Of a stretch of DNA of 64,000 nt, positions 1 through 64,000 are shown in pieces; positions within the stretch are counted from its first letter, which is position 1, and each line of letters begins with the position of its first letter. The notes beneath the pieces were generated by a model. It had not been told where the DNA came from. It did not search any database and saw nothing but the letters and a program-made list of their open reading frames with translations. The stretch is from positions 1 to 64,000 of the forward strand of contig CAMCLD010000001.1 of assembly GCA_945875635.1 (NCBI GenBank), written 5' to 3'. The translations under genes and the position numbers were made by a program. The DNA is from an uncultured Prevotella sp. GTDB taxonomy: Bacteria; Bacteroidota; Bacteroidia; Bacteroidales; Bacteroidaceae.

Positions 1-2868
1 ATGGAATACAATTTCAGAGACATTGAGAAGAAATGGCAAAAACGATGGGTGGAGAACAAGACCTATCGTGTGACAGAGGACAAGGACAAGGAGAAATTCT
101 ACGTGCTCAACATGTTCCCTTATCCATCGGGAGCAGGACTGCACGTTGGCCATCCTCTCGGATATATTGCCAGCGACATATACGCACGCTACAAGAGACT
201 GCAGGGCTTCAACGTGCTGAACCCTATGGGCTACGATGCCTACGGACTGCCTGCCGAGCAATATGCCATACAGACAGGACAGCATCCGGAGAAGACTACC
301 GTCACAAACATCAACCGCTACCGCGAGCAGCTCGACAAGATAGGCTTCTCATTCGACTGGGACCGTGAGGTACGCACATGCGACCCGACATACTACAAGT
401 GGACGCAATGGGCTTTCCAGAAGATGTTCAACTCCTACTATTGCACATCATGCCAGAAGGCTAAGCCGATAGAGCGACTGATAAACTATTTCGCAGAGAA
501 TGGATCAAAAGACCTGCATGTGGCTCAGAGCGAGGAACTGAACTTCACAGCTGAGGAATGGAACGCCATGAGCGAGAAAGAGCAGCAGCAGGTGTTGATG
601 AACTACCGTATTGCTTACCTTGGCGAGACCATGGTTAACTGGTGTCCAGGACTTGGCACCGTGCTTGCCAACGACGAGGTTGTTGATGGTGTGAGCGAGC
701 GTGGCGGCTTCCCTGTGGTTCAGAAGAAGATGAAACAATGGTGCCTGCGTGTGAGCGCATACTCACAGCGACTTCTCGACGGTCTGGAGACTGTTGAATG
801 GACAGACTCCATCAAAGAGACACAGCGCAACTGGATAGGCCGATCTGAGGGTACGGAGATGCAGTTCCGCATAGATGGTACAGACGAGACTTTCACCATC
901 TTTACCACACGTGCAGATACCATATTTGGTGTGACATTCATGGTCCTTGCTCCCGAGAGCGAACTGGTACAGAAACTTACAACTGAGGGACAGAAGGCTG
1001 AGGTTGACGAATACCTTGCATACGTGAAGAAGCGTACCGAGCTCGACCGTATGAGCGACCGCAAGGTTACGGGTGTCTTCTCAGGCTCGTATGCCATCAA
1101 TCCCTTCACAGGCGACAAGATACCGGTATGGATTTCCGAATATGTTCTTGCCGGATATGGTACGGGTGCCATCATGGCTGTTCCTGCCCACGACTCTCGC
1201 GACTATGCCTTTGCCAAGCATTTCGGCCTGCCTGTCATTCCTCTTATCGAGGGTGCTGACGTGAGCGAGGAGAGCTTCGATGCCAAGGAAGGCACCGTAT
1301 GCAACTCACCTGTGGCAGGCAAGGAGTCGCTCAACGGCTTCTCATTGAATGGCCTGAGCGTAAAGGAGGCTATCGCTGCCACAAAGAAGTTTGTCACCGA
1401 GCACAACCTCGGACGCGTAAAGGTGAACTACCGCCTGCGCGATGCCATATTCTCACGTCAGCGTTACTGGGGAGAGCCGTTCCCAGTGTATTACAAGAAC
1501 GGCATGCCTTACATGATACCTGAGGAGTGTCTGCCTCTTGAACTTCCCGAGATAGACAAGTATGAGCCTACAGAGACTGGCGAACCACCGTTGGGAAGGG
1601 CAAAGGTATGGGCTTGGGACACTAAGGAGAACAAGGTTGTTGACAAGCAGCTCATAGACAACGATACTGTATTCCCATTGGAACTGTTCACCATGCCTGG
1701 CTTTGCAGGTAGCTCCGCATACTACCTGCGATATATGGACCCTAAGGACAACGAGGCTCTCGTGGCTAAGGACATAGACGAATACTGGCAGAACGTTGAC
1801 CTCTACGTAGGTGGAACCGAGCATGCCACTGGTCACCTTATATACTCCCGCTTCTGGAACAAGTTCCTCTTCGACTACGGAGTGAGCTGCAAGGAAGAGC
1901 CATTCCAGAAACTCGTAAACCAGGGTATGATACAGGGCCGCTCCAACTTTGTATATCGCATAAACAGCGACGACCACTCCAAGGCTCCCGTATTCGTGTC
2001 GGCAGGTCTGAAAGACCAGTACGAGACTACTCCAATACACGTTGATGTCAACATCGTGCAGAACGACATTCTCGACATCGATACCTTCAAGGCATGGCGA
2101 CCGGAATACAACAATGCCGAATTTATACTGGAAGACGGAAAGTATGTATGTGGATGGGCTGTTGAGAAAATGTCGAAGTCGATGTTCAACGTCGTCAATC
2201 CCGACATGATAGTAGAGAAATACGGTGCTGACACACTGCGTCTGTACGAGATGTTCCTCGGTCCGGTAGAACAGTCGAAGCCATGGGACACCAACGGCAT
2301 TGACGGCTGTCACCGTTTCTTGCGCAAACTTTGGGCATTGTATTACGATATACGGGACAACGGCAATACAGACTATCTCGCTACAGACGATGAACCTACT
2401 AAGGAAAATCTTAAAAGCTTGCACAAACTTATCAAGAAGGTTAGCCACGACATAGAGCACTTCTCATACAACACATCCATCTCGGCTTTCATGATAGCCG
2501 TTGGAGAACTGGCTCAGCAGAAGTGTCATTCAAAAACCATACTAAACACCCTTAGTGTACTCATAGCACCTTTTGCTCCCCATATTGCAGAAGAACTATG
2601 GCATGCTACTGGTGGTGAAAATAGTGTTTGTGATGCCAAATGGCCAGAATGGAATGAAGAATATCTTGTTGAAAGCGAGATGCAACTAACCATCAGTTTC
2701 AATGGTAAGGCTCGTTTCCAAAAATCCTTCCCTGTTGATGCCACCAATGATGAAGTACAGAAAGCAGCTCTTGCAGACGAGAGAAGTGCCAAGTATCTTG
2801 ATGGCAAGCAGATAGTGAAGGTTATTGTCGTGCCTAAGAAGATTGTAAATGTGGTTATTAAAAGTTGA
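1..2868 (+). CDS. leuS: Leucyl-tRNA synthetase
   Basis: 955-aa ORF with class I aaRS motifs ([15 protein letters not shown] ~HIGH; EKMSKS = KMSKS), YWGEPFP and [16 protein letters not shown]; Bacteroidetes-type insertions. Confidence 0.97.
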
Positions 2869-2869
2869 T

Positions 2870-2994
2870 AAGTTGACGAGTAAACGAGTTGACAAGTTGA
2901 TACTCTTATTGCTCAAGTTTGACTATAAAAACTAATAACTCGTTTTTTCGCAAGCTCAAGGGAACTCCTTGTCAATTCGTTTACTTGTCAACTT
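2870..2994. repeat. Dispersed intergenic inverted-repeat element, copy R1
   Basis: Arms 2870-2896 (aagttgacgagtaaacgagttgacaag) and 2968-2994 (cttgtcaattcgtttacttgtcaactt) are complementary at 25 of 27 positions; interior shares tactctt...cgttttttcgcaa(a)gctcaagg(g/a)aactcct with copy R2. Confidence 0.85.
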
Positions 2995-3008
2995 AAAAAT
3001 AAACAAGT

Positions 3009-3971
3009 ATGACCAAGCAAGAAATAATATACGAAATAAAGGATTACTTCTACATAACGTTAGGACTGCTCCTTTATACCTTCGGTTTCACAGTCTTCCT
3101 TCTACCTTACGAGATTGTGACCGGAGGTGTAGCAGGTCTTGGTGCCATCATTTTCTACACCTCAGATTTTCCAGTTCAATATACGTTCTTCATAGTCAAC
3201 GCAGTACTTATTGTTGCAGCATTGAAAATACTTGGACTTAAATTTCTGATGAAGACTATCTATGCCACCTTCATGCTGACGCTATTTTTAGAGATAGCGC
3301 AGGACATGGCAACGGCACAGAATGGCTCCTTCTACAAACTGCTCGGTGAGGGAAATGATTTCATGTCATTGGTCATAGGATGTATGCTAACTGGTACCGC
3401 CCTTGCCATTGTTTTCCTAAATAACGGCAGCACAGGAGGAACAGACATTGTTGCAGCTGTGGTTAACAAATTCCACAACATATCAATTGGAAAAGCACTT
3501 ATAATGGTTGACCTCTGTATTATTGGCAGCTGTCTTTTTATTGATAAATTCGGAGCCATAGACATAAGATGCAAAAAGGTTATCTTCGGTTTGTGTACAA
3601 TGGTCATAGAATGTCTGATGCTCGACTATGTGATGTACTGGCAGAGACAGTCTGTGCAGTTTCTTATTTTCTCAAAGAAATATCAGGAAATAGCCTTTAA
3701 TATTGCACGTTATACCGACCACACCATGACTATCCTTGATGGTCATGGTTACTGGACAGGAAAGCCGACAAAGGTCATTTGTCTGCTGGCTAAAAAGAGC
3801 GAGAGTCTGAAAATATTCCGTCTCATAAAGCAGATAGACCCTAACGCCTTCGTAAGTCAAAGCTCGGTAATAGGTGTATATGGCGAAGGTTTCGACGAGA
3901 TGAAAGTGAAAATCAAGACAACAGACAAAAACATAAATAAGCAGAACACCCCGAATATTCAGAACACATAG
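3009..3971 (+). CDS. YitT family membrane protein (DUF2179-type C-terminus)
   Basis: Multiple TM segments; motifs GGVAGLGAI, NNGSTGGTDIVAAVVNK; C-terminal QSSVIGVYGEGFD. Confidence 0.85.
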   Translation: MTKQEIIYEIKDYFYITLGLLLYTFGFTVFLLPYEIVTGGVAGLGAIIFYTSDFPVQYTFFIVNAVLIVAALKILGLKFLMKTIYATFMLTLFLEIAQDMATAQNGSFYKLLGEGNDFMSLVIGCMLTGTALAIVFLNNGSTGGTDIVAAVVNKFHNISIGKALIMVDLCIIGSCLFIDKFGAIDIRCKKVIFGLCTMVIECLMLDYVMYWQRQSVQFLIFSKKYQEIAFNIARYTDHTMTILDGHGYWTGKPTKVICLLAKKSESLKIFRLIKQIDPNAFVSQSSVIGVYGEGFDEMKVKIKTTDKNINKQNTPNIQNT

Positions 3972-3985
3972 AAAAAACATCGACT

Positions 3986-4597
3986 ATGAGACTTATCCTT
4001 GCCACCAATAACTCACATAAGCTATCAGAAATAAAAGACATCCTTGGAGAAGATTTTGATATTCTTTCACTGAAGGATGTAGGCATCAATACCGACATAG
4101 ATGAAAATGGAGAGACCCTCTTGGAGAATTCCAGAATCAAGGCTATGTCTGTATCTTCAATACTTGAAAAAAACAACTATCCTTATCCTTTCATCGTGAT
4201 TGCCGATGATACTGGTCTGCTTGTCGACGAACTAAATGGTGAGCCAGGAATATACTCTGCCCGATATGCCGGAGGAGAAGGACACGACAGTGAGGCAAAC
4301 ATGAGACTCCTGTTACACAAACTTGATGGTAAAGAAAACAGAAAGGCTCACTTCAGCACTTTTATCACATACATAGAAAAGAAAGATGCCTACACTACAT
4401 ATATGAAATATTTTGAAGGTAGGATAGACGGCACCATCCTCAAAGAGAAACATGGCACTGAAGGTTTCGGCTACGACCCTATTTTCAAGCCAGACGGTTA
4501 CGACAAGTCATTCGCTGAACTGGGTCTGGAGATAAAGAACAATATATCACATAGGGCAAGGGCTATACAGCAGCTTGCCGATTTCATTAATAAATGA
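3986..4597 (+). CDS. rdgB: Non-canonical purine NTP pyrophosphatase (RdgB/HAM1)
   Basis: ATNNSHKLSEIK, ADDTGLLVDELNGEPGIYSARYAG, GTEGFGYDPIF. Confidence 0.95.
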   Translation: MRLILATNNSHKLSEIKDILGEDFDILSLKDVGINTDIDENGETLLENSRIKAMSVSSILEKNNYPYPFIVIADDTGLLVDELNGEPGIYSARYAGGEGHDSEANMRLLLHKLDGKENRKAHFSTFITYIEKKDAYTTYMKYFEGRIDGTILKEKHGTEGFGYDPIFKPDGYDKSFAELGLEIKNNISHRARAIQQLADFINK

Positions 4598-5487
4598 CAA
4601 AAAGCATATCGGTCCTGATACCATGCTATAACAGCAAATGCAAGGGTCTGGTCGCAACCTTGCAAAGACAGCTGAACAAGGAATATGAAACCGACAACAT
4701 ATTCCAATATGAAATTATAGTGGCTGACGATGGGTCTGACCGTAATGACGTCATTGAATACAACAGGCAAATAAACATGCTGCCACATTGCAGGTATGTC
4801 ATTAGGGGAAAGAATGTGGGACGTGCAGCCATACGCAATTTCCTTACCAAGGAAGCTGCATACGACAACCTGCTCTTCCTTGACTGCGATATTACAGTAG
4901 CCAATGACCTTTTTATAAGAAACTACATAACCGCTGAATCCAACGTCGTTGTAGGTGGTCTTGAGATTGGAGGCGACAGCACACTGCTCTGCAACAACAT
5001 AAGGTACTTATACGAGAAAGCCTCGGAAAAGGCACATAACGCCTGTAACAGAGCCAAGGCGGAACACAAGGAATTCCGCACCACAAATTTCATGATAAGC
5101 AGACAGCTTGCAAAACAATTCCCTTTCAACGAAAATATCAAATGGTATGGCTACGAAGACGTTATGATGGGAAAAGAACTGGCAGCTGAAAACGTACACA
5201 TAGAGCATATCGACAATCCTGTCATACTTGATGACTATGAGGATAATGCAACCTTCATGGCAAAGACTGAAGAGGCCATGCACACCCTCAAGGAGTTTGA
5301 AGACGAACTGAAAGAATACTCTACCCTACTCCATTATTATGACATTTTTAGGAAATATCATCTCACACCAATCCTTTATGCCATATATATAACATTTGGC
5401 AATGTCATAAAAAACAATCTTACAGGCAATAAACCAAAACTAATTCTGTTTAATATATATAAACTATTATACTTTGGGACACTTTAA
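4594..5487 (+). CDS. Glycosyltransferase family 2
   Basis: SVLIPCYNS, IIVADDGSD, NVGRAAIRNF, LFLDCDI; start overlaps rdgB stop. Confidence 0.85.
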   Translation: MTKSISVLIPCYNSKCKGLVATLQRQLNKEYETDNIFQYEIIVADDGSDRNDVIEYNRQINMLPHCRYVIRGKNVGRAAIRNFLTKEAAYDNLLFLDCDITVANDLFIRNYITAESNVVVGGLEIGGDSTLLCNNIRYLYEKASEKAHNACNRAKAEHKEFRTTNFMISRQLAKQFPFNENIKWYGYEDVMMGKELAAENVHIEHIDNPVILDDYEDNATFMAKTEEAMHTLKEFEDELKEYSTLLHYYDIFRKYHLTPILYAIYITFGNVIKNNLTGNKPKLILFNIYKLLYFGTL

Positions 5488-5510
5488 ACCCTTTAAACCA
5501 TTAAGGTAAT

Positions 5511-7628
5511 ATGAGAAAACTTATCCTATACATCATGCTATGTCTCTCCATTCCTGTAAATGCAGCTGTTGGAGATTGGAACGCATATCTTGCATATAGT
5601 AACATAACCGACATTGAACCTGCTGGAAAGATGGTGTATGTTCTCAGCAGTAATTCACTCTTCTCATACAATGTAGATGACAAAAGCGTTACCGCATACA
5701 ACAAAACCAATTATCTTAACGACACTGACATATCTTTCATTGTCTGGAACAATAATGTCAAAAGACTTCTAATTATATATAGCAATTATAATTTCGACAT
5801 CCTTGACAATAACGGGGACATTACAAATATCTGTGACTACTACAACAAGTCAATGACAGAAGACAAGAACATAAACAATATCACCATCAATGGCAACTAC
5901 GCTTATATAAGCACTGGATTCGGAATAATAAAACTGAATATGAAAGACTGCGAAATAAGCGACTCATACAACCTGAAGACCAATGTCGCTGACTGTGCCA
6001 TAATAGGTAATACCATATATGCAAAAACAGCAGATGGAATCCTCGCAGGGAAAACAACTGACAACCTATTGGATAAAGGAAACTGGAGCTATACTTCAGA
6101 CAACGTATCGTTCAGTGACAGCAACGATATTACGACAAGTACAGCCAATGGATATAAAGAATACATAGCATATGATAATTCAAACAATTGCTACTGGAGC
6201 AACCAAAAAGATGGTAAACTGCAATGTTACAAATTAGATAATGACAACAACAAAACAATCATAGCCACCGACATCTGTCCTGATGGTCCTAAATACAATC
6301 ATTTCTGGAACATGAAATTCAAATACGACAGACTATATTCTGTTGGTGGAGCTTTCGAAGCAGGAGAAATAGAAACTTACCGACCTGGATGTGTTCAAGT
6401 GCTCGACAAAGGTGAATGGCAAATATATGAAGACAACCTGAAGGCAAAAACAGGTGTGGAATATGTTGACCTTAACAGCATCGATGTTGACCCTTTGGAC
6501 AAGGAACATGTATTTGCAGGTGGAAGAACAGGACTATATGAATTTAAAAACGGACTTTTCATAAACCACTACTCCAATGAAAACAGTATCATTGAGTCGC
6601 CATTCAACTCTAAAGAATATGACATTGTAAACGGACTGTGTTTCGACAATACAGGAAACCTCTGGTTGCTCAATTCACTTGTAGATAACAAATCCATCAT
6701 TAAATACACATCCGACAAAAAGTGGGAAAGCTACAATAAGTCAGCTACAAAACATAGTGACAATTCGCCTATGCAATCGCTGAAAAGCACCATCTTCGAC
6801 AGCGACTACAATCTTATGTGGTTCATCAACAGCCATTATCTTGAACTTGCTATATTCTGCTATCAGCCATCAACCGATGCAATTATAAAATACAACACTT
6901 TCATAAATGAAGATGGCTTAACAATATCTCTTTCCGACATTGATTGTCTGGCAGAAGACAAGGATGGAAATATTTGGATTGGAAGTACAGCCGGACCATT
7001 TGTGTTGGAGAAGGAAAATATAGGCGAAGACCCATCTAATGTTGTATTCAACCAAATAAAGATTCCACGCAACGATGGTACTAACCTTGCCGACTATCTC
7101 CTTTCTGGTGTCAATATAAAATGCATAGCCATTGACGGTGGTGGAAGAAAATGGATTGGAACAGACAAGCAAGGCGTGTATTTAATTAGTCGCGACAACA
7201 TGACAGAGGAGCTTCATTTCACCAAGGAAAACAGCATGTTATTGTCAAACACCATAGAAAGCATTGCCGTAGATGGTGCTACAGGAGAGGTATTCATAGG
7301 AACAGACAAAGGATTATGCTCTTTTATGAGCGATGGCACAGACCCTTCCATGGATATATCAAAGGATAATGTATATGCATACCCAAATCCTGTAAAACCA
7401 TATTACAATGGTCTTGTAACTGTTAAAGGTCTTACTTACAATTCAGACGTAAAGGTAGTTACTACAAACGGTGTACTTGTAGCTCAGGGCAGAAGCAATG
7501 GTGGAACATTTACATGGGATTGCAACGACCTTAACGGTAAGCGTGTTGCAAGTGGAGTATATATGATTATAGCAGCCACTGAAAACGGAGGCAAGGGCTG
7601 CGTGTGCAAGATTGCAATTGTAAATTGA
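5511..7628 (+). CDS. porZ: PorZ-like protein: two beta-propeller region with C-terminal sorting domain (type IX secretion)
   Basis: Signal peptide, propeller-type repeats (DKDGNIWIGSTAGPF, GGRKWIGTDKQGVYLI, EVFIGTDKGLCSF) and T9SS-type C-terminal domain (VYAYPNPVKPYYNGLVTVKGL...SGVYMII). Confidence 0.75.
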   Translation: MRKLILYIMLCLSIPVNAAVGDWNAYLAYSNITDIEPAGKMVYVLSSNSLFSYNVDDKSVTAYNKTNYLNDTDISFIVWNNNVKRLLIIYSNYNFDILDNNGDITNICDYYNKSMTEDKNINNITINGNYAYISTGFGIIKLNMKDCEISDSYNLKTNVADCAIIGNTIYAKTADGILAGKTTDNLLDKGNWSYTSDNVSFSDSNDITTSTANGYKEYIAYDNSNNCYWSNQKDGKLQCYKLDNDNNKTIIATDICPDGPKYNHFWNMKFKYDRLYSVGGAFEAGEIETYRPGCVQVLDKGEWQIYEDNLKAKTGVEYVDLNSIDVDPLDKEHVFAGGRTGLYEFKNGLFINHYSNENSIIESPFNSKEYDIVNGLCFDNTGNLWLLNSLVDNKSIIKYTSDKKWESYNKSATKHSDNSPMQSLKSTIFDSDYNLMWFINSHYLELAIFCYQPSTDAIIKYNTFINEDGLTISLSDIDCLAEDKDGNIWIGSTAGPFVLEKENIGEDPSNVVFNQIKIPRNDGTNLADYLLSGVNIKCIAIDGGGRKWIGTDKQGVYLISRDNMTEELHFTKENSMLLSNTIESIAVDGATGEVFIGTDKGLCSFMSDGTDPSMDISKDNVYAYPNPVKPYYNGLVTVKGLTYNSDVKVVTTNGVLVAQGRSNGGTFTWDCNDLNGKRVASGVYMIIAATENGGKGCVCKIAIVN

Positions 7629-7629
7629 C

Positions 7630-7805
7630 TTAAGTTTCGCATGTCTTCGACATGCTGTAAATTAACAAGTTGACAAGTCAACAAGTTGCTACTCTTCTTT
7701 TTTGAATTTGTCAATGACCAGAACAATAATTACTTGTTGACTTGTCAACTTGTTTTTTCGCAAAGCTCAAGGAAACTCCTATGAGCAAGTTTTAATTTGC
7801 GAAAG
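7630..7805. repeat. Dispersed intergenic inverted-repeat element, copy R2 (most complete)
   Basis: Perfect 23-bp inverted repeat: 7664-7686 aacaagttgacaagtcaacaagt and 7732-7754 acttgttgacttgtcaacttgtt, 45-nt loop; flanking gcatgtc-ttc-gacatgc hairpin and ttttttcgcaaagctcaaggaaactcct tail. Confidence 0.9.
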
Positions 7806-7837
7806 TTTAATAAATTGATAATTACTATATTTGCTTT

Positions 7838-9061
7838 ATGGTTAATACTATTAAACATCTTTCAAAGATATTAATACTCATGGTAGCAGCTTTCTCCATA
7901 CTGCTGCTATTGAGTGGTATGATTCCAAGAGAGTTTATTAAGAAAAATGCCATTTCATCTGCAAAGACATTGGAGAAAGAAGGACTTAAACACAGAATAG
8001 GTGGCGTCTTCTTTTTTAGACTCGACAATTTCACAGATGCTTTAATGATAAACATAGCCCTCAGTATTGATGAAAAAGAAGCTATCAGAAGTGTGACGGA
8101 AAACAATTTCTATTTGCGAGAAAATCATTCGTCTATCACGCAAGGTATTGAAGACGTAGGAAATTCTGACTTCACACATCAGAAAAGAATATATGCTCGT
8201 TATTGGCATGGCTATCTTCTCTTTCTGCGACCACTTCTTACGTTTACCGACTATAATGGCATAAGAATAATAAATTATGTCTTGCTTTCCATGATGCTTG
8301 GCGGAATAATATGGATGAGTATTAGGCAAAGGAAAACATATACATTGACAGCTTTTATCCTTTCACTTATATTCATTAACTTCTGGATGGTTCCATTGTC
8401 CATGCAGTTTTCCAACACATTCTATACTGCATTTGCAGCAACGCTATACATTCTATTCTCGAAAATCAATCCTTACGACAGAAGAAATATTTCGACATTG
8501 TTTCTCCTTGTTGGAGGATTCACAAGTTTTACAGACCTCTTAACTACTCCTCTTGTGACACTCTGCATACCATTATTGTTTCTCATCAACAATAATTCAA
8601 GACAAGACAATGTGTTTAAGATCTTGATGGTTTGCTCTTTATCATGGCTTATTGGCTATGCTGGAATATGGATAATGAAATGGATTTTGGCATATATATT
8701 AATAGGATATGACATAGACAATGCTATTCATCAGGTAGCTGTACGCACATCCACTACGTATGGTGATTTTGACATGTCTTTCATGGGAATAGCGCGTTTC
8801 CTCTTTGCCAGGACAAAACTGCTGATAACTATTGCAGCATGTCTGGCAATATTCTTATTACTGAATATATGGATGTACATAAAAAATAAGATTGCCTTCA
8901 AGAGAGACTATTACTTGCTTTTAATAGCATTGTTGCCGGTAGTATGGTTTATCCTGATTAGAAATCATTCTGTCATACATTGCTGGTTTGTATGGAGACT
9001 GGCTGTCATATCAGTATTTGCCTACTCACTTTTTCTTTTACGTATAACAAGAAGTTCATAA
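7838..9061 (+). CDS. Uncharacterised polytopic membrane protein
   Basis: 407-aa ORF with many hydrophobic segments; no family recognised. Confidence 0.7.
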   Translation: MVNTIKHLSKILILMVAAFSILLLLSGMIPREFIKKNAISSAKTLEKEGLKHRIGGVFFFRLDNFTDALMINIALSIDEKEAIRSVTENNFYLRENHSSITQGIEDVGNSDFTHQKRIYARYWHGYLLFLRPLLTFTDYNGIRIINYVLLSMMLGGIIWMSIRQRKTYTLTAFILSLIFINFWMVPLSMQFSNTFYTAFAATLYILFSKINPYDRRNISTLFLLVGGFTSFTDLLTTPLVTLCIPLLFLINNNSRQDNVFKILMVCSLSWLIGYAGIWIMKWILAYILIGYDIDNAIHQVAVRTSTTYGDFDMSFMGIARFLFARTKLLITIAACLAIFLLLNIWMYIKNKIAFKRDYYLLLIALLPVVWFILIRNHSVIHCWFVWRLAVISVFAYSLFLLRITRSS

Positions 9062-9945
9062 AGCTGTCTGTGTTTCTTAGTCATAACCTCGAGAATAACT
9101 CCACTAATGAACAACAATATTGCAAGAAGCATTACAAAACAGCACACTATTAGGGTTGGAAAACGTGGTACAAGTCCCGTATGCCAGTACTCTATTATTA
9201 CAGGCAACATGAAAAGAACTGCTATCACACCGAGAACCACACTGATGGATGTGAAGAATATATATGGTTTATAGTCTCTGAACAGTTGGAATACTGTTTT
9301 CACTACTTTGTAACCATCACTTATTGTGTTAAGTTTTGAAAAACTTCCTTCTGGACGCCTACGATAATCAATAGGAATTTCTTTTATAATATAGTTCTTG
9401 TCAAGGGCATGAATTGTCATTTCAGTCTCTATTTCAAAACCATTAGCCAATATAGGAATATTCTTTACAAACATTCTGCTGAAAGCCCTGTAACCAGTCA
9501 TTATGTCTTTTACATCACTGTTGAAAATGTTGTTTATGAGACTTCTAACAAACCTATTGCCGAAATTGTGGAATCTTCTGTCATTCTCAATAAAATATGT
9601 TGCTGACAGTCTGTCGCCTATAACCATGTCAACACCTTCTTCCATGACGGCAGAACACATCTCTTTAGCTTTGTCAGCTGGATAAGTATCATCACCATCT
9701 ATCATTATATAACATTCAGCATCTATATCCCTGAACATAGTCCTCACTACATTACCTTTTCCCTGTCTGTATTCTTTTCTCACAACCGCACCATGTTCCT
9801 CTGCTACGTCAGAGGTTTTGTCAGTTGAATTATTGTCATAGACATATACAACAGCTTCTGGCAAAGCAGTCTTGAAGTCATCTATTACTTTACCTATTGT
9901 TTTTTCTTCGTTGTAACATGGTATGAGAACAGCTATCTTGTCCAT
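9022..9945 (-). CDS. Glycosyltransferase family 2 (polyprenol/dolichol-phosphate sugar transferase-like) with C-terminal TM segments
   Basis: AVLIPCYNEEKTIGKVI, VYDNNSTDKT, MIDGDDTYPAD, MTGYRAFSRMFV; two C-terminal TM segments. Confidence 0.88.
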   Translation of the reverse strand: MDKIAVLIPCYNEEKTIGKVIDDFKTALPEAVVYVYDNNSTDKTSDVAEEHGAVVRKEYRQGKGNVVRTMFRDIDAECYIMIDGDDTYPADKAKEMCSAVMEEGVDMVIGDRLSATYFIENDRRFHNFGNRFVRSLINNIFNSDVKDIMTGYRAFSRMFVKNIPILANGFEIETEMTIHALDKNYIIKEIPIDYRRRPEGSFSKLNTISDGYKVVKTVFQLFRDYKPYIFFTSISVVLGVIAVLFMLPVIIEYWHTGLVPRFPTLIVCCFVMLLAILLFISGVILEVMTKKHRQLYELLVIRKRKSE

Positions 9946-10064
9946 AAGTTTTTTAATTTTTCAACAAAGGCAAATTTACACATTATTTTTTAAACAATGA
10001 CTATAATTAGTATTTTTATAGAAGCTTTTATTGTCATCCTAACAATTATTTTTGATAATAATTG

Positions 10065-10072
10065 TATTTTTG
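10065..10072 (+). promoter_or_regulatory. Bacteroidetes-type -7 element (TATTTTTG)
   Basis: TAnnTTTG match ~54 nt upstream of ATG 10126; supports 10126 as the true start of the acyltransferase. Confidence 0.45.
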
Positions 10073-10125
10073 CAAAATATAAAAACAAAGATCATTCAAG
10101 TTTAGTAAGTAAGGGAACGTATAAT

Positions 10126-11136
10126 ATGCAAAGGATAGAATGGATTGATTTTTGCCGTGGATTATTCATGATGATGATTCTATGGTTTCACACAGAATAT
10201 TACTATATAGGACATTTAGTTATTCCATATTCATTATATGTTGAGAATTCTCTTATAGGTTTCTTCTTTATTTCAGGATATCTATTCTTTCCATATAGAA
10301 ATAATATTTACATAAGAAAGGGTATTTACAATACTTTAAGAAAACTCCTCATACCATATTTATGTATAGTTCCTATAATATATTTTATAAAGACATCACT
10401 TCAGCATGACTTCTCCTTTAGCAATATGTTTATAAGTGTTCTTACAGGAAAGGCATCATGGTTTGTTTCCTCACTTATATTATGTCATTTATATATAGTT
10501 ATGGTATGCAGCATCAGAAAGTTATGGGTTACTATAACAGCATGTTCCCTACCCTTCCTCATTATAATGAATCTCGTCAACAGCAACGCTGAAATTGATG
10601 TAACATCAATTGCCAATGTGTCAGCCATAACAATTTTCTTCATGTTATGTGGTCATATATATCGCAGATTTGAGAAACATATCAACAACATTCCAAAAAT
10701 AACTTATGTAGTATTAGGTGCTGTGTTGTTTGTATTGAAATACATAGAAATAGGCAATGATATAAAAATGACATTATACACAATAAACATAGACAACTAC
10801 CTTCTTTTAATTCTTGATACCCTTATATGGTGTTTCATCATTATAGGTTGTTGTAAAATGGCACACGGAATACTTGGCACACTGCCATGCAGATATATTA
10901 AATGGATAGGAAAACACTCTTTAGTATTCTATTTTATATGCGGAGGTGTACCGAGAATATCATCATTCATCATGCATGGCATCACAGATACACATTACTA
11001 CTTTATGCCATTCACATTCATGGTGGTAATGCTTTTGTCAACTTCCACGACATGGATACTCTATCATTGCAAACCATTCAGAAAATACATACTTGGTATT
11101 GTGGATAAATATGTTCAAAACAATGTTGATAAATAA
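10126..11136 (+). CDS. Acyltransferase family 3 (membrane-bound O-acyltransferase-like)
   Basis: MQRIEWIDFCRGLFMMMILWFHTEY...FFFISGYLFF; multiple TM. Listed ORF starts at 9997, but the domain begins at ATG 10126. Confidence 0.85.
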   Translation: MQRIEWIDFCRGLFMMMILWFHTEYYYIGHLVIPYSLYVENSLIGFFFISGYLFFPYRNNIYIRKGIYNTLRKLLIPYLCIVPIIYFIKTSLQHDFSFSNMFISVLTGKASWFVSSLILCHLYIVMVCSIRKLWVTITACSLPFLIIMNLVNSNAEIDVTSIANVSAITIFFMLCGHIYRRFEKHINNIPKITYVVLGAVLFVLKYIEIGNDIKMTLYTINIDNYLLLILDTLIWCFIIIGCCKMAHGILGTLPCRYIKWIGKHSLVFYFICGGVPRISSFIMHGITDTHYYFMPFTFMVVMLLSTSTTWILYHCKPFRKYILGIVDKYVQNNVDK

Positions 11137-11460
11137 ATAACAATATACTACATTATAAACACCTATTACATACAACCACTAAAAGTGTGAATAAAACACC
11201 TTTTATTAATGAGATAAAAATGATTTTTCAACTATTTTATAACTGAAAAAGATATAAACTTATTAACTTTGCAATTAAAAATAGGAATTGTGGATAAATA
11301 GCTTTAAGTTCTGACATTCAGACATAAACTATTAATGATTGTTGTTGATAACTAAACATAATATATTTATAAATTCTCATGCAAGAAAATATAAAGAAAG
11401 TTTTGAACTTATCAACAGGATATCATACTACCCATTTTCTTTTTTTCTTTAAAAAATAAA
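11100..11460. other. oriC: Candidate chromosomal replication origin (oriC): cluster of DnaA-box-like 9-mers in AT-rich DNA
   Basis: TGTGGATAA 11100-11108, TGTTGATAA 11124-11132, TGTGAATAA 11186-11194, TGTGGATAA 11289-11297, TGTTGATAA 11343-11351, TTATCAACA 11409-11417; very AT-rich intergenic DNA; same-orientation genes change from C>G (left) to G>C (right) in the lines I counted. Confidence 0.65.
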
Positions 11461-11480
11461 AAACAATAAAATATAAATGT

Positions 11481-12473
11481 ATGATGGAAAAACAAGAATG
11501 GAAGGATAAAGGATACGTTGATGAGAAGATACCTGAATCTGTTGATTTGAAAAGAGAAATAAGAAAAATGTGTGAGGAAAAGGATGCCATAATCCTTGCC
11601 CATTACTATACAAGAGGAGAGATACAGGATATAGCAGACTTTGTAGGTGACTCTTTGGCTCTTGCACGCATGGCAGCCAAGTCAGAAGCAAAAATAATGG
11701 TCATGTGCGGTGTGCACTTCATGGCTGAGACTTGCAAGATACTATCACCAGAGAAAAAAGTACTTTGTCCTGATGTAAACGCAGGATGTTCGCTTGCTGA
11801 TTCATGTAAAGCTGATGACTTAAAGAAATTCAAGGAAGAACACCCTGGATATGAAGTTGTGAGTTATGTGAACACTACAGCTGCCGTAAAGGCTCTTACT
11901 GATGTTGTAGTGACAAGTGGAAACGCTAAGAAGGTGATAGATTCCTTTCCACAGGATGCAAAATTAATATTCGGACCTGATTATAACCTTGGAAACTATA
12001 TAAACAGCGTGACAGGAAGGAATATGCTTTTGTGGAATGGTGGATGCCATGTGCATGAGAAGTTTTCTGTTGACGAGATTGTACGTTTAAAGAAAGAGTA
12101 CCCAGATGCAGTAGTAATGGCACATTTGGAATGTAAGGCACCTGTTCTTGCATTGGCGGATGTTAAAGGAAGCACAGCCACAATGCTTAAATACGCTCAG
12201 GAACACAGCAATAAAGAATATATTGTGGCTACTGAGTCAGGAATATTACATGAAATGCAACGTTCGTGTCCTGACAAGACATTCATACCTGTTCCTCCTG
12301 AGGTTACAGAGGGAGGTGTAGGATGTTCATGCAATGAATGTGAATACATGAAACTAAATACTTTGGAAAAGATATACAATACTTTGAAGTATGAATATCC
12401 TACAGTAGAAATAGATCCAGACATAAGAGAACAGGCTGTGAAGCCAATTGAGAGAATGCTCAGATTGTCATGA
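11481..12473 (+). CDS. nadA: Quinolinate synthase
   Basis: AIILAHYYTRGEIQDIADFVGDSLALAR, VMCGVHFMAETCKILSPEK, WNGGCHVHEKF, HLECKAPV, GGVGCSCNECEYMKLNTLEKIY. Confidence 0.96.
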   Translation: MMEKQEWKDKGYVDEKIPESVDLKREIRKMCEEKDAIILAHYYTRGEIQDIADFVGDSLALARMAAKSEAKIMVMCGVHFMAETCKILSPEKKVLCPDVNAGCSLADSCKADDLKKFKEEHPGYEVVSYVNTTAAVKALTDVVVTSGNAKKVIDSFPQDAKLIFGPDYNLGNYINSVTGRNMLLWNGGCHVHEKFSVDEIVRLKKEYPDAVVMAHLECKAPVLALADVKGSTATMLKYAQEHSNKEYIVATESGILHEMQRSCPDKTFIPVPPEVTEGGVGCSCNECEYMKLNTLEKIYNTLKYEYPTVEIDPDIREQAVKPIERMLRLS

Positions 12474-12506
12474 ATTAGAAGAAAAGATAGATATTTTACA
12501 AATAAA

Positions 12507-13494
12507 ATGAATACCAATATATAATGGTTGACATTACTACGTACCATCAATATAATATTGGTAGTGATTTTTCATATTCAATTGATTGATTTATCAACAG
12601 GTGAGAATCATGAAATATGCAATTTAATTTGCTATCCTTTTAATCCTATAAGGATGCCTTTGTTTATCTTCATATCAGGCGGTTTATTGTATGTAAGCAT
12701 TAAGCCGAAATTGGATTACATTGGACTTATATAAGGATAAAATTATAAGGATAGCAATTCCTTTTATATTTTTCGTTAATGTATATTTCGTCGTAAAAGC
12801 GGTGCTTAACAATTTTGTGAAGACACCAATAGACATATCTTTGGATTACTATATTGAGTCTTTTGTAATATATCCCAACCATCCTTCAGCTCCATTGTGG
12901 TTTCTTGCCACTCTCATGACATTGATGCTGTTATATCCGCTTTACAAGTATGCTTGTAAGAACAATATTGTGATGGCAGCAACCATGCTCGTAGGTATTG
13001 TAATATACTTCATGGATTTTGGTGAGTTGTTCACATACAACTGTTTCAACATATCCAACATTAACCTATATTTCGTATATTTCTTCTTTGGTATAGCATT
13101 CTTCAGATACTCATTATTCAAATATATAGACAACATATTGTCTCTTGCAGTTCTGTTAGTTATATATGTAGTTTCATATAATTTAGATTATATTTTCATG
13201 GCATCAATATTTGGCATACTGTTAATGATATCATTATCTATTCTATTGTCAAAACGCATAAATATTGACTTCTCCTTTATAGGAAACAATATATACCAGA
13301 TTTACCTGATGTCATTCATATTCCAGGCTTTCGTAGAATTAGTGCTATGGAAAAAACTATTCTATAATGAGAATATATTATTAGTATTTTATTTATTAAA
13401 TCTTTCATTTGGCATTTTCATGCCATTATTAGTGACAAAGATAGTGAAAAAATGCCCACTAAGAATCTTACGTTTATGTTTTGGTATTAAATAA
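12507..13494 (+). pseudogene. Acyltransferase family 3, disrupted (in-frame stop plus frameshift)
   Basis: ATG 12507 MNTNI-TAA-WLTLLRTINIILVVIFHIQ, then a +1-type frameshift near 12717-12735 separating ...MPLFIFISGGLLYVSIKPKLDY from LDLYKDKIIRIAIPFIFF... Confidence 0.7.
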
Positions 13495-13538
13495 TGAGAA
13501 AGTTATATTATTAATAAAGAATAGTTTTCTTATTTCAT

Positions 13539-13604
13539 GCAAAGCATTGCACTGGTAAAAGCAAAGCTTTGCATGTGGAAACGCAAAGCTTTGCATTGAA
13601 AGCA
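13539..13604. repeat. 22-nt periodic array of 12-nt palindromic boxes, locus A
   Basis: gcaaagcattgc (13539), gcaaagctttgc (13561), gcaaagctttgc (13583): exact 22-nt period, 10-nt dissimilar spacers. Confidence 0.85.
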
Positions 13605-13678
13605 TCTTTTATGGACTATTATATGCTTGCAAATTTCAAAAAGATAAGTTAAAAGTAATATGAGATAAATATTCTTTC

Positions 13679-14596
13679 TTACTTGTTAACTTGGAACTTA
13701 GTGCATCCATCTTTAAAGAAAGCGTTAATTTGGCGTGCAGCCGCTATACCTGCATTTATGTTAGCTTCTGCAGTCTGAGCTCCCATCTTCTTTGGTGTAC
13801 TGAAATATCTGCCTTCGAACTTACTGAATTCTTCATCTGCATCAGGCTTGATGTCTGTGATGTATTTCAAGTCAACACGCTCTGACATAAGACTTAACAG
13901 CTCAGGTTCGTTGATTACTTCCTTGCGTGCAGTGTTTACTACTATACCTCCTTTGCGCATTTTTCCAACAAGTGCAGCGTTGATGCTTTGCTTTGTTTCG
14001 GCTGTGGCAGGTATATGTAGGGAAACAACGTCACATTGTTCGAAGAGAGCATCCTGAGAGTCAACAGCCTTCACACCAGCTGCCTCTATTATTTCTTTTG
14101 GACAGAAAGCATCGTATGCATATACATCCATACCGAATCCTGCTGCTATGCGTGCTACGTTTCGACCTACGTTACCGAAAGCGAGGATACCAAGCTTTTT
14201 ACCCTTTAATTCAGTACCAGCCTTGCCGTTATAGAAGTTTCTGACAGCATATACCAGCATGCCAAAGACAAGTTCAGCTACAGCGTTAGAGTTTTGTCCT
14301 GGTGTGTTTTCAGCCACAACATTATGTGCTGTTGCAGCCTCAAGGTCTATGTTGTCGTATCCAGCTCCAGCTCTTACTACAATTTTAAGATTCTTTGCTG
14401 CTTCCAGAACTTCAGCATCTACTTTATCTGAACGTATAATTAGAGCATCAGCATCCTTTACGGCATCCAGAAGTTGACTTTTTTCTGTATATTTCTCAAG
14501 AAGTGCAAGTTCATGTCCTGCACCTTCTATTTCTTCCTTAATGCCATTCACTGCTGCAGCTGCGAATGGTTTCTCGGTTGCTATTAATACTTTCAT
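13679..14596 (-). CDS. serA: D-3-phosphoglycerate dehydrogenase
   Basis: VVRAGAGYDNIDLEAA, GKKLGILAFGNVGRNVARIA, DVVSLHIPATAETK, GGIVVNTARKEVINE; next to serC. Confidence 0.9.
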   Translation of the reverse strand: MKVLIATEKPFAAAAVNGIKEEIEGAGHELALLEKYTEKSQLLDAVKDADALIIRSDKVDAEVLEAAKNLKIVVRAGAGYDNIDLEAATAHNVVAENTPGQNSNAVAELVFGMLVYAVRNFYNGKAGTELKGKKLGILAFGNVGRNVARIAAGFGMDVYAYDAFCPKEIIEAAGVKAVDSQDALFEQCDVVSLHIPATAETKQSINAALVGKMRKGGIVVNTARKEVINEPELLSLMSERVDLKYITDIKPDADEEFSKFEGRYFSTPKKMGAQTAEANINAGIAAARQINAFFKDGCTKFQVNK

Positions 14597-14613
14597 TTCA
14601 ATAATTTACTTTC

Positions 14614-15681
14614 TTAGTTGTTTTTTTCGAACTCTTTCATAGCGTTGACAAGAGCATTAACACCCTCTATGGTTTGTGCGTTGTAGCAGCTTGCCCTGAA
14701 TCCTCCAACAGAACGGTGACCTTTTATACCAACCATGCCAAGTGATGTAGCATATTCAAAGAATGGTTTCTCCAGTTCTGCATATTCAGGATTCATAACG
14801 AAACATATGTTCATAAGTGAGCGATCTTCCTCATTGACAGTACCACGGAACAGTTTGTTCCTATCTATTTCAGAATATAGAATGTCAGCTCTTTGTTTTG
14901 CCAGTTTGTCCATAGCCTCTACTCCACCATTCTTCTTTATCCATCTCAAGGTTTCAAGAGCTGAGTAGATAGGAACGACAGGAGGAGTGTTGAACATGGA
15001 ACCTTTCTCAACATGAGTGCGATAGTCAAGCATTGTAGGTATATCTCTTGGTGCTTTTCCAAGACACTCGTCCTTGAGGATGATGAGAGTTACACCTGCC
15101 ATGGCAAGGTTTTTCTGTGCTCCACCATATATACAGTCATATTTAGCAACATCAACCGGACGGCTGAATATGTCGGACGACATGTCTGCAATGAGCCTTA
15201 CAGGCACGTCAAGGTCTTTTCTTATTTCTGTACCGTAGATGGTATTGTTAGTTGTTATGTGCAGATAGTCAACATCAGTAGGACAATCCCATCCCTTTGG
15301 TATGTAGCTGTAGTTAGCATCTGCTGACGATGCTACCTCTACTGTCTCTCCAAAATGCTTAGCCTCCTTTAATGCTTTCTTTGCCCATGTTCCAGTGTTT
15401 AGATATGCGGCTTTCTTTATAAGGAAGTTGCATGGTACCTGGCAGAACTGCAAAGAAGCACCTCCACCAAGGAATATTACAGAATATCCATCAGGTATCT
15501 GGAGTAAATCCTTTATGAGAGCTACTGCCTCGTCAACAACTGGCTGGAAATCTTTTGCACGGTGGCTTATTTCCATAAGGGACAATCCCGAACCATTGAA
15601 ATCGAGAATTTGCTTTGCTGTGTTTTCGATTACCTCACGTGGAAGCATCGATGGTCCTGCGTTGAAATTGTACTTTTTCAT
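14614..15681 (-). CDS. serC: Phosphoserine aminotransferase
   Basis: [60 protein letters not shown]. Confidence 0.96.
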
Positions 15682-15772
15682 AAGTATAGTTATTTTAAAT
15701 TATATAGATGTTTCCGTTTGCGAAAGTAATGTTTTTATTTGACATTTCCAAATTATTGGAGCATAAAAGCAT

Positions 15773-17113
15773 TTATGTATTGCTGTCCTCAGTTCTTGGT
15801 GCAAAAAAATTGTATATAGTACGTAGTCCTTTAATTTTCTCTCCCTTTATTCTTTTCAGCATACTGTTGGCTTTATCCCTTCTGACAGCTACATAGGAAT
15901 ATCTTTCATAAACATCTATTCTTCCTATTTCTTCAGAAGTCATTCCACCTTTTCTGCACAGAAAACCAAGTATGTCTCCACGGCTTATTTTGTCTTTTTT
16001 GCCCTTTCCTATGTATATGGTTGTCATAAGAGGCAGTGGAGGTTTGCTGCTGTTTTCTAATATTAAGTATTCTTCAGAATGTTCAACATATTCAGGAATA
16101 TTTTCTTCTGGTGATATTATGAAGAAAGTTGTTCCTTCAGCATCCCATCTTGCCGTTCTGCCTATTCTGTGAATGTAGCTCTCTCTTGTTTCAGGCAAAT
16201 GATAGTGTATGATATTCTGTATTCCGGGAATGTCAATTCCTCTACTTGAGAGGTCGGTACTCACAAGAATATTGCTGCTTCCGTTGGCAAAGAGGTAGAG
16301 AGCTTCTTCTCTTTGCTTCTGGTCGAGTCCACCGTGGAATATTGATACGCTGAATCCTTGTTCTTTTAGATACAGTCCTGTACGTTCTACAGCGTCCCTA
16401 TAGTTTAGGAATACTATACTGCTTTGTTGCCCACAATCAAGTAGCAGTCGTCTTAACGTAACAAGTTTGTCCTTGTCTTTGCTTTTCACAGTGAATATTC
16501 CTACTCTTTCTGGAGTATTGTCGTCATCAGAGGAATAATCCACTATTATGGTTCTTCCCATTCTGACATAGCCAGGTATGGAGTCAGATTTTGTAGCTGA
16601 CAGCAAAATTCGTCTTTTTATATAAGATAGTGTTTCTACTGCCTTCTCCATTTCCTTCTCAAAACCCATGTCAAGACATTTGTCAAATTCGTCTATGATG
16701 AGCCACGAAACATATTGGGCATTTATGTTTTCTTTATCAAGATGGTCGTTAAGTCGTCCTGGAGTAGCAAAAAGAATATGTGGTTTTTTCCTTTTTATCT
16801 CCCGGTGCTCTTCCATGGTTATATTCCCACCATATACACTCATAGCCCTTAAGCCACATCCCATCTTTTCAGCTACTGCTGCAGACTGCATTGCCAGTTC
16901 TCTACCCGGTACTATCACTATAGCCTGAATATTATCGTCAGTAGTGTTTATTCTCTGTGCCAGTGGCAATAAGAAAGCAAGAGTCTTTCCACTTCCCGTT
17001 GGTGAAAGGACTACTACATCCTTGTCACTATGTAATATGCAGTCGGCCACCTCGTCCTGCATTGCGTTTGTACTCTCGAATCCGAGTTTATTTATTATTT
17101 CTTCTGTATTCAT
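15773..17113 (-). CDS. DEAD/DEAH-box RNA helicase with DbpA-like C-terminal domain
   Basis: SPTGSGKTLAFLLPL, PGRELAMQ, ATPGRLNDHL, DEFD, SATKS, VSTDLSSRGIDIPGIQNIIHYHLPETRESYIHRIGRTAR. Confidence 0.92.
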   Translation of the reverse strand: MNTEEIINKLGFESTNAMQDEVADCILHSDKDVVVLSPTGSGKTLAFLLPLAQRINTTDDNIQAIVIVPGRELAMQSAAVAEKMGCGLRAMSVYGGNITMEEHREIKRKKPHILFATPGRLNDHLDKENINAQYVSWLIIDEFDKCLDMGFEKEMEKAVETLSYIKRRILLSATKSDSIPGYVRMGRTIIVDYSSDDDNTPERVGIFTVKSKDKDKLVTLRRLLLDCGQQSSIVFLNYRDAVERTGLYLKEQGFSVSIFHGGLDQKQREEALYLFANGSSNILVSTDLSSRGIDIPGIQNIIHYHLPETRESYIHRIGRTARWDAEGTTFFIISPEENIPEYVEHSEEYLILENSSKPPLPLMTTIYIGKGKKDKISRGDILGFLCRKGGMTSEEIGRIDVYERYSYVAVRRDKANSMLKRIKGEKIKGLRTIYNFFAPRTEDSNT

Positions 17114-18338
17114 TTATAAGTTTGTCTATTTCGTCAAATTCCTTACCCATGTTAAGATTAAGATAAATAGTATAAAGAGGCGACATCCATCTTTGTTTCT
17201 TTTCAGGAGCCATAGCCCTGTATTTTTCAAGATATGGCAGGCTTTGCCTGTATAGATTTTCCATTTGTCGTTTCTTTGCCGCTGATGTTTGTCTTACTTT
17301 GTCAATTTCAATAGCCTGATTGAAATATATTAGTCCAATGTTATAATACGTATCAGCCACTGTAGAGTCTTTTTGTAAAATATTATAACAATAATAAAGG
17401 CTTTCTGCATAATCACCTCTGTTCAACAACAGAGTGCTTTTGGTAAGCATGAAATTTATGTTTGTAGAGTCTGTTTTGAGTGCCTTGTCTGTAACAGCCA
17501 TAGCACTGTCGTTCATATTGCAGTTCTGATAGTATTCTATGAGTCTTGGATAGAAGAAAGGGAAGGAAGGATACCTTGTAAATCCTTCTCTGAGTGTATT
17601 AACGTAATTCTCTGTATCTTTCAATTGCGAGTAGCATTCAGAGATATATTGCAAAATAAAATTCAAGTGTGTTGAATCTCTTTCAGCCATTTCTCTGTAT
17701 GTTAGTGCTTTCTTGTATTCTCCACATTTAGTGGCAGCATACATTGCCCAGTATGCTGCTTGTATCATTATGCTGTCTTTTTCGGAATATTTGTATTTTC
17801 TGAGCATGGCAATGGTGTCGCAGTCTATATACTTGTTATAGAATCTGAGCGACTCAGAGTAATTACCTTTGGCAAGAAAGTATGTTCCACCGAAATACAA
17901 GTTCGGTCTAATTGTGTTAAGTCTTTCAGTATGTTTTTCCCTGTGTTTGGGTTGTACTCTTCCCTTTTTGTCTGGTAAGGCATCAATGGAATCAAAACGT
18001 TCCATGTCTTGGAACAATCTCATAGTTGCTTGAAGCCATGCTGTTGTGTCTATCTGCTGTTTAAGATAAAGATTTTCGTTTCCCATATCGTAAATTGTGT
18101 TCTCAGCAGCAATCATGGTTAGCCATACTTTCTCGTTAGTTGCATAGGCAGAGTCGGCAAGCAACACTCTCATTGAGTTTTCCGCCTGTGCCACATCCTT
18201 TTTCGCCTTAATTTTTTCTTTTGCCTGTGCAATCTGCTTTTTCTGTGCTTGTACTTCTATTGGAGCAAAGAACATGGCAGCAGTAGTGAGAATGGCAAGA
18301 AAGGTGTAATATGTATATTTTTCAATCATTCTATCCAT
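17088..18338 (-). CDS. Tetratricopeptide-repeat protein
   Basis: N-terminal signal/TM segment, TPR-like repeats (YAESLYYCYNILQKDSTVADTYYNIGLIYFNQA); 3' end overlaps the helicase start by 26 nt. Confidence 0.75.
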   Translation of the reverse strand: MDRMIEKYTYYTFLAILTTAAMFFAPIEVQAQKKQIAQAKEKIKAKKDVAQAENSMRVLLADSAYATNEKVWLTMIAAENTIYDMGNENLYLKQQIDTTAWLQATMRLFQDMERFDSIDALPDKKGRVQPKHREKHTERLNTIRPNLYFGGTYFLAKGNYSESLRFYNKYIDCDTIAMLRKYKYSEKDSIMIQAAYWAMYAATKCGEYKKALTYREMAERDSTHLNFILQYISECYSQLKDTENYVNTLREGFTRYPSFPFFYPRLIEYYQNCNMNDSAMAVTDKALKTDSTNINFMLTKSTLLLNRGDYAESLYYCYNILQKDSTVADTYYNIGLIYFNQAIEIDKVRQTSAAKKRQMENLYRQSLPYLEKYRAMAPEKKQRWMSPLYTIYLNLNMGKEFDEIDKLINEYRRNNK

Positions 18339-18355
18339 TTTGTTTTGGTTACTAA

Positions 18356-18457
18356 CTCAAGTTTGCAAGTTTAAACACTCGCTCTAAGTTAACGAGTTGG
18401 CAAGTCAACAAGTTGCTATTCTTCTTGCTTGAATTTGTCAATGACCAGAACAACTAA
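18356..18457. repeat. Dispersed intergenic repeat, copy R3 (truncated)
   Basis: acgagttggcaagtcaacaagttgctattcttcttgcttgaatttgtcaatgaccagaacaactaat closely matches R2 left arm plus loop; right arm absent. Confidence 0.8.
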
Positions 18458-18570
18458 TAAATGTCTTCCTGATAGCTTATTTCCTCGGCTTTGATATTCA
18501 TTTCTTTTTCTTGAGCCATGCCGATGGTAGCTGTCAATAAGACGAACAATAAAAGAAGTCTCCGCTTCAT
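18454..18570 (-). pseudogene. Short remnant: signal peptide plus ~19 aa, ends at the R3 repeat
   Basis: MKRRLLLLFVLLTATIGMAQEKEMNIKAEEISYQEDIY*; stop codon lies at the R3 boundary. Confidence 0.3.
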
Positions 18571-18680
18571 CCTCCTGCCATGAGAAGGAGAAGTGGAAAC
18601 CTCCTTATTATCTACTCCCCATAGGGAGCGTAAAGAGCCATTTTTATATGAATGTTTTATATTTTGGCTCACAGCATTAT

Positions 18681-19940
18681 TTACTGAGCTACACCAGCTA
18701 CGGCGGCAGCCTCTGAAGTCTCAGGAGCATCTGCACCCTTCACGAAATAATAGCATCCGTAGAGAGGGTAAGCCCAGCTGCTCTTTTGTGCCTTTGTGAC
18801 ATCAAGTGCCTTTGCAGCCTCAAGATAATCGATAGCTTTCTGATAAACAGCATCGAACTGCTGTTTAGCTGCTGGTGTTAGTACACCCTTTACAGCGTTT
18901 ACCTTATCCTGTGCCTTGTAGAAATAGCATTGTCCGATAGCTGAGTTTAGTATGATTCTTGTATCATCATCCTTAGCCTGTGGAAGAGCTTTCTCAAGAG
19001 CCTCAATAGCTGTGTCGTAGTCTTTACGCTGGCTTGCCACCTGTCCTTTCATGGTGAGTGCTGAGTAGTTGTTAGGGTCAGCAGCAAGTTTGTCAGCAAT
19101 CATCTTGTCAGCTTTTTCAGTCTGTCCGATGAGACTATACATGTTAGCTAAGTTTATAAATACAGCCTCGTTGTTACTGTCGGCTACGAGAAGTCCCTCA
19201 AGTTTCTTGACATAGTTAAGAGAATCCTCGTGTGTTTTGAGCTGAGCCTGTAGAATCTGCAACTGCAATGCCTTTGCCTCTGCGCTGCGCTCAGGATCAG
19301 AAATAGCCTTTACTACATATTTTTCAGCCTTGGCAAACTCTTTGTTCTGATAAGCATAGATTGATGCATAATATGCTATGTTTCCAAGATTCTGGTCTTC
19401 GGCTTTAACACCATCAAAGAGAGGATAGTCGTAAGAATCAACGTATGAAGCCAGATATTTGTATGCATTTGCATCATCTTTTATGTTCTGGAAATAGATA
19501 CCACCATTGATGAGTTGTCCGCGCAGGTTGTAGAGTCTCTGTCCGTTGGCTGCAAATTTCTGTTTTGTCTTGCCTTTCTCGTTAGGCATCTTGTCATACT
19601 TGTCGCACTCGACGGCAGCATCGATAGCGTTGCAGATTGCCTTATATAGACCTTCCTCGTCAACGGGTTTGTTACCTTCCTTACCCATCTGTTTGTTAGT
19701 CTCATTTTCAATTTGCACAGCCTGCTCTGCATCTACCTTGGCAAGGGCAAGCTCCATGAGTTTGTTGTATGCCTTTGCTTTTTCCTCGTTGCTGGTGAGG
19801 TTTGCCAGAGAGCTTTTCAAGAGTTGCTCTGCCTCTGTGTAATCCTTGGCTTTCAGAATAGCCTTTAGAGGTTCGCTGTCTCCAGCGAAGGCTGCTGATG
19901 TACTTACCATCATCAGAGCCGCAATAAATAATTTTTTCAT
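18681..19940 (-). CDS. Tetratricopeptide-repeat periplasmic protein
   Basis: MKKLFIAALMMVSTSAAFA signal peptide; TPR motifs (VFINLANMYSLIGQTEKADKMIADKLAADPNNYSALTMKGQVA). Confidence 0.8.
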   Translation of the reverse strand: MKKLFIAALMMVSTSAAFAGDSEPLKAILKAKDYTEAEQLLKSSLANLTSNEEKAKAYNKLMELALAKVDAEQAVQIENETNKQMGKEGNKPVDEEGLYKAICNAIDAAVECDKYDKMPNEKGKTKQKFAANGQRLYNLRGQLINGGIYFQNIKDDANAYKYLASYVDSYDYPLFDGVKAEDQNLGNIAYYASIYAYQNKEFAKAEKYVVKAISDPERSAEAKALQLQILQAQLKTHEDSLNYVKKLEGLLVADSNNEAVFINLANMYSLIGQTEKADKMIADKLAADPNNYSALTMKGQVASQRKDYDTAIEALEKALPQAKDDDTRIILNSAIGQCYFYKAQDKVNAVKGVLTPAAKQQFDAVYQKAIDYLEAAKALDVTKAQKSSWAYPLYGCYYFVKGADAPETSEAAAVAGVAQ

Positions 19941-19969
19941 AATATGGTTATTTAGTTTTTATATAAAGT

Positions 19970-20034
19970 AACTTAAGTTTTGAATGTTTCAAACTTGCTC
20001 ATAGTTTATAAGTTGACAAGTCAACAAGTTATGT
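19970..20034. repeat. Dispersed intergenic repeat, copy R4 (partial)
   Basis: acttaagttttgaatgtttcaaacttgctcatagtttataagttgacaagtcaacaagtt; resembles the R2 left end. Confidence 0.7.
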
Positions 20035-20040
20035 AAGCTG

Positions 20041-22641
20041 TTACAGCTCAGGAGTACTTTCCACATCCGTTATCTCGGTTGTGTCAGTAATGATGGTGGG
20101 TTCGCTATCAGTTTCTGAAGTGTTATTGTTCCATTCTCCGTTCTTTACCTGATTCTCAAGTTCACTTCCCATCACTTTGCATACGCTTGCAATGACATCA
20201 TTCTTCTTGGCAAGGTTTATGAGTCTTACACCCTGAGTAGCCCTTCCCATGATGCGGCATTCCGATACGGCGAGCCTTATGACTATGCCGCTCTTGTTTA
20301 TTATCATGAGGTCATTTTTGTCAGTGACATTCTTTATAGCCACTACCCTACCCGTTTTCTCTGTGATATTAAGTGTCTTGACACCCTTTCCACCGCGGTT
20401 GGTCTTTCTATAGTCCTCCACCTCTGAGCGTTTGCCGTATCCATTCTCGCTAACTACCATTACATTTTCGTTCTCAGCATCGTTGACAACAATCATTCCT
20501 ACTACCTCGTCGTCATCGTTGTCAAGGCGCATACCCCTAACACCAGTGGAAACACGTCCCATTGTGCGTACGGTATTCTCGTCGAATCGGCATGCTCTTC
20601 CGTTGCGGTTGGCAAGTATAAGTTCGTTGTGTCCGTTAGTGAGTCTTACATCAACAACCTCGTCGCCATCGTTGATATTGATGGCTATAACACCGTTAGC
20701 CCTTGGTCTTGAATAATGTTTCAGACATGTCTTCTTGACCACTCCCTGTCGGGTCGCGAATATAACGTAGTGAGAGTTTAGGAATTCCTCGTCATTGAGT
20801 CCTCTGAGTCTGAGACATGCATTAACGGAGTCTCCAGGTTCGATGTTGAGCATATTTTGTATAGCTCTGCCTTTTGATGAACGTTCACCTTCAGGTATCT
20901 CATAGCATTTGAGCCAGTAGCACCTTCCTCTCTTTGTAAAGAAGAGCATGGTCTGGTGCATTGTTGCGGGATAGATGTATTCTGTAAAATCGTTGTCTCT
21001 TGTACGTGCGCCTTTTGCACCTACTCCGCCTCTTGCCTGCTCGCGGAAGTCGCTGAGTGGTGTGCGTTTGATATATCCCAGATGACTTATGGTTATCACT
21101 ACGGGGTCGTTAGGATAGAAGTCCTCGGCATTGAATTCATGTTCATCGGGTATAATCTCTGTGCGTCTTTCGTCGCCATATTTTTCTTTCACCTCTTGCA
21201 GGTCGTCTTTCATAACCTTCTTGCACAGTTCTGGGTCGTCAAGGATACTTTGCAGATAGGCAATCTGTCGCTCCAGTTCCTCATACTCAGCATGCAATTG
21301 ATCCATGCGCAGACCAGTCAGTTGTGACAGTCGCATATCTACGATAGCCTTTGACTGTATCTCATCAAGCTCGAAACGTTTTTCAAGATTGCGCTGTGCA
21401 TCTGATGGTGTCTTGCTGCCACGTATGATGTGTACAACCTCGTCGATGTTGTCGCAGGCTATGATAAGTCCTTCCAATATATGAGCTCTGTCTTGTGCTT
21501 TCTTCAGGTCGAATTTAGTACGTCTTATGGTGACATCATGCCTATGTTCAACAAAATAGCCAATGCATTCTTTTAGGTTCAGCAGTTTAGGACGCAGCTG
21601 CAAAGGGTTGGCAGGATTAGGCACCAGAGCGATACAATTGACTGAGAAGGAACTTTGCAGTGCTGTCATCTTGAACAGTTTGTTGAGTATGACATTTGCG
21701 TTGGCATCTCTTTTCACGTCAACAACAATTCTCATACCCTGTCGTCCCGTCTCGTCGTTAACATTGGCAATACCGTCAATCTTGCCTTCTTTTACGAGTT
21801 CAGCTATGTATTCTATGAGCTGCTGTTTGTTTACTCCGTATGGTATCTCTGTCACCACAATCTTGTCGTGACTCTCACCGCTTTCTATCTCAGCCTTAGC
21901 CCTTATTACCACTCTTCCGCGTCCTGTCTCATATGCATCCTTCACACCTTGCAGTCCATAGATGTATGCACCAGTTGGGAAGTCAGGTGCCGGGATATAT
22001 TTCATTATATCCTCAGTAGTCATATCTGGATTGTCGATGTATGCGCAGCATCCGTCTATGACCTCAGAAAGGTTGTGGGTAGGAATATTTGTAGCCATAC
22101 CCACGGCGATACCATTACCTCCGTTGACAAGAAGATTAGGTATCTTTGTAGGCATAACACTTGGTTCCTGCAAAGTATCGTCAAAGTTGTTGGTCATTAT
22201 GACGGTATCTTTCTCCAAATCGTCCATGATGTGTTCGCCCATCTTTGAAAGGCGGCACTCTGTGTAACGCATGGCAGCTGCTGAGTCTCCATCCACAGAA
22301 CCGAAGTTACCCTGTCCATCTACAAGTTTGTAGCGCATGTTCCATTCCTGTCCCATGCGCACAAGTGCTCCATAAACCGATGAGTCACCATGTGGGTGGT
22401 ACTTACCAAGCACCTCTCCTACGACACGCGCACATTTCTTATATGGGTTGCTACTTGTATTTCCTATGCCGAGCATACCATATAGGATGCGTCTGTGCAC
22501 AGGTTTGAAACCGTCACGCACATCAGGGAGGGCACGCGCTACAATTACCGACATAGAATAGTCGATATAGGAGCTTTTCATCTCCTCCTCGATGTTTATT
22601 TTCAGAATCCTGTCCTGATCAATAGTCTGATTTTCGTCCAT
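20041..22641 (-). CDS. gyrA: DNA gyrase subunit A
   Basis: [61 protein letters not shown]-terminal propeller repeats. Confidence 0.96.
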
Positions 22642-23033
22642 TATATGTAGTTATATATTTATAGATTTCCAATTTATTATGCCACTCTTACCGATACATT
22701 ATTCTGAAAGAATGGTGAAGTGGTCTTTAAAGTTTGAATTATGATGGTGGAACAAAGGTGGGTAATTTATGTGCCATCCATTCTTGTTCTGGAAATCAGC
22801 CATAATGCCGTTTATTTTGTTTCTAACGGATTTTAGGCATCTTTCCTGCTCTGCAAATTTACGACTTTTTCTTGATATAAAAACGCTTAGACGCAATTTA
22901 TTTGCTATTTTATTGCATATAGATTATTGAAGTGTTGAATTATGTGGATTAAAAGACATATGCCTAAAGTGCTGCGGAATTTAGGTAATATAGTTTTTTA
23001 ATGCTGACATAATTGTTTTCAAAACTTTTCCAT

Positions 23034-23041
23034 TAACTTTG
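23034..23041 (+). promoter_or_regulatory. Bacteroidetes-type -7 element (TAACTTTG)
   Basis: TAnnTTTG match ~40 nt upstream of the lipoprotein ORF. Confidence 0.45.
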
Positions 23042-23080
23042 TGCTTACATTTGGAATTATAAATTATAAAACTAATAAAT

Positions 23081-24052
23081 ATGGTACTACGAATGAATAA
23101 TAAGTTATCGCTTCCAGTTATTATTTGTATAGCTATGATGATTGTCTTCAATTCGTGTAATGAATTTAAAACCAAGTCTTCCAATGAGGCAAATGATTCT
23201 GCTTCTGTGGAAAGAATGAGTGATGAGGAAATTGTTCTGTCGTTGTTGAAAGAATGGGACAAGGCTATAAACGAGAGCGATTATGAAGTGCAGAGTCAGC
23301 TATTTGCACCTACTGTTTTCTTTTACACAGCAGAGATGAGTGTGGACAAGGTAATAGAAAACAGAAAAAGTCTGTTTGCCAAACATCCGGATTTTGCACA
23401 ATATGTTAAAGGTACTCCTACTATAACAAGATTGGATTCGGGTGACTTGAAGGTGTCTTTCATTAAGCATTGCTTACAAAATGGTAATGGTAAGGATTAT
23501 CCAAGTTATCTCGTGTTCAGTAAGATTTATGGGCAATGGAAGATTACTAAAGAGAGTGATGAAGTGACAGATAGAAATGTGCAAAAGAGAAAAGTAAAAG
23601 TACCACCTTCAGCTATTACGGGTGATTTTGACGGTGATGGCAAAAAAGAGTCTGTATGGGTAGAGGGAAAGAAAGACAGTGAAGGATTCTATATCTCGAA
23701 AGCCATATTGAAAAGCGACAATCCGGCAATAGGAGGTCTGGCATGGGATAACAGTTATTCGGGAGTGGAGTTGATAAATGTCGGAAAGCTGGATGGTGGA
23801 AACAGAGACTATTTAGGAACGATACCATTTGCCTACAGCACATGGTGTTCGTACAAGTTGTATGTATTTCGTGATGGAAAGTGGAAAATGGCTATAGAGC
23901 CTTTTACAGTATGGGTAGGTGATGATAACTACTATCGTGTCTTCAAAGATACGAAACGTAAAGGAAATGTAATCATAGTGTCAAATGACATGGAGGCAGT
24001 GGATGATGATTTTGCAAAAGAGATAAAACAATCTGTTCCACTAATGTGGTAA
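23081..24052 (+). CDS. Hypothetical lipoprotein
   Basis: Lipobox-like IVFNSC near the N-terminus; C-terminal FDGDGKKESVWVEG repeat-like motif. Confidence 0.7.
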   Translation: MVLRMNNKLSLPVIICIAMMIVFNSCNEFKTKSSNEANDSASVERMSDEEIVLSLLKEWDKAINESDYEVQSQLFAPTVFFYTAEMSVDKVIENRKSLFAKHPDFAQYVKGTPTITRLDSGDLKVSFIKHCLQNGNGKDYPSYLVFSKIYGQWKITKESDEVTDRNVQKRKVKVPPSAITGDFDGDGKKESVWVEGKKDSEGFYISKAILKSDNPAIGGLAWDNSYSGVELINVGKLDGGNRDYLGTIPFAYSTWCSYKLYVFRDGKWKMAIEPFTVWVGDDNYYRVFKDTKRKGNVIIVSNDMEAVDDDFAKEIKQSVPLMW

Positions 24053-24088
24053 AGCTATATTATTGTTTGCCTTTTTTAATATTTGAAA

Positions 24089-24982
24089 ATGGACCAAAAA
24101 GATAGAGAACAGAATATATACAAAGTAACCATAGTAGGGAGTGTGGTGAACCTATTGCTTCTGTTGTTGAAGTTCATTGCGGGATGGATGGGGAAAAGCG
24201 CTGCCATGATGGCAGATGCGGTACACTCGCTGTCGGATTTCGCTACTGACATAATTGTGATTGGTTTTGTAAGAGTATCGTCGAAGCCACAGGATGATAA
24301 TCATGAGTATGGACATGGCAAATACGAGACATTCGCAACTCTCATTATAGCTGTAATGCTGTTAGTTGTTGGGTTGGGAATATTTTATGATGCTGGGATA
24401 AAGATTGTCACATTTGCAAGGGGTGGCACACTTCAGGAACCAATGCCAATAGCTTTCATAGCTGCTGTAGCATCAGTGGCAAGCAAGGAGATACTGTTCA
24501 GATACACACTTGCTGAAGGCAGGAAACTCAATTCGCAGGCTGTCATAGCCAATGCATGGCATCACAGGAGCGATGCATTCTCCTCTGTTGGTACCATGCT
24601 TGGAATAGGTGGTGCCATATTACTTGGTGGCAAATGGACAGTGTTAGACCCAATAGCTGCGTTGGTAGTCAGCATTCTCATTGTTAAAGTTGCCGTGCAG
24701 CTTATAAAGCCCAGTATGGACGAACTGCTGGAGAAGTCTTTGCCAGACAGCGTGGAGAAAGAGATAATAGACATAATACTGAATGTTGACGGTGTAAGTT
24801 CTCCACATAACCTGCGTACTCGCCGTATAGGTAACAAATATGCCATTGACGTGCATATAAGAATGCGAGGTGATATCACTCTTGACGAGGCTCACGACAA
24901 AGCAACAAAGATAGAGCACGCTCTAAAGGATAGGTATGGTACAGGAACATATGTAGGCATACATATGGAGCCAAACAAGTGA
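24089..24982 (+). CDS. Cation diffusion facilitator family transporter
   Basis: SAAMMADAVHSLSDFATDIIV, HEYGHGKYET, NAWHHRSDAFSSVGTMLGI; C-terminal cytoplasmic domain. Confidence 0.92.
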   Translation: MDQKDREQNIYKVTIVGSVVNLLLLLLKFIAGWMGKSAAMMADAVHSLSDFATDIIVIGFVRVSSKPQDDNHEYGHGKYETFATLIIAVMLLVVGLGIFYDAGIKIVTFARGGTLQEPMPIAFIAAVASVASKEILFRYTLAEGRKLNSQAVIANAWHHRSDAFSSVGTMLGIGGAILLGGKWTVLDPIAALVVSILIVKVAVQLIKPSMDELLEKSLPDSVEKEIIDIILNVDGVSSPHNLRTRRIGNKYAIDVHIRMRGDITLDEAHDKATKIEHALKDRYGTGTYVGIHMEPNK

Positions 24983-25021
24983 TTTTCAGTAAATCGTTGT
25001 GAGTTTTCAATATATTTGTTG

Positions 25022-25029
25022 TAATTTTG
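25022..25029 (+). promoter_or_regulatory. Bacteroidetes-type -7 element (TAATTTTG)
   Basis: ~42 nt upstream of ychF; embedded in tatttgttgtaattttgcat, which recurs at 46989-47008. Confidence 0.5.
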
Positions 25030-25070
25030 CATCCAAATATAAATAGTAAACGTAAATAATATAATAAACA

Positions 25071-26171
25071 ATGGCATTGAAATGTGGAATAGTAGGCTTG
25101 CCTAATGTGGGTAAGTCAACCTTGTTTAACTGCCTGTCAAGCGCCAAGGCGCAGGCAGCTAATTTTCCGTTCTGTACAATAGAGCCTAATGTTGGTGTGA
25201 TAACAGTTCCCGATGAGAGACTCACAAAACTGGCTGAGATAGTGCATCCAGGAAGAATAGTTCCTGCCACATGCGAAATAGTGGATATTGCAGGACTTGT
25301 TAAGGGGGCATCGAAAGGTGAGGGACTTGGCAACAAGTTTCTTGGTAATATAAGGGAGACAGATGCCATAATACATGTACTCAGATGTTTCGAGGATGAG
25401 AACATAACACATGTGGATGGAACGATAGACCCTGTGAGAGACAAGGAGATTATAGATACTGAATTGCAGCTTAAAGACCTTGAGACTGTTGATGCCAGAC
25501 TGGCTAAACAGCAGAAAGTTGCAGCTGCAGGAAACAAGGATGCTAAAGTGGAAGTGGCTGTCCTGGAAGCATACAAGGCTGTTCTGGAGCAGGGTAAGAA
25601 TGCCAGAACTGTTTCTTTTGAAAGCAAGGAGGAAGCTGAGGCAGCAAGAGGACTATTCCTGCTTACTTCTAAACCTGTGCTCTATGTGTGCAATGTCAAT
25701 GAGACTTCTGCAAAAAGCGGTAACGACTTCACAAAAAAAATAGAGCAACTTGCAAAAGAAGAAGGAGCCGAGACAATGGTAATAGCAGCAAAAACAGAAG
25801 AGGACATTGCAGAGCTGGAGTCATACGAGGACAAGATGCTATTCCTTGAGGAACTTGGACTTGAGGAAAGTGGTGTCAACAGACTTATAAAGAAAGCATA
25901 TCACCTACTGAACCTACAGACGTTCATTACTGCCGGTGAGATGGAAGTGAAAGCGTGGACTTTTCACAAGGGATGGAAGGCACCACAATGTGCTGGAGTT
26001 ATACATACCGACTTTGAGAAAGGTTTTATAAGGGCTGAGGTAATAAAATATGAAGACTATCTACAATATGGTTCTGAGGCTGCTGTAAGAGAGGCTGGTA
26101 AACTTGGAATAGAGGGTAAGGACTACATTGTGCAGGATGGTGACATAATGCATTTCAGGTTCAATGTATAA
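25071..26171 (+). CDS. ychF: Ribosome-binding ATPase YchF (OLA1 family)
   Basis: CGIVGLPNVGKSTLFNCLSSAKAQAANFPFCTIEPNVGVI, DIAGLVKGASKGEGLGNKFL, FITAGEMEVKAWTFHKGWKAPQCAGVIHTDFEKGFIRAEV. Confidence 0.97.
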   Translation: MALKCGIVGLPNVGKSTLFNCLSSAKAQAANFPFCTIEPNVGVITVPDERLTKLAEIVHPGRIVPATCEIVDIAGLVKGASKGEGLGNKFLGNIRETDAIIHVLRCFEDENITHVDGTIDPVRDKEIIDTELQLKDLETVDARLAKQQKVAAAGNKDAKVEVAVLEAYKAVLEQGKNARTVSFESKEEAEAARGLFLLTSKPVLYVCNVNETSAKSGNDFTKKIEQLAKEEGAETMVIAAKTEEDIAELESYEDKMLFLEELGLEESGVNRLIKKAYHLLNLQTFITAGEMEVKAWTFHKGWKAPQCAGVIHTDFEKGFIRAEVIKYEDYLQYGSEAAVREAGKLGIEGKDYIVQDGDIMHFRFNV

Positions 26172-26190
26172 TGTAAACGAATAATAGGAA

Positions 26191-27003
26191 ATGGAGAAGC
26201 TCGGATATATAATATGGAATCCTGACCTGAACGCCTTCGGATTCATACGATGGTATTCATTATGCTGGCTTGTTGGTCTGGTGCTCGCATATCTATGTGT
26301 AAAGAGGCTGTATAGACAGCAGGGTATAAGCGATGAGAAATTCGAGCCTCTGTTTGTATATTGCTTTGTTGGAATTCTTGTAGGTGCAAGGTTGGGGCAC
26401 TGTATTTTTTATGAACCAGACTATTTCCTGACATCATGGAGACACATGGTGGAGATGATAATTCCTATACGATTTGATAATGATGGAGGATGGCATTTCA
26501 CAGGGTATGAGGGACTGGCAAGTCATGGTGGAACTATAGGGCTCATAGTGGCTCTTTTACTTTATGTGAAGAGGATAAAAGTGGGGATGCTCACAGTGCT
26601 TGACAACATAGCCATAGCTACACCTATAACAGCATGTTTCATCCGGATAGGAAACTTGATGAATTCTGAGATAATAGGCAAGCCCACAGACATGCCGTGG
26701 GCTTTCGTTTTCGAGAGAGTTGATTTGCTGCCACGTCATCCAGGTCAATTGTATGAGGCTATGGCTTATTCTGTCTTGTTCTTTATAGGATGGGCGATAT
26801 ATAAGAGAAAACAGGAAAAGGTTGGTAGTGGATTCTTCTTTGGTTTGTGTCTGGCGTTTATCTTTACAGCACGTTTCTTTATTGAATATACCAAGGAGGT
26901 ACAGGAGGCTTTTGAGGCTTCTCTCCCTCTTGACATGGGACAGTTGTTGAGTATTCCATTTATCGTTATCGGTGTGTTCTTTATTGTGAAATCACGGAAA
27001 TGA
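26191..27003 (+). CDS. lgt: Prolipoprotein diacylglyceryl transferase
   Basis: [52 protein letters not shown]. Confidence 0.95.
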
Positions 27004-27575
27004 GCATATTAGACATAATATTTCTCTCAATTGGATTGGCAATGGATTGTCTGGCAGTTTCCATTGCCAGTGGAATAATATTAGGAAGGATGCGGATGTG
27101 CGTGGTGTTGCGTATGGCAATACTCTTCGGACTTTTTCAGGCTCTCATGCCACTCATAGGTTGGTTGGTAACTTCTCTCTTCTCCAGTTATGTTTCTTCC
27201 TATGACCATTGGATAGCTTTCGGAATGCTGGCTTTTTTAGGTGGCAGAATGATTAAGGAGTCTTTTGACAAAGAGGAAAGCGGACATTTTGCTCCAGATG
27301 CACTTATGACACAAATGATGCTGGCTGTTGCGACAAGTATAGACGCAGCCGCAGCTGGCATATCATTCGCATGTTTGGGATATGATAGTATGCAATCACT
27401 GATAATACCGCTTTCAGTTATAGGATTATTCTCATTCTTTTTCAGTGTGGTAGGCAATTTCCTTGGTGTGAAATGTGGAGTATTGGTGAAGAGGCGACTT
27501 AATCCAGAGCTGTTGGGTGGTATTATTCTAATAATAATAGGTATCAAGGTATTGTTCACACATCTGCTTTCATAA
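27000..27575 (+). CDS. mntP: Manganese efflux pump MntP
   Basis: [43 protein letters not shown]; start overlaps lgt stop. Confidence 0.92.
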
Positions 27576-27589
27576 ACAATATGAACACC

Positions 27590-30238
27590 TTATTTCCCTC
27601 CTACTATTCTTTTAATATCGTTTAGCTTGTTAAGGGCCTCTACAGGCGTGAGGTTGTTTATGTCAAGGCACAGAATTTCATCCCGAATCTGACACAGCAC
27701 AGGGTCGTCAAGTTGGAAGAAGGATAGCTGCCTGCGTGGTCTCGCCTCCCCTATCTTTCCAATCTTTTCGCTTTTTGTTAGTGTGTCTTTATTGACATTT
27801 GTCTTTCCCACCTGAGCATTATCAGTCTCCAACTGTTTCAATATTGTATTAGCTCTTTTAACAATGCTCTTTGGCATTCCGGCTATATCTGCAACATGGA
27901 TTCCGAAACTATGTTCCGAGCCTCCACGTGCCAGCTTTCTAAGGAAGATGACCTTTCCGTCAACCTCTTTGACAGAGACGTTGTAGTTCTTGATGCGGGG
28001 GAAATTCTTTTCCATCTCATTAAGCTCATGGTAGTGGGTGGCAAAGAGTGTGCGGGCGCGCGCCTTCTTGTTTTCATGCAGATATTCCACTATTGCCCAT
28101 GCGATGCTTATGCCATCGTAAGTGCTTGTTCCACGTCCAAGTTCATCGAAAAGGACAAGTGAGCGAGGTGTGGCATTGTTAAGGATGTTTGATGCTTCTG
28201 TCATTTCTACCATGAAAGTAGATTCTCCAAGCGAGATGTTATCGCTTGCCCCTACTCTTGTGAATATTTTATCGACTAATCCAACTTTTGCACTTTCAGC
28301 AGGTACGAAACAGCCTATCTGCGCAAGCAGAACGATTAGGGCAGTTTGTCTTAATAGAGCTGACTTTCCAGCCATGTTTGGACCAGTGATTATGATAATC
28401 TGCTGTTTCTCTCCGTCAAGTGTTATGTCATTGGGAATGTAGTGTTCGCCCAATGGCAGCTGTGTCTCTATTACAGGGTGTCTGCCTTGTTTTATCTCAA
28501 GAACATTGGATTCTTCAATTACCGGTTTTATATAGTGATGGTTCTCTGCTGCTTGTGCAAATGACAGCAAGCAGTCGAGATTAGCTATCAGATTGGCATC
28601 ACGCTGTATCTGTGGAATAAAATCCTGTGTACTTGTCACCAGTTCTGCGAACAACCGTTCCTCAATGGATAGTATCTTTTCCTCAGCTCCGGTTATTTCC
28701 TCTTCGTACTTTTTTAGTTCCTGAGTGATATACCGCTCTGCCTGTGCGAGAGTTTGTTTCCTAATCCATTCTTCGGGTACTTTATCCTTGTATGTGTTCC
28801 TAACCTCAAGATAATAACCGAATACATTGTTATAACCTATTTTTAGGCTTGATATGCCGGTTTGGGCAATCTCCCTTTCCTGTATCTTCAGAAGGTAATC
28901 CTTGCCATTGCGAGAAATCTCACGTAGTTCGTCAAGCTGCTGATTAACTCCATCGGCTATCACATTGCCCTTATTGACAAGCTGCGGAGCGTCTGGCTGA
29001 AGTTCACGCTCTATCCTTTCTCGAATATCGGTACACAAGTCAAGGGAGTCTCCTATTCTTTTAAGTGTTTCATTGTCAGCTTGCTGGCATGCGTCTTTGA
29101 TGGGTATTATGGCATTAAGAGCTGATTTCAGCTGCATAAGTTCACGTGGAGAAACTCTTCCGACTGCCACGCGGGAAATTATTCGTTCAAGGTCACCAAT
29201 ATGTTGGAAGTTGTCTTCAAGAGTCTTCCTTGTCATACTATCGCGGAACATATATTCTACTACGTCAAGTCGTTCGCATATCGGCTTCTTATCTTTTAGA
29301 GGAAATAAAATCCAGCGTCTGAGCAACCTTCCACCCATTGGAGTAATAGTATTGTCGATGACACTGAGCAAAGAACAGCCTCCTTCCTCCATAGAATTAA
29401 GAAGTTCTAAGGAACGTATGGTGAATCTGTCGAGTCTGACATACTTTTCCTCCTCTATGCGGGATATGCTTGTGATGTGTCCAACCTGAGTATGCTGCGT
29501 CATTTCCAAATACTGCAAGATGGCTCCTGCGGCAATGGTGCCGTTGACAAGATGCTCAACACCAAATCCTTTTAGATTCTTTGTTCCGAAATGTTTCAGT
29601 AGTTTTTGTCTTGCTCCTTGTTCAGTAAAAACCCAGTCTTCGAGTTCGAATGTTGGTACCTTGCTGCCAAAGTAATGTTCAAAGTCCCGTCTGTGAGCTT
29701 TGTCGTAAAGAACCTCTTTAGGAGAAAAATTACCGAGGAGTTTTTCTACATAGTCAAACGACCCCTCACCTGTTAGGAATTCGCCTGTGGAAATGTCGAG
29801 GAAAGATACGCCACATGCACCTTTGCCAAAGTGGACTGATGCCAGAAAGTTATTCTCCTTGTTATTGAGTACATTGTCGCTCATGGCAACACCAGGCGTA
29901 ACAAGTTCGGTTATACCTCTTTTAACAAGTTTCTTTGTAAGTTTAGGATCTTCAAGCTGGTCACAAATAGCCACTCTTCTGCCTGCCCGTATTAATTTGG
30001 GAAGGTAGGTGTCAAGTGCGTGATGTGGAAATCCAGCCATCTCAGTTGAACCTTGCGATGAACCATTATTACGTCTTGTAAGAGTTATACCAAGTATTTT
30101 GGAAGCATTTACAGCATCGTCGCAGTATGTCTCGTAAAAGTCGCCACATCTGAAAAGAAGCAATGCATCGGGATGTTTTGACTTAAGGTCAAAAAACTGC
30201 TTCATCATCGGGGTGAGACCTTTGTTGTTTGTTGCCAT
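27590..30238 (-). CDS. mutS: DNA mismatch repair protein MutS
   Basis: [80 protein letters not shown]. Confidence 0.97.
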
Positions 30239-30316
30239 TGGTGTTATTTTAATTCTATTATGAGGCTACCTTGCCATAGATATGTTAACGCAGCAATACT
30301 GCGTATGACAAGACTG

Positions 30317-30324
30317 CAAAGTTA
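30317..30324 (-). promoter_or_regulatory. Bacteroidetes-type -7 element (TAACTTTG on minus strand)
   Basis: CAAAGTTA on plus strand, ~80 nt upstream of mutS. Confidence 0.45.
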
Positions 30325-30464
30325 GTCAGAATGAGAGGAAATTCCAAAACAAATATGATTTTTTTACTCAGCTTTTCTTATTCAAATGATTTATCAAGTT
30401 GACCAGTTAATAGTCTTCTTGGCAAATTCATTGTTATCGTAGGCAATGATAGAGTAGGGGAGTA

Positions 30465-31892
30465 TTATTCCCAACATTCTATATTATTTGTTTCTGGCAT
30501 GTCTTTCCTACGGAATACAGGATTTCTTCCTTTGCGTTTCTCATTCTCATAATGGGTAAGAAGGCGGAATGCCTTTGGGGAAAGTTGAATAACAGCTGCG
30601 AGATTGCAGATGGTCATCATGCACATGGCTATATCTACAAACCCCCATGCAGTCTGAAGAGTAATGAAACCGCCTGCAAGGATAGTGGAGCAACCAGCAA
30701 CACGATAGACGTTGAGCCATTTCTTTGAGTCTGGAGCGAGAAATCTGATATTGTTCTCTCCATAGAAATAGTTGGCTATGATGGTGCTGTATGCAAAAAG
30801 GAAAATGGCTGCAGTAAGGAACCATCCGCCAGCCGGTCCAAGCTCTGACACAAGTGCTTGTTTGGTGAGAAGTATTCCGTCAAGACCATTGTCGTAAAGT
30901 CCTGAGAGAAGTATGACAAATGCAGTACAGGTACATATTACCAATGTGTCTGTGAAAACGCCAAGTGATTGGAGAAGACCCTGTTTGGCAGGGTGGGAGG
31001 TATGGGCTATTGCTGCTGCGTTAGGTGCAGAACCCTCGCCTGCTTCATTTGAGAATAGCCCTCGTTTCACTCCATTCATGATAGCTGCGCCTACCATTCC
31101 TCCTGCAGCCTGACGAATTCCGAAGGCACTCTCGAAAATATCACAGAATACATTTGGGATATCACGGTAGTTCAAAGCAATGACAATAATGGCAATTATA
31201 AGATAGCCTATTGCCATGAATGGAACAACTATGCTGGAGAAACGGGATATGCGATGGATTCCTCCGTAGATAATGCTTATAGTGGCTATGGTCAAGATAA
31301 TGCCAACTATCCATTTCTCAACAGAGAATGCTGAAGACAGAGCATCGCAAAGGGTATTGCTTTGTGTAGTCTGGTTTGCCATTCCGAATGTTATTATTAT
31401 AAGGAATGCGAAGAGCATAGCCATCCAACGTCTTCCAAGTCCGGAAATCATATAATAGGCAGGACCTCCATAATAACCATCTTCGCCCTTGCGTTTGTAT
31501 AGTTGTGCAAGGGAAGATTCCACGTATGCTGTGGCAGAACCCAGCAGTGCCATTATCCACATCCAGAATATGGCTCCAGGACCACCCATGTATATTGCAG
31601 AGGCTACTCCGGCGAGATTACCAGTACCAACACGTGAAGAGAGTGCTACAGCAAATGCCTCGAAAGAACTTATTGTTTTTTTCCCATTAGAGGTGTGGAC
31701 GATTATTTTTGTTTTTCTCTCTCTCTTGTTGTCCAATCCTACCATTATCCTGAACATATCAGGAAGAAGACGGAACTGCATACCTTTCATCCTGATAGTG
31801 AAATAAATAGCTGCCAAAATCAGCATGGGAATACCAATGTACGTCCACATGATGTTGTTGGTATAGGTAAGATATTCGTTAAAAGTTTGCAT
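30465..31892 (-). CDS. Alanine/glycine:cation symporter family protein (AGCS)
   Basis: SSFEAFAVALSSRVGTGNLAGVASAIYMGGPGAIFWMW, YYGGPAYYM, GLFSNEAGEGSAPNAAA. Confidence 0.92.
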   Translation of the reverse strand: MQTFNEYLTYTNNIMWTYIGIPMLILAAIYFTIRMKGMQFRLLPDMFRIMVGLDNKRERKTKIIVHTSNGKKTISSFEAFAVALSSRVGTGNLAGVASAIYMGGPGAIFWMWIMALLGSATAYVESSLAQLYKRKGEDGYYGGPAYYMISGLGRRWMAMLFAFLIIITFGMANQTTQSNTLCDALSSAFSVEKWIVGIILTIATISIIYGGIHRISRFSSIVVPFMAIGYLIIAIIVIALNYRDIPNVFCDIFESAFGIRQAAGGMVGAAIMNGVKRGLFSNEAGEGSAPNAAAIAHTSHPAKQGLLQSLGVFTDTLVICTCTAFVILLSGLYDNGLDGILLTKQALVSELGPAGGWFLTAAIFLFAYSTIIANYFYGENNIRFLAPDSKKWLNVYRVAGCSTILAGGFITLQTAWGFVDIAMCMMTICNLAAVIQLSPKAFRLLTHYENEKRKGRNPVFRRKDMPETNNIECWE

Positions 31893-31948
31893 TCCAATGT
31901 CTATTTATAGGTGTATGTGATTAATATATAAATTGAACAAATGTGGTA

Positions 31949-34711
31949 TCAATGGGCTTCAAGCCAGTTGGCTCCCCATCCGCAGTCTGCTATTAATGGA
32001 ACTTTCAGCTGACAGGCATTTTGCATCTCTTCAATTACGATACGTTCTACGGATTCCTTTTCTTCTGGGAACACAGAGAAATTGAGTTCGTCATGTACTT
32101 GAAGTATCATCTTAGACTTAATATTCTCATCCTTAAAGCGTTTATATATCCTAACCATTGCAAGTTTTATTATGTCAGCGGCACTACCCTGGATAGGTGC
32201 ATTTATTGAGTTACGTTCAGCGAAACCACGAACTGTGGCATTGCCTGAATTAATATCCGGAAGGTATCTGCGACGATGGAAGATGGTTTCAGCATAGCCT
32301 TTACTACGGGCTGTCTCCTTGCATCTCTCCATATACTCTTTTACTTTTGGGAAAGATTGGAAGTAATCGTCAATCAGTTTCTTAGCTTCATTTCTGTCAA
32401 TATTGAGATTTTGTGCCAAACCGAAAACAGTAATGCCATATATTATTCCAAAATTGGCACGTTTAGCCATAGAGCGTTGGTCGCGTGTTACATGTTCCAT
32501 GGTTTCCTTGAATATTCTGGCTGCTGTAGCTGCATGGATATCATAACCATTGCGGAATGCATCTATAAGTCCTTCATCACCGCTTAGATGTGCCATGACA
32601 CGAAGTTCTATCTGGCTGTAATCAGCAGAGAAGAAAAGGCAACCTGGTTCGGGAATGAAACAGCGTCTTAACTCTTTCCCATCTTCTCCTTTAACAGGTA
32701 TGTTCTGAAGATTTGGATCACTTGATGACAGACGCCCTGTTGCTGTAATTGCTTGGTTAAAGGATGTGTGGATATGACCTGTGTGTTTATTAATTAGTTT
32801 AGGAAGTGCCTCTACATAAGTACTTAAAAGCTTTCTTAATCCTCTGTATGCCAGAATGTTTTCTACAATTGGAGCTCTGTGCTTTAGTTGTGTGAGAGCT
32901 TCTTCACTGGTAACATACTGACCTGTCTTGGTCTTTTTTGCCTTATCGCTTATTTTTAGTCTGTCAAATAATATTTCACCTACCTGTTTAGGGCTTGCAA
33001 TATTGAAACTTGTGCCTGCCTCCTCATAAATTTTCCGTTCTTTCTCCAATATTCTCTGTTGCAGGATTCGTGATGTCTCCGTTAAGGATGATGTATCTAA
33101 CATGACACCATTCATTTCCATTTCAACAAGAACGTTGATAAGGGGCATTTCAATATCTTTAAATAGGTTGAATATATTCAATTCTTTGAGTTTTGGTTCA
33201 AGGATGTGATATAGTTTTAATGTTATATCTGCATCTTCACAGGCATATTCATATACTTCAATAGGGGAGAGGTCTCTCATCGACTTCTGACTCTTTCCTT
33301 TATGACCGATAAGTTCATCTATGTGTATAGTCTTATAGTTAAGGTAAGCCTCCGCCATATAATCCATGTTGTGTCTCAATTCTGGTTGAAGAAGGTAATG
33401 TGCTATCATGCAATCGAAAAGTTCACCCTTCATCTCAACACCATATTTTCTTAAGACAGTAATGTCATATTTTATATTTTGACCAATTTTCAATATTGAT
33501 GGGTTTTCATATACTTCTTTAAATATATCGACAATTTTCTGTGCTTCATGTTTATTTTCTGGAACTGGTACATAGAACGCCTTACTTTCCTCTGTAGAGA
33601 AGCTCAGTCCCACCAATTCTGCGTCAATTGCATTGGTTGATGTTGTCTCTGTATCTAAACTGAGAATCTTACATGTCAAAAAAAAGTCACATAATTCTTT
33701 TATTCTATCCTCAGAATCAACAAGTTCATATGTATGGGTAATAGTTTTTATGCTGTCAAAACTGCCGTTGTTTGATTCTTCTTGTGTTTCGTTCGAATAT
33801 TCTGTAAAAATATCCAGTTCTGAATTAAAGAGATTTTGTTCTTGTTTACTTTTTTTAATAAACTTGTTTGCAAGTGTTTTAAACTCGAGTTCAGTGAATA
33901 TTTTCTCAAGTTCTTTTTCGTCTGGCTCTTTTTTAGCAAGTTCATCAAGATTTAACACAATCGGGACATCTGTCCTGATGCTTGCAAGAAAATATGACAT
34001 ACGGATGTCTTCCGCAGCATTTTCTACTTTCTCTCTCATCTTACCTTTCAGTTCGTTGGTTCTCATTAATAAGTTGTCGATGTTTCCAAACTCATTTATG
34101 AGTTTAACCGCAGTCTTTTCACCAACACCAGGACAGCCTGGGTAGTTATCAGAACTATCACCCATGAGTGCAAGAAGGTCAATTATCTGAATAGGGTAGG
34201 AGATACCATATTTTTCTGTTATCTGTTCCTTGCCTATAATATCATATCCACCACCATGGCGTGGTTTATACATGTAAATATTGTCAGCTATGAGTTGACC
34301 ATAGTCTTTGTCTGGAGTAAGCATGTAGGTCTCTATTCCTTGTTGTCCAGCCTTTGATGCCAAAGTGCCAATTATATCATCTGCTTCAAAGCCATTTACC
34401 TGCAATATTGGGATGTTCATGGCTTTAAGCAAACCTTTTATTACTGGTACTGATTTGCGTATGTCTTCTGGTGTTTCCTCACGTTGGGCTTTATATTCTG
34501 GATAGGCATCGTGGCGGAATGTTTTGCCATGGTCAAATGCGACTCCTATGTGTGTGGGATTTTCTTTTGTTATTATTTCGTTTAATGTGTTGCAGAACCC
34601 CAATATAGCCGATGTATTAAATCCTTTGGAATTAATCCTTGGATTCCTAATCAGTGCATAGTATGAGCGATATATTAGCGCATAAGCGTCTATGAGAAAT
34701 AGTTTTGCCAT
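31949..34711 (-). CDS. polA: DNA polymerase I
   Basis: N-terminal 5' nuclease (FEADDIIGTLA, GDSSDNYPGCPGVGEKTA), 3'-5' exo (LDTETTSTNAIDAELVG), polymerase A (DYSQIELRVMAHLSGD, RSMAKRANFGIIYGI, LQVHDELNF). Confidence 0.97.
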   Translation of the reverse strand: MAKLFLIDAYALIYRSYYALIRNPRINSKGFNTSAILGFCNTLNEIITKENPTHIGVAFDHGKTFRHDAYPEYKAQREETPEDIRKSVPVIKGLLKAMNIPILQVNGFEADDIIGTLASKAGQQGIETYMLTPDKDYGQLIADNIYMYKPRHGGGYDIIGKEQITEKYGISYPIQIIDLLALMGDSSDNYPGCPGVGEKTAVKLINEFGNIDNLLMRTNELKGKMREKVENAAEDIRMSYFLASIRTDVPIVLNLDELAKKEPDEKELEKIFTELEFKTLANKFIKKSKQEQNLFNSELDIFTEYSNETQEESNNGSFDSIKTITHTYELVDSEDRIKELCDFFLTCKILSLDTETTSTNAIDAELVGLSFSTEESKAFYVPVPENKHEAQKIVDIFKEVYENPSILKIGQNIKYDITVLRKYGVEMKGELFDCMIAHYLLQPELRHNMDYMAEAYLNYKTIHIDELIGHKGKSQKSMRDLSPIEVYEYACEDADITLKLYHILEPKLKELNIFNLFKDIEMPLINVLVEMEMNGVMLDTSSLTETSRILQQRILEKERKIYEEAGTSFNIASPKQVGEILFDRLKISDKAKKTKTGQYVTSEEALTQLKHRAPIVENILAYRGLRKLLSTYVEALPKLINKHTGHIHTSFNQAITATGRLSSSDPNLQNIPVKGEDGKELRRCFIPEPGCLFFSADYSQIELRVMAHLSGDEGLIDAFRNGYDIHAATAARIFKETMEHVTRDQRSMAKRANFGIIYGITVFGLAQNLNIDRNEAKKLIDDYFQSFPKVKEYMERCKETARSKGYAETIFHRRRYLPDINSGNATVRGFAERNSINAPIQGSAADIIKLAMVRIYKRFKDENIKSKMILQVHDELNFSVFPEEKESVERIVIEEMQNACQLKVPLIADCGWGANWLEAH

Positions 34712-34746
34712 AAATTAATAGTTTTAGTGTGTAAAAGTACTATTTT

Positions 34747-34780
34747 TTTGTCATATTTTGCGATAAAATGAGTAATTTTG
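34747..34780 (+). promoter_or_regulatory. Candidate Bacteroidetes sigma-ABfr promoter (TTTG ... TAATTTTG)
   Basis: TTTG 34747-34750 and TAATTTTG 34773-34780 upstream of the polyprenyl synthetase start at 34800. Confidence 0.5.
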
Positions 34781-34799
34781 TATCAAACTTTTTCTGTAG

Positions 34800-35777
34800 A
34801 TGGATAATTTATCAATCATAAAACAACCTATAGCCACGGAGTTGGATGAATTCATAGCATTATTCAATCAAGCTATGACCCATTCTGATGGTATGCTGTC
34901 AAGTGCATTATCTTTTATAAAACAGAAATCTGGCAAACGAATGAGACCCATTCTGATTCTTCTTATTGCCAAATCATTTGGGAAAATATCAGAAGTTACT
35001 CAGAACGCAGCTGTAGGATTAGAGCTTCTGCATACTGCTTCTTTGGTTCATGATGATGTGGTTGACGAGAGTGAGAGAAGAAGGGGACAAGCGTCCGTGA
35101 ATGCCATATATGACAATAAGGTAGCTGTATTGGTTGGCGATTACATTCTTTCTACGGCTTTATTGTATGTATCACATACGCACTCAGAGAGTATTGTGAG
35201 ATATCTTGCAGAGTTGGGAAGAACACTTTCTGATGGAGAGATACTTCAACTTACAAATATCCGTAATCAGATTATATCTGAAGATGTCTATTTTAAGGTA
35301 ATTAGCCAGAAAACAGCCGCTCTTTTTGAAGCTTGTTGTGTAATAGGAGCATCCTCTTCAGGTGCTACAGAAACACAAATTGAACAGGCAAGGGTGTTTG
35401 GTAGAAATCTTGGTATTATTTTTCAGATAAAAGACGATATTTTTGACTATTATGAATCGTCTGATATAGGCAAACCTACAGGGAATGATTTGGCTGAGGG
35501 AAAACTTACCCTGCCTGTTATATATGCGTTGAATTCCACAGGCAATCAAGACATGTTGCAGTTGGCTCGCAAAGTGAAGGATGGAACTGTTACTCCTTCA
35601 GAGATAGACACTCTTGTAGCCTTTGCCAAAGGAAACGGAGGTATTGAGTATGCTGAAAAACGTATGTGCGAACTGCATGATGAATGTCACAGTTTTATAG
35701 ATAAACATGTGAAAAATGACAGTATAAAGGCAGCATTAGAAGCTTACCTTGATTTTGTGATAAAAAGGAAGTTATGA
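34800..35777 (+). CDS. Polyprenyl synthetase family protein
   Basis: GKRMRPILILL, LLHTASLVHDDVVDESERRRGQASVN, FQIKDDIFDYYESSDIGKPTGNDLAEGKLTLPVIYAL. Confidence 0.94.
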   Translation: MDNLSIIKQPIATELDEFIALFNQAMTHSDGMLSSALSFIKQKSGKRMRPILILLIAKSFGKISEVTQNAAVGLELLHTASLVHDDVVDESERRRGQASVNAIYDNKVAVLVGDYILSTALLYVSHTHSESIVRYLAELGRTLSDGEILQLTNIRNQIISEDVYFKVISQKTAALFEACCVIGASSSGATETQIEQARVFGRNLGIIFQIKDDIFDYYESSDIGKPTGNDLAEGKLTLPVIYALNSTGNQDMLQLARKVKDGTVTPSEIDTLVAFAKGNGGIEYAEKRMCELHDECHSFIDKHVKNDSIKAALEAYLDFVIKRKL

Positions 35778-35906
35778 GGTTTTAAGGTTATAAGGTTTTA
35801 AGGTTGTGAGGTTTTAAGGAGAAACTACCTTTTATATCTTATCCATCTCCTCTATTCTATTATCACCTCATAACCTCACAACCTTAAAACCTCACAACCT
35901 TAAAAG
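35776..35906. repeat. Long imperfect inverted repeat spanning two convergent stop codons
   Basis: Left arm gaggttttaaggttataaggttttaaggttgtgaggttttaagg; right arm cctcataacctcacaaccttaaaacctcacaaccttaaaa; 21-nt core aggttttaaggttgtgaggtt present in both arms. Confidence 0.88.
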
Positions 35907-36829
35907 AACTTTGTTTCTTTGCCTTCTATCTCACTAAGGAGCATGTTAGCAAGACGGCTTGTTCCAAGTCTAAACCATTTGTTAGTAAGCCATTTCTCAC
36001 CCAGGACCTCTTTTACAATTGTATAATAAATAAGTGCATCCATTGGTGAGTTGATGCCACCAGCAGGCTTGAAACCAATCTGTATGCCAGTCTTATCATA
36101 ATATTCCTTTATAGCCTGACACATCACGTATGCCGCTTCTGGTGTTGCTGAGATTTTTTCCTTGCCTGTGGATGTCTTTATATAGTCTGCACCGGCATAC
36201 ATGGCGAGAATGGAGGCTTTCTTAATGTTTGCTGCCGTCTTAAGGCATCCTGTTTCAAGAATTACTTTCATGGCTGCTTTGCCACAAGTTTGCTTTAGTT
36301 CGTTTATGTCGTCAGAAACACCCTCATAGTCACCATTTAAGAATTTTCCCACTGGCATTACAATGTCAATCTCTGTTGCTCCGTCTTTAATTGCAAGTGC
36401 TGTTTCTGCTACTTTCACCTCAATGAGTGCTTGGGATGATGGAAAGCTTCCTGAGACACATGCGATTTCTACTCCGTCAACTTCAAGCGATTCACTTACA
36501 ACCTTGGCAAAGCAAGGATATACACATATTGTAGCAACATGGGGTAGAGCAGGGTAGGCGGAATCAAAGTCATTTACCCTTTCAGTGAATGCCAGGACAC
36601 TTTCTTCTGAATCCGTCGTCTTTAACGTGGTGAGTTCAATGCTTCCGAATAGAAATTTCTTAGTCTCGATGTTGTCATTCTCAGGCACCTTCTCTGTGAT
36701 TATCTTCTTTACTGCCTCAGACACTTTTTCGTCATTTATATTCGTGTCATAAAGACTTAAAGCTTCCTCATACTTACTCTTTTCCGAGATTGCATGATGA
36801 TGATTGTGATGGTCGTTACATTCTGTCAT
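35900..36829 (-). CDS. deoC: Deoxyribose-phosphate aldolase
   Basis: ATICVYPCFAKVVSESLE, KVILETGCLKTAANIKKASILAMYAGADYIKTSTGK, GFKPAGGI. Confidence 0.94.
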   Translation of the reverse strand: MTECNDHHNHHHAISEKSKYEEALSLYDTNINDEKVSEAVKKIITEKVPENDNIETKKFLFGSIELTTLKTTDSEESVLAFTERVNDFDSAYPALPHVATICVYPCFAKVVSESLEVDGVEIACVSGSFPSSQALIEVKVAETALAIKDGATEIDIVMPVGKFLNGDYEGVSDDINELKQTCGKAAMKVILETGCLKTAANIKKASILAMYAGADYIKTSTGKEKISATPEAAYVMCQAIKEYYDKTGIQIGFKPAGGINSPMDALIYYTIVKEVLGEKWLTNKWFRLGTSRLANMLLSEIEGKETKFF

Positions 36830-36877
36830 AGTATTATCACTTTTTTTATTTGTTATGTACGCTTAATACTTTATGTA

Positions 36878-37213
36878 TCAGTCTTTTAGCTTTATATTGC
36901 TTTTATGTCTTTCTTTGTCTCTCAATGTCTTTTTCTCAAAGCTTTTTTTAAGTTCATCTGTAATGTCAATTCCTGTTTGGTTGGCTAAACATATTAGAAC
37001 CCATAAAATGTCTGCAATTTCCTCTCCAATATTGTCGTTCTCGCCTGGTTTAAAACTTTGGTCTCCATATTTCCTTGCCATGATACGAGATAGTTCTCCG
37101 ACTTCCTCTGTCAGACATGCCATGTTTGTCAGTTCTGAGAAATAGCGGACACCGTATGTTTTAATCCAGTTATCTACTAATTGCTGTGCTTCTTTTATAG
37201 TAATTTCTCCCAT
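36878..37213 (-). CDS. MazG-like nucleotide pyrophosphohydrolase
   Basis: LTEEVGELSRIMARKYG...GEEIADILWVLICLANQTGID. Confidence 0.88.
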   Translation of the reverse strand: MGEITIKEAQQLVDNWIKTYGVRYFSELTNMACLTEEVGELSRIMARKYGDQSFKPGENDNIGEEIADILWVLICLANQTGIDITDELKKSFEKKTLRDKERHKSNIKLKD

Positions 37214-37238
37214 ATCTTCATATATATGCCTTTTTCAA

Positions 37239-37691
37239 TTATTCCTTGTTTTTTGTATCCATACATATTGTAACAGGACCATCGTTCAGTAATTCTACTT
37301 TCATGTCAGCACCAAACTCACCCGTTCCTACATCTTTGCCCAATTCTTCTGACATTCGTTTGCAGAAATATTCATATAACGGTATGGAAATGTCGTGTTT
37401 TGCAGCTCTAAGCCAAGATGGGCGATTTCCTTTCTTATAGCTTGCGAATAAGGTGAATTGCGATATAACAAGGATTTCTCCGCCTACATCCTTAATGGAT
37501 AGATTCATTACATGATTCTCATCGTCAAAGACTCTTAGCCCTATGACCTTCCTTAAGAGCCAGTCAGCGTCTTCTTTCGTATCGCAATCCTCAATACCTA
37601 CAAGAATAAGATAACCTTTTCCAATGCAGGATTTTACACAATTGCCTATTGTTACAGATGCTTTTTGAACACGTTGAATTACTATTCTCAT
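37239..37691 (-). CDS. dtd: D-aminoacyl-tRNA deacylase
   Basis: MRIVIQRVQKASVTI, LVGIEDCDTKEDADWL, GGEILVISQFTLFASYKKGNRPSW, GEFGADMKVELLNDGPVT. Confidence 0.96.
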   Translation of the reverse strand: MRIVIQRVQKASVTIGNCVKSCIGKGYLILVGIEDCDTKEDADWLLRKVIGLRVFDDENHVMNLSIKDVGGEILVISQFTLFASYKKGNRPSWLRAAKHDISIPLYEYFCKRMSEELGKDVGTGEFGADMKVELLNDGPVTICMDTKNKE

Positions 37692-37767
37692 AGAGGAAAT
37701 TATATTTATATTCCAATCTTATAGATAATTTGGTTGACTATTACTATCTATATTGTTTATAACAACA

Positions 37768-37775
37768 CAAAGGTA
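37768..37775 (-). promoter_or_regulatory. Bacteroidetes-type -7 element (TACCTTTG on minus strand)
   Basis: CAAAGGTA on plus strand, ~77 nt upstream of dtd. Confidence 0.4.
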
Positions 37776-37796
37776 GCAATTTTTTTTATTTCACAT

Positions 37797-39626
37797 TCAA
37801 TTTTTATTGAAATAATTATATACCAATTCAGCCTTCTTAGCCCCAATAATTTCACTAATTCTTTGAAAATCAGACTCCTTTATTCTTTTTACGCTCTTTA
37901 ACTCCTTGATTAACAGTTCTTTACTTCTTGGACCAATACCTTTTATGTTGTCAAGTTCGCTATGGAGTGCATGTTTGCTTCTTTTGTCTCTATGAAATGT
38001 AATTGCGAATCTGTGTACTTCATCCTGAATTCTTGTAAGTGTATGGAATAGTTCACTCTTTGTACTGATAGCTATTGTTTTAGGTGGAAATCCAAATAAT
38101 AATTCGTTAGTTCTATGTCCGCTATCTTTTGCCAAACCAGCAATATATATATCTATACCTAATTCGTGTAGTACCTTTCTGACAATGTTCATTTGACCAA
38201 TACCACCATCAGTAATAATAAGGTCGGGTAGGGGAGCTCCCTCCTCTATTATGCGAGAGTATCTTCTTCTGACTATCTCCTCCATTGAAGCATAGTCATC
38301 TGGTCCGACAACGGTTTTGATATTGAATTTTCTGTATTCTTTCTTGCTTGGTTTCAACCCTTTGAATACTACACAACCAGCAACCGCATCCGTACCTGAG
38401 ATGTTAGAGTTGTCAAAACATTCTATATGAAATGGTAGTCGCGACATGCCAAGAACATTTTGTAACTCTTTCATAATTCTTGTATTCTTCTGTTCTGGAT
38501 TTAATTTTTCTGATTGTTTTAGCCTGTCGAATCTATATTGTTTACCATTTATAATAGACAAATCCAATAATTTCTTCTTATCACCTCTTTGGGGAATAGT
38601 GAAATATGCATCTTTGATTTTCCATTCTATTTCAAAAGGAATAATAATCTCATGTGCATCACTGCCATATCTGTTCCTGATTTCCTGTATTGCCATTAAC
38701 AGTAGGTCGTCACGCGTTTCATTTAGTTTTTTCTTATATTCAAAAGTGAAACACTGGTTAATTGCTCCATTGCTAACATGTATATAGTTAATATATACAT
38801 TGTTTTCTTCTTCGTTGTCGTTAATGCTGAACACATCCACATTGTTGATGGAGTTACTTACGACCTCACTTTTTGCGCAATACGATTCCAGCAATAAGTA
38901 TTGATTTTTAAGCTCATCCGCTTTCTCAAATTCAAGCAACTCAGATGCAGCAATCATTCTTTCGTAAATTTCTTTATAAAGCTTTCTAACGTTGCCTTTA
39001 AGAATCTCCTTTGCTTTCTCAATGTTTAACCTGTATTCTTCCATGCTCTGCTTTCCTATACAAGGAGCTTTGCAGTTGCCAATATGAAATTCTAAGCAAG
39101 CTTTATACTTCATTTTTTCTATACCTTCTTTAGTCATGTTAATATTACAGCATCTTGGCTTATATAGTTTCTTTATCAAGTCAAGCATTGAATGCATGGT
39201 TGAAACATGACTGTATGGACCGAAGTATATACCTGTTTTCTTGTTTATGTTCCTCGTGCTGAAAATCCTTGGTAAATACTCTTTCGTTATACAGATACTT
39301 GGATATGTCTTTCCGTCCTTAAGCAGCACATTGTATCGTGGCTTATATTTCTTGATTAATTGGTTTTCCAAAAGCAAAGCATCTTCTTCCGTGTTTACCA
39401 CAAAGTAACTTATGTCCTCAATCTTACTTACAAGTACTTTTGTCTTCAGCCTGTCAACATCTTTTCTGAAGTATGAACTAACTCTCTTCTTAAGATTCTT
39501 TGCCTTGCCAACATAAATGATTTCTCCAGAAGAGTTATAGAACTGATATGTTCCTGGCTTCTCTGGTAATGCAGCTACTATGCTTTTTAGTTTTGTTTTT
39601 AGATTCTCTTTTTCTGCTTTAACCAT
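37797..39626 (-). CDS. uvrC: Excinuclease ABC subunit C
   Basis: LPEKPGTYQFYNSSGEIIYVGKAKNLKKRVSSYF (GIY-YIG), ECFDNSNISGTDAVAGCVVF, LPDLIITDGGIGQM, GIGPRSKELLIKELKSVKRI. Confidence 0.96.
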   Translation of the reverse strand: MVKAEKENLKTKLKSIVAALPEKPGTYQFYNSSGEIIYVGKAKNLKKRVSSYFRKDVDRLKTKVLVSKIEDISYFVVNTEEDALLLENQLIKKYKPRYNVLLKDGKTYPSICITKEYLPRIFSTRNINKKTGIYFGPYSHVSTMHSMLDLIKKLYKPRCCNINMTKEGIEKMKYKACLEFHIGNCKAPCIGKQSMEEYRLNIEKAKEILKGNVRKLYKEIYERMIAASELLEFEKADELKNQYLLLESYCAKSEVVSNSINNVDVFSINDNEEENNVYINYIHVSNGAINQCFTFEYKKKLNETRDDLLLMAIQEIRNRYGSDAHEIIIPFEIEWKIKDAYFTIPQRGDKKKLLDLSIINGKQYRFDRLKQSEKLNPEQKNTRIMKELQNVLGMSRLPFHIECFDNSNISGTDAVAGCVVFKGLKPSKKEYRKFNIKTVVGPDDYASMEEIVRRRYSRIIEEGAPLPDLIITDGGIGQMNIVRKVLHELGIDIYIAGLAKDSGHRTNELLFGFPPKTIAISTKSELFHTLTRIQDEVHRFAITFHRDKRSKHALHSELDNIKGIGPRSKELLIKELKSVKRIKESDFQRISEIIGAKKAELVYNYFNKN

Positions 39627-39665
39627 TTTCGCAAAACGTTTGTACTTAGGTACTTTGCTTTATTT

Positions 39666-39681
39666 TGTTTCACGTGGAACT
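39666..39681. other. parS: Candidate parS (ParB-binding centromere-like site)
   Basis: TGTTTCACGTGGAACT resembles the conserved parS family TGTT(T/C)CACGTG(A/G)AACA; intergenic between uvrC and apt. Confidence 0.6.
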
Positions 39682-39872
39682 TTATGCGTTTCCGGATGAA
39701 GTCTTTGGGTATAAGACGTGGAATGTGTAGTGCAACACTGTGTCTTTGTTTTTTTTTGTTGAGCTTGTTTCTGCGCCTGTCTTGTTTTGTGGAAACTTAT
39801 ATCTGGTGTGGTTTTGGATCGTGAGTATGAGCCAAAGTGGCGACAAGCATAGTCTTGTCGCCTTTTGCCCCA

Positions 39873-40445
39873 TTAAAGTTGTAGTAGGGTAGATATTTCG
39901 ATGTCCTTATCGAAAATGTCTCTTCCGTTTAAATTCTCGTTCACAAGTTCTATTATAAAATTGCAATACACCTTTTTGGGGGAAAACTTTTTCACTAAGT
40001 CGCATGCTGCTTTCATGGTTCCTCCTGTTGCGAGCAAATCGTCGTGTAGGAGTATCACGTCATTCTCGTTTATAGCGTCCTTGTGAATCTCTATGGTGTC
40101 AGTTCCGTATTCTTTGGTGTAGTCTTCCTTAATGGTTTCACAAGGGAGCTTTCCGGGTTTTCTACATAGTACAACACCTGCGCCAAGTCTTATGGCGAGA
40201 GCTGATGACATTACAAAGCCACGGCTTTCTATACCAACTATTTTCGTGATACCCTTGTCCTTGTACAATTCGTACATCTCATTGCATATTTCACGGAGAC
40301 ATTCTGGATTCTTAAATAGGGTAGTCACATCTCTGAAATTAATGCCTTTTATTGGCCAATCTGGAATACAGCGAAGATTCTCTAATAATAATCTGTTGTT
40401 CATTTCTTTTGTTGTATTTAATTGTTGAATATTATATTTCTTCAA
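39873..40445 (-). CDS. apt: Adenine phosphoribosyltransferase
   Basis: IPDWPIKGINFRDVTTLF, GIESRGFVMSSALAIRLGAGVVLCRKPGKLP, VILLHDDLLATGGTMKAA. Confidence 0.94.
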   Translation of the reverse strand: MKKYNIQQLNTTKEMNNRLLLENLRCIPDWPIKGINFRDVTTLFKNPECLREICNEMYELYKDKGITKIVGIESRGFVMSSALAIRLGAGVVLCRKPGKLPCETIKEDYTKEYGTDTIEIHKDAINENDVILLHDDLLATGGTMKAACDLVKKFSPKKVYCNFIIELVNENLNGRDIFDKDIEISTLLQL

Positions 40446-40467
40446 TGCTTCTTTGTTTCTCCTTTTA

Positions 40468-42342
40468 TTATCTATTCATAAGAACAAGAAGAACGTTTAT
40501 GTCGCTTGGACTTACTCCTGGGATTCTGCTTGCCTGTGCGATAGTCTCTGGTTGTATGCGTTCCAGTTTCTGTCTGCATTCAGTGGAGAGATCCAATATT
40601 TCTGAATATTTGAAATGTCCTTTAATGTTTATATTCTCTAATCTATGCATTTTCTCAGCAAAGATTCTCTCCCTCTTAATATATCCTTTGTATTTCATCT
40701 TTATCTCGGCAGCCTCTTTGATTTCTTCTTGCCTGTTTCCCATGCCTTCTATCATGGCTTTAAGTTCGGGTATTTGTTTGGAGATGTTTTCAAGCGTAAT
40801 CTGAGGTCGTGCGATCAATTCTGATATTTTCACTCCACCCTTTATTTCTGCTGAACCAATATTGTTTAGGAAGCCGTTTATGTCTTTTGGCTTAATGGTT
40901 GTTTTGTTGCAGAAATTTATGATACTGTCAATAGCTTCTGACTTGGATTTCCACCAGTCCATTCGTTCTTGTTTTGCCAGTCCTATAAGGTATGACTTTT
41001 CTGTGAGCCTCGCATCGGCATCATCTTGTCTTAATAATATCCTGTATTCAGCCCTTGAAGTGAACATCCTGTATGGCTCATCGACACCTTTGGTTACAAG
41101 GTCATCAATCAGCACACCGATGTATGATTCGTCCCTTTTCATTGTAAACACTTTGTCACCAGTGCATTTAAGAGCTGCATTAATGCCTGCGACTATTCCC
41201 TGTCCTCCAGCTTCCTCGTATCCTGTTGTGCCATTCACCTGTCCTGCAAAGAACAATCCACTTATTATTTTGGATTCCAGACTGTGCTTTAACTGTGTCG
41301 GGTCGAAGTAGTCGTATTCGATAGCATATCCAGGTCTGTATATTCTAATGTTTCTAAATGATGGTATCTTCCTTAGTGCCTCAATCTGTATTTCTATAGG
41401 CATGCTTGATGAAAATCCATTAAGATACATTTCGTTTGTGTCAGAGCCTTCCGGTTCTAAAAAGAGAGGATGTTGGTTCCTATCGGGGAAAGTTACGAGT
41501 TTGGTTTCTATTGAAGGGCAGTATCTTGGTCCGGTACTTTGTATCTGTCCATTATATAATGGTGAAAGTGGCATTCCTTCTTTCAGTACATCATGGCATT
41601 CCTTATTCGTGTAACATGTCCAGCAAGGAAGTTGTGGCAGACTTCTTTTTCTGCTCATATACGAGAATGTATGGAAGTCATTATCTCCTTCCTGAGGTTC
41701 CATCAAGCTAAAGTCAACACTTCTCTTGTCTATTCTCACAGGGGTACCTGTTTTCATTCTGGAGAATCTAATGCCATGTCTTGCGATGCTTTCTGTTAGT
41801 TTTCCCACAGCAGGTTCAGCTATTCTACCTCCTGAAACTTTTTTCCTGCCTATGTGCATCAGTCCGTTTAGGAATGTTCCAGCTGTTAACACTATGCTCT
41901 TTGCATATATTTCAGTACCCCATAATGTGTTGATACCCAATACGTTATTGTCGTTATCTACTATTATTTCCTCAGCTTGGTCTTGCCAAATGTCGAGATT
42001 GTCAGTCTTGTCAAGTATTTTTCTCCATTCCCAAATATACTTTTCCCTGTCGCATTGTGCCCTGGGACTCCACATTGCTGGTCCTTTCGATATGTTTAGC
42101 AATCTGAACTGTATTGAGGTATTGTCAGTTACTATCCCCATGAATCCTCCGAGGGCATCAATTTCCCTAACGATTTGTCCTTTGGCAATGCCACCTACAG
42201 CAGGGTTGCAAGACATTTGTGCAATTTTGTTCATGTCCATTGTAACAAGACATGTCTTTGCTCCCATATTAGCAGAAGCAGTGGCAGCCTCGCATCCTGC
42301 ATGCCCACCACCAATTACAATTACATCGTAGCTGAATTTCAT
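40468..42342 (-). CDS. mnmG: tRNA uridine-5-carboxymethylaminomethyl modification enzyme MnmG (GidA)
   Basis: YDVIVIGGGHAGCEAATASANMGAKTCLVTM, SCNPAVGGIAKGQIVREIDALGG, GTFLNGLMHIG, FFAGQVNGTTGYEEAGGQGIVAGINAA. Confidence 0.97.
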   Translation of the reverse strand: MKFSYDVIVIGGGHAGCEAATASANMGAKTCLVTMDMNKIAQMSCNPAVGGIAKGQIVREIDALGGFMGIVTDNTSIQFRLLNISKGPAMWSPRAQCDREKYIWEWRKILDKTDNLDIWQDQAEEIIVDNDNNVLGINTLWGTEIYAKSIVLTAGTFLNGLMHIGRKKVSGGRIAEPAVGKLTESIARHGIRFSRMKTGTPVRIDKRSVDFSLMEPQEGDNDFHTFSYMSRKRSLPQLPCWTCYTNKECHDVLKEGMPLSPLYNGQIQSTGPRYCPSIETKLVTFPDRNQHPLFLEPEGSDTNEMYLNGFSSSMPIEIQIEALRKIPSFRNIRIYRPGYAIEYDYFDPTQLKHSLESKIISGLFFAGQVNGTTGYEEAGGQGIVAGINAALKCTGDKVFTMKRDESYIGVLIDDLVTKGVDEPYRMFTSRAEYRILLRQDDADARLTEKSYLIGLAKQERMDWWKSKSEAIDSIINFCNKTTIKPKDINGFLNNIGSAEIKGGVKISELIARPQITLENISKQIPELKAMIEGMGNRQEEIKEAAEIKMKYKGYIKRERIFAEKMHRLENINIKGHFKYSEILDLSTECRQKLERIQPETIAQASRIPGVSPSDINVLLVLMNR

Positions 42343-42371
42343 TGATATGATATGGTTTTCATTATGTTCTG

Positions 42372-42379
42372 CAAAAGTA
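42372..42379 (-). promoter_or_regulatory. Bacteroidetes-type -7 element (TACTTTTG on minus strand)
   Basis: CAAAAGTA on plus strand, ~30 nt upstream of mnmG. Confidence 0.45.
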
Positions 42380-42440
42380 CAAAACTTTTTCCGTACATTA
42401 TATTATTGAATTGAAAATAATTTTCCTGTCTTTTATATTA

Positions 42441-42585
42441 CTTAAGTTTCGCATATCTCTGACATGCTGTCAGGAGTTTCCTTGAGCGAAGCGAATAAAC
42501 AAGTTGACAAGTTATTAGTATTTCTGGTATTGTCAAACTCAAGCTTTAAGAGTAGCAACTTGTTGACTTGTCTGATGAAATAGGT
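42441..42585. repeat. Dispersed intergenic repeat, copy R5 (inverted orientation relative to R2)
   Basis: Reverse complement reads acaagtcaacaagttgctactctt...ttgagtttgacaataccagaaatactaataacttgtcaacttgtttattcgcttcgctcaaggaaactcct, matching R1/R2. Confidence 0.85.
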
Positions 42586-42598
42586 TGAAAGCCTCAGT

Positions 42599-42680
42599 GC
42601 AATGCATTGCATTGGCGATAAGGTTATTAATCTTTCATGCGATAGATTATTAACCTTTCAGTCGTAAGGTTAATAACCTT
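42599..42680. repeat. Periodic palindromic-box array, locus B (22-23 nt spacing)
   Basis: gcaatgcattgc (42599-42610), aaggttattaatctt (centre 42627), agattattaacct (centre 42650), aaggttaataacctt (centre 42673). Confidence 0.8.
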
Positions 42681-42838
42681 ACTGGATTGCTAACTATAAT
42701 CAAGTAGTTCTTTTATCTGTTGACTATGTTTACGCACTTATTTAACTTCTTGTGAGGAATTTGTTCAAAATTGTTCATAAAAACATTCTCGCGACAAAGA
42801 AAGATTGAGTTTTATTTTATTATCTCATTAAAAAGATG

Positions 42839-42846
42839 TATTTTTG
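42839..42846 (+). promoter_or_regulatory. Bacteroidetes-type -7 element (TATTTTTG) upstream of sdhC
   Basis: TAnnTTTG match ~128 nt upstream of sdhC. Confidence 0.4.
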
Positions 42847-42973
42847 CACTCGTGAATACGCAGTGTCCTACTTATAAATAGGTATTTCGTGGCTGTTGTT
42901 TTAGAGTTATATGAATGTTTTAATATAAACAGTAAATCTAATAATTCATTAAATAATTTAATTTCAATTTTTT

Positions 42974-43669
42974 ATGTGGTTATTCAATTCATCAATTGGT
43001 AGAAAAGTGGTGATGTCTGTAACAGGTGTTGCACTTATTCTATTTATGACGTTCCACGGTGTTATGAACGTTGTGGCCCTATTCTCAGGAAAGGCCTATA
43101 ACACGATTTGCGAACTGCTTGGTTCCAACTGGTATGCCGTAGCGGCAACGCTTGGTCTTGCCGCCCTTGCAGTATGCCATATCGTTTATGCCTTCATCCT
43201 GACAGCCCAGAACCGTCGTGCCCGTGGCAGTGAGCGTTATGCCGTGACATCAAGACCTGACAAGGTAGAGTGGGCATCACAGAACATGCTCGTTCTAGGT
43301 ATTGTCGTTGTTCTCGGCCTGTTGTTACACCTTTTCAACTTCTGGTACAACATGATGTTTGCCGAGCTTGCACACATGGAGACAGCCCTTGAGCCAACAG
43401 ACGGTTTCGGACTCATGAAGGAGACCTTCGCCAACCCTGTTTACGTAGTTCTCTACGTTATCTGGCTTGTTGCCATCTGGTTCCATCTTTCCCATGGTTT
43501 CTGGAGTGCCATGCAGACCCTTGGCTGGAACGGTAAGACCTGGTTCTGCCGTTGGAAAGCAATTGGCATAGCCTATGTCACAGTTCTCATGGCATGCTTC
43601 CTTGCTGTAGTGCTTGCCTTCTTCTTCGGCGTGGCTCCAAGCCTCTGCCCATGCTGCTGCGCTGCATAA
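42974..43669 (+). CDS. sdhC: Succinate dehydrogenase/fumarate reductase cytochrome b subunit
   Basis: SSIGRKVVMSVTGVALILFMTFHGVMNVV, IWFHLSHGFWSAMQTLGWNGKTW; followed by SdhA/SdhB. Confidence 0.94.
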   Translation: MWLFNSSIGRKVVMSVTGVALILFMTFHGVMNVVALFSGKAYNTICELLGSNWYAVAATLGLAALAVCHIVYAFILTAQNRRARGSERYAVTSRPDKVEWASQNMLVLGIVVVLGLLLHLFNFWYNMMFAELAHMETALEPTDGFGLMKETFANPVYVVLYVIWLVAIWFHLSHGFWSAMQTLGWNGKTWFCRWKAIGIAYVTVLMACFLAVVLAFFFGVAPSLCPCCCAA

Positions 43670-43708
43670 TACGTAATTCTTCTTTTGAACATAAACATAC
43701 AGAATATT

Positions 43709-45691
43709 ATGGCTAAGACATTAAATTCTAGAATACCAGAAGGCCCAGTAGCCGAGAAATGGTCCAACTATAAAGCTCACCAGCGCCTGGTAAATCCAAA
43801 GAACAAGCTCAAGCTTGATGTAATCGTAGTAGGAACAGGTCTGGCTGGTGCCAGTGCTGCCGCATCTCTTGGCGAGATGGGTTTCAACGTATTGAATTTC
43901 TGCATTCAGGACTCTCCACGCCGTGCACACTCCATTGCTGCACAGGGTGGTATCAATGCAGCCAAGAACTATCAGAACGACGGAGACTCGGTATATCGCC
44001 TGTTCTACGATACTGTAAAGGGTGGTGACTATCGTGCCCGTGAGGCAAACGTTTACCGTTTGGCAGAGGTATCAAACAACATCATCGACCAGTGTGTTGC
44101 ACAGGGCGTGCCATTCGCACGTGAGTATGGTGGTATGCTTGCCAACCGTTCTTTCGGTGGCGCACAGGTATCACGTACATTCTATGCCAAGGGACAGACA
44201 GGTCAGCAGCTCCTTCTTGGTGCCTACTCTTCGTTGAGCGCACAGGTACAGGCAAAGAAGGTGACACTCTATACCCGTTATGAGATGGAGGATGTAGTGA
44301 TTATCGACGGACATGCACGCGGTATCATTGCCAAGAACCTCGTGACAGGAAAACTGGAGCGTTTCTCTGCCAATGCCGTTGTTATAGCAACCGGTGGTTA
44401 CGGAAACACATACTTCCTCTCTACCAACGCCATGGGATGCAACTGTACAGCCGCAATACAGTGCTACCGCAAGGGTGCTTACTTCGCAAATCCTTCGTAT
44501 GTCCAGATTCACCCGACATGTATTCCTGTACATGGTGACAAGCAGTCAAAGTTGACGCTTATGTCAGAGTCGCTGCGTAACGACGGACGTATCTGGGTTC
44601 CTAAGAAAATAGAAGACGCCAAGGCTCTTCAGGCTGGAACAAAACAGGGATATGAGATACCCGAGGAAGACCGTGACTACTATCTGGAGCGTCGTTATCC
44701 TGCGTTCGGTAACCTCGTTCCCCGTGACGTTGCCTCACGTGCTGCCAAGGAGCGTTGTGACAAGGGCTTCGGCGTAAACAACACAGGTCTTGCCGTGTTC
44801 CTCGACTTCTCTGAGTCAATCAACCGTCTCGGTATCGATGTTATACTTCAGCGTTACGGCAACCTCTTCGACATGTACGAGGAGATTACCGACGTTAATC
44901 CTGGCGAGTTTGCTAAGGAAATCAACGGCGTGAAGTATTACAACCCGATGATGATCTTCCCTGCTATCCACTACACCATGGGTGGTATCTGGGTAGACTA
45001 CGAGCTGATGACTACCATTCCCGGCCTGTTCGCCATCGGAGAGTGCAACTTCTCTGATCATGGAGCCAACCGTCTTGGTGCTTCTGCCCTCATGCAGGGT
45101 CTTGCCGATGGTTACTTCGTGCTTCCATATACTATCCAGAACTATCTTGCTGACCAGAGCTTGTGGCCACGCCTCTCTGTTGACCTGCCTGAGTTTGCTG
45201 AGGCAGAGAAGAACGTGCAGAAGGAAATCGACCGCCTGATGGGCATACAGGGCAAGCGCTCTGTTGACTCTATCCACAAGGAGCTTGGTCATATCATGTG
45301 GGAGCATGTAGGTATGGGACGTACCAAGGCTGGTCTTGAGGAAGGTCTGAAGATGCTGAAGAACCTCCGCGAAGAGTTCAACAAGAACCTCTTCATACCA
45401 GGAAAGAAGGACGGTCTCAACGTGGAGCTTGACAAGGCTATCCACCTGCGTGACTTCATCCTCATGGGTGAGCTTATCGCCTATGACGCACTCCATCGTG
45501 AGGAGAGCTGTGGTGGTCATTTCCGTGAGGAGCACCAGACAGAAGAGGGTGAGGCTAAGCGTGACGATGCCAACTTCTTCTATGTTGGCTGCTGGGAATA
45601 CCAGGGCGATGATGCCAAGGCTCCTGAACTCATCAAGGAACCTCTTGAGTATGAGGCTATAAAGGTACAGACACGTAACTATAAGAATTAA
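43709..45691 (+). CDS. sdhA: Succinate dehydrogenase/fumarate reductase flavoprotein subunit
   Basis: [87 protein letters not shown]. Start set at [12 protein letters not shown]. Confidence 0.96.
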
Positions 45692-45700
45692 TTTTGTTTC

Positions 45701-45734
45701 AGTTGTCAACTCGTTTACTTGTAAACTTAAAAAG
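45701..45734. repeat. Dispersed intergenic repeat, copy R6 (one-arm fragment)
   Basis: agttgtcaactcgtttacttgtaaacttaaaaag resembles the right arm of R1 (cttgtcaattcgtttacttgtcaacttaaaaat). Confidence 0.6.
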
Positions 45735-45736
45735 AT

Positions 45737-46495
45737 ATGGCAAGAAATATTTCTTTTACATTAAAATATTGGAAGCAGGATGGTCCGAAAGCAGAAGGCC
45801 ATTTCGATACACGAGAGATGAAGAATATCCCCGATGACACATCGTTCCTTGAGATGCTTGACATACTCAACGAAGAACTCATCGAGGAAGGTAAGGAACC
45901 GTTCGTTTTCGACCACGACTGTCGTGAGGGCATCTGCGGCATGTGCTCTCTATACATCAATGGAACGCCACATGGAAAGACAGAACGCGGTGCCACGACA
46001 TGCCAGCTTTATATGCGCCGATTCAACGATGGTGATGTCATCACCGTTGAGCCGTGGCGTTCGGCTGGTTTCCCTGTTATCAAGGATTGCATGGTTGACC
46101 GTTCAGCCTTCGACAAGATAATTCAGGCTGGTGGTTACACAAGCATCCGTACAGGTCAGGCTCAGGACGCCAACGCTATCCTTATTCCTAAGGAGAATGC
46201 CGACGAGGCTATGGACTGCGCAACATGTATCGGTTGTGGTGCCTGCGTAGCAGCCTGCAAGAACGGTTCTGCAATGCTCTTCGTAAGTTCCAAGGTGAGT
46301 CAGCTTGCTCTTCTGCCACAAGGACGTCCAGAGGCAGCCAAGCGCGCAAAGGCTATGATAGCCAAGATGGACGAGCTAGGATTCGGAAACTGCACAAACA
46401 CTCGTGCATGCGAGGCTGTTTGTCCAAAGAGCGAAAGCATAGCCAACATAGCACGCCTTAACCGCGAATACCTCAAGGCTAAGCTTGCCGACTGA
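45737..46495 (+). CDS. sdhB: Succinate dehydrogenase/fumarate reductase iron-sulfur subunit
   Basis: [76 protein letters not shown]. Confidence 0.96.
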
Positions 46496-46536
46496 TATTC
46501 TCCGCATCCGAAGGGTGCCGGATGATAAGAACGAAG

Positions 46537-46577
46537 CAGGGTGGGTGACCATATAAGGTTGCTCACCCTGTTTCTGT
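46537..46577 (+). terminator. Probable intrinsic-type terminator after sdhB
   Basis: cagggtgggtgacc (46537-46550) / ggttgctcaccctg (46557-46570) stem followed by tttctgtatt. Confidence 0.55.
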
Positions 46578-46853
46578 ATTATGGATGTCAGGCTAGGGGT
46601 GGTAATGTAATAATTTGCGGAATAAAATTTGCAGAAACGGAAAATTGTGTTTTCTTTGCATAAGAAACATGGTTACAGGTATAACGTAAGACGTGATACG
46701 CTGTGTCGTTATCATAAACAATAAATATGAGCAGGAAGAGAAAATAATAACAATTTATACATAATAATTAATTGCGTTTACTATTTATTCGGTTAATCCA
46801 TGAAACCTGAGAAATTTCAATTCTGACCCCTGCTGTTGCTTCAGCCATTAACT

Positions 46854-46876
46854 CCCTTCGGTCACTGACCGAAGGG
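46854..46876. other. Perfect 10-bp hairpin in a long intergenic region
   Basis: CCCTTCGGTC-ACT-GACCGAAGGG. Confidence 0.8.
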
Positions 46877-46997
46877 TAAATTGTTTCCATGAGTATGGAG
46901 AATATACTTGGGTCAATATATCTACCTTTTCATATTAAATTGCATGGAATACCACAAAAACGTGTGCAACTCTTTCGGTTTTCTCAACTATTTGTTG

Positions 46998-47005
46998 TAA
47001 TTTTG
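46998..47005 (+). promoter_or_regulatory. Bacteroidetes-type -7 element (TAATTTTG)
   Basis: In tatttgttgtaattttgcat, identical over 20 nt to the ychF upstream region. Confidence 0.45.
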
Positions 47006-47170
47006 CATTTTAGTATGTTGTTGGCAAGTCTGTAGGGCAATTGTTTTATCGGATAGACAGTTATTGCTTTACTCGTTTATTTCCACTATGCTCAAGTAAC
47101 GACTTGTAGATAGACATAATACTATACAGGAAAGGGAAACATTAGTACGAACAATACATAATAAACGACA

Positions 47171-48664
47171 ATGCCAAATCTGAAATCCCTTGCCAAGGAT
47201 ACGGCTATATATGGACTGAGCAGTATAGTTGCCCGTTTTGTCAACTATCTTCTGGTGCCAATACAAACTATGCGCTTCACGGCAGACGGTGGAGAGTATG
47301 GAGTGATAACCAATGTATATGCTTATACTGCACTTCTCATCATCGTTCTTACATACGGAATGGAGACGACCTTCTTCCGTTTTATGAATAAGGACGGAGA
47401 GAGCCGCGATAAGGTATATTCAACCACTTTACGCATGGTGGGTTTTACATCCTTGCTCTTCTGCATCCTTGTGGTGCTGTTCCGTCAACCGTTGGCAGAC
47501 ATAATGGGTTATGGAGACCATCCAGAATATGTATGGGTGTTGTTTGTCACTGTTGGCATTGATGCTTTCTCCTGTATCCTTTTCGACTATCTGCGTTGCA
47601 TACATCGCCCTATAAAGTTTGCTGTGCTGAAGATAGCCGCCATAGTGCTGAATATACTCCTGAACATACTCTATCTTATAGTAATGCCCGAGCTACATCT
47701 CAATCCCTTTGGTATATATGACTCTGCTTTTCATCTTGATGTGGCATGGGTGTTCTATATAAACATGTTCTGCACCATTTCCACAACGTTGCTACTATGG
47801 CGCGAGTGCAAAGGTATTACCAATGGATTTGACAAATTGCTTTGCAAGCGTATGCTTGCATACTCCATGCCGATATTCGTAATGGGAATAGCAGGGCAGT
47901 TGAACCAATGCCTGTCTCAGATTCTATTCCCTTATCTTTATGATGGCACTCCTCGGGAAGCCAGCACCCAGTTGGGCATTTATGGCGCCTGTATAAAGGT
48001 TGCCATGATAATGGTGATGATAACGCAGGCTTTCCGCTTCGCTTACGAGCCATTCGTTTTTGGCAAATCGCGAGACAGTGACAATAAGGAAACTTATGCT
48101 AAGGTGATGAAATTTTACATCATCTTTACCTTGCTTGCATTCCTTGCCGTAGTCGGGTATATTGATGTACTGCGTTATGTCGTTGGCAAGAGCTATTGGG
48201 ATGGTCTTCGGGTGGTGCCGATAGTCATGGCAGCCGAGATAATGTTCGGTGTGTTCTTCAACCTCTCTTTCTGGTACAAACTCACCGACCGTACAATATG
48301 GGGAGCATGGTTTTCTGGTCTTGGGTGTATTGTCTTGATTGCCGTAAATGTTCTTTTTGTCCCTGTTTATGGATATATGGCATGTGCATGGGCAGGGTTC
48401 GCCGCTTATGGCATATCAATGGTTGTGTCGTATTTTGCAGGTCAGAAATACTATCCTGTGCCATACCCGTTGCGCGATATTGCTTTCTATGTAGTCGTTG
48501 CCATTGTGCTGTTCGTGGCTATAGAGTTTTCCAATGCCACAATGCCTTTATGGGGAGCAATATCGGTCAACACTTTGCTGCTTGCAGTCTTTGCAGGTAT
48601 CATTATAAGGCGTGATATGCCATTGTCTGCACTTCCGATAGTTGGCAGGTATTTCCATAGATGA
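47171..48664 (+). CDS. Polysaccharide biosynthesis/flippase family protein (Wzx/MATE-like)
   Basis: KDTAIYGLSSIVARFVNYLLVPIQTMRFTADGGEYGVITNVYAYTALLIIVLTYGMETTFFRFMNKD; ~12-14 TM segments. Confidence 0.88.
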   Translation: MPNLKSLAKDTAIYGLSSIVARFVNYLLVPIQTMRFTADGGEYGVITNVYAYTALLIIVLTYGMETTFFRFMNKDGESRDKVYSTTLRMVGFTSLLFCILVVLFRQPLADIMGYGDHPEYVWVLFVTVGIDAFSCILFDYLRCIHRPIKFAVLKIAAIVLNILLNILYLIVMPELHLNPFGIYDSAFHLDVAWVFYINMFCTISTTLLLWRECKGITNGFDKLLCKRMLAYSMPIFVMGIAGQLNQCLSQILFPYLYDGTPREASTQLGIYGACIKVAMIMVMITQAFRFAYEPFVFGKSRDSDNKETYAKVMKFYIIFTLLAFLAVVGYIDVLRYVVGKSYWDGLRVVPIVMAAEIMFGVFFNLSFWYKLTDRTIWGAWFSGLGCIVLIAVNVLFVPVYGYMACAWAGFAAYGISMVVSYFAGQKYYPVPYPLRDIAFYVVVAIVLFVAIEFSNATMPLWGAISVNTLLLAVFAGIIIRRDMPLSALPIVGRYFHR

Positions 48665-48714
48665 CAGTGGGAAGTGCTATTGATGATAGAATGTCAAATA
48701 TATAATAATACAAA

Positions 48715-50838
48715 ATGAGAATGAAACGATTTTTATTATCAGTCCTGAGTGTTGCTGCAATGGCATCTGCAAATGCAGACGAAGGAATGTGGACTCTCTG
48801 CAATCTTGATTCGGCTGTTTACAGACAGATGGTGGCTGAGGGTTTTGAGTTATCTTATGACGACCTTTACAAGGGTGACAGTGCATTGAAGAACGCCTGT
48901 GTCAATTTTGGAGGGTTCTGTTCGGGAGTAGTGGTGTCACCTGATGGTTTAGTGTTTACTAATCACCATTGCGGTTTTGGAGCTATCAATAAGCATTCCA
49001 CTGTGGAGCATGACTATATGCTTAATGGTTTCTTTGCCAAGGAGTATGCAGATGAACTTCCCAATGAGGACCTCTTTGTCTCTTTCATGAAAGATCAGCA
49101 AGACATAACCTCCAGAGTCATGCCTCTTGTTGATGGCAAGGGATTTGTTGAGACGAGTTCCGTACTCGACTCCATTACGACACTACTTACTGATTCTGTG
49201 AAAGCCATTGATTCCACCCTGCATGTGGAGGTGGATGCTTTTTATGAGGGGAACAAGTATTTCGCCACTACATATCAGGACTTTACAGACGTTCGACTCG
49301 TATTCTGTGTCCCTAAATCGATGGGAAAGTTCGGAGGCGAGACAGACAACTGGATGTGGCCACGACAAACCTGTGATTTCTCGGTGTTCCGTGTTTATGC
49401 AGACCCTAAGACCAATGGTCCTGCCGCCTATTCAGAAAACAATGTACCCTACCGTCCAAAGAGATGGGCGAAAGTCTCTTTACAGGGGTATAAAGAAGGA
49501 GACTATGCCATGACAGTAGGTTATCCGGGTTCCACCAGTCGTTATCTCTCTTCTTATGGCATTGTACAGAGACGTGATATCATCAACAAGCCTTGTGTCA
49601 ACGTGCGTGACGTCAAGCTGGCAATAATGCGCAAGTATATGAATGCATCCGAGCAAGCCAGGATTCAGTATGAAAACAAGTTTGCCAGCTGTGCAAACTA
49701 TTGGAAGAACTCCATTGGCATGAACAAGTGTATCGACAGCATAGGGCTTATAAGCCAGAAACAGGACTATGAGGCAAGGATAAAGGAATGGATAAAAAAC
49801 AATAACGTCAATGACAGCAGATACCTTGTGGACTTCGACACCTTGAGCTGCCTTTACGATAGGATATCTGAGCCATCGTTGGCATACAACTATTTCTTTG
49901 AGTGCTTCTGGCGCACAAGCGAGTTCTTCACAAGGGCAAAAGCTCTCACTGGTAAGATGGATGTCAAGGGACCATCTGACAAGCCCTCAAAGCAATATGT
50001 CGAGTTTGAAGATAACAGTGACAAATGGAACCTTGCTCTGGATAAGGAAATGACAGCAGCTATGCTCAAGCTATATGCCGAAAAAGTTTCTCCACGTTTC
50101 CTCCCTTCCTTCTACAAGGTAATAAACGACAAGTTCGGAGGTGATTACGATAAGTATGTTGATTACTTGTACAAGAAGTCTGGATTGTTGGACAAAGGAC
50201 GCAAGTTCTATATATTCTCAAAGTCTTTTTCCAAGAATCCCGCCAATGAGGTTGGTCTCGGCTTGACGGAGATAATTTCCATGTTCAATGATGAGATGAC
50301 TCCTATAGAAGAAAAAATAGCAAAGCATGAACAGAAACTATGTGCCGCACGCATACAGATGGAGCAGGACTTGCCTCACTATTCTGATGCCAATTTCACC
50401 ATGCGTCTAAGTTATGGACAAGTGGGTGGCTATATGCTTGGTGGTAAACCTTCCGGCTATTACACTACGGCTTCAAGCATTGTTGAAAAGATGAACAAGG
50501 CAAATGAGAATGCCGAGTATTTCGCAGAACCAATAATGCATGAACTGTTGTCGGCAACCGACTTTGGAAAATATCAGGACAAGACGACAGGAGAGATGCA
50601 ACTTTGTTTCCTTACCAACAATGACATTACGGGAGGAAATAGTGGTTCGCCAATGTTTGATGGAAAAGGACGACTCATAGGTCTTGCTTTCGATGGTAAC
50701 TGGGACAGCCTTGCAAGTGACATACTTTTCGACAGCCATCTCGCGCGTTGCATAGGTGTTGACATTCGATACGTCCTCTACATGATTGACAAATGGGGAC
50801 ATGCGGACAGGCTCATCCGTGAGATAGCCCCTGAATGA
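48715..50838 (+). CDS. S46 family peptidase (DPP7/DPP11-type dipeptidyl peptidase)
   Basis: Signal peptide; CSGVVVSPDGLVFTNHHCGFGAI (catalytic His), NDITGGNSGSPMFDGKGRLIGLAFDGNWDSLASD (catalytic Ser). Confidence 0.95.
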   Translation: MRMKRFLLSVLSVAAMASANADEGMWTLCNLDSAVYRQMVAEGFELSYDDLYKGDSALKNACVNFGGFCSGVVVSPDGLVFTNHHCGFGAINKHSTVEHDYMLNGFFAKEYADELPNEDLFVSFMKDQQDITSRVMPLVDGKGFVETSSVLDSITTLLTDSVKAIDSTLHVEVDAFYEGNKYFATTYQDFTDVRLVFCVPKSMGKFGGETDNWMWPRQTCDFSVFRVYADPKTNGPAAYSENNVPYRPKRWAKVSLQGYKEGDYAMTVGYPGSTSRYLSSYGIVQRRDIINKPCVNVRDVKLAIMRKYMNASEQARIQYENKFASCANYWKNSIGMNKCIDSIGLISQKQDYEARIKEWIKNNNVNDSRYLVDFDTLSCLYDRISEPSLAYNYFFECFWRTSEFFTRAKALTGKMDVKGPSDKPSKQYVEFEDNSDKWNLALDKEMTAAMLKLYAEKVSPRFLPSFYKVINDKFGGDYDKYVDYLYKKSGLLDKGRKFYIFSKSFSKNPANEVGLGLTEIISMFNDEMTPIEEKIAKHEQKLCAARIQMEQDLPHYSDANFTMRLSYGQVGGYMLGGKPSGYYTTASSIVEKMNKANENAEYFAEPIMHELLSATDFGKYQDKTTGEMQLCFLTNNDITGGNSGSPMFDGKGRLIGLAFDGNWDSLASDILFDSHLARCIGVDIRYVLYMIDKWGHADRLIREIAPE

Positions 50839-50865
50839 TAAATCTTTTGTAGTGCAGAATGAATT

Positions 50866-50897
50866 AGGGCTGAATACCAAGCAAGGTGTTCAGCCTT
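50866..50897. terminator. Probable hairpin terminator after the S46 peptidase gene
   Basis: agggctgaatacc / ggtgttcagcctt stem with one G-U; 3' tail weakly T-rich. Confidence 0.5.
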
Positions 50898-50954
50898 AAT
50901 TCTATAGCTGATAAAAGTATAGAGGAGCCAGTCAATATAAACAGCCATAGAAAC

Positions 50955-51020
50955 GCAATGCATTGCGAGAGGCATGGCAAAGCATTACAAAGAGCATAGC
51001 AAAGTATTTCTTGGGAAATA
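50955..51020. repeat. 22-nt periodic array of 12-nt palindrome-derived boxes, locus C
   Basis: gcaatgcattgc (50955), gcaaagcattac (50977), gcaaagtatttc (50999): exact 22-nt period; first box is a perfect palindrome, later boxes degenerate. Confidence 0.8.
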
Positions 51021-51035
51021 GTCAAACGGTTTAAT

Positions 51036-51695
51036 TTATAACTGACCAGCCTCCACCTGCAAGACAATTCTTTCTGTTAGCCTGTCAACACCGTTTGGGT
51101 CATACTGCTTCTTGAGCGATGCTCCGAATGCCCATGCGAAAGCCTGATAGAATCCCGCTTTCACTGGTCCGAGAAAAGCCTGTATGAGATTATATGATGA
51201 AGAATTGCATTCCCTGTATATCAGTTTAATTAGAAGCTTTCCCTGTGAATAGGTGAGTTTCTTCATCCTTGGCTTGTATTCTTTTTTTATATCCTCTTCC
51301 ACACGTTTCATGTGTTCATCCTTAGCCTTCTTGGTAGGCAGGGTCTGAAGATATTCATACGTCTCAAGTATTATCTTGTTAGCCTCTTTTGCAATGGGAA
51401 GGACTTTTTTCACATTATATACAAGTCGGTTGTAGGCTTCCCTTTCCTTAGCATTCTTGAATTCAGGCTGTGGAAAGACATATATGTTGTTTGTCTGTAC
51501 ATACTGTACGGAATCCCCATCATATACTGTCTTGCCAATCTTAACCATTGGAACAAATGTAGGATTATCCATGTCAACCTCCCTATCCTCGGGCTTGACA
51601 TTGTTCCCTTTTACAGTTTGTGCCATAATGGTGACGTGGCATCCTGCGAGACATGACAATATGATTATTCTTGACAATCCCATTTTATTATTCAT
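51036..51695 (-). CDS. DUF4294 domain-containing protein
   Basis: Signal peptide, VYDGDSVQYVQTNNIYVFPQPEFKNAKEREAYNRLVYNVKKVLPIAKEANKIILETYEYL. Confidence 0.8.
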   Translation of the reverse strand: MNNKMGLSRIIILSCLAGCHVTIMAQTVKGNNVKPEDREVDMDNPTFVPMVKIGKTVYDGDSVQYVQTNNIYVFPQPEFKNAKEREAYNRLVYNVKKVLPIAKEANKIILETYEYLQTLPTKKAKDEHMKRVEEDIKKEYKPRMKKLTYSQGKLLIKLIYRECNSSSYNLIQAFLGPVKAGFYQAFAWAFGASLKKQYDPNGVDRLTERIVLQVEAGQL

Positions 51696-51868
51696 GTGGC
51701 AAAATTACGCAATTATTATGATATACCGTATTCTTTCAGTATCTTTAACTAACTGAAGTTGCCTTCTGCAGGGTGTGAGCTTAGGCCATAGTCTTTGACA
51801 GATATCAAGAAACACATATCATTCTGAATAATTCCCTTTGAAAACATACGGTTATATGAAAAAAGAAG

Positions 51869-52056
51869 TAACTTTGTATCATGTTCGTGAGAACATGCAT
51901 TTCATTAGGTTAGTAGTTTGATAGTTATTTTTTAAGGTAAAGATTATGTTATTAGATTGAGAGTCATGCCACTGTCTCGCTTTTCGTTATGAGAAGGGCA
52001 TGGCTTAAGAGTTCAGGAGGACAATGTGAGTGATCATGTTGCCCTCGTTTTTTTTG
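51869..52056 (+). ncRNA. Candidate structured small RNA (promoter -7 element, two hairpins, intrinsic terminator)
   Basis: TAACTTTG 51869-51876; catgttc-gtga-gaacatg hairpin; gtcatgcc...gggcatggc hairpin; terminator stem 52017-52029/52034-52046 followed by gtttttttt; lies in a 508-nt intergenic gap. Confidence 0.5.
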
Positions 52057-52171
52057 TAAAAATGTACCTGTATTGCTGAAAATTAATAAAAGAAAACTTA
52101 AAAAACAAGCTTTTATTCCATAATTTGCATAATAATAAAGCAAAAAGGGATTGTAATTACAGAATTCTGAT

Positions 52172-52179
52172 TAATTTTG
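52172..52179 (+). promoter_or_regulatory. Bacteroidetes-type -7 element (TAATTTTG)
   Basis: TAnnTTTG match ~25 nt upstream of ATG 52204. Confidence 0.45.
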
Positions 52180-52203
52180 CAGCAAAATACAATGACATAA
52201 CTA

Positions 52204-53571
52204 ATGAGCATAAAGTTGAAACCAGTGGCTTGGCTTATGGCATCAGCCCTGCTGTTTGCGTCATGCCTTGGCAGTGATAACAATGAGGAGTATGACTTTT
52301 ATGATGATGCAGCCATATCTTCCTTCTCACTTGGAACAATGAGCAAGACAGTCTTCACCCTTGACTCCAAGGGTGAGGATAGCATGTATGTTGAGGAATA
52401 TAAAGGCAGCGAGTATAAGTTCAGTATTGACCATGTCAATGGTAAGATATACAATCTGGACTCGCTACCATACAGGACAGACGTAAAAAAGGTGATAGCA
52501 AACATAACATCCAAGAACAGTGGTGTGATTACCATTAAGAACATTGCCAATGACTCGTTGCGCTTCTATTCCACTTCTGACTCTATCGACTTCTCTGAAC
52601 CACGTATAATGAGAGTGTATTCCCAGAGTGGACAGTATTGCAAGGATTATACCATAACAGTCAATGTTCATCAGCAGAACGGAGACAGCATAAGCTGGTC
52701 ATCAGAGCCGCAATGTGAGAGCCTTGCATCCATGACGGCGTTACGTCTCATTGCTGTCGGTGACGGAGTGGCAGCGATTGGAACAGATGGAACCCATCTT
52801 TTAGGATACGTCCTCAAAGGTGGTTCATGGCATCAACTTACATTTCCTGAAGTACTTTTGAATGGCGACAATAGAAGTGTGATATTTAGCAATGGCAAGT
52901 TTTACGCAATATCTAACTACATGGTGTTAAGCAGTGTAGATGGAATGGCATGGGACCTTATATCCACGGCTAATGTCGGCATGATTATTGGAAGTTGCTG
53001 TGACGAGCTGTATGCTTATGGCATAAATGGAATAATGGTGTCTCGTGATGGCGGTATCACATGGGAGGACGACAAGATGGATGACAATGCCTCTTTATTG
53101 CCGTCATGGAACATAAATGTCACAGTCAACGCATTGCGCACCAACCCAGACGTATATAGAGTAATGTTATCTGGTGCTGATGGAACAGAAGGCGAGACTC
53201 ACATCTGGACCAAATTGGTTGACAATTCAAGCCTTAACCCCAAGACTTACGAATGGACTTACGTTGACACTTCTGGTGAGGATGCCTATCGCTTGCCGTC
53301 TCTTTCCAATCTTGTTGTATTGCCATACGACAACAATGAGATTGCCGTTGGGAAGTTGCCGGACAACACCATGGATTCTTTTTATGTAAGCCTTGACGGA
53401 GGTATCACGTGGAAGAAAGACATGACTTATTATTTCCCAGAAGGATTCGCCCCGGCAGGACCTTTCGGAGCAGCAGTAGGTGATGGAAATATTATATGGC
53501 TTGCTGATGGAACAACTGGTAAGGTGTGGAAAGGCAGACTTAACAGGCTTGGCTGGTCATCAACAAAATAA
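52204..53571 (+). CDS. DUF6242-like lipoprotein with photosynthesis-system/sialidase-type propeller repeats
   Basis: Lipobox-like LLFASC; SSFSLGTMSKTVFTLDSKGEDS; repeats MVSRDGGITWEDD, YVSLDGGITWKKD. Confidence 0.7.
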   Translation: MSIKLKPVAWLMASALLFASCLGSDNNEEYDFYDDAAISSFSLGTMSKTVFTLDSKGEDSMYVEEYKGSEYKFSIDHVNGKIYNLDSLPYRTDVKKVIANITSKNSGVITIKNIANDSLRFYSTSDSIDFSEPRIMRVYSQSGQYCKDYTITVNVHQQNGDSISWSSEPQCESLASMTALRLIAVGDGVAAIGTDGTHLLGYVLKGGSWHQLTFPEVLLNGDNRSVIFSNGKFYAISNYMVLSSVDGMAWDLISTANVGMIIGSCCDELYAYGINGIMVSRDGGITWEDDKMDDNASLLPSWNINVTVNALRTNPDVYRVMLSGADGTEGETHIWTKLVDNSSLNPKTYEWTYVDTSGEDAYRLPSLSNLVVLPYDNNEIAVGKLPDNTMDSFYVSLDGGITWKKDMTYYFPEGFAPAGPFGAAVGDGNIIWLADGTTGKVWKGRLNRLGWSSTK

Positions 53572-53610
53572 TAGTCACAGTTTAAGAAATGCACTAATAA
53601 ATAAGACAGA

Positions 53611-54303
53611 ATGAGAAAACTTTTGTTGTTCCTTGCTTTCCTTTCTTTTATGGTGTCATCCTATGCACAGGATGAGGACGAATATCGCATGGAGATAGGT
53701 GTGGGAGCTGGAATGATGGGCTATCTTGGCGATTTCAATGGCAACATAACCAAAGACTTACAGCCAATGGGAGGACTAATAGCCAGATACAACATTAATC
53801 CATATATGGGATTAAGACTCAATGTGTCTTATGGAAAGATGAAGGGTAGTTCTGCCGATGTAGAAACCTACTATCCTGATTATGCAACAGCACAATATGA
53901 CTTTGACAATAGTCTGGTGGATTTCTCCATGATGTATGAGTACAATTTCTTTCCTTATGGTACTGGACGCGACTACAGAGGGGCAAAGCGTTTGACGCCA
54001 GTGATATTCGCCGGACTCGGTGCAACGTATGTTGATGTCAAGGGAGCTGACTCAAAGAGTGTTTTCACAGCCAATGTACCAATAGGTATTGGACTGCGCT
54101 ATAAAGTCGGAAAGAGAATGAATATAGGGGTTGACTGGGCAATGCATTTCTCTCTGAGCGATGAACTTGACGGACGTTCTGACCCTTATGGTATCAAGAG
54201 CAGCGGTCCATTTAAGAATACCGACTGCTATTCAACATTGCAGTTTACATTATCATACAGTTTTCTGTCAAAATGCAAGACATGCCACAATGAAGATGAG
54301 TGA
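53611..54303 (+). CDS. porG: PorG-like outer membrane beta-barrel protein (DUF6089 family, T9SS-associated)
   Basis: [59 protein letters not shown]; located directly upstream of uppS-bamA, as recalled for the P. gingivalis porG locus. Confidence 0.75.
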
Positions 54304-55075
54304 GGATATTGATATGAAAAGAATACCACGTCACATAGCTATCATTATGGATGGCAATGGACGATGGGCAAACAGTAAGGGCAAACCCCGCAGTTATGGT
54401 CATCAGGCTGGTGTTGACACTGTGAGAAGGATAACATCCGAGTGTACAAGGCTTGGTGTCGAGTATCTTACCCTTTATACCTTCTCCACGGAGAATTGGA
54501 ACAGACCAGCGGATGAGGTAGCAGCTCTTATGGGATTGGTGCTCTCATCTCTTGAGGATGAGATATTCATGAAGAATAATGTGCGGTTTCAGGTTATTGG
54601 CGATTTGAACAGACTGCCTGCCCCAGTGCGTAGCAAACTTAATGAGACCATGGAACATACGGCAGGGAACACAGCTATGACCATGGTAGTAGCATTAAGC
54701 TATTCTTCAAGATGGGAAATCACAGAGGCTGCGCGTAAGATAGCCTATGATGTAGTCTCTGGCAGTCTTAAGCCAGATGAAATAACAGAAGAAGACATAA
54801 GTCATAGGCTTGACACCTCTTTCATGCCAGACCCAGACCTTCTCATACGTACTGGAGGCGAGTTAAGGGTTAGTAATTATTTACTTTGGCAGATAGCATA
54901 TTCGGAGTTATACTTTTGTGACACTTACTGGCCAGATTTCAATGAGTCCGACCTCCATGACGCCATAGTCAGTTATCAAAGGCGTCAGCGAAGATATGGA
55001 AAGACAGGTAGTCAGATAGAGGCAGAAGACATGTCTGGGGAAGACTATGACTTGTCGGGAAAGCAGATGAAATAA
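54296..55075 (+). CDS. uppS: Isoprenyl transferase (undecaprenyl diphosphate synthase family)
   Basis: [78 protein letters not shown]. Start set at ATG 54296, overlapping the porG stop. Confidence 0.95.
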
Positions 55076-55083
55076 AATACACA

Positions 55084-57720
55084 ATGAAGATATATAATAT
55101 TATTCTTAAAATGAACAGAACCCTCTCTGCAGCATTGCTGGCAATGTTTTGCACTATTGCTGGAGCACAGGAGAAGATTGTTTATCCTGAGATTAGCTAT
55201 GCTGGCTATCCACAATCGGTTACCATAGCAGGAATAAACGTCAGTGGAGTAGAGGGATATGACGACTATGTGCTTACAAGTGTATCAGGACTATCCGTAG
55301 GAACAAGGATAGACATTCCTGGTACAGACATTACCAATGCTGTAAAACGATATTGGAAACACGGACTCTTCTCCGACGTGTCAATTTCCGTTGATTCAAT
55401 AATAGGCGACCAGGCGTATCTTCATATCAAACTTGCCCTTCGCCCCAGGGTCTCCACTATAAATTATACAGGACTAAAGAAGTCGGAACGAGAAGACATG
55501 GACAAGAAACTTGGCATCATCAAAGGAGGTCAGATAACTCCTAATATGATAAGCCGTGCACAGATACTTGCCAAGAAATATTTTGAGGACAAGGGTTACA
55601 AGGACGCTGATATCCAGATTAGACAGCGTGACGATGTTGCCAATAAGAACCAGATAATCCTTGATATTGACGTTGACAAGAAAGAGAAGAAGAAAGTCCA
55701 TGAGATAATAATAGAAGGGAATGACCAGATAAGTGACAAGAAACTCAAGGGAAACATGTTCACTAAGGGCGCATTGTCCAAAACACATGAGGCTGGTAAG
55801 TTCTCTAATTTCTTCAAATCGAAAAAGTTCACTCCCGAACGCTGGAAGGAGGACAAGAAGAATCTTATAGAGAAATACAATGAATATGGATACAGGGATG
55901 CTATAATCTTAAAGGACAGTGTCTGGAATTATGATGACAAGCATGTAAACGTCTATCTCAAACTGGATGAGGGAAGGAAATACTATATAAGGAATATATC
56001 ATGGGTAGGCAACACCGTTTATAATACAGACTATCTCAGCCGCCTTCTCAACATGGAGAAAGGTGATGTTTACAATCAGAAATACCTTAATAAACGACTC
56101 TCTGAGGATGAGGATGCTGTAGGTAATGCGTATTGGAACAATGGTTACCTTTTCTACAATCTTCAGCCCACAGAGATAAATATTGTAGGTGACTCCATTG
56201 ACCTTGAGATGAGAATTACCGAGGGACAACAGGCACACATCAATAGGGTGAAGATAAACGGTAATGACAAACTTTACGAGAATGTGGTGAGAAGGGAATT
56301 GAGAACAAAGCCAGGCGACCTGTTCTCTAAAGATGCTTTGTCGCGCTCAGCGCGTGAGCTTGCCTCTATGGGACATTTCGACCCTGAGGCTGTCAATCCG
56401 GATGTTAAGCCAAACTATGAGGATGGCACCGTGGACATAAACTGGAATCTGGCACAGAAGTCGAACGACCAAGTTGAGCTTAGCCTTGGATGGGGACAGA
56501 CGGGAGTTATTCTCAGAGTTGGACTCAAACTCAATAATTTCTCAATGAGAAACCTCTTCGGAAAAGACAAGGAGCATCGTGGCATCATGCCAGTTGGTGA
56601 TGGAGAAGTCCTCTCTCTTGGTGCGCAGACCAATGGACGCTATTATCAATCGTATAATGTAAGCTATTCAACAAACTGGTTTGGAGGCAAACGTCCTATT
56701 CAGTTCTCTGTTGGAGGATATTATAGTAAATACACGTCCCTATCTGATAATTATTATAATCAGGGCGTTCTTAACAACTATTATAATTACCTTTACGGAT
56801 ACGGAAACAGCTATTACAACAACTATGAGAGCTATTACGATCCCGACAAGTACATACAGATGTATGGAGCAAGCATAGGATGGGGAAAGCGTCTGCGCTG
56901 GCCAGATGACTATTTCACCCTCTCGCTACAGATGGCGTACACACGCTATGAGATGAAGAACTGGCAGTATCTTATGATAACAAACGGTTCATCAAACAAC
57001 CTTAACTTCAGCGTTTCGCTGAACCGTACATCAACAGACAACCAGCTGTTCCCGCGTAGAGGTTCTGAATTCACGGCATCGCTTACCCTCACACCACCAT
57101 GGTCAAAATTCAGCAATAAGGATTACGCAAAACTTGCAAACGACCCCAAGTCAACAACATATCAGGATGAACTGCAGGAGAAATACCGCTGGGTTGAGTA
57201 TCACAAGTGGAAATTCCGTTCAAAGACATATACGGCTCTTACAGGCGGGCAGAAGTGTTTCGTGTTAATGACACGTGTGGAAATGGGTCTTCTGGGTTCA
57301 TACAACAAGAATCTTAAGTCGCCTTTCGAGACATATACAGTGGGAGGTGACGGTATGAGTGGATATTCCTATGGTTATTCAGAGGAGACTATTGCGTTGC
57401 GTGGTTACGACAATGGTGCTATTGGCTACAACAGCTATGCCTACGACCGTTTCTCACTTGAGTTGCGCTATCCGTTCCTTCTGGGCAACACTACAATTTA
57501 TGGACTCGCATTCACAGAGGCTGGTAATGCATGGTATGACACCAAGAAATTCAATCCTTTCGACATGAAGCGTTCGGCTGGTCTTGGCGTTAGAATATTC
57601 CTTCCTATGGTCGGTCTGATGGGTATTGACTGGGCTTATGGATTTGACAAGGTTCTTGATGGAAGTACCTATTCTAAGGGAGGAAGCCAATTCCACTTCA
57701 TTCTTGGACAGGAATTCTGA
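55084..57720 (+). CDS. bamA: Outer membrane protein assembly factor BamA
   Basis: POTRA repeats (e.g. YYIRNISWVGNTVYNTDYLSRLL), C-terminal barrel with LRGYDNGAIGYNSYAYDRFSLELRYPF and FHFILGQEF. Confidence 0.94.
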   Translation: MKIYNIILKMNRTLSAALLAMFCTIAGAQEKIVYPEISYAGYPQSVTIAGINVSGVEGYDDYVLTSVSGLSVGTRIDIPGTDITNAVKRYWKHGLFSDVSISVDSIIGDQAYLHIKLALRPRVSTINYTGLKKSEREDMDKKLGIIKGGQITPNMISRAQILAKKYFEDKGYKDADIQIRQRDDVANKNQIILDIDVDKKEKKKVHEIIIEGNDQISDKKLKGNMFTKGALSKTHEAGKFSNFFKSKKFTPERWKEDKKNLIEKYNEYGYRDAIILKDSVWNYDDKHVNVYLKLDEGRKYYIRNISWVGNTVYNTDYLSRLLNMEKGDVYNQKYLNKRLSEDEDAVGNAYWNNGYLFYNLQPTEINIVGDSIDLEMRITEGQQAHINRVKINGNDKLYENVVRRELRTKPGDLFSKDALSRSARELASMGHFDPEAVNPDVKPNYEDGTVDINWNLAQKSNDQVELSLGWGQTGVILRVGLKLNNFSMRNLFGKDKEHRGIMPVGDGEVLSLGAQTNGRYYQSYNVSYSTNWFGGKRPIQFSVGGYYSKYTSLSDNYYNQGVLNNYYNYLYGYGNSYYNNYESYYDPDKYIQMYGASIGWGKRLRWPDDYFTLSLQMAYTRYEMKNWQYLMITNGSSNNLNFSVSLNRTSTDNQLFPRRGSEFTASLTLTPPWSKFSNKDYAKLANDPKSTTYQDELQEKYRWVEYHKWKFRSKTYTALTGGQKCFVLMTRVEMGLLGSYNKNLKSPFETYTVGGDGMSGYSYGYSEETIALRGYDNGAIGYNSYAYDRFSLELRYPFLLGNTTIYGLAFTEAGNAWYDTKKFNPFDMKRSAGLGVRIFLPMVGLMGIDWAYGFDKVLDGSTYSKGGSQFHFILGQEF

Positions 57721-57764
57721 TGTTAACTTCACCCCATAATGACAATATTAAATATAGTAACGAT

Positions 57765-58274
57765 ATGAGAAAGATAATAATGATGATTCTTGTCGCAATG
57801 GCGACAATGAGTGTCAGTGCACAGAAATTCGCACTTGTTGACATGGAGTTCATCCTGAAAAACGTACCTGCCTACGAGAGGGCAAATGAGCAACTCAATC
57901 AGGTGTCAAAAAAATGGCAGGCTGAAGTTGAGGCTCTCAATACTGAGGCTGGTACAATGTACAAGAACTATCAAAATGAAGTAGTATTCCTTTCCGAGGA
58001 ACAGAAAAAGAAACGTCAGGAGGAAATTATGAACAAGGAAAAAGCGGCTTCAGAATTAAAACGCAAGTATTTTGGTCCAGAGGGAGAGTTATACAAGAAA
58101 CGTGCCTCATTGATGACACCTATTCAGGACGAGATTTACAATGCAGTCAAAGATATTGCTGACCAGAGAGGCTATTCGCTTGTACTTGACCGTTCGTCAG
58201 ATGCTGGCATCATTTTTGGTTCACCTAAGATTGATATCAGCCTTGAAGTTCTTGTTAAATTAGGATATAATTAA
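57765..58274 (+). CDS. OmpH/Skp family periplasmic chaperone (copy 1)
   Basis: MRKIIMMILVAMATMSVSAQKFALVDMEFILKNVPAYERANEQL...KKWQAEVEAL; coiled-coil middle. Confidence 0.92.
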   Translation: MRKIIMMILVAMATMSVSAQKFALVDMEFILKNVPAYERANEQLNQVSKKWQAEVEALNTEAGTMYKNYQNEVVFLSEEQKKKRQEEIMNKEKAASELKRKYFGPEGELYKKRASLMTPIQDEIYNAVKDIADQRGYSLVLDRSSDAGIIFGSPKIDISLEVLVKLGYN

Positions 58275-58299
58275 TCAACAAATAAATAATAAAAGAAAA

Positions 58300-58803
58300 A
58301 TGAAAAAACTATTTTTGTTAGTAATGCTGTGCGCCCCAATGACATTGATGGCGCAGAAATTTGGTCATCTTGACTCACAGGCTCTTATCCAGTCATTGCC
58401 GGAGGCAATAAAAGTACAGAGCGAACTTGAGGCACAGGGAAAAATCTATGAGAATGCCCTCAAGGAGATGCAAGACGAGTTGCAGAAGAAAGCTGATGAC
58501 TACGACAAGCAGAAAAGCACCATGAACGACACCAAGAAGGCTGAGACAGAGAACCAGTTGCAGGAGATGTATACAAAGATACAGCAGACAGCACAGGACA
58601 ATCAGCAGGCATTCAACAAGATGCAGCAGGAGAAGCTTGGTCCTATCCTTCAAAAGGTGCGCAATGCCATAGAGACTGTCGCAAAGAATGGTGGCTATGT
58701 ATATGTTATGGAGAAGGCAGCTGGCCAGCCATTGTATGTCAATGAGACACTTAGCAAAGACATAACTGCTGAGGTGAAGGCTCAGCTTAGTAAAATTAAA
58801 TAA
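58300..58803 (+). CDS. OmpH/Skp family periplasmic chaperone (copy 2)
   Basis: MKKLFLLVMLCAPMTLMAQKFGHLDSQALIQSLPEAIKVQSELEAQGKIYENALKEMQDEL. Confidence 0.92.
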   Translation: MKKLFLLVMLCAPMTLMAQKFGHLDSQALIQSLPEAIKVQSELEAQGKIYENALKEMQDELQKKADDYDKQKSTMNDTKKAETENQLQEMYTKIQQTAQDNQQAFNKMQQEKLGPILQKVRNAIETVAKNGGYVYVMEKAAGQPLYVNETLSKDITAEVKAQLSKIK

Positions 58804-58811
58804 TCGTACTG

Positions 58812-59345
58812 ATGATGATTTCAAGACTTCACATAAAGGAGGTGGGAAGGAGGCTGTTGCCTCTTTTCTTCCTCTTTCTTGTCTCTTCTCAGCTCTCAGC
58901 CCAACAGTATGCTTGCTTTAGCTATCAGAAGGTGTTAACGTCAATGCCAGACTATCATGCTGCAATGGATAAAGTCAAGGACATGCGCTCTCAGTATGAG
59001 GCTGAGACAAAACGGATGGAAAGCGATTTCAATTCCAAATATGAGGATTTCTTGGAAGTACAGTCAACCCTTGATACAACAATACGCAGCAAACGTCAGC
59101 TTGAACTTCAGGAACTTATAGCTAAGGGAGATGATTTTCGAAATAAGGCTTCCAGACTTCTTGCTGATAAGGAGAAGGAGTTGATTGCACATGTCAGGGA
59201 AAGACTTCAGCAGATTATTGCCCAGTTGTCTCATGACAACGGATATGCTTTTGTCCTGAATACAGATGATAATGCTGTTCCTTTCGCAGATGCGACACTT
59301 TGTCCTGATATCACTTCTTTGTTGATAGATAAAGTGGCATTTTAA
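58812..59345 (+). CDS. OmpH/Skp family protein (copy 3, diverged)
   Basis: FSYQKVLTSMPDYHAAMDKVKDMRSQYEAETKRMESDFNSKYEDF; same architecture, more divergent N-terminus. Confidence 0.85.
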   Translation: MMISRLHIKEVGRRLLPLFFLFLVSSQLSAQQYACFSYQKVLTSMPDYHAAMDKVKDMRSQYEAETKRMESDFNSKYEDFLEVQSTLDTTIRSKRQLELQELIAKGDDFRNKASRLLADKEKELIAHVRERLQQIIAQLSHDNGYAFVLNTDDNAVPFADATLCPDITSLLIDKVAF

Positions 59346-59379
59346 TGTTTGTAGTGATTGCAGTTTTTATAGTATAGAT

Positions 59380-60216
59380 ATGTTTAGTCAACAACCAGGT
59401 TCAATAGGAATATTTGACTCAGGCTATGGGGGACTTACCATCCTTCATGGCATAAGGCAGCTCTTGCCACAATATGACTATATATATCTTGGTGATAATG
59501 CACGTGCGCCATACGGTTCACGTTCATTTGAGGTTGTGTATCAGTTTACGCGTCAGGCGGTGCTTAAATTATTTGAGCGCGGTTGCCATTTGGTCATACT
59601 CGGTTGTAATACTGCGTCTGCCAAGGCTTTGCGAAGCATACAGGAAAGAATCTTGCCAGAGATAGCTCCTGAGAGACGTGTCCTCGGCATTATACGTCCC
59701 ACGGTGGAAGCTCTTGGAAACATAACCAAGACCCGTCATGTTGGAGTACTTGCCACGGAAGGAACTATCAAAAGCGATAGCTATAGCCTTGAGGTGGCAA
59801 AATTCTATCCAGATATTAAAGTAAGTGGAGTTGCATGTCCTTTATGGGCAGCTATTGTGGAGGCAAACGAGGCAGACAGTCCTGGAGCCGACTATTTTGT
59901 GAAACGTCGTATAGACCAGCTAATGCTTAAGGATTCCCTTATTGATACTATAATCCTCGGATGTACTCATTATCCCTTGCTTATGAACAGCATAGTGCGT
60001 AATGTTCCAGATGGTGTCCGCATAGTGCCACAGGGACAGTATGTAGCTGACAGCCTGAAAGATTATCTTCAACGTCATACAGAAATAGACTCCATGTGTA
60101 CCAAAAGGGGCAAATGTCAGTACCTTACCACTGAGAGTGAGGAACGTTTTCGTGAATCAGCACGTATCTTCTTGCATGAGGATGTTGATGTAACCCATGT
60201 GAATCTTGAAGGATAA
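59380..60216 (+). CDS. murI: Glutamate racemase
   Basis: GIFDSGYGGLTILHGIRQLLPQYDYIYLGDNARAPYGSRS, LVILGCNTASAKALRSIQ, IILGCTHYPLL. Confidence 0.95.
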   Translation: MFSQQPGSIGIFDSGYGGLTILHGIRQLLPQYDYIYLGDNARAPYGSRSFEVVYQFTRQAVLKLFERGCHLVILGCNTASAKALRSIQERILPEIAPERRVLGIIRPTVEALGNITKTRHVGVLATEGTIKSDSYSLEVAKFYPDIKVSGVACPLWAAIVEANEADSPGADYFVKRRIDQLMLKDSLIDTIILGCTHYPLLMNSIVRNVPDGVRIVPQGQYVADSLKDYLQRHTEIDSMCTKRGKCQYLTTESEERFRESARIFLHEDVDVTHVNLEG

Positions 60217-60230
60217 CATCTCCTTCCCAG

Positions 60231-61469
60231 TCAGTCTGTGTTTCCCATGATGTTCCTGCATATATGCTTTACAGGCAGATATGCAGCTATCCATCCTGTA
60301 ATGATGACAGTAACAAATACGAGTAGAATATCTGAAGGATGGACGCTGATAGGATATGCGTTGATGATGAATGAGCCTTCAGAATTTCCCAGTCTTACAA
60401 TGCCGTATGTCTGCTGTAGATAGCATAGCAGAAGACCTATTGCAATACCTGCTATGGCACCAATTGCAGATATGAGCCTTGCCTCCATGAGGAATATTCC
60501 TGCTGTCTGTTCCCTTGATGCTCCGAGAGCCGTGAGTGTGGCGATGTCATTCTTTTTGTCTATCATAAGCATGGCAACGGAACCAATGATGTTTATGCAA
60601 GCCACAAGTAGTATGAATGTGAGGAATGCGTATGCAAATAGTTTCTCTATCTGCATGATGGAGAATGTATCAGCCTGTTGTTCATAGCGGTCCATAATTT
60701 TGTATGAAGATCCGAGTATGCTTTTTATTTCTTCCTTGACATCCTCTATGTTGGCTCCTGCTTTCAGCCTAAGCTCCAAGGACGTCATTTCTCCCTGCCT
60801 GTTGAAGAGACTGCGTGCAAAGCTTATTGATGTGATGATGTAGGATTTGTCATACTTTGCCTGTCTGACCTGAAATACCACTCCTGGTGAAAGCAGTGAG
60901 TCTGTAACGAATGCCGTTACAGGATTGGCAATGTCAGGTTGACCATCCCTGTTGGGTGTGTATATGTATAGATAGTCATCCCATCTTGCTCCGGTACCCA
61001 GTTGTTGTGCCAGCCTTATGCCAATGATGCCGTATTGTAGGTTTGCGGCATGTAACTGATAGGAGCCGTCGCCATATAGAATTCCTCCAATGCTTGTCAG
61101 TTCTTCAAAACTGTCATCAACCCCTTTTACGGTAACCATAGCTTGTTTCCCATGATAGATGGCGAGTGCTTGTTCTTCAACGCATTCCGTTGCAACTTCC
61201 ACTTCTGGCAGCTGTTTTACCTTCATTATTGCCGGATTGTCAGATGCTATGGTCTTACCCTTGACAGAAGTTATTTTTAACTGTGGGTCAAAAGATGTGA
61301 AAAGGGTTGCCACAAGGTCGGAAAAGCCATTGAAGCCACTCATCACCACAACCATTGCAGTTGTGGCGACGGCAACACCAATGACCGATACCATACTTAT
61401 GATATTAATGGCATGAGTGCTTTTTTTTGATAACAGGTAGCGTCGCGCTATATAGAACGGAAATTTCAT
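60231..61469 (-). CDS. FtsX/LolE-like ABC transporter permease
   Basis: FYIARRYLLSKKSTHAINIISMVSVIGVAVATTAMVVVMSGFNGF; four TM, MacB-like periplasmic region. Confidence 0.92.
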   Translation of the reverse strand: MKFPFYIARRYLLSKKSTHAINIISMVSVIGVAVATTAMVVVMSGFNGFSDLVATLFTSFDPQLKITSVKGKTIASDNPAIMKVKQLPEVEVATECVEEQALAIYHGKQAMVTVKGVDDSFEELTSIGGILYGDGSYQLHAANLQYGIIGIRLAQQLGTGARWDDYLYIYTPNRDGQPDIANPVTAFVTDSLLSPGVVFQVRQAKYDKSYIITSISFARSLFNRQGEMTSLELRLKAGANIEDVKEEIKSILGSSYKIMDRYEQQADTFSIMQIEKLFAYAFLTFILLVACINIIGSVAMLMIDKKNDIATLTALGASREQTAGIFLMEARLISAIGAIAGIAIGLLLCYLQQTYGIVRLGNSEGSFIINAYPISVHPSDILLVFVTVIITGWIAAYLPVKHICRNIMGNTD

Positions 61470-61507
61470 CTGTGGAAGAATAGGTTAGAGTTTCAACCAG
61501 TTGAATA

Positions 61508-61843
61508 TTATTTCTTCAGCAGTTCGTCAATCCTTTCGATATAGTCGAGAGAGTCATCAATGAAAAATCTCAGTTCCGGTATTATCCTCACTTGGTTGCG
61601 TATTCGTTTTCCAAGTTCATATCTTACAGATTTCTCATTGGCATTGATGTTTCGTAGCAGTTCCTCTCCTTTGTTAGAAGGGAATATGCTGAGATGGGCT
61701 GTACATATACTGAGGTCAGGAGATACTTTAACTCTTGTAACGCTAACCATTACACCACGCATCATGCGTGTCTGACTTTGGAATATCTCTGCAAGTTCCT
61801 TCTGTAGGAGCCTTGCAATCTTGTTCTGTCTTGTTTCCTGCAT
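61508..61843 (-). CDS. rbfA: 30S ribosome-binding factor RbfA
   Basis: RQNKIARLLQKELAEIFQ...VSVTRVKVSPDLSICTAHLSIFP...RYELGKRIRNQVRIIPELRFFIDDSLDYIERIDELL. Confidence 0.94.
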   Translation of the reverse strand: MQETRQNKIARLLQKELAEIFQSQTRMMRGVMVSVTRVKVSPDLSICTAHLSIFPSNKGEELLRNINANEKSVRYELGKRIRNQVRIIPELRFFIDDSLDYIERIDELLKK

Positions 61844-61873
61844 AATTGTTGATAATTACTTACGTGTCAAGTA

Positions 61874-62560
61874 TCAGTTCTTGACTCTTATTATACTAAG
61901 TCCGTCCCTAATGGGAAGTATTACGGCCTCCACTCTTTCGTCATGTGCTATGAAACGGTTGAATTTTGCTATGCCTTGTGTCTGTGGGTCTCTGTCGTAG
62001 GCATGGTCAGTTACATGTCCGTCCCATAGGGTATTGTCAGCAAGGATGAATCCCCCTTTCCTTATAATTGGCAGAAGAGCCTCGAAATGTTCCTGATATT
62101 TTCTCTTGTCCCCGTCAATGAATGCCATGTCGAATGTTATTCCGAGATGTTGTGCCATTATGGTACCGTCCCCTATGATGAAATTTATTCTGTCTGCTAC
62201 GGGCGAGTTCTCTATCCAGTGGCGTGTGAAAGGTTCCAGTTCGTCATTTATTTCGTAAGTCCAGACCTTGGCTCCCGGTTTCAATCCCTCTGCCATTGAA
62301 ATGGCAGAATATCCACTGAAGGTTCCTATTTCTAAAATGTTGTCAGGGTTTATCATCCTTACAATCATTTTGAGTATGCGTCCTTGCAGATGTCCACTTG
62401 CCATTCTGCCGTGAAGAAGTCTGATGTTGGTCTCTCTCCATAGTCGGTATAGATAGTCACCTTCAGGTTCTATATTGTCGAGAATGTATGATGGCATGTC
62501 TCCTCCATACCTGCTCTGTTGCTTGCTGCCAGGAATGTTCCAAGGTTTTGCGTTTCCCAT
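61874..62560 (-). CDS. Class I SAM-dependent O-methyltransferase
   Basis: NILEIGTFSGYSAISMAEGLKPGAKVWTYEIN, MAFIDGDKRKYQEHFEALLPIIRKGGFILADNTLWDG. Confidence 0.92.
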   Translation of the reverse strand: MGNAKPWNIPGSKQQSRYGGDMPSYILDNIEPEGDYLYRLWRETNIRLLHGRMASGHLQGRILKMIVRMINPDNILEIGTFSGYSAISMAEGLKPGAKVWTYEINDELEPFTRHWIENSPVADRINFIIGDGTIMAQHLGITFDMAFIDGDKRKYQEHFEALLPIIRKGGFILADNTLWDGHVTDHAYDRDPQTQGIAKFNRFIAHDERVEAVILPIRDGLSIIRVKN

Positions 62561-62566
62561 GCTGAG

Positions 62567-62989
62567 TTATTTCAGTCTTGTTAAAGCCTCAACTGCAAGT
62601 CTGTAGCTGTCAAGCCCGAATCCGGCAATGACGCCCTTGCATCCAGCACTAATCATTGAATGGTTGCGGAATTCTTCCCTTGCATGCACATTTGATATAT
62701 GCACTTCTATGACAGGTGTGGTGATAGATTTTATGCAGTCAAGCAGGGCTATGGATGTATGGGTGTAAGCTCCTGCGTTGAAGACGATGCCATCGTATGT
62801 GAATCCTGTCTCCTGCATGATGTTTATAAGTTCTCCTTCCACATTACTCTGTCTGTACTCAATATCGATGTGGGGATATGCAGTACGTAGTCTTTCCATG
62901 CATGTCTCCATGTTTTCGGAACCATATATCCCTGGCTCCCTCTTCCCCAAAAGATTCAGGTTGGGACCATTTAATATCAATATTTTCAT
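62567..62989 (-). CDS. aroQ: Type II 3-dehydroquinate dehydratase
   Basis: ILILNGPNLNLLGKREPGIYG, RQSNVEGELINIMQE, GIVFNAGAYTHTSIALLD, EVHISNVHAREEFRNHSMIS. Confidence 0.96.
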   Translation of the reverse strand: MKILILNGPNLNLLGKREPGIYGSENMETCMERLRTAYPHIDIEYRQSNVEGELINIMQETGFTYDGIVFNAGAYTHTSIALLDCIKSITTPVIEVHISNVHAREEFRNHSMISAGCKGVIAGFGLDSYRLAVEALTRLK

Positions 62990-63009
62990 TACTTATTGGA
63001 AATAATTTG

Positions 63010-63017
63010 TACTTTTG
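63010..63017 (+). promoter_or_regulatory. Bacteroidetes-type -7 element (TACTTTTG) within the palindrome acttttg-tgtg-caaaagt
   Basis: TAnnTTTG match in the aroQ/xerD divergent intergenic region. Confidence 0.5.
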
Positions 63018-63038
63018 TGTGCAAAAGTAAGAAAATTA

Positions 63039-63950
63039 ATGGAAACAGACAAAAAAAAGCGAGTCAATATAGGATATCTATTTCAGAGATATCTGAGACT
63101 GGAGCGTGGTTACTCGCAGAATACGATAGATGCATACATGCGTGACATATCGAAATTGTCGGAATTCCTGCATGGTAATGGAATGGAAGTGCTCGAAGCC
63201 CGTCTTTCTGATTTGGAGTCTTTCTCTGAATGGGTGGCTAAAAGTGGTGTAGGGCAAAGGTCACATGCGAGAATCCTAAGTGGTGTACGCTCACTATACC
63301 ATTTCCTTGTAGTAGATGGTTTCCTTGAGGAAGACCCTTCAGAACTGTTGGAATCACCTTCTCAGCCCCGACATCTGCCGGAGGTGCTTTCCGTGGAAGA
63401 GGTTGACCGATTGATAGATAGTATAGACCTTGACAAATGGGAGGGTCAGCGCAACAGAGCCATTATTGAGGTTCTCTTCTCGTGTGGATTGCGCGTATCG
63501 GAATTAGTGACTCTTAGGATATCGTGTCTTTACAGAGAGGAACGCTATCTGCGTGTTTTGGGCAAGGGAGGCAAAGAACGTCTTGTTCCTATTTCACAGC
63601 GTGCCATAGACGAGATAGACAGCTGGTTCGTCCAACGTGATGCCATGGTGGTGAAACCGGGGGAGGAAGACTTTGTATTTCTTAATCGTCGTGGGTCTCA
63701 CCTTACAAGGACAATGGTTCTTATAATGATAAAGAAATATGCCGCAATGGCTGGTCTCAAGAAGACAATTTCCCCACATACCCTTCGCCATTCCTTTGCT
63801 ACGGTAATGCTCGAGGGAGGTGCAGACCTTAGAGTCATACAGGAAATGCTGGGACATGAGGATATTTCCACCACAGAAATCTATACACACATTGATACCT
63901 CCATGCTTAGAGAGGAGATTTTAAAACATCACCCGAGGAATAAGGCATGA
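63039..63950 (+). CDS. xerD: Site-specific tyrosine recombinase XerD
   Basis: FQRYLRLERGYSQNTIDAYMRDI, FSCGLRVSELVTL, HTLRHSFATVMLEGGADLRVIQEMLGHEDISTTEIYTHID; start moved from 63015 because the promoter overlaps it. Confidence 0.93.
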   Translation: METDKKKRVNIGYLFQRYLRLERGYSQNTIDAYMRDISKLSEFLHGNGMEVLEARLSDLESFSEWVAKSGVGQRSHARILSGVRSLYHFLVVDGFLEEDPSELLESPSQPRHLPEVLSVEEVDRLIDSIDLDKWEGQRNRAIIEVLFSCGLRVSELVTLRISCLYREERYLRVLGKGGKERLVPISQRAIDEIDSWFVQRDAMVVKPGEEDFVFLNRRGSHLTRTMVLIMIKKYAAMAGLKKTISPHTLRHSFATVMLEGGADLRVIQEMLGHEDISTTEIYTHIDTSMLREEILKHHPRNKA

Positions 63951-64000
63951 GACCGGGATGGAAAGCGTGTTTCGGCGAAACGCGATGTGTGTTACGCTGA

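Follow-up and report, generated by a model that had tools for sequence, protein, structure and literature searches.

A candidate chromosomal replication origin upstream of nadA, apart from dnaA, in a Prevotella-type bacterium

A dense group of DnaA boxes in front of the vitamin-synthesis gene nadA, which encodes quinolinate synthase in a Prevotella-type gut bacterium, raises the question whether the chromosomal replication origin (oriC) can be located at a site that is not marked by dnaA. The window analyzed here corresponds to positions 1 to 64,000 of contig C1 (141,731 bp) in a 2.54-Mb draft genome of 100 contigs. The segment 11100-11480 of the window is very likely the oriC of this bacterium, with dnaA encoded elsewhere on the chromosome, as judged from sequence comparison. 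The original prediction proposed the same role for this region; the support that it has gained since comes from evidence beyond its own, namely the skew of related chromosomes, conserved boxes and a tandem-box/DnaA-trio unwinding module that was absent from it and became apparent in the alignment.

A pattern scan of the window identifies six DnaA-box-like 9-mers within 318 bp, all of which match TTATYMACA, five on the minus strand and one on the plus strand, in agreement with the original prediction in number, shared orientation and all coordinates (Table 1). The two leftmost boxes are not intergenic but are embedded in the 3' end of the acyltransferase open reading frame. Together with a degenerate repeat between them, these boxes form an array of 12-bp-phased TGTGGATAA repeats that is retained in the 80-row alignment as well as in individual loci. 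The surrounding DNA is indeed very AT-rich, as had been noted, with 74-82% AT over positions 11050-11549 compared to 52-65% outside. In the complete draft, TTATYMACA occurs 146 times in 2.54 Mb, hence an expectation of 0.018 per 318 bp; the probability of finding at least six boxes in such a segment is about 5e-14, or about 1e-9 genome-wide, so that the cluster is well above chance. Farther to the left, about 4 kb from the putative origin, the window encodes a PorZ-like type IX secretion protein (PF21544; 5511-7628).

Table 1. Features of the candidate origin region and its flanking genes (window coordinates)
Feature	Position	Strand	Basis and remarks
Acyltransferase ORF	9997-11136		left neighbor of the box region
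Left DnaA-box array, TTATCCACA and TTATCAACA	11100-11132	-	degenerate repeat between both boxes, 12-bp phase
DnaA box TTATCCACA	11100-11108	-	exact match; part of left array
DnaA box TTATCAACA	11124-11132	-	exact match; part of left array
DnaA box TTATTCACA	11186-11194	-	exact match; column block partly conserved in alignment
Near-invariant block ending AAAGATATAAACTTATTAANTTTGCA	11246-11273	+	most columns over 90% identical in 80-row alignment
DnaA box TTATCCACA	11289-11297	-	exact match; about -192 from nadA ATG; most conserved box
DnaA box TTATCAACA	11343-11351	-	exact match; about -138 from nadA ATG
Tandem DnaA boxes, degenerate TTTTGAAC then TTATCAACA	11400-11417	+	scan and alignment; adjoins trio
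DnaA box TTATCAACA	11409-11417	+	exact match; second of tandem pair
4-nt spacer GGAT, then trio-like triplets ATC ATA CTA (CCC) ATT TTC	11418-11439	+	complement 3'-TAG TAT GAT-5'
Predicted AT-rich DNA unwinding element reaching nadA start	11431-11480	.	sequence and AT content
nadA, quinolinate synthase	11481-12473	+	PF02445, E 6.6e-120; conserved right-hand neighbor; anchors 80 relative loci

The conservation of these boxes in front of nadA in related bacteria, which had been suggested as a check, is detectable. Using NadA, 80 Prevotellaceae loci were gathered, and both the position and the architecture of the region are retained among them. In the 79 loci in which box density was counted, the 460 bp preceding nadA contain 6.4 boxes per kb, compared to 0.115 per kb in the remainder of these loci, a 56-fold enrichment. 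At least two exact boxes precede nadA in 72 of these loci; the remaining seven contain fewer than two, which counts against the origin reading. Box positions, measured from the nadA start, are kept as well: most loci have a box near -192, others lie near -138 and -72 (the latter on the plus strand), and the 12-bp-phased array extends from about -355 to -381; five of the six boxes in the window occupy conserved positions. The number of boxes varies, with 17 TTATYMACA boxes in the 7-kb locus of Leyella stercorea (L050), ten of these within 1 kb before nadA, and additional boxes outside the conserved core in two other loci (L026 and L010).

The part of the region closest to nadA appears to be a distinct unwinding module. 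A DnaA-trio consists of NAN triplets on the complementary strand and is separated from the box by a short GC-rich gap (about 4 bp). In a basal unwinding system (BUS), one or more DnaA boxes are followed, after no more than 16 bp, by at least three such triplets (PMC8287927). This arrangement is found in the window, where the box at 11409 is followed by the 4-nt spacer and by three consecutive triplets, the minimum by this definition, before a CCC interruption; the shortness of this run counts against the origin reading. Among 74 non-identical relatives, 78, 81, 74, 65 and 74% of the sequences have a T at offsets 5, 8, 11, 14 and 17 from the box, respectively, compared to just 1-11% at offsets 4, 6, 7, 9 and 10; runs of at least three triplets are common only in the frame that starts from offset 4, with its continuation at 7. 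By the evidence of this alignment, the T periodicity behind the tandem boxes is the signature of a DnaA-trio. The same scan produced other weak box/trio matches elsewhere in the window, so that the module is telling only in combination with its conservation and position. Between the two AT-rich runs that had been put forward as an unwinding element, the second fits this arrangement; the element is best placed at 11418-11480, with the AT-rich run itself lying behind the triplets and reaching the nadA start. DNA folding of the unwinding region revealed no significant structure.

The GC skew of the window itself does not carry the case. A local change in sign at this site had been cited in favor of an origin, but the skew in 2-kb steps is noisy, with mixed signs on both sides, and the cumulative minimum of contig C1 is displaced from nadA by 11.5 kb to the right, which counts against the origin reading. 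Given that contig C1 includes only 11 kb to the left of the site, related genomes were used instead. In the complete chromosome of Prevotella communis (3,551,722 bp), sampled in 20-kb stretches, positive skew prevails between 0 and about 1.7 Mb and negative skew between about 1.8 and 3.55 Mb. The terminus is opposite the nadA locus, and the cumulative skew reaches a local minimum at a distance of 4.2 kb from nadA. In the 3.27-Mb scaffold of Segatella buccae, negative skew continues as far as 838 kb, where nadA is located; positive values then predominate between 840 kb and 2.0 Mb and negative values beyond, and the local cumulative minimum is only 0.6 kb from nadA. The agreement is rougher in a single-contig congener (G167), in which the skew turns between 2,580 and 2,646 kb and nadA is found at 2,665 kb, about 20-85 kb apart. 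Overall, the skew to the right of nadA exceeds that to the left in eight of nine genomes; the lack of a left-right step at nadA in one genome (G003) and the negative skew on both sides in another (G007) count against the origin reading.

The dnaA gene does not adjoin the candidate origin in the draft itself or in these two relatives. As anticipated, the two are uncoupled: dnaA maps to contig C9 in the draft (C9:44181) and lies far from nadA both in P. communis (dnaA at 757 kb) and in S. buccae (dnaA at 34 kb, nadA at 838 kb). In another relative, the genome of Segatella albensis (G004, locus L018) encodes two full-length DnaA-family proteins (C17:26053 and C11:26604, frames of 470 and 473 aa).

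By analogy with established oriC and BUS systems, DnaA would bind the six or more boxes, and from the tandem plus-strand boxes a filament of DnaA-ATP would be loaded onto one of the two strands of the DnaA-trio triplets (11422-11439). Growth of this filament is expected to open the AT-rich DNA as far as the nadA start codon (11422-11480), to be followed by helicase loading and initiation, with forks departing both ways.

The alternative that fares best, albeit an unlikely one, is that the boxes belong to a nadA promoter under the control of DnaA acting as a transcription factor, without any origin. Among the boxes there is a near-invariant block (Table 1) that, at up to 2 mismatches, occurs exactly once in each of 44 among 72 genomes of the same genus and in none of the family's other genera that were sampled. 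Within this block, TAACTTTG (11264-11271) fits TAnnTTTG, the -7 promoter consensus of Bacteroidetes, and points at nadA; thus, the block probably contains the nadA promoter, embedded in the putative origin. An Rfam search of the nadA leader detected no RNA element. The block exceeds the length needed by a promoter alone and accordingly may also bind another factor. However, a promoter requires neither trio triplets nor a box array that extends into the upstream gene, and it would not account for the skew minimum at the same site in relatives. The two roles can coexist at one locus.

Still less probable is a site of the datA/DARS type that titrates or reactivates DnaA separately from oriC. Numerous boxes with conserved spacing would be compatible with such a site, but the location of the skew minimum in relatives and the succession of boxes, trio and AT-rich run speak against it; furthermore, no denser cluster that would act as oriC is seen among the matches listed. 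Equally dense clusters across the genome had been named as an observation that would speak against an origin. The complete genome lists of TTATCCACA (51 occurrences) and TTATCAACA (58) include no comparable cluster, so this objection does not hold, and the cluster upstream of nadA is the densest TTATYMACA cluster in the genome, without a comparable rival, among the matches listed. The next densest group among these matches consists of three boxes in about 710 bp on contig C19 of the draft (C19:884-1596), where DnaA might be titrated or exert regulation. Finally, a chance accumulation of boxes in intergenic DNA, for which the 74-82% AT content might seem favorable, has a negligible probability, considering that six boxes never occurred in 20,000 simulated first-order Markov sequences of matched AT content (the maximum being three) and that the retention of box positions across Prevotellaceae already refutes it.

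With the region upstream of nadA as the preferred candidate for oriC, a precise, testable origin becomes available for a Prevotella-type genome, along with a lineage-wide rule, to search before nadA and not at dnaA. Such a rule would help to orient draft genomes, to estimate growth rates from read coverage and to direct work on DnaA in Bacteroidetes. DNA comparison of the locus with plasmid records returned only nadA-coding fragments. Whether the link extends farther is a matter for tentative suggestion: that the association of oriC with nadA, including a tandem-box/trio element some 70-90 bp upstream of the nadA start codon, goes back to an ancestor of much of the class Bacteroidia seems possible but somewhat doubtful. 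Hints in this direction are ten boxes before nadA in one genome (G117), elements resembling a box and trio, at -80 to -90, in three genera of one family (f38; G046, G114 and G215) and a skew that turns near nadA in another genome (G050); against it, many other members of Bacteroidia have no boxes before nadA. If the link is ancestral, nadA would be the marker of oriC in this phylum, a role that dnaA has elsewhere. The trio element of the f38 type was also considered as a class-wide mark and was rejected, its pattern matching close to nadA in no genomes other than the three that define it.

Origins that are separate from dnaA are familiar. The oriC of Escherichia coli consists of DnaA boxes and an AT-rich unwinding element, is located apart from dnaA and is flanked by gidA and mioC; the candidate origin shares the boxes, the AT-rich element and the separation but has the acyltransferase gene and nadA as neighbors. 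The closest parallel is chromosome I of Prevotella intermedia OMA14, where Ori-Finder placed oriC at a cluster of DnaA boxes, at the GC-skew transition and far from dnaA, an arrangement that the authors called common in Bacteroidetes (PMC4755523). The two origins are alike in the multiple boxes, the skew transition and the distant dnaA; the portion of that report consulted describes no trio module and names no flanking genes, so that the likeness concerns the kind of origin and not the locus. The kind of origin is accordingly already known, and what this analysis adds is nadA as a landmark, the detailed architecture and the trio module. Among other origin predictions in Bacteroidetes, the text on Mariniflexile names mnmG as the neighbor (PMC11278836) and that on Elizabethkingia gives no neighbor (PMC8994065); a search of the literature, as distinct from DoriC entries, found no published link between oriC and nadA. 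The unwinding module resembles those of Bacillus subtilis and other bacterial BUS in the tandem boxes, the 4-nt spacer, the NAN triplets on one strand and the adjacent AT-rich DNA (PMC8287927). In contrast to the B. subtilis BUS, the candidate origin is not located beside dnaA, its first tandem box is degenerate and its trio run is short. With this module, Prevotella would join the lineages in which a DnaA-trio is visible.
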